A stretch of DNA of 41,666 nucleotides from positions 1 through 41,666 of the forward strand of contig JAGAJO010000022.1 of assembly GCA_017626015.1 (NCBI GenBank). Reading direction: 5' to 3'. Under the pieces are notes generated by a model. It did not search any database. It was given only the letters and a program-made list of their open reading frames with translations, and was not told the DNA's origin. Shown here in pieces: positions 1 to 41,666 of this stretch (within the stretch, counting starts at the first letter, position 1; the number at the start of each line of letters is the position of its first letter). A program made the translations under genes and the position numbers. Origin of the DNA: Ruminococcus sp. GTDB lineage: Bacteria > Bacillota > Clostridia > Oscillospirales > Ruminococcaceae.

Positions 1-51
1 CACGCTGAATAATTCCAACTGCGATGTCCTTGACTCTTCTTTTCTTATCAT
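1..51 (-). CDS. 5' end of an unidentified gene, cut by window edge
   Basis: Seventeen open codons on the minus strand start at an ATG (49-51) and run off the left edge, giving MIRKEESRTSQLELFSV. A GGAG ribosome site lies about nine bases upstream (61-64), and a TATAAT-like box sits further up near 82-90. The charged, SQLELFSV-like beginning recalls the N-terminus of some IS-family transposases, but that is only an impression from 17 residues. The protein cannot be named from this window. Confidence 0.4.
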   Translation of the reverse strand, partial: MIRKEESRTSQLELFSV

Positions 52-101
52 TTCTTTCTGCTCCTATTTATACCGTTTTTTTATTATACCATATTTATGT
101 G

Positions 102-131
102 AAAAAGCCCAGCCTTTCGGCTGGACTTTTT
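102..131. terminator. Symmetric hairpin with A and T tails
   Basis: AAAAAGCCCAGCC and GGCTGGACTTTTT pair around a TTTC loop with one internal mismatch. The A tract on one side and T tract on the other let it act as a terminator in either direction. No plus-strand gene ending here is visible in the window. Confidence 0.6.
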
Positions 132-142
132 CGACAGACTGG

Positions 143-172
143 AGCTTCGCATATATGTGCGAAGCTTTTTTT
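143..172 (+). terminator. Rho-independent terminator
   Basis: A nine-base-pair stem (AGCTTCGCA / TGCGAAGCT) with a six-base loop is followed by TTTTTTT on the plus strand. With the hairpin just before it, it insulates the Spo0A-like gene from the left. Positions 175-390 are AT-rich and probably hold that gene's promoter, which I could not assign. Confidence 0.6.
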
Positions 173-404
173 ATATAACGTCTTTAATTAAGATGTACTG
201 CATCCTCCGACCGGAAGCTCGACGCATATTAAATATTTGCAAACATAATATTGTGAACATTTAAATAAATAGGAATCATCGAAAAAGTTGCAATCAACTT
301 ATTGAAAATATATCTTGCATCTAATATAATTATTTATACCGAAAACGTTTTACGGCACTATTCAGAAATATAACAGTAACGGATGTAAAAATAGGAGGAT
401 ATAA

Positions 405-1220
405 ATGGAGATCAGAGATATAAGAGTTATGGTCGGCGGATTATCGGCGCAGGCATATTCCATAGCGGAGTTTTTGAAATCAAAGGGGATAAGCGTGATG
501 AGCGTGGAAAAAAATCCGTTGGCTATCCAGTTTGAGGCTTCAAAACATATGCTTGATGCAGTCATAATACCTAACAGTATACAATTTCCCGAGCTGCTTT
601 GTGAAAATCTTAAAAAGATCGACGAAAAGCTTAAATTGGTAATGATTTGCGATACGAATGCAGATGAATATAAAAGCTACGGACAGCTCTCAAGATATCT
701 TGACGTTGAGATAAAAATACCATGTGCGCCGGAACAAATTTATTTTCGGCTGGTGGAATGTATTACAGGCGAGATCCATGTTGATCCTAAGATATGTACA
801 CCTTCGGGATCTGCCGAGGACGGTCAGCGTTGCTCTTTCAGCGGCGGAGCAGAGCTGCACAACAGAATTACTGAAATACTGACGCAGCTTTGTATCATGC
901 CGAAATACAACGGTTATAATTATATAAGAGAGGCTGTTAAGCTTGCGATCAGCGAAAACGGAGAATATAAAGGGATATCCAAGGCAATATATCCCGAAAT
1001 AGCAAGAAGGCTTGACGTTACGCCGTCTGGCGTTGAGAGAAGCATAAGGACTGCGATACACCGCTCATGGCCTAAATCCGAGCCTGTCAACCGAGTGGAG
1101 ATTTTCGGGACCTGTGCGCTTCACAGGGAATGGATCCCTACAAACAGTGAATTTATTTTTATTATCGCCGATAAAATAAGCTGCGAGTTTAACGCCTACG
1201 GATATCGCAGAAATGCATAG
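405..1220 (+). CDS. spo0A: Spo0A-family sporulation regulator with degenerate receiver
   Basis: This 271-residue protein has the Spo0A DNA-binding domain at about 143-265. Family landmarks there are YNYIREAVKLAI, the helix-turn-helix around TPSGVERSIRTAIHRSW and the ending PTNSEFIFIIADK. In the family this domain binds 0A boxes and controls entry into sporulation. Residues 1-115 have receiver size and hydrophobic pattern but lack the chemistry. The acidic pair is replaced by GG (11-12), the phosphate-accepting Asp falls on a Pro within DAVIIPNS (about 51-58), and the conserved Lys appears absent. Phosphorelay control is therefore unlikely. The ATG follows AGGAGG at good spacing. It stands alone between hairpins. 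Family assignment is confident; whether it is the cell's main Spo0A or a paralogue is unknown. Confidence 0.82.
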   Translation: MEIRDIRVMVGGLSAQAYSIAEFLKSKGISVMSVEKNPLAIQFEASKHMLDAVIIPNSIQFPELLCENLKKIDEKLKLVMICDTNADEYKSYGQLSRYLDVEIKIPCAPEQIYFRLVECITGEIHVDPKICTPSGSAEDGQRCSFSGGAELHNRITEILTQLCIMPKYNGYNYIREAVKLAISENGEYKGISKAIYPEIARRLDVTPSGVERSIRTAIHRSWPKSEPVNRVEIFGTCALHREWIPTNSEFIFIIADKISCEFNAYGYRRNA

Positions 1221-1227
1221 ATATATA

Positions 1228-1267
1228 AATCAGCAGGGACTGCCGTAAGATCCGGCAGTCCCTGATT
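1228..1267 (+). terminator. Strong hairpin after the Spo0A-like gene
   Basis: CAGGGACTGCCG and CGGCAGTCCCTG form a perfect 12-bp stem around a seven-base loop, starting 13 bases after the stop codon. It lacks a good T tract (ATTATATC follows), so it is a probable but atypical terminator. Confidence 0.5.
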
Positions 1268-1269
1268 AT

Positions 1270-1352
1270 ATCAAAACGGGCTTCTCTGACGGCGCTCTGC
1301 AAGGCTCCCCTGCGGGCAGAGCGGCTGCTCTGCCACCTTGTCGGCGTCCGTT
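1270..1352. repeat. GC-rich block of nested inverted repeats
   Basis: A block of about 80 bases far richer in GC than its flanks contains nested palindromes, including GCAGAGC-GGCT-GCTCTGC (about 1316-1334) and a second partner GCTCTGC near 1295. It codes for nothing obvious. Its composition suggests a small intergenic repeat or mobile-element remnant. Confidence 0.4.
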
Positions 1353-1767
1353 AAATACATACCCGCTGATTTATTTTATGCTCAGCAGATGTAAGTGTGA
1401 CAGCTGCGGCAAATGAAAAAGCGTACCGGAAACCGATACGCTTTGATGTTAATATAAATGCCGCCTTGCCGTCGCATAGCCGATAAACCCGCAAATAATT
1501 GCAGGGCGGGTAAAACAGCCTGTAAGCTTCACGCTCCCTTCGTCCGTGGACTGTGCGGCATATGCGGCACAGGCGGGAGGTCTGCAATCCACATACAGAG
1601 ACTGAATCCCTTTTTGAATGTGTTGGATTTATAATAGCTATGCTTGATCGTACAAGGCAGGATATTTAATCTAATAATAGTATAGCACAAACTGCTGAAA
1701 ATATCAAATGGTAAATTAAACAAAATAAAGTACAAAAAATTGTACAATTTACGGATTGACAGTACGA
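1353..1767. other. Gene-free stretch with one hairpin
   Basis: No credible gene is seen on either strand. The only clear structure is AAAGCGTA-C-CGG-AAA-CCG-A-TACGCTTT near 1423-1446, a stem without a T tract. The short reading frames here have no ribosome sites or recognisable protein features. Confidence 0.4.
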
Positions 1768-2103
1768 TTACTGAAGGATCCCTTCACTGCCGTCGTTTTC
1801 GTCATCGTCAAAATCAAACATTTCCTCTATGCGTTCCATAAAAATTGCGCCGATCTTGTCGTAAAGTTCTTCGTCCTCTATGGAAGCCATGATCTCTTCT
1901 CCGGTCTGCTCGTCAAACTCCGATCTGAGGATCACAACCTCGCCTGAATCCTCAAGCATACCCTCGGCGTCCTCCTCATAATAGGGAGTAAGAGCATAGT
2001 ATCTCTCTCCTTCGTAATCCATACAGTCAAGCAGTTCAAAGGTCTGTTTATTACCCATTTCATCTTCAAGTTCGTAGAGATCCGGCGTGTACTCGTTATC
2101 CAT
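1768..2103 (-). CDS. DUF1292 family protein
   Basis: This is a very acidic 111-residue cytoplasmic protein. The pattern YELEDEMGNKQTFELLD, then ERYYALTPY and a GEVVILR strand is that of DUF1292, a small family common in Clostridia and Bacilli, often near ruvX and other housekeeping genes. Its function is unknown. The start ATG (2101-2103) has GGAGG at good spacing. A near-consensus promoter lies directly upstream and diverges from the RNA unit on the other strand. The C-terminal tail is almost all Asp and Glu. No enzyme motif or membrane segment is present. Confidence 0.8.
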   Translation of the reverse strand: MDNEYTPDLYELEDEMGNKQTFELLDCMDYEGERYYALTPYYEEDAEGMLEDSGEVVILRSEFDEQTGEEIMASIEDEELYDKIGAIFMERIEEMFDFDDDENDGSEGILQ

Positions 2104-2182
2104 AATAAATACCTCCGTTTCGGTAAATCTGACTTTTGCTTATATACTCGGCGAAAAACAGTTTGACCGCCGCACCATTTAT

Positions 2183-2211
2183 ATTGTAGCATACTTTACA
2201 AAATAAGTCAA
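2183..2211 (-). promoter_or_regulatory. Sigma-A promoter of the DUF1292 gene
   Basis: On the minus strand TTGACT (2211-2206), 17 bases, then TACAAT (2188-2183). It is back to back with the plus-strand promoter at 2271, with about 60 bases between the two -35 boxes. Confidence 0.7.
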
Positions 2212-2270
2212 GATTATATTTGTAAAAGTAATATTAAATATAAAATCAACAAAAAAGTTGAAAAAAACTA

Positions 2271-2299
2271 TTGACAAATTACAAAAAGTGTGGTATATT
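2271..2299 (+). promoter_or_regulatory. Strong sigma-A promoter of the RNA/repeat unit
   Basis: TTGACA (2271-2276), exactly 17 bases, then TATATT (2294-2299). This is one of the best promoter matches in the window. No gene with a ribosome site follows closely, so the product is probably an RNA starting near 2306. Confidence 0.75.
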
Positions 2300-2305
2300 T
2301 ATATC

Positions 2306-2560
2306 AAGGAAAAAGAAAGGAACAAAACCTAAAGGACGAAAGTTCATGGGGGAATGTTCCGGGAGGTTTCCTCGGAAAGAGAAAGCAGATAAAGGTTCCG
2401 TCAGTAACCGGCAGTTCGCCGCAATGGGAACGGGTTTACCGAAGGAAAGAATAAAGCTGATGTTTCCGGTCATCGCAGATCTGTTCGGGCGAGAGTAAAT
2501 GTACCGTAGTCGGTGCCAAGCTTTTAAGCGGTTTTAACAGGCGGTATAAACTCCGGATAG
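2306..2560 (+). ncRNA. Candidate structured noncoding RNA
   Basis: From the predicted start the sequence becomes G-rich and hairpin-dense. GGAACA (2319-2324) pairs with TGTTCC (2355-2360) and encloses GGAC-GAAA-GTTC (2334-2345), a GNRA tetraloop. AGG-TTT-CCT, flanked by CCG/CGG, follows at about 2359-2375. GTTCC (about 2395-2399) pairs with GGAAC and encloses CGGC-AGTTC-GCCG. CGG-GTTTA-CCG and ACCG-TAGT-CGGT come next. The one overlapping frame (2271-2498) starts inside the -35 box and has no ribosome site. Clostridial RNA classes such as raiA or ROOL are possible comparators; I could not match it to any by eye. The 3' limit is uncertain because transcription may run to 3591. Confidence 0.55.
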
Positions 2561-2574
2561 GTTTAATGAGATAT

Positions 2575-3532
2575 GAAAGGAGCGAGTCCGATGGACGTAT
2601 CAGAGAGCCTTACGAGTATTCAGGACTCGGCGGTTTCTTAAAAAAATTAAGGATAGGGACTTAGACGTAAGGGCTGACAGATCCATACTATAGAAGTTAT
2701 TTAAGAAGAAGCTGCTGGGTTGACGGGACAGATTTACTAATTAGCTTATGCAGTTTGAATACTCGGACATTTACAATTTAATAAATTCGGTGTAGGGGAG
2801 CGGTTTATATGATTCGTTTCAAGAGGTATCCGAATATTATTTAGACAGGAGTGTTTCCGATGCACAATTTCAGTTTTACTTTGAAAGAAAAATAAATTGA
2901 AAGAGTGAGTCCGATGTAATATTTAGCTTTACAGCTTAACGGTTTTACTTGATACAATTTCTTATAAGGAGTGGTGCATTATGAAAGTTAAAATGCACAA
3001 AAGACCTTTGAATATCTGAGAGATTGGAGTGAGTCCGCCTAGACATTTACGAGCGAAAGCTCTTTTCGGATCTTGACAGTAAAGCGGCACAGCCGCAGAG
3101 AATATATTTCTTCAGGGAGTGGTGCAGTATGAAAATGCACAAAATGCTTTTGAATATCTGAAAGACAGGAGTGAGTCCCAAGAAGAACTTTGCTTAGCTT
3201 CCGAGCTTAGAGAAGCATTCCGACAGTTGCATTATTGCAGATCTTATTTGAAAGGCGAGAATACCAATGGCTTGATTGATTGTGACACTGCAAAATATTT
3301 TGAAAGGAAATAGATCCCATGGAAAGGTAATCTTTAAAATGTGATTATTCTGCCGAAAGGAAATATGACCAATGGAATAGTTTTAACAGTACGGACACAA
3401 AATTTACTTTGAAAGGTATGAGTCCAAAATACAGTTCAGGTTTTAATGCGATATTCTGAGTAAAGGATGTTTTACCAATGGCATAAAAAAGCGTTTTCGG
3501 ATCAAATTTTAAGAAAGGCATAAGTCCAATGG
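2575..3532 (+). repeat. Array of about 13 degenerate 20-nt repeats
   Basis: The motif GAAAGG-RNNGAGTCC-NATGG recurs at 2575, about 2793 (weak), 2844, 2899, 2964, 3022, 3113, 3164, 3302, 3355, 3411, 3461 and 3513. The last five starts are 50-56 bases apart. Every copy resembles a ribosome site followed by ATG, but the frames close at once or after 10-16 codons. In another frame the motif reads E-R-S-E-S-D/N-G. Copies at 2964-3040 and 3111-3182 share a longer unit of about 70 bases, readable as YENAQ-x-x-FEYL-x-D-x-SES. The array is therefore either a decayed multi-copy coding repeat or a designed RNA repeat. Confidence 0.6.
3119..3313 (+). CDS. Possible small protein or remnant inside the repeat array
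   Basis: This 64-codon frame starts at GTG after GGGAG. It begins VVQYENAQNAFEYLKDRSES and continues with a hydrophilic, helical-looking stretch ending in FERK. The upstream repeat copy (about 2969-3040) encodes a related but stop-broken version. This could be the last intact member of a decayed family, or a chance frame in repeat DNA. No known domain is recognised. Confidence 0.25.
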   Translation: MVQYENAQNAFEYLKDRSESQEELCLASELREAFRQLHYCRSYLKGENTNGLIDCDTAKYFERK

Positions 3533-3561
3533 TTTAATTTGAAATACGATTATGTTTACAT

Positions 3562-3592
3562 AAAAAGCAGGCTTCAGGGTCTGCTTTTTTTA
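3562..3592 (+). terminator. Terminator of the RNA/repeat unit
   Basis: AAAAAGCAG and CTGCTTTTTT pair around GCTTCAGGGT, with the T tract in the plus direction. It closes a transcription unit of about 1.29 kb that began at the 2271 promoter. Confidence 0.65.
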
Positions 3593-3605
3593 TGAGTTTT
3601 TCATC

Positions 3606-3652
3606 AAAAAAAGCTGCTGCATTTTGCGGATCATACGCAGTTATGCAGCAGC
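3606..3652 (-). terminator. Terminator of the GH5 gene
   Basis: Read on the minus strand, GCTGCTGCA and TGCAGCAGC form a nine-bp stem followed by TTTTTTT, starting nine bases after the glucanase stop codon. Confidence 0.75.
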
Positions 3653-3660
3653 CTGTTCGG

Positions 3661-4866
3661 TTATCCCTTTACGACTTCATAGTCCTCTCCGCTTACTGCT
3701 TTTTGCAGGGCGGGAATAAAGTTTTCACGGTTCCATGTGCAGGTCTCACGGTTGAAGATCGTACCGGGATCCCAGAGAAATGCAGGTATGCCTATATCGT
3801 GGGTGAGCTTGGTAAGCTTTTCACAGAAGAATGTAACGCTCGCCGGCTCGTTTCCGCCGGTGCCGTATTCACCGATAATTACGGGTATGCCTTTGTCAAT
3901 GAAGTTTGTTTTGAGCTTGGATATCTGGCTTTCCATAGTACGCACCTCTATGTCTGTACCCCATTCGTACTGATTTTCACATACGCAGAATTCCCAAGGA
4001 GTATAGTAATGTACGGAAAGTATGCATCTGTTTTCCGGGTCGTTCGGCATTACATACTGGTTTGAGATCGATTTGTCAATGTCCGTCCAGTAGCCTGCGA
4101 TAAGCAGATGTCTTTTGGGATTGTTTCCTCCGCCGGAACGTACAAGATCCACGAAAGCCTGATTCATTTTGTTGAGGAGGGCGTATGCGTCGTTTGTATT
4201 AAGCTCGTCAAAACCTACCTCGTTCATGGACTCGAAAATCAGCCTGTCTGAGTAGTTTTCAAATCTTTCGCAGATCTGTGTCCATATACTTGAGTATTTT
4301 GCATACCATGTATCGTAGTCATTCATGGCTGTTTCTCTTATCCATGCGCCGAAATCCGGATCGCCGCCGCCGTCGTGGTGAAGATTTATGATGACGTACA
4401 TATCAAGATCGTATGCGTAATCCACAACCTCCTGTACTCTGTCCATCCAGCTCTCATCGATGTTGTAGTTCTCGTCCAGATGATCTCTCCAGGTAACGGG
4501 GATCCTTACGGCGTTGTAACCGTCCGCCTTGAGTGTTTCAAATACTTCCGGAGTAGTCATAACGTTGCCCCAGAGGGTCTCGTCCACATTTTCGGAATGC
4601 TCGTTAACCTTTCCGTCGCCGTCCCTGTCAGCGTTGCATACGTCCAGGGCGTTGCCGAGGTTCCAGCAGAGCTTCATCTCTCCACAAAGCTCCATGGAGG
4701 AGATATCCCGCATCTCTTCCGGCTGGGATCTGTCCTTTGCGTCCTCTGCAGCTGATTGTGTCCCTCCCGAGCTGCTGTCCCCGGGATCTTTCTTTCCGCA
4801 CGCCGTAAAAGCAGTGCAGCACATTGCCGCAGCCGCCAGAAGCGCAATTAGTTTCTTTGAATGCAT
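3661..4866 (-). CDS. GH5 family endoglucanase lipoprotein
   Basis: This 401-residue secreted enzyme should hydrolyse beta-1,4-glucan or a related polysaccharide. A lipoprotein signal ends at the lipobox FTAC (Cys23), followed by a Ser/Gly/Asp-rich spacer, so it should be anchored outside the membrane. The GH5 barrel follows: WNLGNALD (68-75), RIPVTW (121-126), INLHHDGG (160-167), acid/base Glu216 in SMNE, HYYTPW (286-291), and nucleophile Glu333 in IIGEYG. An acidic insertion DRDGDGKVNEHSE (80-92) resembles an EF-hand or dockerin calcium loop. There is no dockerin or carbohydrate-binding module, so it is a cell-bound rather than cellulosomal enzyme. It has its own promoter and terminator. GH5 membership is firm; the exact substrate is not known. 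Confidence 0.9.
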   Translation of the reverse strand: MHSKKLIALLAAAAMCCTAFTACGKKDPGDSSSGGTQSAAEDAKDRSQPEEMRDISSMELCGEMKLCWNLGNALDVCNADRDGDGKVNEHSENVDETLWGNVMTTPEVFETLKADGYNAVRIPVTWRDHLDENYNIDESWMDRVQEVVDYAYDLDMYVIINLHHDGGGDPDFGAWIRETAMNDYDTWYAKYSSIWTQICERFENYSDRLIFESMNEVGFDELNTNDAYALLNKMNQAFVDLVRSGGGNNPKRHLLIAGYWTDIDKSISNQYVMPNDPENRCILSVHYYTPWEFCVCENQYEWGTDIEVRTMESQISKLKTNFIDKGIPVIIGEYGTGGNEPASVTFFCEKLTKLTHDIGIPAFLWDPGTIFNRETCTWNRENFIPALQKAVSGEDYEVVKG

Positions 4867-4959
4867 AAAAAACGTCCTTTCTTCTTAAATGGTGTTCAAA
4901 TTTTAATGTAAACGCAAGATGTCAGGCATTTATTGCTCCATTCTGCGTACTGTAATCAT

Positions 4960-4987
4960 ATTATAGCATAAATTTTTGAACAAACAA
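4960..4987 (-). promoter_or_regulatory. Probable promoter of the GH5 gene
   Basis: Minus strand: TTGTTT (4987-4982), 16 bases, TATAAT (4965-4960). The leader to the start codon is about 85 bases. The rest of 4867-5211 is AT-rich and holds only the upstream region of the gtrA operon. Confidence 0.5.
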
Positions 4988-5211
4988 AGAATGTTTGCAT
5001 ATATTTTTCTATATTATTTTCAGGAGGTGTTGTTTTTAAGACCTGAATTATAAAATAACAGATTTATATAATTTTCACGATCTTTTTTGTACAATATGTC
5101 AAGTTTTGCTTTTGATTTATAAAATAGTGAAACTTTTACCCTTCCTTAAGCCACTATATTATCAGAGATAGCTATAGGTGACCTATATAACAGCTTCGGG
5201 AGGGAAAGCGT

Positions 5212-5694
5212 TTGAAGATCAGTGAAATATTAAAAGGCAGAAGTGAAAAAACGTCCGTTCAGTTCGTAAGATATATTTTTGTTGGCGGCGCTGCTGCCGC
5301 CGTACAGTATCTTATACTGATAATTCTTGCAGAAGCGTTTTCAGTAAACAAGGTCGCAGCTGCTGCCGCAGGATTTATAGGCGGATTGGTCGTAAACTAC
5401 ATAATTTCCGTGAAATGGGTTTTTGAAGGCTCCGGCGGAAAAAGTAAAGCGGCTGAATTTGCTGTATTTTCGCTAATAGGCGTTGTGGGTCTTTTGATAA
5501 ACGAGCTGTTTATATGGTTTTTTGACGTGATACTATCCGGCAAAAATATGTTTGGCGGAATTATACCGGCTGATAAATATTATCTTGCAGGACAGCTCAT
5601 AGCTACCGCCGCAGTTTTTTTCTGGAATTTCTTTGCCCGAAAAATACTGCTTTACAGCAAAAAAAATCCAAATGAAGGGACGGGAAAAAATTGA
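5212..5694 (+). CDS. GtrA family membrane protein
   Basis: This 160-residue protein has four predicted membrane segments and the GtrA pattern: [17 protein letters not shown] at the start, [12 protein letters not shown] after the second segment, and [13 protein letters not shown] at the end. GtrA proteins are thought to move polyprenyl-phosphate-linked sugars across the membrane for cell-surface glycan synthesis. The start is TTG (5212), chosen because AGGGAGGGAAAG precedes it and no ATG lies nearby. The stop codon overlaps the TTG start of the next gene, which indicates translational coupling in a three-gene operon with a flavoprotein and a GT39-like glycosyltransferase. Confidence 0.85.
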
Positions 5695-7250
5695 AAAAAA
5701 TAATCGTTATAGGAGGAGGTCCTGCGGGACTTACTGCCGCTTATGAGCTTCTGAAGGACGGTTCCGGCGAATACAGCGTAACGGTTCTGGAGGAAAGCTC
5801 CGATCTGGGAGGTATCTCACGGACTGTCAACAGTAATGGAAACCGTATGGATATAGGCGGACATCGCTTTTTTTCCAAGGACGACAGGGTAATGAAATGG
5901 TGGGCGCAGATTATGCCTGTGCAAGGAAGTCCTGCATACGACGATAAGAAGCTCAAAAGGAAAAAGCCTCTTGAAAAGGGCGGACCGGATCCTGAAAAGG
6001 ATGACTGCGTAATGCTTGTAAGGGAAAGAGTGTCAAGGATATACTATAACCGCCGGTTTTTTGATTATCCTATATCGCTTAAGGCTGAGACGCTGAAAAA
6101 TATGGGGTTCGTCACTACAGTAAAGGCGGGATCAAGTTATCTCTATTCCTGCATTTTTAAAAAGCCGGAAACCAATCTCGAGAATTTTTATATAAATCGT
6201 TTCGGAAGAGTTCTTTATTCTATGTTCTTCGAGGGATACACCGAAAAGCTGTGGGGAAGGCACCCTAGGGAGATATCCGCCGATTGGGGTGCGCAGCGTG
6301 TAAAGGGACTTTCCGTAACTGCTATCATCAAGGATATGCTTTCAAAGCTCAGCGGAAGGAAAAATAACCGCAATGCCGAAACGTCGCTTATCGAGCAGTT
6401 CTGGTACCCCAAGTACGGGCCCGGTCAGCTCTGGGAGCTGGTTGGGGATAAGGTCAGATCTATGGGAGGAGAGATACTGTTCGGATACCGGGTAGAAAAG
6501 CTTCACGCCGAAAACGGAAGGATAAGGTCGGTCATCTGTAATACCCCTAACGGGAGAACCGAGCTGGAGGCTGATATCGTGATCTCCTCTATGCCTGTGA
6601 AGGATCTTGTTTCCGGACTGGACGATCTTAAATGCAGGAAGATAGCCAGGATCGCAGAGGGACTGCCGTACCGTGATTTTGTCACCGTCGGTTTGCTGGT
6701 CAGCAGGCTGGAGCTTGAAAACAGGACGTCTGTGAAAACACTGGGCGGTATAGTACCGGACTGCTGGATCTACGTTCAGGATAAGGGCGTTAAGCTGGGA
6801 CGTATCCAGATATTCAACAACTGGTCGCCGTATATGGTAAATGATCCGGATAATACTGTCTGGATAGGGCTGGAATATTTCTGCTGCGAGGGAGACGATT
6901 TCTGGAATATGTCAGATGAGGAATGCACGGCTTTTGCCGCAGACGAGCTTGTAAAAATGGGAGTCATAAGCAAAAATTCGATCCTTGACGCTCACCGTGA
7001 GAGGGTTAAAAAGGCTTATCCCGCATATTTTGATACATACAGTCATTTCGGAGATATTATAAAATTCCTTGACAGCTATGAAAATCTTTACTGTGTAGGT
7101 CGGAACGGTCAGCACAGATACAACAATATGGATCATTCCATGCTTACCGCAATGAATGCCGCAGAGCTTATAAAAAGCGGTAAAAAAGACAGGTCGGCGG
7201 TATGGAACGTAAACACGGAGAAACAATATCATGAAACTAAGAACCAGTGA
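5691..7250 (+). CDS. FAD-dependent oxidoreductase, UDP-galactopyranose mutase/PPOX-like
   Basis: This 519-residue flavoprotein begins with the dinucleotide-binding motif [17 protein letters not shown] and the second FAD motif LGGISRT, followed by [14 protein letters not shown]. That arrangement is shared by COG1232 amine-oxidase and UDP-galactopyranose-mutase relatives. The C-terminus has the closing FAD-contact motif [16 protein letters not shown]. Such proteins next to GtrA and membrane glycosyltransferases usually act on sugar nucleotides or lipid-linked sugars for surface polysaccharides. True protoporphyrinogen oxidase is unlikely because no haem genes are nearby. The start is TTG, overlapping the gtrA stop. 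The 3' end overlaps the next gene by 20 bases. The reaction is not established from sequence. Confidence 0.78.
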
Positions 7251-8970
7251 TCTATCCTGCGGATCTTCTGCGGATGGTCTCATAAGGCTTGCAGGCTCAC
7301 ATCCATATTTATGCACGCTCGCTGTGTGTCTGCTGCTCAACGCTTTCAGCTTCGGCGCAATATGGAACGTAACTTCAAACGGGCTTTTTGCAGGCTTCTG
7401 CGCCGTATATGCCGCCGCAGCTTACGGAGTATACTGCAAATATAAGTCGGGAGTATACAGAAAAAAACAAGCCGAGCTTCTGGCGGCGATCTACCTTGCC
7501 CTTGATCTTGCTGCGGCAGCGCTGTATTCACGTTCTGAGAACAAGGGTCTGTGGCTTATAGCAGGGGGCTGCGCTGCGGTCATGCTGTTTTACTCCTTTG
7601 CAAAAACTGACAGGTTTCGTATGCAGCTTGACTCGCTTCTGATAATGGGCACAGGATTTTTCATCAAATACGGATACGTGCTTTACACCTCAATTTACAG
7701 CCGGCAGCATGACGTGGGATATTTCGGCGGCGAGGACAGTCACGCAGGCTATATCGATTATCTGCTGAATAATCACAGACTCCCTGATTTTGATGTCAGG
7801 GAGGTCTGGCAGTTCTGTCATCCTCCTCTTCACCATGGGATATGCGCCCTGTGGATATATATATCGGAAAATATTTTCGGCGTTGACTATGACCGTGCGA
7901 GAGAATCCCTCCAGACCCTGACGCTGTTTTATTCCATGTGTATTATCATTACGTCGTATAAGATCTTAAGACATTTCGGACTTAGCGGAAAGGCTCTGTA
8001 CGCTCCTCTGCTGATAATTGCCTTTCACCCTGCGTTTATAATGTTTTCGGGGAGCATAAATAACGACGTTCTTGCGGCTGCGTTTACAATGGGAGCCATA
8101 TACTGTGCGCTTAAGTGGTACGATTCTCCTACTGTAAAAAATATTCTAAAGATCGCTCTGTGCATCGGTCTGGGTATGATGACAAAGCTTTCTGCGGCTG
8201 TTGCGGCAATACCTGTGGCTCTGATTTTTCTTATTGTTTTTATACGGGAATTCAGACGCAGCGGCGGAAAGCTTTTGGGGCAGTTCTGCATATTCGGAGC
8301 TGTATGCGTTCCTCTTGCACTGTGGTTTGAAATAAAAAATTACATTCTTTACAGGGTGCCTGTCACCTATGTTCAGGAAATGGATAAATCAGAGCTTCAA
8401 TATATCGGAGATCAAAGCTTTTTATCCCGTATCACCGACTTTTCCCCAAAGCAGTTTAAAAGCGTTTTCGAGCAGTGGATATGGAACGGCGATCCTCCTC
8501 AGTCATATAACGAATATAATCCGATAATTGCCGCAATGAAAAATTCTCTTTTCGGGGAATATATCAATGAAAGCTCCTTCGGACAGGATAAAATTACCGT
8601 ATTTATATGCACCGTATTTTTCTGGCTGTCAGTTTTGCTGGCGGCGCTGTGTCTGATCCTTGGGGTGATGTCGCTTTTCAGAAGGTGCCGTATGAGCGGG
8701 ATCCACAAGCTGTTTTTTGCTTCGTTTTATATTACCATGATGATAAACTTCTACAAAATGTCGGCGGACTACCCGTTTACCTGTACTATGAATTTCAGAT
8801 ATATTACGCCGACTGTGACCGTATCCGCATTGTTTATGGGGATTTTCATGCAGTCCTTTGAAAAGAGTAAGGGCGGCGTAACGGCAAACAAAGCGATAAC
8901 TGCTCTGAGCCTTGCCTTTGCCGTACTTTCATCGTATATTTTTATGACGGTGTGTATTTGTGTGCAATAG
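7231..8970 (+). CDS. GT39-like integral membrane glycosyltransferase
   Basis: This 579-residue protein has about 11-13 hydrophobic segments. An extracellular loop after the early segments carries [16 protein letters not shown] and [12 protein letters not shown], the acidic and HPP patterns typical of the PMT/ArnT/GT39 fold. These enzymes transfer sugars from polyprenyl phosphate donors outside the membrane. [11 protein letters not shown] and a long C-terminal segment set fit the same superfamily. The ATG (7231) lies inside the preceding gene, behind GGAG. The operon logic is that the FAD enzyme makes or alters a sugar, GtrA moves the lipid-linked form, and this protein uses it. The acceptor is unknown. 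It ends directly at a small palindrome and a strong terminator. Confidence 0.75.
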
Positions 8971-8988
8971 ACCTCCTAGAAGGTCTAA

Positions 8989-9033
8989 TAAAATAAGACG
9001 AACCGTTCAGATCATCGGTTCGTCTTATTTTTT
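8989..9033. terminator. Bidirectional terminator
   Basis: AAATAAGACGAACCG and CGGTTCGTCTTATTT form a 15-bp stem with A and T tails on both sides. It ends the plus-strand glycan operon and ruvX from the other side. The ruvX stop codon (9012-9014) lies in the loop. A smaller palindrome, TAGACCT-CCTAGA-AGGTCTA (8968-8987), overlaps the upstream stop codon. Confidence 0.85.
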
Positions 9034-9440
9034 CTGCGGTAGTTCAGATAGCTTTCCAGTATCACCGAAGCGGCGACGGTATCCACCACCGCTTTTCTGT
9101 TTTTTCCTCTTACGTTCACATCATTCAGTATCTGATGTGCGGTAACGGTGGTGGAACGCTCGTCCCACATTCTTACGGGACATTCTGCAAGAGTTTCCAG
9201 CATTTTTGCAAAATCCTCGCATTTTTCTGCCCTTATGCCTTTTGTTCCGTTCATATTTATGGGCAGTCCCACTATGATCTCTCCTGCGCCTCTTTCCTTG
9301 CTGATGTCGGCTATCCTTTCTGCCAGACGCTGAGGATCGTGTTCGGTTATAGTTCCCACCGGGGACGCAAGAAGCTCCGAGCTGTCCGAAATTGCCAGAC
9401 CGGTGCGGGCGTCTCCGTAATCAACTGCAAGTATTCTCAT
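9012..9440 (-). CDS. ruvX: RuvX/YqgF Holliday-junction resolvase-like nuclease
   Basis: This RNase H-fold protein of 142 residues is implicated in pre-16S rRNA processing and possibly recombination. Visible motifs are MRILAVDYGDARTGLA with the first catalytic Asp, IIVGLPINMNG, MWDERSTTVTA with the acidic pair, and VVDTVAASVILESYL with the last Asp. I chose ATG 9438-9440 because GGAGG lies seven to eight bases upstream. A longer version from a TTG would include that ribosome site in the coding region. It lies 58 bases downstream of hisC on the same strand and probably shares its transcript. Confidence 0.92.
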   Translation of the reverse strand: MRILAVDYGDARTGLAISDSSELLASPVGTITEHDPQRLAERIADISKERGAGEIIVGLPINMNGTKGIRAEKCEDFAKMLETLAECPVRMWDERSTTVTAHQILNDVNVRGKNRKAVVDTVAASVILESYLNYRRKNKTNR

Positions 9441-9498
9441 TTTATTTCCTCCGGACAATGTTTTGCTTTTATCAAGTTCATCAGTTTAAGCGTGGTCT

Positions 9499-10572
9499 TC
9501 ATTTAACGCTCTCAAAAAATTTCTCCAAAGCCTTGTAAAGAACCGACATTTCATCGTCCGTTCCCACGGTTATACGCAGGAAGCCGTCTATTCTCGGTTT
9601 ATTGAAGTATCTTATGAAAACGCCGTTTTCACGGACAAACTCAAAAATAGCCTTTGCGGAGTATTCCGGGTGGGACGCAAAAAGGAAATTCGTATCGCTG
9701 TTAAGGACAGTAAAGCCCATTTTCCGAAGTATCTTCTTTCCTTCGTCCCTTGTGTTTTTTATCCTGTCTATGGTTTCGGCAAAATATTTCTCGTCAGACA
9801 GGCTTGCAGCGGCGGTCTCAATAGCAAGCTGATCCAGCGGATATGAGTTGTAGGAATCTTTTACTGCCTGCATATATGAGATAAGCTCGGGGTCGGCAAA
9901 CGCCATTCCGATCCTCATTCCCGCCAGTGAGCGGGACTTTGAAAAGGTCTGGGTAACTACAAGATTTTTATATTTTTCAATGAGTCCCACGCTGCTGAAA
10001 CCGTCGGGAGCAAAGTCTATATAGGCTTCGTCGATAATAACGACACAGTCCTGATTGTGTTCGAGCAGATCGATAACGATATCCAGCGGCTTTCCAATGC
10101 TTGTGGGAGCGTTGGGGTTGGGTATGACCACACCGCCGTTCTCTTCGTAATAATCCTTGGTATCTATTTCAAAATCGGAGTTTACAGGTTTGGTTTCGTA
10201 GGGTATCTTCAGCACCTCGCACCAGACAGGGTAGAAGGAATATGTAACGTCCGGGAAAAATACAGGCTTGTCAGAGTTAAAAAAAGCACGGAAAGCCGCA
10301 GCCAGCACATCGTCCGAGCCGTTGCCGCAGAAAACATTTTCTTCCCTGACGCCGTATCTGCGTGCAAGAGCTTTTTTCAGCGGGACTGCATCTGCGCTTG
10401 GATATTTCCTGAGATCTGCTGCATTCTTATCCCTTAAGATCTTTTCCACCATAGGCGACGGCGGATAAGGGTTCTCGTTGGCGTTTAGCTTTATTATCCT
10501 GCTGTTTTCAGGCTGTTCGCCGGCAACGTATGGGGTGATATTTATAAGATTTTTTTTCCAGAGCTGTGACAT
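9499..10572 (-). CDS. hisC: Histidinol-phosphate aminotransferase
   Basis: This 357-residue fold-type I PLP enzyme converts imidazole acetol phosphate and glutamate to histidinol phosphate in histidine synthesis. Motifs are LNANENPYPPSP near the N-terminus, FCGNGSDDVLAAAF, VIPNPNAPTS, the VVIIDEAYIDF strand, the PLP lysine in TFSKSRSLAGMRIG, and FLRITVG near the end. Length is normal for the family. No other his genes are nearby, so it is an orphan copy. Related aminotransferases acting on aromatic amino acids are possible, but the motif set favours HisC. It has a consensus promoter and a ribosome site (GAAAGGA). Confidence 0.88.
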   Translation of the reverse strand: MSQLWKKNLINITPYVAGEQPENSRIIKLNANENPYPPSPMVEKILRDKNAADLRKYPSADAVPLKKALARRYGVREENVFCGNGSDDVLAAAFRAFFNSDKPVFFPDVTYSFYPVWCEVLKIPYETKPVNSDFEIDTKDYYEENGGVVIPNPNAPTSIGKPLDIVIDLLEHNQDCVVIIDEAYIDFAPDGFSSVGLIEKYKNLVVTQTFSKSRSLAGMRIGMAFADPELISYMQAVKDSYNSYPLDQLAIETAAASLSDEKYFAETIDRIKNTRDEGKKILRKMGFTVLNSDTNFLFASHPEYSAKAIFEFVRENGVFIRYFNKPRIDGFLRITVGTDDEMSVLYKALEKFFESVK

Positions 10573-10631
10573 AAAAAACGTCCTTTCAATGATTTATCAC
10601 GGTAAATTGATAGCATATTATCACAACAAGA

Positions 10632-10660
10632 AGTATAACACATAACGCAGTGCTTGTCAA
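10632..10660 (-). promoter_or_regulatory. Promoter of hisC-ruvX
   Basis: Minus strand: TTGACA (10660-10655), 17 bases, TATACT (10637-10632). The leader of about 50-60 bases to the hisC ATG shows no attenuator. Confidence 0.75.
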
Positions 10661-10735
10661 TAGTCCGAAAAGTGCGCTCACGTAGATCAATTTTGACGAT
10701 TAAATTTTTTAATTATAACAAAACCTTATACTTTT

Positions 10736-10870
10736 ATCCGTAATGCAGAAGCCTGAGTTGTCCTTTTCCCACCGCACGGAGTGGAAAGGACAATAGCTAT
10801 ATACAAAGCTTTTGCTTGGCATTTGGAAAAGTGATCACCGTGAGGTGTGGTGCGTTCGGATTTGTTTTTT
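10736..10870 (+). ncRNA. Candidate free-standing small RNA with closed multi-branch fold
   Basis: About 126 nt fold into a closed structure. The outer helix pairs ATCCG-T-AATGC (10736-10746) with GCGTTCGGAT (10852-10861), with one bulge. Inside are TTGTCCTTT / AAAGGACAA (10758-10766 / 10785-10793), continued by CCAC / GTGG. Next come a short AAGC-TTTT-GCTT stem near 10807-10818 and CACC-GTGA-GGTG (10836-10847), a GNRA tetraloop. A T tract (10861-10870) follows the outer helix directly. TATACT (10727-10732) could serve as its -10 box, without a clear -35. No plus-strand gene lies downstream, so it is not an obvious riboswitch. I could not match it to 6S, SRP, RNase P or tmRNA. Confidence 0.5.
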
Positions 10871-10906
10871 ATATTTTATCACATTATATTGCCTTTGTCA
10901 ATTATA

Positions 10907-10944
10907 AATGCAATACCGCACAGGCGCTGTACGGTATTGCATTT
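10907..10944 (-). terminator. Terminator of the exporter operon
   Basis: AATGCAATACCG and CGGTATTGCATT form a 12-bp perfect stem six bases after the minus-strand stop codon at 10950. The minus-strand tail is T/A-rich. Confidence 0.75.
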
Positions 10945-10949
10945 TAAGT

Positions 10950-13409
10950 TTATTTATCAGATTTTTTTGCTTCGACGCCGTCGGTAGTATATATAAATTT
11001 CACGCTTCCCTCTGCGCCGTCCGCAATACCTGAGAAGTTGTTATAGTCTCTTGCAGCCTGCGTTACAGCCTTTAAGCTGTCCATGATCTCGGCTGCGTCG
11101 CCGTCAAGGAGATCGGTAAGCTTTTTAACGCCTTCATCATTGAACTTATTCATTCCTTCGTTTAATTCCTTTGAACCGTCAAGCAGCTTTTCTATGCCCT
11201 TTGAAAGATCGTTTCCACCGTCTTTAAGAGCTTTTATACCGTCGTAAAGCTCCTTGCTGCCGTCCTTAAGCTTTGCTGCGCCGTCCTTTAGCTGAATGCT
11301 GGAGCTGTAAAGTGTTCCCATTCCGCTGTACAACTGAGAACCTCCGTCAGAAAGCTTTGAAAGTCCGCTGTCAAGGGAATCTGCGCCGTTTGCGACCTGA
11401 GAAATGCCTTCGTCGAGAGAATCAAGTCCGCTGATAAGCGTACCGGAGCCGTTTGAAAGCTTGCTTATACCTCCGTCAAGCTGTTTTGCTCCGCTGTCTA
11501 CCTGTTTAGCGCCTGCGCTGAGCTGTACGCTGGAGGTCGAAAGCTCCTTCGCACCTGCGGCCAGAGTTTTTCCTCCCTCATTGAGAGTTGCCAGTCCTGT
11601 GCTGAGCTGCTGCGCTCCGGCAGTAAGGGCAGGCATTCCGGACTTGGCGTCTGAAAGCTGTGCAAAGCCTGCGGTAAGCTGTGCAGAGCCGTCGCTGAGC
11701 TGTGCTGCCCCGCTGCTGAGAGCCGCTGCACCGTCCTTAAGTCCGCCGTTTCCTGCTGTCAGAGATCCTTTTATCTGCTGCTGCCCTCCTATGGACTGCT
11801 GAAGCGCACCGATCATCTGTTCCAACTGCGCACGCTGGGCTTCGTCCTGAGTGTTTGCATACATTGTCTGAAGTCCGGCAAGTACCTGACTGTCCGCATA
11901 GATCGTAGAATCCAGTGCAGCGGCAGCAGTGTCCATTCCTGCACTGAGAGTATCCGCTCCCGTTTTAAGGCTGTCAGCTCCGGTTTTTATTGAAGCCGCA
12001 CCTTCTGAAAGCTGTCCTACCGCCTCCTCTGCTTTCTTGATCCCTGCAAGAAGATCGTCCGCTCCCTTTTTAGAAGCTGCAAGTCCGCCTGAAAGCTCTT
12101 TTGCGCCGCTGTTGAGGGTGCTTGCTCCTGCGGAAAGCTTTGCAGATCCGTCCGAGAGCGATTTTGTACCTGATGTAAGAGCGCTGCTGCCGTCTGTAAG
12201 CTCGCCCAGTCCCGATTTAAGGCTGCCCGCACCGTTTACCAGCTGTCCCGAACCGTCCTTTACCGTTGAAATACCGCTTTTAAGCTGAGAAGAACCTTTT
12301 TTGGCGTCGTTTATGCCGTCGGTAAGTGTTTTGGTGGAGTCGTATATAGTCTTGGCGCCTTCGGAGAGCTTGGAGGTCCCGTCTGCAAGCTCCGCCGCAC
12401 CGCTGTTTAATTCTCCTGCTCCGCTGTACAGCTTTTCTACGCCGTCTATCATTGAATCAGCTCCGTCCGAAAGCTCTCCGACGCCGCTGTAAAGGGAAGC
12501 CGTACCGTCGCAAAGCTCCTCCGCAGCCGATTTCAGTTCGTCTATTTTTTCCTTAAGCTCGTCGATCGTTTCGTCGCCGTCAAAGTCAACGCCGGCAAAT
12601 ATATCGGAGGTTGCTGCGGTCACGGAGGTCGTTGTCTCAAAGTTCTTGACGTCGGCGGTGATCTCCACATAGTCGGGTATATTAAGATTCTGTAAAGATT
12701 CTATATCCGTTTTATCCAGTCCAAGGCTTTCCTTAAGTCCGGGAGCTGCAATGCCCATTACTATAAGCTTGTCGCCGTCGGAGATTACCTTACCGTTGGT
12801 GACCTCTACATTCGAGAATTTCTCGCTGTCAAGCAATGTTCCGCTTACCATTACAAAAGGTACGAACACCTCAACGTCCTTTCCGTTGATCTTCTTGGTG
12901 ACCTTCTGACTGTTTTGGTATGAATAGCGTATGGAAACCTTGCCGCTTTTTCCTGCGATCTCCTTTGCGGACATTTCCTTGCCGTCCAGATAGTAGGATA
13001 TCTTAACGTCCACAGGCGGCTGTTTGGAGGAGTTTCCCCGGTAGTAGATATCCTTCCCTCCGCTCTGCCAGTTAAGCGAACTTCCGCTCTGAGTGCAGAC
13101 CTCGTCGCCCTTTACATTATATATGTCCGTAAGCTCCGAAGCGTCGGCAATGGAAGCCTCCGATCCGAAATTTTTGAGCCAGTCGCTTACAATGACATCC
13201 TTTATCTGTGAGTCTGCATCATAAAGTACGTATACTGTCTCGTCCTTGACTGCCTTTGCGGAGTCGGATCTCTCTTCATTGGCTGAGACTGTTTCTGTGT
13301 CAGGTACGGCTTCCGGAGTCTTATCATCTGTGACTGCATAGGCTCCGGTAGCGCCTGCGCAAAGCATTATTGCCAGTACGGCAGCTATTATTTTCTTTGT
13401 GTTTTTCAT
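10950..13409 (-). CDS. Secreted heptad-repeat protein, YhgE/Pip-like, partner of MMPL exporter
   Basis: This 819-residue protein has a Sec signal (1-26, ending AGATGAYA), then a beta-rich region (about 50-270). From about 285 to 760 it is an extremely repetitive helix-forming stretch of L-x-x-G-A/S-x-x units (for example LSAGASTLNSGAKELSGG). This resembles the extracellular region of YhgE/Pip proteins and of other MMPL-associated proteins. No C-terminal membrane anchor is present, unlike full YhgE. It lies 15 bases after the MMPL gene, so it is probably a long rod working outside the membrane with that transporter. Long opposite-strand frames here come only from the biased repeat codons. The exact role is unknown. 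Confidence 0.75.
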   Translation of the reverse strand: MKNTKKIIAAVLAIMLCAGATGAYAVTDDKTPEAVPDTETVSANEERSDSAKAVKDETVYVLYDADSQIKDVIVSDWLKNFGSEASIADASELTDIYNVKGDEVCTQSGSSLNWQSGGKDIYYRGNSSKQPPVDVKISYYLDGKEMSAKEIAGKSGKVSIRYSYQNSQKVTKKINGKDVEVFVPFVMVSGTLLDSEKFSNVEVTNGKVISDGDKLIVMGIAAPGLKESLGLDKTDIESLQNLNIPDYVEITADVKNFETTTSVTAATSDIFAGVDFDGDETIDELKEKIDELKSAAEELCDGTASLYSGVGELSDGADSMIDGVEKLYSGAGELNSGAAELADGTSKLSEGAKTIYDSTKTLTDGINDAKKGSSQLKSGISTVKDGSGQLVNGAGSLKSGLGELTDGSSALTSGTKSLSDGSAKLSAGASTLNSGAKELSGGLAASKKGADDLLAGIKKAEEAVGQLSEGAASIKTGADSLKTGADTLSAGMDTAAAALDSTIYADSQVLAGLQTMYANTQDEAQRAQLEQMIGALQQSIGGQQQIKGSLTAGNGGLKDGAAALSSGAAQLSDGSAQLTAGFAQLSDAKSGMPALTAGAQQLSTGLATLNEGGKTLAAGAKELSTSSVQLSAGAKQVDSGAKQLDGGISKLSNGSGTLISGLDSLDEGISQVANGADSLDSGLSKLSDGGSQLYSGMGTLYSSSIQLKDGAAKLKDGSKELYDGIKALKDGGNDLSKGIEKLLDGSKELNEGMNKFNDEGVKKLTDLLDGDAAEIMDSLKAVTQAARDYNNFSGIADGAEGSVKFIYTTDGVEAKKSDK

Positions 13410-13424
13410 TGTGATTACCTCCGT

Positions 13425-15548
13425 TTATTTCACTGAAGCTTCTTGTTTATCCGCTGAAAGATCCCTTATCGGAATTTTGTAAAGCTTTGGTTTCATACCT
13501 ATTGTTGTATTGATGATGACCCTGTCGAAAAGCAGAAGCATAGACGGCAGAGCGCATATTACCGTTATCATGCTTATAACGGCGCCTCTGGACATGAGCG
13601 TACAGAGCTGTGAGATCATATCTATGCTGGAGTACATTCCTACGCCGAAGGTTGAAGCGAAAAATCCCAGCGCACTTACCATTATGGATTTCATTGAGGT
13701 CGTGAGAGCGATCGTTACCGCTTCCTTTTTGTTTTTGCCCGCTGTACGCTCCGTCTTGTATCTTGTTGTCATAAGGATAGCATAGTCCACTGTAGCTCCC
13801 AGCTGGATCGTTCCTATAACGACGGATGCGATAAACGGTATGGTGGTTTTTGTGTAGAAGGGAAGTCCCATATTTACGGTTATCGCAAATTCGATGACAG
13901 CCACAAGTATTACAGGCAGTGTCACGGAACGCAGAGCAACCAGGATTATTATGAATATTGCTGCTATGGAAACCACGTTTACGACCTTGAAATCATGATC
14001 TGTAATAGCTATCAGATCCTTGGTGGCTGCTGCCTCGCCGATGATCATTCCCTTGGGATCGTATTTCTTTATGATCGCCGCTATTTCGTCGACCTGAGAG
14101 TTTACCTCCTCTGAGGCTACCTTGAATTCCGAGCCTGCCAGCATCATCTGCCAGTCTCCGGACTTAAGTATATCGTTCACTGAATCTGGAATGATCTCCC
14201 TTGGTATCGAAGGTCCTATTGCCGAATCGAGTCCCATTGCGAACTTAACTCCGTCAAGCTCCTCGATCTCAGATATCATAGCGCTGACCTCCTTTGGAGT
14301 GAGGTCGGAATCGCACATAATTATGTGCGTGGTCGCCATATCGTATTCTTCCTCAAGCTTGGAGTTTGCAATAACGCTGTTAAGATCCTTTGGAAGGGTA
14401 TTTGAAAGATCGTAGTAAACGTCTGTCTTGATCTGTCCGTATATTGCAGGAGCGAGCAGCACAATAAATACGATTATAAAAGCCGCATGATGTCTGACTA
14501 TAAAAGCCGCCGCTTTGTCAAGGGAAGGTATCACGTCACGGTGAATGGTTTTGGCTATCGCTTTGTCAAATATGAGTATCATCGAAGGCAATACGGTAAT
14601 ACAGCATATAACGCCGATCACGACGCCCTTTGCCATAACGATCCCCATGTCAAGTCCCAGAGTATACGACATGAAGCAAAGCGCCAGAAAACCTGCGACT
14701 GTTGTTATCGAGCTTGAAACAACTGACGATACCGTTGCGGATATCGCCGCAGCCATTGCCGCTTTGTTGTCCTCGGGATAAAGCTCCTTATGCTCTTTGT
14801 AGCTGTGCCACAGGAAAATAGAATAGTCGATAGTTACCGCCAGCTGCAGGACTGCCGTCAGTGCCTGTGTTATAAATGAGATCTCTCCCATGAAGATATT
14901 GGTGCCTAAATTATAAAGTATTGCCATTCCCACGCTTAACATGAAAAATACAGGTATCAGGAATGAATCCATTGTCACCGCAAGAATGATGCTTGTGAGA
15001 ATGACTGCGATAACAACGTACATCGTCGTTTCCTTTACAGTCAGATCCTTGATGTCCTTTACGACGGAGGTCATGCCGCTTACAAAGCACTGCTTGCCTG
15101 CTATCTTCCGGATATCGCCGACTGCGTTAAGAGACTCGTCCGCCGAGGTCGCACGGTCGAAGAATACAGCCATTACCGTGGAATCTTCGGCGTTGAAGAA
15201 ATCATAGATCTTATCCGGAAGGACCTCCTTGGGGATCGTTATATCGGCAACGCTGTCATACCACAGAACGTCGCACACATGATCCACAGCCTCGATCTTT
15301 TCCTTCAGCTTTATGACCTCTTTATCCTCCATGCCCTCCAATATAACAAAGGAAAATCCGCCCTTGCCGAATTCCTCCAGCATAATGTCCTGACCCTTCA
15401 TGGTATCTATGTCTTTTGGAAGGTAGGAGAGAATGTCGTAATTTATCCTTGTTTTTACCATTCCGATTGCGGAGGGGATCAGAAGAAGAATACTCAGGAT
15501 CACGATAGGTATTCTTAATTTCACAACTCCCCGTGAAAATTTGTCCAT
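13425..15548 (-). CDS. MMPL/RND family transporter
   Basis: This 707-residue integral membrane protein has two homologous halves. Each has one N-terminal helix, a large outer domain and a bundle of about five helices. The half-signatures VTIDYSIFLWHSYKEHKE (about residue 240) and ATVDYAILMTTRYKTER (about 590) contain the conserved D-Y of MMPL/SSD proteins used in proton coupling. Members export lipids, drugs or hydrophobic compounds. It is the first gene of a two-gene operon with the repeat protein. The ATG (15548) follows AGGACTG. Expression is probably repressed by the divergent TetR protein through operators over the promoter. The substrate is unknown; lipid-like or toxic amphiphiles are typical. 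Confidence 0.88.
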   Translation of the reverse strand: MDKFSRGVVKLRIPIVILSILLLIPSAIGMVKTRINYDILSYLPKDIDTMKGQDIMLEEFGKGGFSFVILEGMEDKEVIKLKEKIEAVDHVCDVLWYDSVADITIPKEVLPDKIYDFFNAEDSTVMAVFFDRATSADESLNAVGDIRKIAGKQCFVSGMTSVVKDIKDLTVKETTMYVVIAVILTSIILAVTMDSFLIPVFFMLSVGMAILYNLGTNIFMGEISFITQALTAVLQLAVTIDYSIFLWHSYKEHKELYPEDNKAAMAAAISATVSSVVSSSITTVAGFLALCFMSYTLGLDMGIVMAKGVVIGVICCITVLPSMILIFDKAIAKTIHRDVIPSLDKAAAFIVRHHAAFIIVFIVLLAPAIYGQIKTDVYYDLSNTLPKDLNSVIANSKLEEEYDMATTHIIMCDSDLTPKEVSAMISEIEELDGVKFAMGLDSAIGPSIPREIIPDSVNDILKSGDWQMMLAGSEFKVASEEVNSQVDEIAAIIKKYDPKGMIIGEAAATKDLIAITDHDFKVVNVVSIAAIFIIILVALRSVTLPVILVAVIEFAITVNMGLPFYTKTTIPFIASVVIGTIQLGATVDYAILMTTRYKTERTAGKNKKEAVTIALTTSMKSIMVSALGFFASTFGVGMYSSIDMISQLCTLMSRGAVISMITVICALPSMLLLFDRVIINTTIGMKPKLYKIPIRDLSADKQEASVK

Positions 15549-15570
15549 TCGTTTCAGTCCTTTCTGTGAA

Positions 15571-15585
15571 ATGACTCTTAGTCAT
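15571..15585. promoter_or_regulatory. TetR operator 1
   Basis: ATGAC-TCTTA-GTCAT, one of four palindromes of the form ATGAC-N5-GTCAT between the divergent genes. It lies just downstream of the expected exporter start site (about 15595 on the minus strand), a repressing position. Confidence 0.7.
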
Positions 15586-15601
15586 TTTCTTTACAATATG
15601 C

Positions 15602-15630
15602 ATTATAGCTCAAAAATGACCATTAGTCAA
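15602..15630 (-). promoter_or_regulatory. Exporter operon promoter overlapped by operator 2
   Basis: Minus strand TTGACT (15630-15625), 17 bases, TATAAT (15607-15602). The second palindrome, ATGAC-CATTA-GTCAA (15616-15630), covers the -35 box, so a bound repressor would block polymerase. Confidence 0.75.
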
Positions 15631-15648
15631 TATCTTTTCCAAAGAAAA

Positions 15649-15663
15649 ATGACCGTTGGTCAT
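15649..15663. promoter_or_regulatory. TetR operator 3
   Basis: ATGAC-CGTTG-GTCAT. It is centred 33 bases from operator 2, about three helical turns. Spacing from operator 1 to 2 is 45 and from 3 to 4 is 53. Confidence 0.68.
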
Positions 15664-15701
15664 ATTTTTGTATAGCTGCACAATTTAAGCAATAAAAAAT
15701 T

Positions 15702-15716
15702 ATGACTATTGGTCAT
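15702..15716. promoter_or_regulatory. TetR operator 4
   Basis: ATGAC-TATTG-GTCAT, ending ten bases before the -35 box of the tetR promoter, which suggests autoregulation. Confidence 0.68.
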
Positions 15717-15726
15717 TTTTACATTA

Positions 15727-15755
15727 TTGACAGAGAAAAAAAAGTATTATATAAT
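15727..15755 (+). promoter_or_regulatory. Promoter of the TetR gene
   Basis: TTGACA (15727-15732), 17 bases, TATAAT (15750-15755): a full consensus promoter facing the regulator. Confidence 0.8.
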
Positions 15756-15778
15756 AGAATTATAAAAAAGGGGAAGTG

Positions 15779-16405
15779 ATGATGTTGGGAAAGCTTGATG
15801 TGAATAAAAAGAAAAAGGAGATCTCTCTGCTGAACACGGCGTTTGATTTCTTCACTACAAAGGGTTTCAGCAAGACCTCCATAACTGATATTGCGGACAA
15901 GGCAGGAGTTGCCAAGGGTACGTTTTATCTGTATTTCAAGGATAAGTATGACATACGCAACAGGCTTATCTCCCACAAGTCTTCGCAGATCTTCCTGAGG
16001 GCTATCAAAGAGGTAGTGGCGGAAAACACCTCCTTTGAATTCAGTTCTATGGAGAATTTTGAGGATATGATAATAAAGATCATTGACAATATCGTAAATC
16101 AGCTCAACACCGATAAAATGCTCCTGACCTTTATATCAAAAAATCTCAGCTGGGGTATCTTTAAAAATGCCCTGATCTCTCCTGTAGGTTCGGAGGACGT
16201 AGATTTCAGACAGGTTTATTACGATTTGCTGGACAAATCGCCCAGACCTATAAATCAGCCGGAGATAATGCTTTTTATGATCGTTGAAATGGTATCCTCG
16301 ACTTGCTATTCAGCTATTCTTTACAGCGAACCGTGCAGTCTCGATGAGCTTAAGCCTCATCTGTACAGGCAGATAAGACTGCTTATCAGAAGCTTCAGCG
16401 AGTGA
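15779..16405 (+). CDS. TetR/AcrR family repressor
   Basis: This is a repressor of about 208 residues. The N-terminal helix-turn-helix reads FFTTKGFSKTSITDIADKAGVAKGTFYLYFKDK, split by the usual turn, and is characteristic of TetR/AcrR. The C-terminal two thirds is helical, variable and probably binds the ligand. Starts at ATG 15779 or 15782 are equally plausible behind GGGGAAG; a GTG at 15776 is too close to the ribosome site. It diverges from the MMPL exporter operon, and four shared palindromes lie between them. The simplest reading is that it represses both itself and the exporter and is released by an exported compound. Confidence 0.87.
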   Translation: MMLGKLDVNKKKKEISLLNTAFDFFTTKGFSKTSITDIADKAGVAKGTFYLYFKDKYDIRNRLISHKSSQIFLRAIKEVVAENTSFEFSSMENFEDMIIKIIDNIVNQLNTDKMLLTFISKNLSWGIFKNALISPVGSEDVDFRQVYYDLLDKSPRPINQPEIMLFMIVEMVSSTCYSAILYSEPCSLDELKPHLYRQIRLLIRSFSE

Positions 16406-16463
16406 TAATACCGGCTGAGACTGAGTACAGCTCAGAAGGCTTATAAAAAAACATACAATGAGG

Positions 16464-16494
16464 ACAGCCGCAGGCGTATACCTGCGGCTGTTTC
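16464..16494. terminator. Terminator between tetR and the feo locus
   Basis: ACAGCCGCAGG-CGTATA-CCTGCGGCTGT is an 11-bp perfect stem followed by TTTC on the plus strand. It lies between two converging genes and could serve both. Confidence 0.7.
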
Positions 16495-16514
16495 GATAAA
16501 TGAATGGGAAAATA

Positions 16515-16697
16515 TTATTTTGCGGTATTTTCTCCGGAATAAGCCGCTGCCTTTTCTCCATGGCAAGCTCCGCAGTTTGCGCAGCCTGCACATTTGCAGC
16601 CGCAGGACGAGATCCCGGATCTCTTGTCTTTTCTCATTTTTAATATTATCAATATCACAACGGCAGCCAGCACTGCCGATACTGCAAACGTACCCAT
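16515..16697 (-). CDS. FeoB-associated Cys-rich membrane protein
   Basis: This 60-residue protein has one N-terminal membrane helix (about 3-20), a basic stop-transfer KMRKDKR, and a Cys-rich segment CGCKCAGCANCGACH (33-47). It matches the small FeoB-associated Cys-rich family found next to feoB in Firmicutes, probably aiding Fe2+ handling at the transporter. It lies 18 bases after the FeoB stop codon in the same operon, with a good GAAAGGAG ribosome site. Confidence 0.85.
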   Translation of the reverse strand: MGTFAVSAVLAAVVILIILKMRKDKRSGISSCGCKCAGCANCGACHGEKAAAYSGENTAK

Positions 16698-16715
16698 AAA
16701 AGCTCCTTTCGATAA

Positions 16716-18872
16716 TTATGCTCTTACTCTTGCTCCGGCATTGATCTTTTCCGATTTACCGTAAGGTCTTGCGAGCATATAGATCATGACTGCAAGGACT
16801 ATAAGAGCAAATATAAGTCCTATAACGTTGAGATCTCCCGTGAATGCAGAGCCTATCTGGTATACGCACAGCGAGACAGCATAGGCGAAGACGCACTGAT
16901 AGCTTATAGCGAACGCAGTCCACTTGGGATTGTTCATCTCACGCTTGATAGCTCCCATAGCCGCAAAGCATGGTGCGCAGAGAAGATTGAAGATGAGGAA
17001 TGAGAATGCCGAAAGCTGAGTGAATGCCGCTGCAACGTTAGACCAGATCTGGTCGCCGTTTTCAGCAAGCTCCTCTGCTCCGCTGTAATGGAAAAGCTGT
17101 CCGAACGTACCGACAACATTTTCCTTGGCGATAAGTCCCGTAACGGTTGCAACCGCCGCCTTCCAGTTGCCCCAGCCGAGAGGAGCGAAGATCCATGCAA
17201 ACATTTTGCCGATCCTTGCAAGTATGGAGTTGTCAAGGTCTTCGATCATTCCGAAGCCGTTTTCCCAGCCGAAGCTTTGCAGGAACCAGAGAACGATAGA
17301 GGAAAGCAGGATTACCGTACCTGCCTTTTTGATAAAGGACCAGCCTCTTTCCCACATGGATCTGAGGACGTTTCCTACGGTAGGCATATGGTAAGCGGGC
17401 AGCTCCATAACGAAGGGGGCGGGATCTCCCGAAAACATTTTTGTCTTTTTTAGAATAATTCCGGATATGATGATGGCAGCCGCACCGATGAAGTATGCTG
17501 ATGCTCCGACCCAGCCTGCATTGTCAAACAGCGCACCGGCTATAAGTCCGATAATAGGCAGCTTTGCTCCGCAGGGTATAAAGGTAGTTGTCATTACAGT
17601 CATACGTCTGTCCCGTTCGTTTTCGATAGTTCTTGAAGCCATGATACCGGGGACGCCGCAGCCTGTGCCTATGAGCATGGGGATAAAGGATTTTCCGGAA
17701 AGTCCGAATTTTCTGAAGATCCTGTCCATAACGAAGGCTATTCTCGCCATGTATCCGCAGGATTCAAGGAATGCAAGGAATATGAACAGCACCAGCATCT
17801 GAGGAACAAATCCAAGTACCGCTCCTACACCTGCTATTATTCCGTCTACGATCAGACCCTGGAGCCAGCCGGCACAGTTGATCTTTTCGAGTAAATTGTT
17901 TGCGCCGTTTGTTATCCAGTCTCCGAACAGTGTATCGTTTGTCCAGCCGGTGAGCCAATCGCCAACGGTAGTTATGGAAACGTAGTATACAACAAACATA
18001 ATTGCCGCAAATATTGGCAGCGCAAGAAATCTGTTTGTGACGATCCTGTCTATTTTATCCGAAACGGTAAGTCCGCCTGCGTTCTTCTTTCTGAGACAGT
18101 CCTTTATTATGGAGGCTATGTAAATATACCGCTCGTTTGTGATGATGCTTTCGCTGTCATCATCCATTTCCTTTTCGGCTGCGGCTATGTCCGCTTCTAT
18201 ATGAGCCTTTTTATCGGCGGAAATATTCAGCATCTCGCAGACCTTTTCGTCACGTTCAAACAGCTTTATCGCATACCAGCGCTGATGCTCCTCGGGGACA
18301 TCGTTAAGGGCACATTCTTCTATATGAGCGATAGCGTGCTCAGCACAGCCGCAGAATTTATGCTGAGGTACAGTCTTTACTTTGGATCTTGCAGCCTCTG
18401 CCGCAGCATTTGCCGCCTCGTTTATTCCCGTTCCCTTCAAAGCCGAGATTTCCACGACCTTGCAGCCAAGCTCCTCCGAAAGCTGTTTTGTATTTATCTT
18501 ATCGCCGTTCCTGCTGACAACATCTATCATGTTTACTGCGCATACAACCGGGATCCCAAGCTCTACAAGCTGGGTTGTAAGATAAAGGTTACGTTCAAGA
18601 TTTGTTCCGTCGATAATGTTCAGGATCGCATCAGGACGTTCTCCGATAAGATAATTCCTTGCGACTATCTCTTCCGGCGTGTACGGCGAAAGGGAATAGA
18701 TCCCGGGAAGGTCCGTAATGACTATATCCTTGTTTTCCTTATATTTTCCCTCTTTTTTTTCCACCGTAACTCCAGGCCAGTTTCCCACAAACTGATTTGA
18801 ACCGGTAAGAGCGTTGAAAAGAGTGGTTTTTCCGCAGTTTGGATTTCCTGCGAGAGCTATTTTCAGTTTCAT
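16716..18872 (-). CDS. feoB: Ferrous iron transporter FeoB
   Basis: This 718-residue Fe2+ importer has an N-terminal G domain: P-loop GNPNCGKTT (9-17), switch region VGNWPGVTVE, DLPG (54-57) and NMID (114-117). A helical GDI-like linker follows (about 175-270), then the membrane part with two Gate repeats around GCGVPGIMASRT and FIPCGAKLP. Length is normal and all nucleotide-binding motifs are intact. It ends with the usual short cytoplasmic tail. Upstream are two feoA genes separated from it by a 163-bp mobile-like insertion, and downstream is the Cys-rich accessory protein. Expression probably comes from the feoA promoter with metal-repressor boxes. Confidence 0.96.
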   Translation of the reverse strand: MKLKIALAGNPNCGKTTLFNALTGSNQFVGNWPGVTVEKKEGKYKENKDIVITDLPGIYSLSPYTPEEIVARNYLIGERPDAILNIIDGTNLERNLYLTTQLVELGIPVVCAVNMIDVVSRNGDKINTKQLSEELGCKVVEISALKGTGINEAANAAAEAARSKVKTVPQHKFCGCAEHAIAHIEECALNDVPEEHQRWYAIKLFERDEKVCEMLNISADKKAHIEADIAAAEKEMDDDSESIITNERYIYIASIIKDCLRKKNAGGLTVSDKIDRIVTNRFLALPIFAAIMFVVYYVSITTVGDWLTGWTNDTLFGDWITNGANNLLEKINCAGWLQGLIVDGIIAGVGAVLGFVPQMLVLFIFLAFLESCGYMARIAFVMDRIFRKFGLSGKSFIPMLIGTGCGVPGIMASRTIENERDRRMTVMTTTFIPCGAKLPIIGLIAGALFDNAGWVGASAYFIGAAAIIISGIILKKTKMFSGDPAPFVMELPAYHMPTVGNVLRSMWERGWSFIKKAGTVILLSSIVLWFLQSFGWENGFGMIEDLDNSILARIGKMFAWIFAPLGWGNWKAAVATVTGLIAKENVVGTFGQLFHYSGAEELAENGDQIWSNVAAAFTQLSAFSFLIFNLLCAPCFAAMGAIKREMNNPKWTAFAISYQCVFAYAVSLCVYQIGSAFTGDLNVIGLIFALIVLAVMIYMLARPYGKSEKINAGARVRA

Positions 18873-18904
18873 ACTGTCAGTTCCTTTCGTGAATTAATTA
18901 AACC

Positions 18905-19067
18905 AGGGTGTGCTGACACTATCCGAAATGCTTGGATTGCGGACAGATTTTTTGCAGTTCAAGGCGATTTTTCGCAGGCGTACTGTCGTATTCCAAGGAA
19001 AATCAACGCAGAAATGCAGAAAATATGACCGCAAGACAGGCGTTGAGCGGTAGTGTCAACGCACCCT
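18905..19067. mobile_element. MITE-like insertion between feoA and feoB
   Basis: A 163-bp segment is bounded by imperfect inverted repeats. The left end AGGGTGTGCTGACACTA (18905-18921) matches the reverse complement of the right end (AGGGTGCGTTGACACTA, to 19067) at 15 of 17 positions. The interior has no gene. The size, end structure and position in an otherwise tight operon fit a miniature inverted-repeat element. No clear target duplication is visible. Confidence 0.6.
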
Positions 19068-19087
19068 TTGATCGCAGTATAACGGAC

Positions 19088-19309
19088 TTAAACGGTCTCT
19101 ATTGTTTCCGCATCGGCTTTACGCAAAGAAAGCTCATAGCCTCTGACCGTGATCTCAACAGGATCCCCCAGCGGAGCTACTTTGCGTACGTAAATGTCCA
19201 CGCCCTTGGTGATGCCCATATCCATTATCCTTCTTTTAACAGCGCCTTCGCCGTTGATCCTCTTTACCTTTACGGTCTGCCCTATTTTTGCGTCTTTCAG
19301 TGTTGACAT
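19088..19309 (-). CDS. feoA: FeoA domain protein (second of two)
   Basis: This 73-residue SH3-like protein (STLKDAKIGQTVKVKRI, then RRIMDMGITKGVDIYV, and GDPVEITVRGYELSLR) has the FeoA fold that binds and tunes FeoB. ATG 19309 is chosen because GGAGG sits seven bases upstream. The alternative ATG at 19315 is almost on the ribosome site. It lies 13 bases after the other feoA. Two single-domain FeoA proteins before one FeoB is a frequent clostridial arrangement. Confidence 0.9.
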   Translation of the reverse strand: MSTLKDAKIGQTVKVKRINGEGAVKRRIMDMGITKGVDIYVRKVAPLGDPVEITVRGYELSLRKADAETIETV

Positions 19310-19322
19310 AGCCATTCCTCCG

Positions 19323-19535
19323 TTATATCATTATTTTTGCAGCCATTTCCTCGGAAATTGCAATGCGTGAGTCTTTGATACTGACAATAACGTTGCCGCT
19401 CATGGTGTTTACGACCGTTACCGTGCTGCCGGCGACAAAGCCAAGCTCTTCGAGAAATCTTCTCGTTTCGGGATTGCCGCCCACCTTTTTAACCATGTTT
19501 TCCGCTCCTGTCTCTGCAAATGTAAGGGGTATCAT
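19323..19535 (-). CDS. feoA: FeoA domain protein (first of two)
   Basis: This 70-residue protein (MIPLTFAETGAENMVKKVGG, then RRFLEELGFVAGSTVTVVN, then GNVIVSIKDSRIAIS) is a FeoA-type SH3 domain with the usual LGF and VSIKDSRIAI strands. It differs clearly from its neighbour, so it is not a recent duplicate. It is the first gene after the promoter at 19608-19636. GGAGG precedes the ATG at good spacing. Confidence 0.9.
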   Translation of the reverse strand: MIPLTFAETGAENMVKKVGGNPETRRFLEELGFVAGSTVTVVNTMSGNVIVSIKDSRIAISEEMAAKIMI

Positions 19536-19580
19536 TTTTTCCCTCCGTTCTCACATTGTTTTCCGGTTCTTCCGGATATG

Positions 19581-19636
19581 TCGGTTAGCAATTACTAACC
19601 GAATAACAGTTTACATCTTATCAGGACATTTGTCAA
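19581..19636 (-). promoter_or_regulatory. feoA promoter with DtxR-like operator
   Basis: Minus strand TTGACA (19636-19631), 17 bases, TAAACT (19613-19608). Directly downstream lies the palindrome TCGGTTAG-CAATTA-CTAACCGA (19581-19602) over the start site. The core GTTAG-N6-CTAAC recurs at 19716 and 20632. The form and position suit an iron-dependent DtxR/IdeR-type repressor; the repressor gene is not in the window. Confidence 0.7.
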
Positions 19637-19684
19637 CGGTTTTTTATATAAAGAATATTATTTTTGTTAGCTTGCACAAACTGG

Positions 19685-19731
19685 GTTAGCTTAGAATAAC
19701 TTTTTTGTGAATTTAGTTAGCGCCATCTAAC
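19685..19731. promoter_or_regulatory. Two further GTTAG boxes upstream of feoA
   Basis: GTTAG-CGCCAT-CTAAC (19716-19720 / 19727-19731) is a full site. GTTAG-CTTAGA-ATAAC (19685-19700) matches with one base off. They lie upstream of the feoA -35 box and immediately after the DUF3793 gene. Confidence 0.6.
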
Positions 19732-19735
19732 CAAA

Positions 19736-20308
19736 TCAGCTTATTCTCAGCGCCTTGTATATGTCTTCACCTTTATCGAGTCTGCTCAGGATATAGCTTC
19801 TGCATCTGTTATAGCTTGTAAATATGCGTCTGGCACGCTGCTCGTCCGAATACACCTTCCAATAACCGCAGATAAGATAGTTTTCCCCTTTGTTGGCGAT
19901 AAAGCCTTTTACATCCTCAACGGGGTATCCGAGAAAAAGTCCTATTTCGTGAGGAAAATTTCCGCTGTCCGCAATACGCCCGGAAAGCTTTGCGAGATAA
20001 TCCTCCGTTTTTTTGCAGCCTGCATAGCCAAAGACCTTGAAAAGCTTTTGGATATCCGGATCTTCAAGCTGCCTTTCCATAAGCCGGAGGTTGTATACCA
20101 GAAGAAGCTGTCTGCCGTTGACGCCGCAGAGCCTGCGGATCTCAAGTCCCTTTGAGGCTGCTCTGAGATTAAATCGCCGTATATTTTCCTCGAGCTCCTC
20201 GTCTCCGACTGCCAGAGAAATAAGATTTGCCGGCTTAAGTCCCAGCATTGCAGGCGCAGAATGAAATGCAAGTGTTCTTTCAAAATCTGTATATATAGAA
20301 TTTTCCAT
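19736..20308 (-). CDS. DUF3793 family protein
   Basis: This soluble protein of 190 residues from the chosen ATG (20308) is preceded by GGAGG. A longer frame to 20389 overlaps the upstream gene and lacks a ribosome site. Landmarks FERTLAFHSAPAMLGLKPANLISL, in two blocks, HEIGLFLGYPVEDVKGFI and GYWKVY are those of DUF3793, a clostridial family regularly next to feoA/feoB or flavodoxin genes. Its biochemical role is unknown; context points to iron homeostasis. It follows DUF2325 by 14 bases. Confidence 0.8.
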   Translation of the reverse strand: MENSIYTDFERTLAFHSAPAMLGLKPANLISLAVGDEELEENIRRFNLRAASKGLEIRRLCGVNGRQLLLVYNLRLMERQLEDPDIQKLFKVFGYAGCKKTEDYLAKLSGRIADSGNFPHEIGLFLGYPVEDVKGFIANKGENYLICGYWKVYSDEQRARRIFTSYNRCRSYILSRLDKGEDIYKALRIS

Positions 20309-20322
20309 AGCGATTTTCCCTC

Positions 20323-20613
20323 CTATTTTACATCGGGGCAATATTTTTTTAGTATCCCTTTTAATGCCGAAGCGCTGGAGGAACGGCATATTTCCACGGG
20401 AAAATTAAGCTTTTCTGCCCGTTTATTGACTCCGTTTAGCAGCTTGTGTGAAACGGCGCTGCTGAAAACCACTGCCAGATCCGGATTCCCTATTTTCTTA
20501 TCAAATTCCGCCGTGTATTTTATAAATACCTTTGCATTACAGTCGTAGGATCTGCATATGTCCTTGTATCTGGCGGTCATTCTGTCATTTCCGCCTACTA
20601 TTATCACGCTCAT
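20323..20613 (-). CDS. DUF2325 family protein
   Basis: This 96-residue protein starts MSVIIVGGNDRM and has a Rossmann-like alternation with DLAVVFSSAVSHKLLNGV and FPVEICRSSSASALKGIL, matching DUF2325. The family occurs with iron or metal genes and has no proven activity. It is the first gene of this locus, directly behind a promoter whose start region carries a 26-bp perfect palindrome of the GTTAG-N6-CTAAC type, so it should respond to the same regulator as feoA. Confidence 0.8.
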   Translation of the reverse strand: MSVIIVGGNDRMTARYKDICRSYDCNAKVFIKYTAEFDKKIGNPDLAVVFSSAVSHKLLNGVNKRAEKLNFPVEICRSSSASALKGILKKYCPDVK

Positions 20614-20625
20614 TGATTCACCGCC

Positions 20626-20683
20626 TTTCAGTTAGTTATAACTAACTGAAACTATAATAGCACAAACGGATAGCATTTGTCAA
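20626..20683 (-). promoter_or_regulatory. DUF2325 promoter with long palindromic operator
   Basis: Minus strand TTGACA (20683-20678), 18 bases, TATTAT (20659-20654). A perfect 26-bp palindrome spans 20626-20651, centred on GTTAG-TTATAA-CTAAC, covering the transcription start. This is the best copy of the operator seen at the feoA promoter. Confidence 0.75.
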
Positions 20684-20847
20684 TAGGAACTTATGTTTTT
20701 ATTCTTACTTGTGTATATATTTTTGCCTGAAATGAGAAAAATATTTCAGAAAAAAATTTCTGCATACCTGTTATGTCATACGAAAACTCCTGTTTTTCAG
20801 TTTGTAAGGCTTAAGGAAATAACGCATAGCTATTGTGTATCTATTGC

Positions 20848-20976
20848 CTTAATTACTTGACATATGAAAGAAAAATGTGTAAACTTATATCTGTAAATGA
20901 TGCCGTACTGCTTTTGTGCGGTTATACTATAATTTTTAAAGGAAAATATGTATATGGAAAACTATCTTACAAGACT
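20848..20976 (+). repeat. 129-bp direct repeat, left copy
   Basis: About 95 percent identical, without gaps, to 22917-23045; seven mismatches cluster at 20892-20922. It includes a promoter (TTGACA 20857-20862, 17 bases, TAAACT 20880-20885), a ribosome site and the first ten codons of tcdA. The stretch 20650-20847 before it shows only AT-rich sequence. Confidence 0.85.
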
Positions 20977-21004
20977 AGACATACCGAGAAGATGGGGACG
21001 ATAA
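20948..21004 (+). pseudogene. Truncated tcdA start
   Basis: The first ten codons (MYMENYLTRL) match the intact tcdA at 23017. The frame then diverges to DIPRRWGR and stops. It is the coding end of the duplicated segment and would give an 18-residue peptide if translated. Confidence 0.7.
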
Positions 21005-21203
21005 TTTGTATTGCCGCTTAAAGGACGCTACGCTGGAAGTGGTGGATAATTAAGATAAATTTATACGGTAAAACAAACAAGGCAAACAGTTTCAAGTGTG
21101 AAAAAGATAAATTTTCAAAATAATTTCTCCAAGCCCTAACCAAACAGAATTTTCTGCACTATATAGACAGAAGCTTCTGAATAAGACGAAAGGAGAGCCG
21201 AAT

Positions 21204-22751
21204 ATGAACACTGCCGAACGCCGTGAAATGATAGCGCAAATGTCAAAAGCAATATTTCAGTACTGCCTGTCGAGGACGAGTTCGTATCAGGAGAGCGAAG
21301 ACCTGTCGCAAGAGATATTGCTCACCCTTTGTGAGAGCATAGAAAACCTGCGTGATGAAAAAGCCTTTTACGCTTTTGTCTGGCGCACTGCCGACAATAT
21401 CCTGAAGAGCTGGTATCGTAGTAAGGACAAGCGGCAAACCGCCGAGCTTGACGACACTATGTCTGACGGCAGTTGGGAGGCACTTGAAGAGCAGGCACAG
21501 GAGAACGAACAACTCCGGCTCATCACAAGAGAGCTTGCACATCTGAACTCCGATTACCGGCACGTCATGGTGGAATACTACATAGAAGGGCTTTCGGTAG
21601 GTGACATTTCGGCTCGATTTTCGTTATCAAAAAGCATGGTGAAATACCTGTTATTCCAATCAAGGAAACGTATCAAGGAGGGCATTACAATGGAGAGAAA
21701 TTTCGGAGAATACAGCTGCAACCCCGTCAAGCTTGACTGGCGCTGGCTGAATCCGCCTGTCATGGATTACAAAGGCTTTCGTGACAGCAGCATTCAGCAG
21801 AACATCCTGATGGCGTGTTATTATGAAAAGCAGAACGAAGAACAGCTTGGAATGCTGTTGGGCGTGCCGACCGCATATCTTGAGGACGAGATAAAGAATC
21901 TGCTGGACTATGAGCTGCTTACCGAGAAGAACGGCTTTTACCTGACAAATGTGTTGATCTGCACCAAAAAGGCAATGTCCGAGCGTTTTCAGGCTAAAGC
22001 TGATATGCTGAAAAAGACAGCTGACAGAATAAAGAGCTTCTTCGCAGAGAATGAGGATAAGCTTCGTGCAGTTGGCTTTTACGGCAGTGATATGGCTGTA
22101 AATTCGCTCAAATGGCTTGTACTGGAAAATCTTATGCGCAGCGCTTATGCCGAAAAGCTCGATGATGAGCTATCCGGCAATTTCCCTGACCCTAAGACCT
22201 GTCCCTGCGCCCGTATGCATTTTCTCGAACAGCAGGAAGCTCCCAAGGGCGACAATTACGACCCGCTTTGGGAATATCGTGAAACCGAGAGCGGAAGTCT
22301 CATCTGTAACTGGGTGCGCTTCAATTCACCCATATTTCACAGGCTCAGCGACGTACAGCTGAGCATTCTGACAAAGCTCCCGACTGAGCAGCCCGAAACG
22401 GAAACAGATAAGCTTATCTGTACCGAGCTTATCGGCGTGGGTTTGGCGGTAAGAGTGAACAGTGAGATAAAGCCAAATATCCCTTACTTTACCCCTGAAC
22501 AGAATGAGACCATGCGGAACATACTGGAGCCATTTGCACAGGAGCTTTTCAATTCGGCACTTGACAGAGTAGAGCTGACAAGAAATATCACAAACGAGCA
22601 TACTCCCGAACGCTTTCAGCCCTATGCGGAAGCTATGATTGTTTCACCGATGTACGAGGAAATTAGCGATATGACCCGTTTGCTCGTGGAGGATAACTGG
22701 CTCGTACCGTGGACAGGGATGAACCCAACGAATCTCATCTTCACGAAGTGA
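21204..22751 (+). CDS. ECF-type sigma factor with long C-terminal domain
   Basis: In this 515-residue protein, residues 1-160 form a compact sigma-70 factor. Region 2 includes YQESEDLSQEILLTLCESI and FYAFVWRTADNILKSWYR; region 4 includes YRHVMVEYYIEGLSVGDISARFSLSKSMVKYLLFQSRKRI. The remaining 350 residues are unlike normal ECF factors. They hold a possible winged-helix part (about 190-255, with QLGMLLGVPTAYLEDEIKNLLDYELLTE), a CPCARMH motif and a helical C-terminus, and may sense a signal or act as a built-in anti-sigma. It starts at ATG behind AAAGGAGAG and ends at its own terminator. It is alone between 129-bp direct repeats, so it is probably a mobile or duplicated insertion. Confidence 0.78.
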   Translation: MNTAERREMIAQMSKAIFQYCLSRTSSYQESEDLSQEILLTLCESIENLRDEKAFYAFVWRTADNILKSWYRSKDKRQTAELDDTMSDGSWEALEEQAQENEQLRLITRELAHLNSDYRHVMVEYYIEGLSVGDISARFSLSKSMVKYLLFQSRKRIKEGITMERNFGEYSCNPVKLDWRWLNPPVMDYKGFRDSSIQQNILMACYYEKQNEEQLGMLLGVPTAYLEDEIKNLLDYELLTEKNGFYLTNVLICTKKAMSERFQAKADMLKKTADRIKSFFAENEDKLRAVGFYGSDMAVNSLKWLVLENLMRSAYAEKLDDELSGNFPDPKTCPCARMHFLEQQEAPKGDNYDPLWEYRETESGSLICNWVRFNSPIFHRLSDVQLSILTKLPTEQPETETDKLICTELIGVGLAVRVNSEIKPNIPYFTPEQNETMRNILEPFAQELFNSALDRVELTRNITNEHTPERFQPYAEAMIVSPMYEEISDMTRLLVEDNWLVPWTGMNPTNLIFTK

Positions 22752-22783
22752 GTTTTATATTACTTTTTCCCTATATATGAAAG

Positions 22784-22824
22784 CAACTCCGCAGAAAACA
22801 AAATCCTGCGGAGCTGTTTTCGTT
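22784..22824 (+). terminator. Terminator of the sigma factor gene
   Basis: CTCCGCAG and CTGCGGAG (22787-22794 / 22805-22812), extended by CA/TG pairs, then TTTTCGTTTT. Confidence 0.75.
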
Positions 22825-22916
22825 TTATTCAGTTTTAGTATTATCCGACTTTTTCAGCGAGTTTCCATAATCCTGAATGCCTTTGAACGTCCCGCTTTTC
22901 AGTTTGCAGAGGTGAT

Positions 22917-23045
22917 CTTAATTACTTGACATATGAAAGAAAAATGTGTAAACTTATATTTGTAAATAATGTTTTACAGCTATTGTGCGGTTATACTATA
23001 ATTTTTAAAGGAAAATATGTATATGGAAAACTATCTTACAAGACT
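22917..23045 (+). repeat. 129-bp direct repeat, right copy
   Basis: Partner of 20848-20976. It supplies the promoter, leader and first codons of the intact tcdA gene, so this side is presumably the functional junction. Confidence 0.85.
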
Positions 23046-23727
23046 TGAAATGCTTTACGGAAAAGAAAAGGTCGGTATTCTTAAAAGATCCAGGGTCGCA
23101 GTGTTCGGAGTGGGAGGAGTCGGGGGATATGCTGTGGAGGCTCTTGCCCGCAGCGGTATCGGCAGTCTGGATATTTTTGATAATGACACAGTCTCGGTCT
23201 CGAATATCAACCGTCAGATAATCGCTACCTCCGAAACCGTAGGAAAGCTTAAAACTGAGGTGGAAAGAGAGAGGATCCTCATTATAAATCCCGGATGCAC
23301 CGTGAATGCTCAGCCTGTATTTTTTGCTCCTGACACCCTTGAGCTTTTTAATTTTTCGCAGTACGACTACGTTGTTGATGCTATAGATTTTGTCACTGGA
23401 AAGATACTTCTTGCAGTCGAATGTGAAAAGGCAGGGGTTCCCATAATTTCGGCAATGGGTGCGGGAAACAAAAAGCGTCCCGAGCTGCTGGAGATAGCAG
23501 ATGTCTATCAGACCTCAGTGTGTCCTCTGGCAAGAGTCATGCGGAGGGAGCTTAAAAAGAGGGGAGTAAAAGGACTTACAGTCGTTTATTCAAAAGAACC
23601 GCCTTCTGCACCTCTGTTTTCTGACGGAGAAAAAGCTCCTCCTGCCAGCAGCTGCTTTGTACCCGCCTGCGCAGGTATGATTATCGCCGGAAAGGTGATA
23701 AACGATCTTGTGGGAGAGAAATATTGA
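23017..23727 (+). CDS. tcdA: tRNA threonylcarbamoyladenosine dehydratase
   Basis: This 236-residue E1-like ATP-dependent enzyme of the ThiF/MoeB fold cyclises t6A37 of tRNA to ct6A. Motifs are the nucleotide-binding FGVGGVGGYAVEALARSGIG (split by the loop), DNDTVSVSNINRQI, the Asp in DYVVDAIDFV, ISAMGAGNK, and the adenylation-fold QTSVCPLARVMRRELKKRG. Absence of a MoeB-type Zn cluster and of thi or moa neighbours favours TcdA over ThiF. ATG 23017 or 23023 are both possible; the spacing to AAAGGA is 4 or 10. The promoter and start are duplicated 2,069 bases upstream. Confidence 0.88.
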   Translation: MYMENYLTRLEMLYGKEKVGILKRSRVAVFGVGGVGGYAVEALARSGIGSLDIFDNDTVSVSNINRQIIATSETVGKLKTEVERERILIINPGCTVNAQPVFFAPDTLELFNFSQYDYVVDAIDFVTGKILLAVECEKAGVPIISAMGAGNKKRPELLEIADVYQTSVCPLARVMRRELKKRGVKGLTVVYSKEPPSAPLFSDGEKAPPASSCFVPACAGMIIAGKVINDLVGEKY

Positions 23728-23822
23728 AAAATTGGAAAATCAATGAATAATATCCGCTTTTCGTGAAATAATGTTATTGTCAAAAAATAGTTTGGCTAAT
23801 TTTTTACGAAAGGAATCCGATT

Positions 23823-24140
23823 ATGAAAAAGATTTTTGCAATTGCTTTCTGCACGCTCTGCGCTGCGGCAATGATGACCGCTTGTTCCGGAAGAAACAAT
23901 GACGAAGGAAGCTCTTCCGAGACCTCAAAAGCAAGCTCTACGACCACATCCGGAGCTGCTGCGGCAACGGATCTGTCCTCTTCAAGAGCGGAAACGTCAA
24001 AAAAAGATGATCTCTCCTCGGGAGATTCTCTTATGAGCAGAGTCGAGGAGGGTATTGACGATACCATCAGCGGCGGAGAGGAGATCATTGACGATACGCT
24101 CAGCACAGGCGAAGCGGTAGTTGACGATATTCTTGGTTAA
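23823..24140 (+). CDS. Small acidic lipoprotein
   Basis: This 105-residue protein has a lipoprotein signal ending at MTAC (Cys21). A low-complexity Ser/Thr/Ala spacer follows, then an acidic helical tail with three related units GIDDTISGGEE, IIDDTLSTGEA and VVDDILG. No known domain. It should sit on the outer face of the membrane. It has its own ribosome site and terminator; function unknown. Confidence 0.75.
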   Translation: MKKIFAIAFCTLCAAAMMTACSGRNNDEGSSSETSKASSTTTSGAAAATDLSSSRAETSKKDDLSSGDSLMSRVEEGIDDTISGGEEIIDDTLSTGEAVVDDILG

Positions 24141-24155
24141 ACCACATATTTACAG

Positions 24156-24200
24156 TGCGCCGCAGACTGCCTTCGGGTTATGCTGCGGCGCATTTTATTT
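24156..24200 (+). terminator. Terminator of the small lipoprotein gene
   Basis: TGCGCCGCAG (24156-24165) pairs with CTGCGGCGCA (24183-24192), followed by TTTTATTTT. Confidence 0.85.
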
Positions 24201-24345
24201 TGATAAAATCTAAAATTTGTTTTTATTCAATAGTTGATCATTAACAATATACTTACTAAACGCCATTGGTAAATAAAAGCAATGGAACAATATTAATAAA
24301 ATGTTAACTGAAAGTAAAAATAATGTGCAAAATTTATCAACCCCC

Positions 24346-24374
24346 TTTAAAAAACAAATAAAAGGTGATATAAT
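24346..24374 (+). promoter_or_regulatory. Probable atp operon promoter
   Basis: TTTAAA (24346-24351), 17 bases, TATAAT (24369-24374). The -10 is perfect and the -35 weak. It lies about 65 bases before atpI, in an otherwise featureless AT-rich 240-base gap. Confidence 0.5.
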
Positions 24375-24441
24375 GATCGTATACATTTTTTGCGAATTAT
24401 CAGCCGGCAGGCTCCGGCGCTGACGAAAGGCTGGAGAGGAT

Positions 24442-24828
24442 ATGCCGGATAATAACGGGAAATCTGAGATTCGGCTGCTGCTGGAAAAGATCTACCCAAC
24501 AGCCGCTCTGATGACGGCTGCTTGTTGGTGCGTGACGCTTTTCGGCGGCTTTAAAATTGAAAATCTGTTGGGCTTTGCAGTGGGGTTCGGGTATATGTGC
24601 CTTTGCTATGAGTATCTCGGAAGGGTATGCGAAAGAGCTGTAAAGCTGGATAAAAAACGTGCAGGAAGAGCAGTTACCGCTTGCTATTTTGTAAGGTTCG
24701 GCGGATTGTTCATACTTTGCGCAGCGGGAATGCTCACAGGACGGCTCAGCTTTGCGGGTTTGCTCATACCTCAGTTTTTCCCGAGGATCATTTTGACGGT
24801 AATGCAGTTTACAGGAAAGGATAAGTAG
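24442..24828 (+). CDS. atpI: ATP synthase subunit I
   Basis: This 128-residue membrane protein has four hydrophobic segments (about 19-35, 40-58, 77-95 and 100-120) and a short charged N-terminus. Position immediately before atpB and general size identify it as AtpI, a chaperone-like factor for c-ring assembly and, in some species, ion or Mg2+ handling. Sequence conservation in this family is low, so context carries most of the weight. Four bases separate it from atpB. Confidence 0.75.
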   Translation: MPDNNGKSEIRLLLEKIYPTAALMTAACWCVTLFGGFKIENLLGFAVGFGYMCLCYEYLGRVCERAVKLDKKRAGRAVTACYFVRFGGLFILCAAGMLTGRLSFAGLLIPQFFPRIILTVMQFTGKDK

Positions 24829-24832
24829 ACTA

Positions 24833-25567
24833 ATGACAGATATAGGAAACGGTCCGAAGATCGTCTTCGAGCTTTTCGACGGTAAAATACAGGTGACGGA
24901 AACCGTAGTTATGGGATGGCTTATTATAGCCGTCGTGCTGCTTCTGTGTCTGTGGCTTACCAAAGATCTTAAAAAGATACCCGAAAAGAAGAGACAGGTT
25001 CTTGCGGAAATGTTTGTTAATTTCGTAAACGATATGGTGCGGCAGAATATGGGCGAAAAGCTTATGTGCTACGCTCCGTATATCGGTGCACTGCTCATAT
25101 CCGCAGTGCTGGGCGCTCTTATAAGCTTAGTAGGGCTGAGGTCTATGACGGCGGATATCAACGTTACGGCGACATGGGCGCTGATGACGTTTATCCTTAT
25201 AACCTTTCACAAGATCAAGGCTAACGGCATCGGCGGATATTTCAAGGGCTTTGCAAAGCCTGTTGCTTTTATATTGCCGCTGAATCTTATCAGCGAGGTT
25301 GCGACCCCCGCTTCAATGGCATTCCGTCTTTTCGGAAACGTTGCCGGCGGCATGGTCATCACCGGATTGCTGTACGGCTGTCTGGGAGCATTGTCTTCGG
25401 CTCTGCATCTTAGCTTTGAAATGGGTTCGTGGGCGTTCAATGTATTTCAGGTAGGTATTCCCGCAGTGCTGTCGATCTATTTTGACCTGTTTTCGGGGTG
25501 CATACAGGCGTATATTTTCTCAATGCTGACAATGGTCAATGTCGGCGCTGCGGCGGAGGAGCCGTAA
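24833..25567 (+). CDS. atpB: ATP synthase subunit a
   Basis: This 244-residue membrane stator forms the ion half-channels beside the c-ring. The essential Arg is Arg165 in SMAFRLFGNVAGG, with NLISEVATP just before it and FQVGIPAVLSIYFDLFSGCIQAYIFSML as two C-terminal helices. Five to six hydrophobic segments and length are typical of short clostridial a subunits. ATG 24833 follows atpI by four bases. Given the Na+-type c subunit next door, the channel is probably a Na+ path. Confidence 0.94.
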   Translation: MTDIGNGPKIVFELFDGKIQVTETVVMGWLIIAVVLLLCLWLTKDLKKIPEKKRQVLAEMFVNFVNDMVRQNMGEKLMCYAPYIGALLISAVLGALISLVGLRSMTADINVTATWALMTFILITFHKIKANGIGGYFKGFAKPVAFILPLNLISEVATPASMAFRLFGNVAGGMVITGLLYGCLGALSSALHLSFEMGSWAFNVFQVGIPAVLSIYFDLFSGCIQAYIFSMLTMVNVGAAAEEP

Positions 25568-25894
<327 letters not shown>

Positions 25895-25944
25895 TCCTGC
25901 CGGGATACACAATCACGGCAAATCGGAGACGGGAGGTTTTATAA

Positions 25945-26460
25945 ATGGTTTTAGCCGCAGGAGATGTTACGGATTTTCTTTCGGTAAATCTGACTACGAT
26001 TATTGCGACATGGCTCAATCTGCTTATACTTTTTCTGGTTCTTAAGCATTTCCTTTTCGATAGGGTGAACAAGGTGATCGAATCGAGGAAAAACGAGGTC
26101 GCAAATACCTATAAAGAGGCTGACGAGGCTAAGGAAAATGCCAGAAGGCTCGAGGCTGAGTACGACAGCAGGATAAGCGGCGCCAAGGAGGAATCTGCGC
26201 AGATAATCCAGGCGGCGACTAAAAAGGCTCAGCAGCGCTCCGATGAGATAATCAGCGACGCAAAACGTGAAGCGAAGGGTATTGCCGAGCAGTCGAGAGT
26301 CGAGATCGAGCGTGAAAAGAAGATCGCAGTCAATAAGATCAAGGACGATATTGCAGACATTGCTTTTTCAGCTGCTCAGGCAGTTATTGAAAAGGATTTC
26401 AACAGCAAGGATAACGAAAAGCTTATAGAACAGTTTATCGACAATGTGGGTGAAGTGTAA
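25945..26460 (+). CDS. atpF: ATP synthase subunit b
   Basis: This 171-residue peripheral stalk has one N-terminal membrane helix (about 17-35, TIIATWLNLLILFLVLKHF). A long charged coiled coil to about residue 140 follows (RLEAEYDSRISGAKEESAQ and similar), then the delta-binding C-terminus with FSAAQAVIEKDF. Length is normal. The stop TAA shares a base with the ATG of atpH, indicating coupled translation. Confidence 0.93.
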   Translation: MVLAAGDVTDFLSVNLTTIIATWLNLLILFLVLKHFLFDRVNKVIESRKNEVANTYKEADEAKENARRLEAEYDSRISGAKEESAQIIQAATKKAQQRSDEIISDAKREAKGIAEQSRVEIEREKKIAVNKIKDDIADIAFSAAQAVIEKDFNSKDNEKLIEQFIDNVGEV

Positions 26461-27008
26461 TGGCTGAGAGCGTTGGTATTGTTTACGGTACCGCCCTGTT
26501 TGAGCTTTGCTGCGAGCAGGACTGCCTTGAAAGCGTTTATTCGGAGCTTAAGCAGGTGCGGGATGTTGTTTTGCTTGCTGAAAATGCGGAGTTTGTAAAG
26601 CTTATGAGTTCGCCGCTGATCTCAGGCAGCGAAAAGGCTGACCGCATTGGAGATATTTTCGGAGGCAGGCTCAGCACGCTTACGGAGGATTTTCTGCGTC
26701 TGCTGGCTGAAAAGGGCAGATTCGGAGATATTGACGAAATATACGGCGTTTTTTCGGATATGTATAACGATAAAATGAACATTCTCGAAGTCACGGCGAT
26801 AACTGCCGAGCCGCTGTCCGAAAGGCTGAGAACGAAGCTCATCGATAAGCTTTGTGCAGTAACGGGGAAGAAGATAGCTTTTACCGAAAAGACCGACAGG
26901 TCTATCATCGGAGGGATAGTGCTGAGATATGCAAACAGCGAGATAGATTCCAGCGTTAAAACAAGGCTTGACAGGCTTAAGGCACAGATCGGCGGCGTTA
27001 TTGCATAG
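26460..27008 (+). CDS. atpH: ATP synthase subunit delta
   Basis: This 182-residue protein links the stalk to the F1 head. It shows the family pattern of an N-terminal helical domain (YGTALFELCCEQ, then FVKLMSSPLISGSEKADRI), RLLAEKGRF, and the C-terminal GGIVLRYANSEIDSSVKTRL, split across the strand and helix. It overlaps the atpF stop by one base. It precedes atpA by about 46 bases with GAAAGG as ribosome site for the latter. Confidence 0.93.
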   Translation: MAESVGIVYGTALFELCCEQDCLESVYSELKQVRDVVLLAENAEFVKLMSSPLISGSEKADRIGDIFGGRLSTLTEDFLRLLAEKGRFGDIDEIYGVFSDMYNDKMNILEVTAITAEPLSERLRTKLIDKLCAVTGKKIAFTEKTDRSIIGGIVLRYANSEIDSSVKTRLDRLKAQIGGVIA

Positions 27009-27036
27009 CGCTGTATTATAGTGGAAATTTTTTTGA

Positions 27037-28569
<1,533 letters not shown>

Positions 28570-28582
28570 GGAGCGTTAGTTT

Positions 28583-29443
28583 ATGGCAGCTTCCAATATG
28601 AAGGACGTAAAGCGCCGCATAAAAAGCGTTGAAAGCACCATGCAGATAACCAAGGCGATGCAGCTTGTTGCTTCCTCGAAAATGCGCCGTGCAAAGGAAA
28701 GAGCCGAGGCGGTGCATCCGTTTTTCGAGTCGGTTTTCCAGGTTATGTGCGACGTATCAAGAGACCATGATTTTACGTCTGTTTACACAAAAAAGAAGTT
28801 TAAAAATTCCACGCTTATGATAGTTATTGCCGGCGACAGAGGTCTTGCGGGCGGCTTTAACCATAATGTTCTGAAAATGGCGGAGGCAAGAGCTGAGGAG
28901 ATCATCGGCACAGGCGGAGAGATCCGTGTAATGGCTATAGGCAAAAAGGCTGTGGAGTATTTTGAAAAGAGAAGCTACGATCTGACCGACAGGTTCCCGA
29001 ACATTGCAGAGGGTATCGATCTTACCGATGTTATGGAGATCGCCGAGAATATCATAGAAAGATTTCGGCTGGGGGATTTTGACGCAGTTGAGCTTGTATA
29101 TACCACCTTCGTTTCCGCAATGACTCAGGAACCTAATCAGCTGAGGATACTTCCGCTGGAAAATCTGGATTACATCGGTGACAAGCACCCGTCTACAATT
29201 TACGACCCCTCTCCTGAGGAGGTATTCGACGGTATGATACCCCAGTATTTATGCGGTATGCTTTATTCGGCGATCGTTGATTCCTACGCTTCCGAGCAGG
29301 CAGCAAGACGCACTGCTATGGAATCGGCAAGCGATAATGCAAGCGAAATGATCGATAATCTGTCGCTGCTTTACAACAGAGCAAGACAGGCTCAGATCAC
29401 TCAGGAAATTACGGAGATCAGTTCAGCTTCCATAAATAAATAG
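28583..29443 (+). CDS. atpG: ATP synthase subunit gamma
   Basis: This 286-residue central rotor shaft begins with the conserved helix MKDVKRRIKSVESTMQITKAMQLVASSKMRRA (in parts) and closes with the matching C-terminal helix ARQAQITQEITEISSA. The Rossmann-like middle part has VIAGDRGLAGGFNHNV. Size is typical. Confidence 0.95.
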   Translation: MAASNMKDVKRRIKSVESTMQITKAMQLVASSKMRRAKERAEAVHPFFESVFQVMCDVSRDHDFTSVYTKKKFKNSTLMIVIAGDRGLAGGFNHNVLKMAEARAEEIIGTGGEIRVMAIGKKAVEYFEKRSYDLTDRFPNIAEGIDLTDVMEIAENIIERFRLGDFDAVELVYTTFVSAMTQEPNQLRILPLENLDYIGDKHPSTIYDPSPEEVFDGMIPQYLCGMLYSAIVDSYASEQAARRTAMESASDNASEMIDNLSLLYNRARQAQITQEITEISSASINK

Positions 29444-29462
29444 TATGAAAGGCGGTAAATGA

Positions 29463-30860
<1,398 letters not shown>

Positions 30861-30887
30861 AATAATTAATTTATCGGAGAGATTTTT

Positions 30888-31292
30888 ATGACGCCTTACA
30901 ACATCAAAGTTCTGACACCCGAAAAGATCTTTTATGAGGGGAGTACGGAGCAGATCATTGCAAAAACCGCATCCGGCAATGTGGGGATCCTTGCGGGACA
31001 TTCGCCTTATGTGGCAAATCTTGTGGCGTCGGAGCTGAGGATCAAGATAGACGGGAGTTTCAGGTCGGCAGCAGTATCTGACGGCATTATCAAGGTTTCC
31101 GTTGACGGAACAGTGACTATCCTTTCTTCTGCAATTGAATGGTCCGATGAAATAGACGTTGCCAGAGCCGAAAAGGCAAAGGCGTATGCCGAAAGCAAGA
31201 TGAAGGAGCACGCAAGTCAGAAGGAGTTTGACCTGGCTGAGCAAAAGCTTAAACGTGCTCTCAACAGGCTTGTCGTTGCGCAAAAAAGATAG
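30888..31292 (+). CDS. atpC: ATP synthase subunit epsilon
   Basis: This 134-residue protein has an N-terminal beta sandwich (YNIKVLTPEKIFYEG, GNVGILAGHSPYVANL) and a two-helix C-terminal tail rich in Ala, Glu and Lys that can inhibit ATP hydrolysis. It is the last gene of the operon and is followed by a terminator 11 bases after the stop codon. Confidence 0.93.
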   Translation: MTPYNIKVLTPEKIFYEGSTEQIIAKTASGNVGILAGHSPYVANLVASELRIKIDGSFRSAAVSDGIIKVSVDGTVTILSSAIEWSDEIDVARAEKAKAYAESKMKEHASQKEFDLAEQKLKRALNRLVVAQKR

Positions 31293-31302
31293 TTTATGAG
31301 TC

Positions 31303-31346
31303 AAAGCCGCACAGCTGTCATTGTGCAGGCTTTGGCTTTGTTTTTT
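31303..31346 (+). terminator. Terminator of the atp operon
   Basis: AAAGCCGCACA (31303-31313) and TGTGCAGGCTTT (31322-31333) pair with one bulge, followed by GGCTTTGTTTTTT. Confidence 0.85.
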
Positions 31347-31361
31347 GAATCTTAAAAAAGT

Positions 31362-31450
31362 GTCCGCACGGAGAGATCGTTCAAATATCCGTCTGCAAAG
31401 GATGAGCTTTTGCAGAGGGATATTTGATACTGATCGTAACGTATGCGGAC
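31362..31450. repeat. 89-bp nested palindrome before the Na/Pi gene
   Basis: The outer arms GTCCGCA (31362-31368) and TGCGGAC (31444-31450) enclose a perfect 10-bp pair TCAAATATCC / GGATATTTGA (31381-31390 / 31418-31427). Within that lies CTGCAAA / TTTGCAG (31393-31399 / 31408-31414). The whole segment folds into one long hairpin. It may be a tiny palindromic mobile element or a leader structure controlling the symporter gene 34 bases downstream. Confidence 0.6.
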
Positions 31451-31483
31451 GCATAGAGAAAATTTTAAAAGGAATGAAGCTTT

Positions 31484-33274
31484 TTGAGTATTTTTAACAT
31501 AATCGGAATGGCCGGCGGTCTGGGACTTTTTCTTTATGGAATGACGATCCTCAGCAACGGACTTGAAAAGGCCTCCGGCGGATTAATGGAAAAGGTTCTT
31601 GCTAAAATGTCCGGAAATGTTTTTTCGGGTATTCTTTTCGGAGCGCTTGTTACTGCCGCAGTTCAGTCATCATCGGCGACCACGGTTATTGTGGTGGGAC
31701 TTGTAAACGCCGGACTGCTTACCCTTAAGGGGGCTGTCGGCATTATAATGGGTGCAAATATCGGTACGACAATGACAACGCAGATATTAAGACTTACCAG
31801 ACTGGAGGGGGAGTCCGACGGTCCGTTTATCCTGCAGCTATGTAAGCCCTCGAATTTTTCTTCTGTGCTTATCGTTATCGGTCTTATAATAATAATGGTC
31901 AGCAAAAAAAATAAAAACAAAACCGTGGGCGAAATCATGATGGGCATAGGTATTCTTTTTACCGGAATGATACTTATGCAGGAGAAAATTGCTCCATTGG
32001 CTGAAATGCCGCAGTTTGAGGAGATCTTTGCTGCGCTTAAAAATCCTATTCTCGGTGTTCTGGTAGGAACTGTGTTTACTGCGGTCATTCAGTCGTCGGC
32101 AGCTTCTATAGGTATTCTGCAGGCGCTTTCCACTTCGGGAGCAATAACCTTTGCGGCTGCATTTCCTATAATTATGGGAACCAATATAGGTACCTGCGCA
32201 ACTCCGCTTATTTCCAGTGTAGGCGCATCAAAAAACGCAAAAAGAGCAGCAATGATCCATTTTTATTTCAACCTTATCGGTACGGTGGTGTTCCTCATTG
32301 GGGTATATATTATTCAGTACACCGTGGGACTTTCTTTCTGGGATAAGAACTTTACAACGGGAAGCATTGCAAATTTCCATACGATATTCAATGTGCTTGT
32401 TACGATAATGTTCCTTCCCTTTTACACCCTGCTTGAAAAGCTGGCGGTCATTACGATCCGTGATAAGAAAAACAGCGATGATGATGAGACCTTTACAAAA
32501 GAAGATCTGCTTGACGACAGATTCCTTGTAACGCCCAGCGTTGCTATTGCTCAGGCAACGGAGGCTGTGGTACAGATGGGACATCTGGCGCATAAAAATT
32601 TTGTGTCGGTTTCCACTCTTTTTGATAAGTACGATCTTAAGGTCATTGATAAGATCAAGGAGCGTGAGGAGCTGCTTGACAGACTTGAGGACAGAGTCGG
32701 GCAGTATCTTATCAAGCTCAATGACTGCGGTCTTAACGAGGATGAGTCAAGATATGTGACCACTCTTTTCCATCTCATATCAGAATATGAACGTATAGGG
32801 GATTATTCGGTGAACATTTACGAAACCGCAGACGTTCTTTATGAAAAGGAGATCAGTTTTTCCGATCAGGCAAATAAGGAGCTTAAGGTTGTCTGTGCAG
32901 CGATAACCGAGATAACAAGACTTGCTGTGGAAGCTACACAAACGGGAGATATGGATATACTTACGGAGATCGAGCCACTGGAGGAGGTCGTAGACAGGAT
33001 CGTCGAGGATCTTAAGGCAATACACATAGACCGTTCAAAAAACGGACTGTGCAATATAGAGGTGGGTATAAACTTTATAGATATTCTTACAAATGTAGAG
33101 AGGATCTCTGATCACTGCTCCAATATTGCAATATATCTTATTGCAAATCAGCGTAAGTATACAAGTCTTAAGAAGCACGAGTATCTGGATAATCTTCACC
33201 GAAACGGTCCGGATTATTACGATAAGAAGATCAAGGAATATTCGGAGAGATTTTCTCTCGGGGAAACTGTCTGA
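31484..33274 (+). CDS. Na+/phosphate cotransporter with PhoU-like domain
   Basis: In this 596-residue protein, residues 1-310 form the NptA-type membrane part with two inverted repeats bearing the QSSSATTVIVVGLVNAG and QSSAASIGILQAL signatures used for Na+ and phosphate binding. Residues about 340-590 are soluble and PhoU-like, with long helices and repeated E-x-x-x-D patterns (HLISEYERIGDYSVNIYE, VERISDHCSNIAIY). It imports phosphate with Na+. The start is TTG (31484) behind AAAGGA, with no suitable ATG. Position after a Na+-type ATP synthase fits a sodium economy. It is probably co-transcribed with the next gene, 16 bases away. Confidence 0.9.
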   Translation: MSIFNIIGMAGGLGLFLYGMTILSNGLEKASGGLMEKVLAKMSGNVFSGILFGALVTAAVQSSSATTVIVVGLVNAGLLTLKGAVGIIMGANIGTTMTTQILRLTRLEGESDGPFILQLCKPSNFSSVLIVIGLIIIMVSKKNKNKTVGEIMMGIGILFTGMILMQEKIAPLAEMPQFEEIFAALKNPILGVLVGTVFTAVIQSSAASIGILQALSTSGAITFAAAFPIIMGTNIGTCATPLISSVGASKNAKRAAMIHFYFNLIGTVVFLIGVYIIQYTVGLSFWDKNFTTGSIANFHTIFNVLVTIMFLPFYTLLEKLAVITIRDKKNSDDDETFTKEDLLDDRFLVTPSVAIAQATEAVVQMGHLAHKNFVSVSTLFDKYDLKVIDKIKEREELLDRLEDRVGQYLIKLNDCGLNEDESRYVTTLFHLISEYERIGDYSVNIYETADVLYEKEISFSDQANKELKVVCAAITEITRLAVEATQTGDMDILTEIEPLEEVVDRIVEDLKAIHIDRSKNGLCNIEVGINFIDILTNVERISDHCSNIAIYLIANQRKYTSLKKHEYLDNLHRNGPDYYDKKIKEYSERFSLGETV

Positions 33275-33290
33275 GAGTTGGAGGATCAAT

Positions 33291-34736
33291 ATGAACAACT
33301 TTAACTATACGATGCTGTGTGATTTTTATGAGCTGACTATGGGAAACGGCTATTTTATCTGCGGCGCTGCGAATAAGATCTCCTATTTCGATCTTTTTTT
33401 CAGGAGAGTCCCGGATAACGGCGGTTTTGCCATTGCCTGCGGATTGGAGCAGATCATAGACTATATAAACGATCTGCATTTTGACAGTCAGGATATAGAA
33501 TTTCTGCGTTCCAAGGGAATATTCAGGGAGGATTTTCTGGAATATCTGAGGGATTTTAGGTTTACCGGGGATATCTGGGCAGTTCCTGAGGGAACCGTTA
33601 TCTTTCCCAACGAACCGATCATAACGGTACGTGCCCCTGCTATCGAGGCGCAGCTGGTGGAGACTTATCTGCTGCTTTGCATAAACCACCAGACGCTTAT
33701 TGCTACTAAGGCAAACAGGATAGTCCGGGCCGCACAGGGCAGAGCAGTTTCGGAATTCGGTTCCAGACGTGCTCATGGAGGTGACGCAGCTATTTACGGA
33801 GCCAGAGCTGCCGGGATAGGCGGCTGTACAGGAACGGCCTGCACAATTACGGAGCAGGTGTTCGGCTTTCCTGCCACCGGAACAATGGCTCATTCGTGGG
33901 TCCAGATGTTCGACAGCGAATACGAGGCTTTTAAGACCTATTGCGAATGCTATCCCAATGGTGCGGTTTTGCTTATAGATACCTATAATGTGCTTAAAAG
34001 CGGTATTCCCAACGCTATCAGAGCTTTTGACGAGGTGCTGAAGCCTAAGGGCTGCCGTCCTGTAGGAGTCAGGATAGATTCGGGGGATATAACATATCTC
34101 TCCAAGAAAGCCAGAAAAATGCTTGACGAGGCAGGCTATGAGGACTGCAAAATAATCGCTTCAAATTCATTGGACGAATATATAATCAGGGATATGATCT
34201 TTCAGGGAGCAAAGGTGGACAGCTTCGGCGTGGGCGAACGGCTCATAACCGCAAGGAGCGAGCCTGTTTTCGGCGGAGTGTACAAGCTTGTTGCAGTGGA
34301 AAATGACAGCGGCGAGGTAGTACCGAAGATTAAAATTTCCGAGAACGTTGTGAAGATCACAAACCCTCATTTTAAGAAGGTTTACCGTATTTACGATAAG
34401 GAAAACAATAAGGCTGTGGCGGATCTTCTGACCGTACACGACGAGGTCATAGACGAAAGCCGGGAGCTTACGCTTTTTGATCCGCAGTATACATGGAAGA
34501 AAAAGACTGTAACGAATTTCAAGGCAAGAGAACTGCTGGTACCGATATTTAAGAACGGAAAGTGCGTATACAAAAAGCCGTCCTTTGATGAGATAGTAAA
34601 GTATCGTCAGCAGGAGATCGAGACACTCTGGGACGAGATAACTCGCTTTGAGAATCCCCACACATACTATGTGGATCTGTCCGATAAGCTGTGGAACATC
34701 AAGAATCGGTTATTGTCTGAAAACCGTAATATGTAA
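33291..34736 (+). CDS. pncB: Nicotinate phosphoribosyltransferase
   Basis: This 481-residue enzyme makes nicotinate mononucleotide from nicotinate, PRPP and ATP in NAD salvage. Motifs are MLCDFYELTMGNGYF at the start, FRRVPDNGGFAIACGLEQ, SEFGSRRAHGGDAAIYGARA, AHSWVQMF, LIDTYN and GVRIDSGDI, then SFGVGERLIT. ATG 33291 has GGAGG at good spacing. An upstream extension of the frame to 33126 overlaps the symporter and lacks a ribosome site. Length and motifs are normal. It is probably the last gene of the transcript. Confidence 0.94.
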   Translation: MNNFNYTMLCDFYELTMGNGYFICGAANKISYFDLFFRRVPDNGGFAIACGLEQIIDYINDLHFDSQDIEFLRSKGIFREDFLEYLRDFRFTGDIWAVPEGTVIFPNEPIITVRAPAIEAQLVETYLLLCINHQTLIATKANRIVRAAQGRAVSEFGSRRAHGGDAAIYGARAAGIGGCTGTACTITEQVFGFPATGTMAHSWVQMFDSEYEAFKTYCECYPNGAVLLIDTYNVLKSGIPNAIRAFDEVLKPKGCRPVGVRIDSGDITYLSKKARKMLDEAGYEDCKIIASNSLDEYIIRDMIFQGAKVDSFGVGERLITARSEPVFGGVYKLVAVENDSGEVVPKIKISENVVKITNPHFKKVYRIYDKENNKAVADLLTVHDEVIDESRELTLFDPQYTWKKKTVTNFKARELLVPIFKNGKCVYKKPSFDEIVKYRQQEIETLWDEITRFENPHTYYVDLSDKLWNIKNRLLSENRNM

Positions 34737-34753
34737 ATTTGTTTTAAATTTTT

Positions 34754-34782
34754 CCGCCGGCTCCGGAACTGATTGCCGGCGG
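34754..34782 (+). terminator. Hairpin after pncB
   Basis: CCGCCGGC and GCCGGCGG (34754-34761 / 34775-34782) form a perfect eight-bp GC stem 18 bases after the stop codon. A T tract is weak (GGAATATTTAT). Confidence 0.5.
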
Positions 34783-34797
34783 GGAATATTTATGCAT

Positions 34798-34986
34798 AAA
34801 AAAATTAATACTCACTTCTATCGGCTGAAATGAGCATTAATTTTCTATAGAATTATGAAAGGGATTTGGTGATTGACAAAACCTGAAAGCCTTTCGCTGC
34901 CGGGCTTTGTCAATCCTCAAAACACCTGATTTTCTTTCAACGTATACATAATAACATTCCTGTGTGAACCGAGTGTGAATTTTCAG
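34798..34986 (+). repeat. 189-bp tandem repeat, copy 1
   Basis: Repeated at 35017-35205 with a constant offset of 219 bases and few mismatches, mostly in loops. Each copy contains hairpin A (ATTAATACTCA / TGAGCATTAAT, 34804-34814 / 34831-34841) and hairpin B (GATTGACAAA / TTTGTCAATC, 34871-34880 / 34906-34915). Each also has a TGTGAA-N5-TGTGAA pair (34963-34979). Confidence 0.85.
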
Positions 34987-35016
34987 AACTTTTTTATGTA
35001 TATTTGAAAAAGCTCA

Positions 35017-35205
35017 AAAAAAATTAATACTCACTTCTATCGGCTGAAATGAGCATTAATTTTCTATAGAATTATGAAAGGGATTTGGTGATTGACAAAA
35101 CCTGAAAGTCTGTCACTGCCGGGCTTTGTCAATCCTCAAAACGTTTGATTTTCTTTCAACACATATATAATAGCATTCCTGTGTGAACCGAATGTGAATT
35201 ATCAG
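35017..35205 (+). repeat. 189-bp tandem repeat, copy 2, probable promoter region of the two-component system
   Basis: Hairpins A and B lie at 35023-35060 and 35090-35134. Copy 2 also carries TATAAT (35166-35171) with a weak TTTGAT 16 bases upstream, a better -10 than the matching site in copy 1. The region ends about 100 bases before the response regulator. Confidence 0.8.
35182..35198. promoter_or_regulatory. Direct-repeat box for an OmpR/PhoB-type regulator
   Basis: TGTGAA-N5-TGTGAA with an 11-base period, also present at 34963-34979. Read on the other strand it is TTCACA-N5-TTCACA, the layout of PhoP/PhoB-family binding sites. Since the next gene encodes such a regulator, autoregulation is likely. 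Confidence 0.55.
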
Positions 35206-35304
35206 GATAATTCCAGAAATTTTTTGAGTAAATTAAACGTAAAAAAATGTTTACTAAAACAATTTCGTATATAAATAATTAATCTGATCCGGGAGGTAAA
35301 ATAA

Positions 35305-35979
35305 ATGTTCCAGATACTTGTTGTTGAAGATGACGCAAGCTTAAGACGGCTTATGTCGGCAGCTCTTAAGCAGCATGGTTATCAGCCTTTTACCGCAAAC
35401 GACGGTCTTGAGGCTTTGGATATGCTTGAAAAAACCAATATAGATCTGATAATATCCGACATTATGATGCCTAATATGGACGGTTATGAGCTGACAAGGC
35501 AGCTGAGGAAGGCGGATTATCATCTCCCGATACTTATGGTGACCGCAAAAGAAACCTTTGAGGATAAGCAGGAGGGCTTCACAGCCGGAACAGATGACTA
35601 TATGGTCAAGCCTATTGATATCAACGAGATGATACTGCGTGTCGGCGCTTTGCTGAGACGTGCAAAAATGGCGTCCGAGCATTCTCTTACCGTAGGCAGC
35701 TGTACTCTCGATTACGACGCTCAGACGGTCTCCTTTGACGGAAAACAGGGAGAGACTATTCCGCAAATGGAGTTTAAGCTGCTGTTCAAGCTGCTGTCTT
35801 ATCCAAATAAAATATTTACCCGCCGTCAGCTTCTGGACGAGCTTTGGGGTATGGATAAGGACGTTGACGAACGCACTGTGGACGTTCATATAAAACGTTT
35901 GAGGGAACGGTACGGAAGCAGCGATTCTTTTTCGATCGTTACAGTGCGCGGATTGGGATATAAGGCGGTAAAGCTGTGA
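35305..35979 (+). CDS. OmpR/PhoB family response regulator
   Basis: This 224-residue protein has an intact receiver domain (1-118) with acidic pair Asp9/Asp10, phosphoacceptor Asp52 in SDIMMPNMDG, Thr80 and Lys102 in VKPID. The C-terminal winged helix (about 128-223) includes FKLLFKLLSYPNKIFTRRQLL, DERTVDVHIKRLRERYG and VRGLGYKAV. The ATG follows GGGAGG. The stop codon overlaps the GTG of the kinase gene. No neighbouring target gene reveals the signal. Confidence 0.95.
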   Translation: MFQILVVEDDASLRRLMSAALKQHGYQPFTANDGLEALDMLEKTNIDLIISDIMMPNMDGYELTRQLRKADYHLPILMVTAKETFEDKQEGFTAGTDDYMVKPIDINEMILRVGALLRRAKMASEHSLTVGSCTLDYDAQTVSFDGKQGETIPQMEFKLLFKLLSYPNKIFTRRQLLDELWGMDKDVDERTVDVHIKRLRERYGSSDSFSIVTVRGLGYKAVKL

Positions 35980-37313
35980 GCAGGAAAAAAAACGGATACG
36001 TTTCGCAGAATTCCAGAACGAGCCTTCAGTTCAAGCTTGCGCTGCTGTTTTTTATGGTAATGGTAATTTCAGCAACAATATCCATAAGTGTGATCCTTCT
36101 GGTTTTCAGTCCGCTTATGAAGGAAAATGCAGAGCAGCAGCTTTTGAGCTTTGCGGATTCCGCTCAAAAGCTTGAGAAGGATGATTATGCCTTTGAGGAT
36201 ATAATATCCATAATCAACAATAACTCCTATTCTATTGAAAAGGTTTCGCAAAGATCCATAAAAGAGCATAAAAAGGATATTGACGAAAAGGGATACTATG
36301 TGAGCAGCGGTGGGATCATACCCAAGGCAACGCTTATTATGCGCATAAACGGACAGTTTATTGAGGTTGACAGTTTTTCAAGCGAAAATCTCTATTGGAT
36401 GGTCAGCCTTGTGATCATCGTGGCTTTCATGGTGTGTATCATAATCGGTACGATCATAACCGGTTTTGTGGGTAGGACTATCCTACAGCCTATACACGAT
36501 CTAAGCAAGGCGACATCTGAGGTCGCAAGGGGAAATTTTTCGGTGCGGGTCAAGGTGCCTGCCGACAGGGAATATGGTACGCTGGCAAAGAACTTCAACA
36601 AAATGGCTCAGGAGCTTTCCGGTATAGAAACGCTCAGGGGAGATTTTATTTCCAACGTTTCTCACGAGTTTAAAACGCCTCTTGCCTCGATACAGGGCTT
36701 CGCAAAGCTGCTTCAGGACGAAAGCATAAGCGAATCGGACAGAAATGAGTACACACAGATAATCATTGATGAAACGTCACGGCTGTCAAAGCTTTCTTCA
36801 AATATTCTTAATCTTACCAAGCTGGAAAATCAGACCACTATCGGCAAGAAGAAAAGGTTTTCTATAGACGAGCAGATACGCAAGATCATACTTATGCTTG
36901 AACCGGAATGGTCCAAAAAGGAAATAAACCTTGATATAGATCTGGAGGATATTTTTTACACCGGCAACGAAGATCTTATGGGTCAGATCTGGCAGAACGT
37001 GATAAATAATGCGATTAAATTCACTCCCGTGGGGGGAGAGATCAAGGTCAAGCTTTTCAGAAGCGAAACGGGTATCGTTGCTAAAATATCCGACAACGGC
37101 CCCGGAATACCTCCTGAAAAAAAGGATAAGATATTTGAAAAGTTTTATCAGGGGGATCATTCCAGAGCCACCGAGGGCAACGGTCTGGGTCTTGCGCTGG
37201 TAAAGCGGATCGTTGATCTTTCAGGGGGAAGGATATCGGTGGAAAACCTTTTTGAAGGAGGAGTTTGCTTCAATATCGAGCTGCCTTACCAGACGGAGGT
37301 AATGATGAAATAG
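35976..37313 (+). CDS. Sensor histidine kinase
   Basis: This 445-residue membrane kinase has a first helix at about 18-45, a short outer domain (about 46-138), a second helix (about 140-165) and a HAMP linker (166-220). The dimerisation domain has His230 in FISNVSHEFKTPLASIQGF. The ATPase domain has QIWQNVINNAIKFTPVGG (N box), SDNGPGIPPEKKDKIFEKFYQ (G1/F) and GNGLGLALVKRIV (G2). The start is GTG, overlapping the regulator's stop. The sensing domain is small and has no recognisable fold, so the stimulus is unknown. Confidence 0.95.
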   Translation: MSRKKNGYVSQNSRTSLQFKLALLFFMVMVISATISISVILLVFSPLMKENAEQQLLSFADSAQKLEKDDYAFEDIISIINNNSYSIEKVSQRSIKEHKKDIDEKGYYVSSGGIIPKATLIMRINGQFIEVDSFSSENLYWMVSLVIIVAFMVCIIIGTIITGFVGRTILQPIHDLSKATSEVARGNFSVRVKVPADREYGTLAKNFNKMAQELSGIETLRGDFISNVSHEFKTPLASIQGFAKLLQDESISESDRNEYTQIIIDETSRLSKLSSNILNLTKLENQTTIGKKKRFSIDEQIRKIILMLEPEWSKKEINLDIDLEDIFYTGNEDLMGQIWQNVINNAIKFTPVGGEIKVKLFRSETGIVAKISDNGPGIPPEKKDKIFEKFYQGDHSRATEGNGLGLALVKRIVDLSGGRISVENLFEGGVCFNIELPYQTEVMMK

Positions 37314-37376
37314 TATTCACCGTTTGAGTGCGATATTGCCTTAAGATATAAACGAAAAAAGTCAACTTTTTTATAG

Positions 37377-37414
37377 AACCAGCCGTGATCTTTTACGATC
37401 ACGGCTGGTTTTTA
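37377..37414 (+). terminator. Terminator of the two-component operon
   Basis: AACCAGCCGTGATC and GATCACGGCTGGTT form a 14-bp perfect stem with loop TTTTAC and a TTT tail. Confidence 0.9.
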
Positions 37415-37654
37415 CAGATATTAAAATATAACATGGGGGAGGTATTTTAGTTTATAAGATTATGAATACCAAAGCCTTCAATCAACAAACCTTTCAATTG
37501 CAGCTTCCTTCCTCTGTTTTGAATTTACTTCTCATGCTGACTGAAAAATTCATGAGTTAATTCTGGGAGCAATATGTATGTAAAATACTAACTGTACTCT
37601 CTAAAAATCCAGGGCTTACTGCCACGATACTACATCTAATGTAAGAAATTTGCC

Positions 37655-37712
37655 GCCGTATGCTCCAAATGTGCAGGTACGCTCTGCATTTGTCTTACTT
37701 TTGGCATACGGC
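37655..37712. repeat. 58-base imperfect hairpin
   Basis: GCCGTATGC (37655-37663) pairs with GCATACGGC (37704-37712), with an inner pair near GTGCAG / CTGCAT around a GTACGCT loop. It lies just beyond the lipoprotein stop codon. It may be that gene's terminator without a T tract, or an IS200/IS605-type end. The rest of 37415-37654 shows nothing codable. Confidence 0.45.
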
Positions 37713-37721
37713 ACGCCCGAA

Positions 37722-38246
37722 TTAAATACCTTGTTCTTCCCAATAATAACTTAAGGCTTTATTGATATTAGAAACAGCTGAATCACCATATTTATCACTT
37801 TGTGTTGATGCCTCACTCCAATATATATCACAATACTCATTTTTACCCAAATCTGAATAAGTAGAAGCATCGAGATCAAATTCGAATATGCTTGACACAT
37901 TTCCCCCTAATTTATTTGTTGAATTAATTTGAATAAAAAGACGATTTCTACTGCTGCTGCCGCCAACTACATCATCGACAATTTTAAGTACATCAAAGTA
38001 TTCATCTGAAGGTATTCTTATTTCTAACAGCTTCACGGCTTGTGGATTATGAAAACTATTGATATTCTCAATTAAGCAATTGTAAATTGCTCTTTCATCT
38101 TCATTCAAACTTTCTATGGGACTAGCATCTTGTTCAGCTGATGCTTTATCAGATTGATTTGCATTTTCTCCGGAATTACTATTGCCACACCCTGTCATAG
38201 ATATCGCCAATACAATTGACAATAAAGCTATAAATTTTCTTCTCAT
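37722..38246 (-). CDS. Lipoprotein of unknown function
   Basis: This 174-residue protein has a lipoprotein signal ending at MTGC (Cys20), a spacer of Asn, Ser, Glu and Asp, and then a small globular part (about 48-174) with mixed helix and strand (IYNCLIENI, RLFIQINS, SSIFEFDLDA, DIYWSEASTQ). No known domain is recognised. A good GGAGGTCA ribosome site precedes the ATG. It is AT-richer than the genes to its left, as are the other lipoproteins here. Confidence 0.75.
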   Translation of the reverse strand: MRRKFIALLSIVLAISMTGCGNSNSGENANQSDKASAEQDASPIESLNEDERAIYNCLIENINSFHNPQAVKLLEIRIPSDEYFDVLKIVDDVVGGSSSRNRLFIQINSTNKLGGNVSSIFEFDLDASTYSDLGKNEYCDIYWSEASTQSDKYGDSAVSNINKALSYYWEEQGI

Positions 38247-38353
38247 AAAATGACCTCCTTATAAAAAATTAACTTTATCTTTGCGATTTTATTCTTACAA
38301 AATATACATTTAACCGGAATCTTCTAAAAAACAGATTGCATTTACTCCACGGA

Positions 38354-38431
38354 CTGTTGACAATGAGCCTCTGCTCATGTTGTATTCAGTCGGCACGGAC
38401 AGCCTACCATATTTGCTCTCATTGTCAACAG
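38354..38431. repeat. 78-bp element with perfect 14-bp inverted ends
   Basis: CTGTTGACAATGAG (38354-38367) and CTCATTGTCAACAG (38418-38431) are exact inverted repeats around 50 bases. It lies between two lipoprotein genes. It resembles a small palindromic or MITE-type element; there is no T tract for termination. Confidence 0.55.
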
Positions 38432-38464
38432 ATTTTGCAGCATATCGGAGTATAGCTAAACAGA

Positions 38465-39658
38465 TTAGTCGTTATAGCCGTACCATATGTCATCGAAGGC
38501 TTCGCTCCAATGGAATTGTGAAATATAACTATCATCATATGAGCCGGATAATCCGTACAAATCACCGTCATAGTTTATCCATGTGAAATATCGTGTACTG
38601 CTTCCGTCCGAATAATGCCAATCGTCGGGATCTGTTTCGTCGCCTGTGTTATACCATCCGCTGCTGTTGAAATTATAAAATCCTCCGGCAATCTTCTTAT
38701 TCGGAAATGCCGTCATGGCGACATTGGCAATTTCAGACTGATAATTTTTCATCGCAGCAACCATGTCTGCACGCTGTTGGTCGGTCACATTTACGTTGTC
38801 CATATCATAAGGTAATAATATTACTTCATCTGAAGCGGAGCCTGGTATATCAACGGTGGGTTTATAGATATACAGATTAGCCGATGTCTGTATATAAAAG
38901 TCATAGGGGTACACCTGACGCCTTGATAGCTCTGTAACTTCATCTATTTCAAAAGTGATATCGGTTATAGTGCCGAACGGCGTTTCGATTTTTGAATAAT
39001 TCTTATTGAGATAATCCTGAAGCTGAGCAAGGGTTGTGATATCTGACGGTGATACATAGTTTGGATCCTTTTCGTCACACCGTACACAGTAACCATTTTT
39101 ATAGGCATGACCACGAGCTGTACCCTTTATCGTCTCCTTGCAGACAGAACATGTTTTGGGGTCTATACAGGTGGCGTCCTTCCACTTGTGACCTTGTTTT
39201 TGACCTGTTGTTTTTCCGCAAACCTTGCAGGTTTTCGGTTCCGTGCAAGTAGCTTTTTTCCAATTGTGGTCGGATTTTTCGCCCTCGGTTACACCGCATA
39301 CAGAACATCTTTTGGGAAATACACAATTTGCTTCTTCCCAATCATGCTCTGACGGTTCTCCCTCTGTCTTTCCGCAAAAATAACAGGTTTTAGGCTTTGA
39401 ACAGGTTGCGTTTATCCATTTATGTTCCAGCGGCTCGCCCTCCGTTTCATTACACAGAGAACAGGTTTTAGGAACGCTGCAGGTTGCGTCTATCCACTGA
39501 TGACTAAGCGGTGAACCCTCAGTGATTCCGCACTCGGCACAGGTCTTGGGTTTTGTACAAGTAGCGTCGATCCACTTTTCATGCTTACAGGCACAACTGC
39601 TTAATACTATTGAACTTGTGAAAAGTACAGATAAAAGTAATAGCGATCTTAATTTCAT
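38465..39658 (-). CDS. Lipoprotein with six Cys-rich 22-residue repeats
   Basis: This 397-residue protein has a lipoprotein signal ending at LSSC (Cys22). From about 24 to 190 there are six units of the form H-x-W-x-x-A-T-C-x-x-P-K-T-C-x-x-C-G-x-T-x-G, each with three Cys, one His and one Trp. A broken seventh unit ends in YCVRCDEKDPN. This zinc-ribbon-like spacing suggests metal-binding or disulfide-rich modules on the cell surface. The C-terminal part (about 205-397) is a separate Tyr/Asp-rich domain with predicted strands and no match I know. Repeats of this type occur in surface proteins of gut Firmicutes. Function unknown. Confidence 0.75.
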   Translation of the reverse strand: MKLRSLLLLSVLFTSSIVLSSCACKHEKWIDATCTKPKTCAECGITEGSPLSHQWIDATCSVPKTCSLCNETEGEPLEHKWINATCSKPKTCYFCGKTEGEPSEHDWEEANCVFPKRCSVCGVTEGEKSDHNWKKATCTEPKTCKVCGKTTGQKQGHKWKDATCIDPKTCSVCKETIKGTARGHAYKNGYCVRCDEKDPNYVSPSDITTLAQLQDYLNKNYSKIETPFGTITDITFEIDEVTELSRRQVYPYDFYIQTSANLYIYKPTVDIPGSASDEVILLPYDMDNVNVTDQQRADMVAAMKNYQSEIANVAMTAFPNKKIAGGFYNFNSSGWYNTGDETDPDDWHYSDGSSTRYFTWINYDGDLYGLSGSYDDSYISQFHWSEAFDDIWYGYND

Positions 39659-39693
39659 ATTTCATTACCGCCTTATTGCATAATCGTGATTTA

Positions 39694-39909
39694 TCAATAA
39701 TATCCTGCGTCATGCATATCCTGATAAAAACCGCCGTAATCTTCTAGCTCCTTTTGGTTTAATTTTCCGTCTCCGTCATAATCCCATGCATCTGCGTCCC
39801 GAAGATCTTTATCGTTATCGCTTGAGTCACCGTCACAACCGGTAAACAGCATACTCATTGATAAACAGGAAAGAATAACAAGCACTGCTGAAATGATTTT
39901 CTTAAACAT
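39694..39909 (-). CDS. Small EF-hand lipoprotein
   Basis: Start ATG 39909 is chosen because GGGAG lies upstream and a lipoprotein signal (MFKKIISAVL, ending FTGC) begins there; a longer frame to 39993 has no ribosome site. The mature part is about 47 residues with a canonical calcium loop DYDGDGKLNQKE and an acidic flank. It is a single EF-hand tethered to the membrane. It is 35 bases upstream of the Cys-repeat lipoprotein on the same strand, so the two may share a transcript. Confidence 0.7.
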   Translation of the reverse strand: MFKKIISAVLVILSCLSMSMLFTGCDGDSSDNDKDLRDADAWDYDGDGKLNQKELEDYGGFYQDMHDAGYY

Positions 39910-40033
39910 ATATAACAACTCCCTTATTCTATATTTTGTTGAACCCACCCGATGGATTTTCCATACAAACATTATATCACATTCTTTTCGCAATTTGTTA
40001 AGCTGTCAGCTTAGTATCACCCAAAAAATTGCA

Positions 40034-40062
40034 CAAAAAATCAGGCGTATTTTTTACGCCTG
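40034..40062 (-). terminator. Terminator after fliY
   Basis: Minus strand TCAGGCGTA-AAAA-TACGCCTGA, then TTTTTT, starting ten bases after the fliY stop codon. The flagellar transcript therefore ends here rather than continuing to cheY or fliP. Confidence 0.85.
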
Positions 40063-40071
40063 ATCAAAGTT

Positions 40072-41316
40072 TTATTTCATAGCATATACGCGAAATGAGT
40101 AAGCTGTTCCTTTATAACATGATGCAGCTTGTTCCTGTTCCACTTCGTCGGGAAACGCCACGACCGATAAATATGTATAATCTTTTAAATTGTGTGAAAG
40201 CGTTACATTAGGGGTGGTAGTGAAATAGTAACCTCTGAATTCATCTTGGATCATCTGCATACATTTCTCTACCGGATCTTCATTTTCCAATACATCAAAG
40301 ACCCACCCCTGAACTTCAATTATATCACTGCTAAGAGGTAGCCCTACGTTTTCCAGTTTATCATAAGGATTAGTATATAACGTAGCCCAGCCTTCCTTTT
40401 CCTGACGGCTGAGCAGCACAGCCTGATCAAGTTGTCCGCAGGCTCTGAATGGAGGAGCGCCATATTTTTCTCTGATCGGATTTATATATTCCAGATAAGT
40501 CAGCGTAAAATCGGTTGCTCCGTCCGGGGAATAATATTCTGGTTCAGGTTCGGGCTCGGGTTCAGGCTCAGGTTCAGGCTCAGGTTCTGCAACAGGCTCT
40601 CCACCTGTCTGTGATGAGATAAAAGTCTCATACAGGCTTCTGGCAAAATCAATCGGATATAGCTGCATGATTGTACTGTCAACCAGATCATCAACCTGCA
40701 TCCGAAAAGAAATCTTAACAAAAGTTTCATTTAGGAAATCAGCAATATCTCCTCCCTGTTGAAAATCCTGCAAGTCCACAAGACTGGCTTCCGGGGGGCT
40801 GATATCAATCATCTTTCCAAGCATGGTAGACATTGACGTAGCCGCTGCTCCCATCATCTGATTCATTGCTTCTGATATGGCGCTTAAATGGAGCTCACCC
40901 AACTCGCCTTCCGTATTGCTTCCGTCTCCGCCCATCATTAAATCGGTGATTACTTTAACATCATGTTCCTTAAGAACCATAATATTGGAACCATCCAGCC
41001 CTGCGGTATATCTGATTTGAATAAAAACACATGGCTTCTGATAATCCTCTATTACACTCTCCCAGGACGCAAGAGTAACCACAGGCGTTGTAATGTTTAC
41101 TTTTCTGTTTACCAAAGAATATAAGGTAGTTGCAGAGGATCCCATACTGATATTGGCAATTTCTCCTATGGCATCCTTTTCCGTATCCGTCAGCAAACTC
41201 TCATCTATTACCGGTGTTTCAGATGTACTGCCTGCTTCTTCTGCCGGCGACTCTCCTGACAGATCCATGCCGCTCAGCAGTGCATTTATTTCATCTTGTG
41301 ATAACATTCCGTCCAC
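40072..41316 (-). CDS. fliY: FliY-like switch protein with CAP/SCP-like C-terminus
   Basis: In this 414-residue protein, residues 4-16 (MLSQDEINALLSG) are the CheY-P-binding peptide shared by FliM and FliY. Residues about 41-233 are a CheC phosphatase domain with both active sites present: Glu52/Asn55 (GEIANISMG) and Glu149/Asn152 (SEAMNQMMG). Normal FliY then has a FliN/SpoA domain that builds the C-ring; here it is missing. Instead comes a Glu-Pro repeat linker (about 243-260) and a domain of about 145 residues whose YINPIREKYGAPPF, QLDQAVLLSRQEKE and LENVG patterns resemble CAP/SCP proteins, usually extracellular. It lies three bases after fliM. CheY-P dephosphorylation is the likely activity; the CAP-like role is unknown. 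Confidence 0.78.
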   Translation of the reverse strand: MDGMLSQDEINALLSGMDLSGESPAEEAGSTSETPVIDESLLTDTEKDAIGEIANISMGSSATTLYSLVNRKVNITTPVVTLASWESVIEDYQKPCVFIQIRYTAGLDGSNIMVLKEHDVKVITDLMMGGDGSNTEGELGELHLSAISEAMNQMMGAAATSMSTMLGKMIDISPPEASLVDLQDFQQGGDIADFLNETFVKISFRMQVDDLVDSTIMQLYPIDFARSLYETFISSQTGGEPVAEPEPEPEPEPEPEPEPEYYSPDGATDFTLTYLEYINPIREKYGAPPFRACGQLDQAVLLSRQEKEGWATLYTNPYDKLENVGLPLSSDIIEVQGWVFDVLENEDPVEKCMQMIQDEFRGYYFTTTPNVTLSHNLKDYTYLSVVAFPDEVEQEQAASCYKGTAYSFRVYAMK

Positions 41317-41319
41317 ACC

Positions 41320-41666
41320 TTATTCCCCCTCTCTGATTACTGATGTTACCCGTACTGCATATTTATCTTTACTGGAGCCGGGCAGAGCCGTAAATTTTCT
41401 GATATTGCCTACATAAACTTCCATCTCCGAAGAGACTCCCGTATTCAGTCTTATAATATCTCCCGGCTGAAGATTGATAAAATCATTGACCGAAACCTGG
41501 CTTTTGCCGAGTATTGCCTTTACAGGCATATCGATTCTTCTGATAAGAGCCTCAATGTGCTCCTCATAATCTTCAGAGCCCTCTTTCTGCATGGTTGAAA
41601 ACCAATACTTGGTGTTCAGTTTATCCATTACATCTTCCAGGGTAAAATACGGAAGACATATATTCA
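41320..41666 (-). CDS. fliM: FliM C-terminal part, cut by window edge
   Basis: The frame is open to the right edge (about 115 codons visible). It begins NICLPYFTLEDVMDKLNTKYWF and ends with a SpoA domain: MPVKAILGKSQVSVNDFINL, QPGDIIRLNTGV and the closing VRVTSVIREGE. This is the end of FliM, the flagellar switch protein contacting MotA-driven FliG and CheY-P. The internal ATG at 41628 is not a start because the frame continues upstream with FliM-like sequence. The intact SpoA domain here contrasts with its loss in fliY. Confidence 0.88.
   Translation of the reverse strand, partial: NICLPYFTLEDVMDKLNTKYWFSTMQKEGSEDYEEHIEALIRRIDMPVKAILGKSQVSVNDFINLQPGDIIRLNTGVSSEMEVYVGNIRKFTALPGSSKDKYAVRVTSVIREGE

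Follow-up and report, generated by a model that had tools for sequence, protein, structure and literature searches.

What might a transcription unit of about 1.28 kb do when no long ORF lies between its promoter and its terminator? The question is posed by positions 2271-3592 of a 41,666-nt stretch of Ruminococcus sp. DNA (GCA_017626015.1, contig JAGAJO010000022.1, positions 1-41,666, forward strand), here called the window, whose coordinates are used throughout. Its near-consensus promoter (2271-2299, + strand; TTGACA, 17 nt, TGG-TATATT) was identified by motif scan and comparison with relatives as a strong sigma-A type; it has 11/12 matches, TG precedes the -10 element, and it ranks first of 5 promoter-like sites in 2100-3700, a number of sites that is itself at chance level (shuffle mean 4.1). 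Together with the A-tract upstream it shows 84-92% identity to same-genus relatives among the matches listed in the DNA search. It is also 85% alike over 52 nt to the promoter of the EF-Tu (tuf) gene of the same genome; this 52-nt stretch is the sole further DNA match in that genome, and was rejected as another copy of the array since it is just the tuf promoter. In relatives, promoters of this kind precede an L10 leader as well as other genes, so strong transcription of the unit is likely. The intrinsic terminator (3562-3592, +) was read by eye as AAAGCAG, a 10-nt loop, CTGCTTT and a T run, and is absent from the scan output because the scan rule accepts loops of 3-8 nt only; terminators called by script are approximate, and in G016 and G025 they look too far downstream. 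Between these boundaries, a 5' domain (2306-2570, +) is GC-richer (0.475 in 2306-2560 vs 0.365 in 2561-3560) and probably structured, the predicted folding of 2305-2640 being moderately above chance (z -2.36; 3/100 shuffles equally good). Promoter, terminator and GC-richer, hairpin-dense 5' part had all been proposed in an earlier note on this DNA, and these readings hold.

The remainder of the unit is dominated by a recurrent motif. With up to 3 mismatches, GAAAGGNNNRAGTCCNATG has 10 matches in the whole window, 6 of them inside 2271-3592, against 2.0 expected over the window, and 0/100 shuffles reach 10. The earlier note had counted about 13 copies of a 20-nt motif; the five starts it quoted (3302, 3355, 3411, 3461 and 3513) are all correct and the array is real, but the nature of most of its copies was missed. 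The motif is a Shine-Dalgarno sequence (SD; GAAAGGAG), 8-10 nt, an AUG and an in-frame stop after 0-17 codons, such that an SD-like GAAAGG(AG) sits at a near-fixed distance 5' of each AUG and a stop follows soon after. By visual reading the unit comprises 12 SD-AUG micro-ORFs, of which a stricter script rule counts 10, and three non-AUG copies; every AUG copy opens a frame that is closed in frame within 16 codons.

All lie on the + strand. The first, ORF1 (MDVSESLTSIQDSAVS, 2591-2641), has its SD GAAAGGAG at 2575-2582 and is supported by relatives and by a codon test. It is followed by MIRFKRYPNII (2809-2844) and MHNFSFTLKEK (2860-2895), both read by eye and with homologs in relatives; a start-stop element that encodes M alone (2914-2919; ATGTAA in several relatives too); MKVKMHKRPLNI (2981-3019), whose start codon lies within a GTGCAT/ATGCAC hairpin and which is again backed by the codon test; and MKMHKMLLNI (3129-3161). 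Many micro-ORFs consist of two codons only, and the 3' part of the array, likewise read by eye, runs MA (3267-3275), MER (3319-3330), M (3339-3344; its SD lies inside the MER frame, and it is the least certain of the twelve), ME (3372-3380), MA (3478-3486) and MV (3529-3537), each ending in a stop codon. The non-AUG copies, identified visually and in the multi-locus count, are found at 3022-3040 (GATTGGAGTGAGTCCGCCT), at 3164-3182 with AAG at the start-codon place (3180), and at 3411-3429 with AAA there (3427). The earlier verdict of "no real gene" is therefore correct insofar as a convincing long ORF is absent from every frame, and fails insofar as what recurs is a translation initiation region, in an RNA that forms a conserved micro-ORF array. 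A conserved single protein family was not found in 2271-3592 after frameshift correction, and a long frame-corrected protein was rejected because the reading frame resets at each unit.

The stop codons were then counted across related loci, using 42 of 65 entries (G002b, G024 and G011 were omitted as contig-end cuts or duplicates, as were 20 further L loci whose contigs, judged by length, are those of G loci). Strict sites were defined by an SD match of at least 6 nt at an aligned spacing of 6-9, and were chosen without looking downstream. Of 183 distinct strict sites, an in-frame stop lies within 18 codons at 181 and within 3 at 116. The remaining two, with frames of 302 and 390 codons, are ordinary downstream genes. 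In the other two frames at the same sites, stops within 18 codons number 122 and 136, and those within 3 number 28 and 43. In 500 single-base shuffles of the 150 nt downstream, the corresponding values are a mean of 135 (maximum 155) within 18 codons and 45 (maximum 62) within 3, with the proviso that sites from related genomes are non-independent and that the shuffles ignore kinship. AUGs lacking an SD in the same RNAs stop within 3 codons in 151/738 cases. Under a second definition, which considers the 5' side only and excludes ORF1, for 135/177 units the stop comes as the second or third codon following the AUG, at a chance of 0.067 per codon; these early-stopping units show 13 different second codons, and each of the stop codons is used (TAA 71, TAG 37, TGA 27). 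On both counts (116/183; 135/177) the units answer to the description of a minigene, with an SD at initiation distance, an AUG and a stop within a few codons. In 38/42 loci there are 4-13 SD-AUG sites per RNA. The canonical anti-SD pattern was detected in 3/5 genomes searched, and was not found in the window's own assembly. We regard it as very probable, from these sequence comparisons, that the unit is a conserved micro-ORF array in a free-standing RNA gene.

To which bacteria does this array belong, and what accompanies it? When the own genome and 60 relatives were searched at the DNA level, 39/61 matched, many via the promoter only, and the locus is present in 26/28 same-genus relatives, the two misses being assemblies 86% and 80% complete. 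Scanning a public genome collection for the ORF1 start site yielded 52 stretches. Those kept derive from Ruminococcus, R. albus and R. bicirculans among them, and from a few MAGs of other Oscillospiraceae or Clostridia; 14 were judged false, without individual reading, by organism (other phyla or Bacilli), by absence of the promoter and by absence of motifs under a regex, and one 168-nt fragment was set aside as too short. L063, L077, L090 and L107, for which the array regex gave 0 or 1 unit, are the weakest members, and were retained because ORF1, the promoter and a DUF1292-like neighbor or 6S fit. In one MAG (G002), contigs C42 and C30 carry near-identical copies of the array start, by duplication or assembly artifact. 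With strict filters, a covariance model of ORF1 and its hairpin found 3/297 order-level genomes (the own genome and two of one genus). The exact ORF1 pattern occurs in 17/297 family genomes; since it missed true members with a changed motif, we searched via the conserved divergent neighbor instead, a DUF1292 gene (1768-2103, - strand) identified by neighborhood comparison and present in 118/118 order-level genomes searched. On the divergent side of 70 DUF1292 loci, units were found in 10/12 of the own family, 5/9 of a second family, and 0/49 across 18 further families, two of these 49 having just ~400 nt upstream. Two of the five positives in the second family are doubtful, with a single unit each (MQ and MYT). 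The DUF1292-linked loci from other genera and the second family contain 29 units, all of which stop within 23 codons and 19 within 2; the opposite strand of these stretches, taken as a control, shows the unit pattern once. One genus outside Ruminococcus has a version of ~560 nt with ORF1, two frames of 10-11 aa, and MY.

Just beyond DUF1292 lies a 6S RNA gene (1454-1666, -), a second conserved neighbor that is recognizable by score and neighborhood (41.2 bits, E 5.5e-7; gathering score 46.4). 6S RNA reaches the gathering score in 7/11 and 16/20 tested loci, including those of array-less families, which suggests that the 6S-DUF1292 pair predates the array. Further out, the gene at 405-1217 (+) has a Spo0A C-terminal DNA-binding domain (residues 155-258), and similar ORFs were seen by eye upstream in some relatives. 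Downstream genes, read visually at 11 loci, vary in kind and strand, some being common to close relatives. None of the downstream genes is shared by all loci viewed, which makes a cis target unlikely; the RNA probably acts in trans.

The array RNA looks built to load ribosomes, not to make protein. We infer that ribosomes initiate at its SD-AUG sites, and that frames of two or three codons would lead to near-immediate termination or to release of a very short peptidyl-tRNA, so that many initiating ribosomes would be kept busy without protein being made. With less certainty, the RNA may act as a sink that takes up or buffers 30S subunits, initiation factors or initiator tRNA. 6S RNA titrates RNA polymerase; such a sink would, in parallel, tune the number of ribosomes free for mRNAs, perhaps with ORF1, its start codon enclosed by a conserved hairpin, gating the array. 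Both the parking role and the 6S parallel are suggested by anatomy and position. Trans-acting titration of ribosomes or initiation factors is our best guess at function, with a probability of roughly 0.4: the stop statistics and differing downstream genes argue for it, as do covariation and codon selection (see below), and the variable number of units per locus (1-13, median 7, under one rule) would fit a dosage device. Should ribosomes load on it, the unit would, to our knowledge, be the first naturally occurring RNA gene to consist of minimal ORFs in an array. The RNA would then also be a candidate regulator of how many free ribosomes are available in bacteria common in gut and rumen.

Phage lambda bar is a minigene and, like axe-txe, a single element. 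Bacterial minigenes such as that of axe-txe have the same strong SD, AUG, one or few codons and stop, and ribosome loading and release of peptidyl-tRNA are expected of them (accessible part of PMC8708949). Those occur singly and their effects are local or accidental, whereas here a conserved RNA gene is given over to an array and has structure between the units. The accessible text of the same paper describes ribosomes engaged by two-codon ORFs with strong SDs, and peptidyl-tRNA released; these minigenes are the most growth-inhibiting, the released peptidyl-tRNA being recycled too slowly. This inhibition supports titration and at the same time leaves tolerance by the cell to be explained, since a highly expressed minigene array would, from that E. 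coli work (PMC8708949, as far as accessible), be expected to be toxic. Two further observations count against titration: the peptides of 10-18 aa are conserved at the amino-acid level, for which a pure ribosome sink would have no use, and 102 distinct units in the 42 loci have no AUG at all, bearing AAG (59), AAA (17) or CCN (26) at the start-codon place. When these non-AUG units are read as frames started by AAG, 98/102 stop within 18 codons in frame 0 vs 87 and 79 in the other frames, with no preference for frame 0 within 3 codons (14 vs 29 and 14).

RNA structure is conserved around the units. A hairpin formed by CGAGTCC (2583-2589) and GGACTCG (2623-2629) spans the ORF1 start codon (2583-2629, +). 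Covariation says little about it because it is nearly invariant; its 3' arm persists whichever of two reading frames it falls in (15 and 25 of the 43 distinct ORF1s, with 3 lacking the arm), which separates structure from coding. The hairpin 3' of ORF1 (2651-2684, +), comprising helices 2 and 3 of alignment A1 (28 sequences), covaries: across the alignment 91.1% of cells pair vs 80.2% when shuffled and at most 44.1% when slid, and 52 cells are changed on both sides vs 17.3 shuffled, these being located in the hairpin after ORF1. Counted as pairs, neither those changed on both sides (7 vs 5.5 shuffled; 84/500) nor pair types (19 vs 17.1; 81/500) are raised in this alignment. A second covarying element is an H-type pseudoknot (3192-3216, +; GCUU/GAGC and GCUUCC/GAGAAGC, with one second-helix pair broken here), which follows a non-AUG copy within modules of ~216 nt in some species. 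In an alignment that took in 24 of 26 collected sequences, 99.2% of cells pair and 32 are double-changed vs 10.2 shuffled; the double changes all fall in the second helix, the first being nearly invariant, and pair types are not raised (10 vs 11.0 shuffled; 496/500). The comparison with relatives proposed in the earlier note thus finds covariation in both the hairpin after ORF1 and the pseudoknot. Start codons of the 10-12-aa frames also tend to lie in hairpins: 21/46 have an exact arm of at least 5 vs 12% in shuffles, and 11/46 one of at least 6 vs 2.5%.

Where a pseudoknot lies ~13 nt downstream of a non-AUG copy, that copy may allow 30S to bind but not to initiate. Taken as a whole, the more ambitious proposal would be a new bacterial RNA class, encoded beside 6S RNA, whose tandem start-stop micro-ORFs titrate ribosomes in trans, such that one locus buffers both transcription and translation machinery and the pseudoknot-followed non-AUG units are dedicated 30S parking sites; we put it forward tentatively, as a doubtful combination. 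The same structures could instead be what the RNA exists for. Ribosomes stationed every 50-100 nt would then act in cis, shielding an otherwise untranslated RNA from ribonucleases or Rho while its 5' domain, hairpins and pseudoknots do the real work. Such protection would accommodate the covarying structure, and even AUG-less units could serve it; that ribosome loading on minigenes protects mRNA has been proposed (PMC8708949, accessible part). It leaves unexplained both why frames should stop after one or two codons and why peptide codons should be under selection, and on this evidence we consider it unlikely.

That selection is best seen in ORF1, which is open and in frame in 65/65 entries, themselves chosen by its start site, and which is represented by 43 distinct DNA sequences encoding 41 distinct peptides of 16-19 aa. 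In one entry, L159 (G307), ORF1 seems to begin with GUG, the frame being kept. Using minimum spanning trees of equal-length sequences, rather than a real phylogenetic tree, 45/101 single-base codon changes in ORF1 are synonymous vs 20.8 expected, and 34/69 vs 15.3 in the 10-12-aa family, most members of which end in N-I; across the longer micro-ORFs the excess of synonymous changes is 2.2-fold. Codon-level selection on the longer frames is thus evident from sequence. The RNA might accordingly be read as a polycistronic mRNA for functional short peptides, namely ORF1 and the basic 10-12-aa peptides, in which the two- and three-codon frames would be reinitiation relays or spacers. The position of ORF1 as the first frame would suit this, as would the stop codons that lie close 5' of the next SD in several places. 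It is an unlikely reading all the same, given that 116/183 strict sites encode at most 4 residues, that 43 ORF1 sequences yield as many as 41 peptides, and that the ORF1 hairpin arm is preserved in either of two frames.

CsrB/CsrC-type sponge RNAs contain repeated GGA-containing units in varying number. The array RNA resembles them in its many AAGGA/GGA motifs and variable copy number, and could likewise be a sponge for an RNA-binding protein (e.g. CsrA) or a small RNA, the SD-AUG-stop pattern being incidental to a protein-binding motif. Here, though, the units are SD-AUG-stop frames, and in-frame stops that draw on all three stop codons after varied second codons are unexpected of a protein site, which makes this explanation highly improbable. 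Size, strong promoter and clostridial host would suit a divergent form of one of the known RNA classes (raiA, ROOL, OLE, GOLLD, tmRNA, 6S or RNase P). To this reading we give almost no credence, since no Rfam family matches the array RNA here or in related loci, tmRNA coexists with it in relatives, RNase P is located elsewhere in the own genome and 6S lies next door.

At the gathering score no Rfam family, including OLE, ROOL and GOLLD, was matched anywhere in the window, and a relaxed scan of 2200-3700 gave five matches, all to unrelated families below their cut-offs; the link to large clostridial RNA classes raised in the earlier note finds no support here. In related loci the Rfam matches are to 6S, tRNA and glmS only. 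No match to raiA was obtained either, a class that may be missing from Rfam (PMC12286853, in its accessible part, built its own model). Like the array RNA, raiA, ROOL, OLE and GOLLD are large structured RNAs of Bacillota and others that were long overlooked; they differ in that the array RNA lacks an Rfam match and that micro-ORF arrays are unmentioned in the accessible part of PMC12286853. Nor did literature searches within an open-access library, including passages of PMC7580957, PMC6429828, PMC8708949 and PMC12286853, bring up a description of such an RNA. The idea of a long, free-standing, structured and apparently undescribed RNA is supported by the comparison with relatives, in which the locus is conserved and covaries. 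It is a kind of gene that is missed by both ORF-length annotation and Rfam.

6S RNA shares with the array RNA the character of a free-standing structured RNA, and is its close neighbor, but is a separate gene on the other strand: there is no match to 6S (RF00013) in 2200-3700, and no sequence or structural relation between the two was found. Similarly, tmRNA is a structured RNA with an internal short frame, whereas the frames of the array RNA start at AUG with an SD. ARAGORN finds no tmRNA or tRNA in the window, nor does the tmRNA family RF00023 reach its gathering score there. In the relatives search, tmRNA occurs in 25/31 genomes, and 13/18 same-genus relatives searched contain both the array RNA and tmRNA above the cut-off; the array RNA was therefore rejected as a tmRNA replacement. 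The own assembly, which is 99.5% complete, has no tmRNA over the cut-off and no SmpB, perhaps through an assembly gap or through loss. By visual reading, the motif ACAATTGAATA recurs in the transcripts of G010, L184, L186 and L188.
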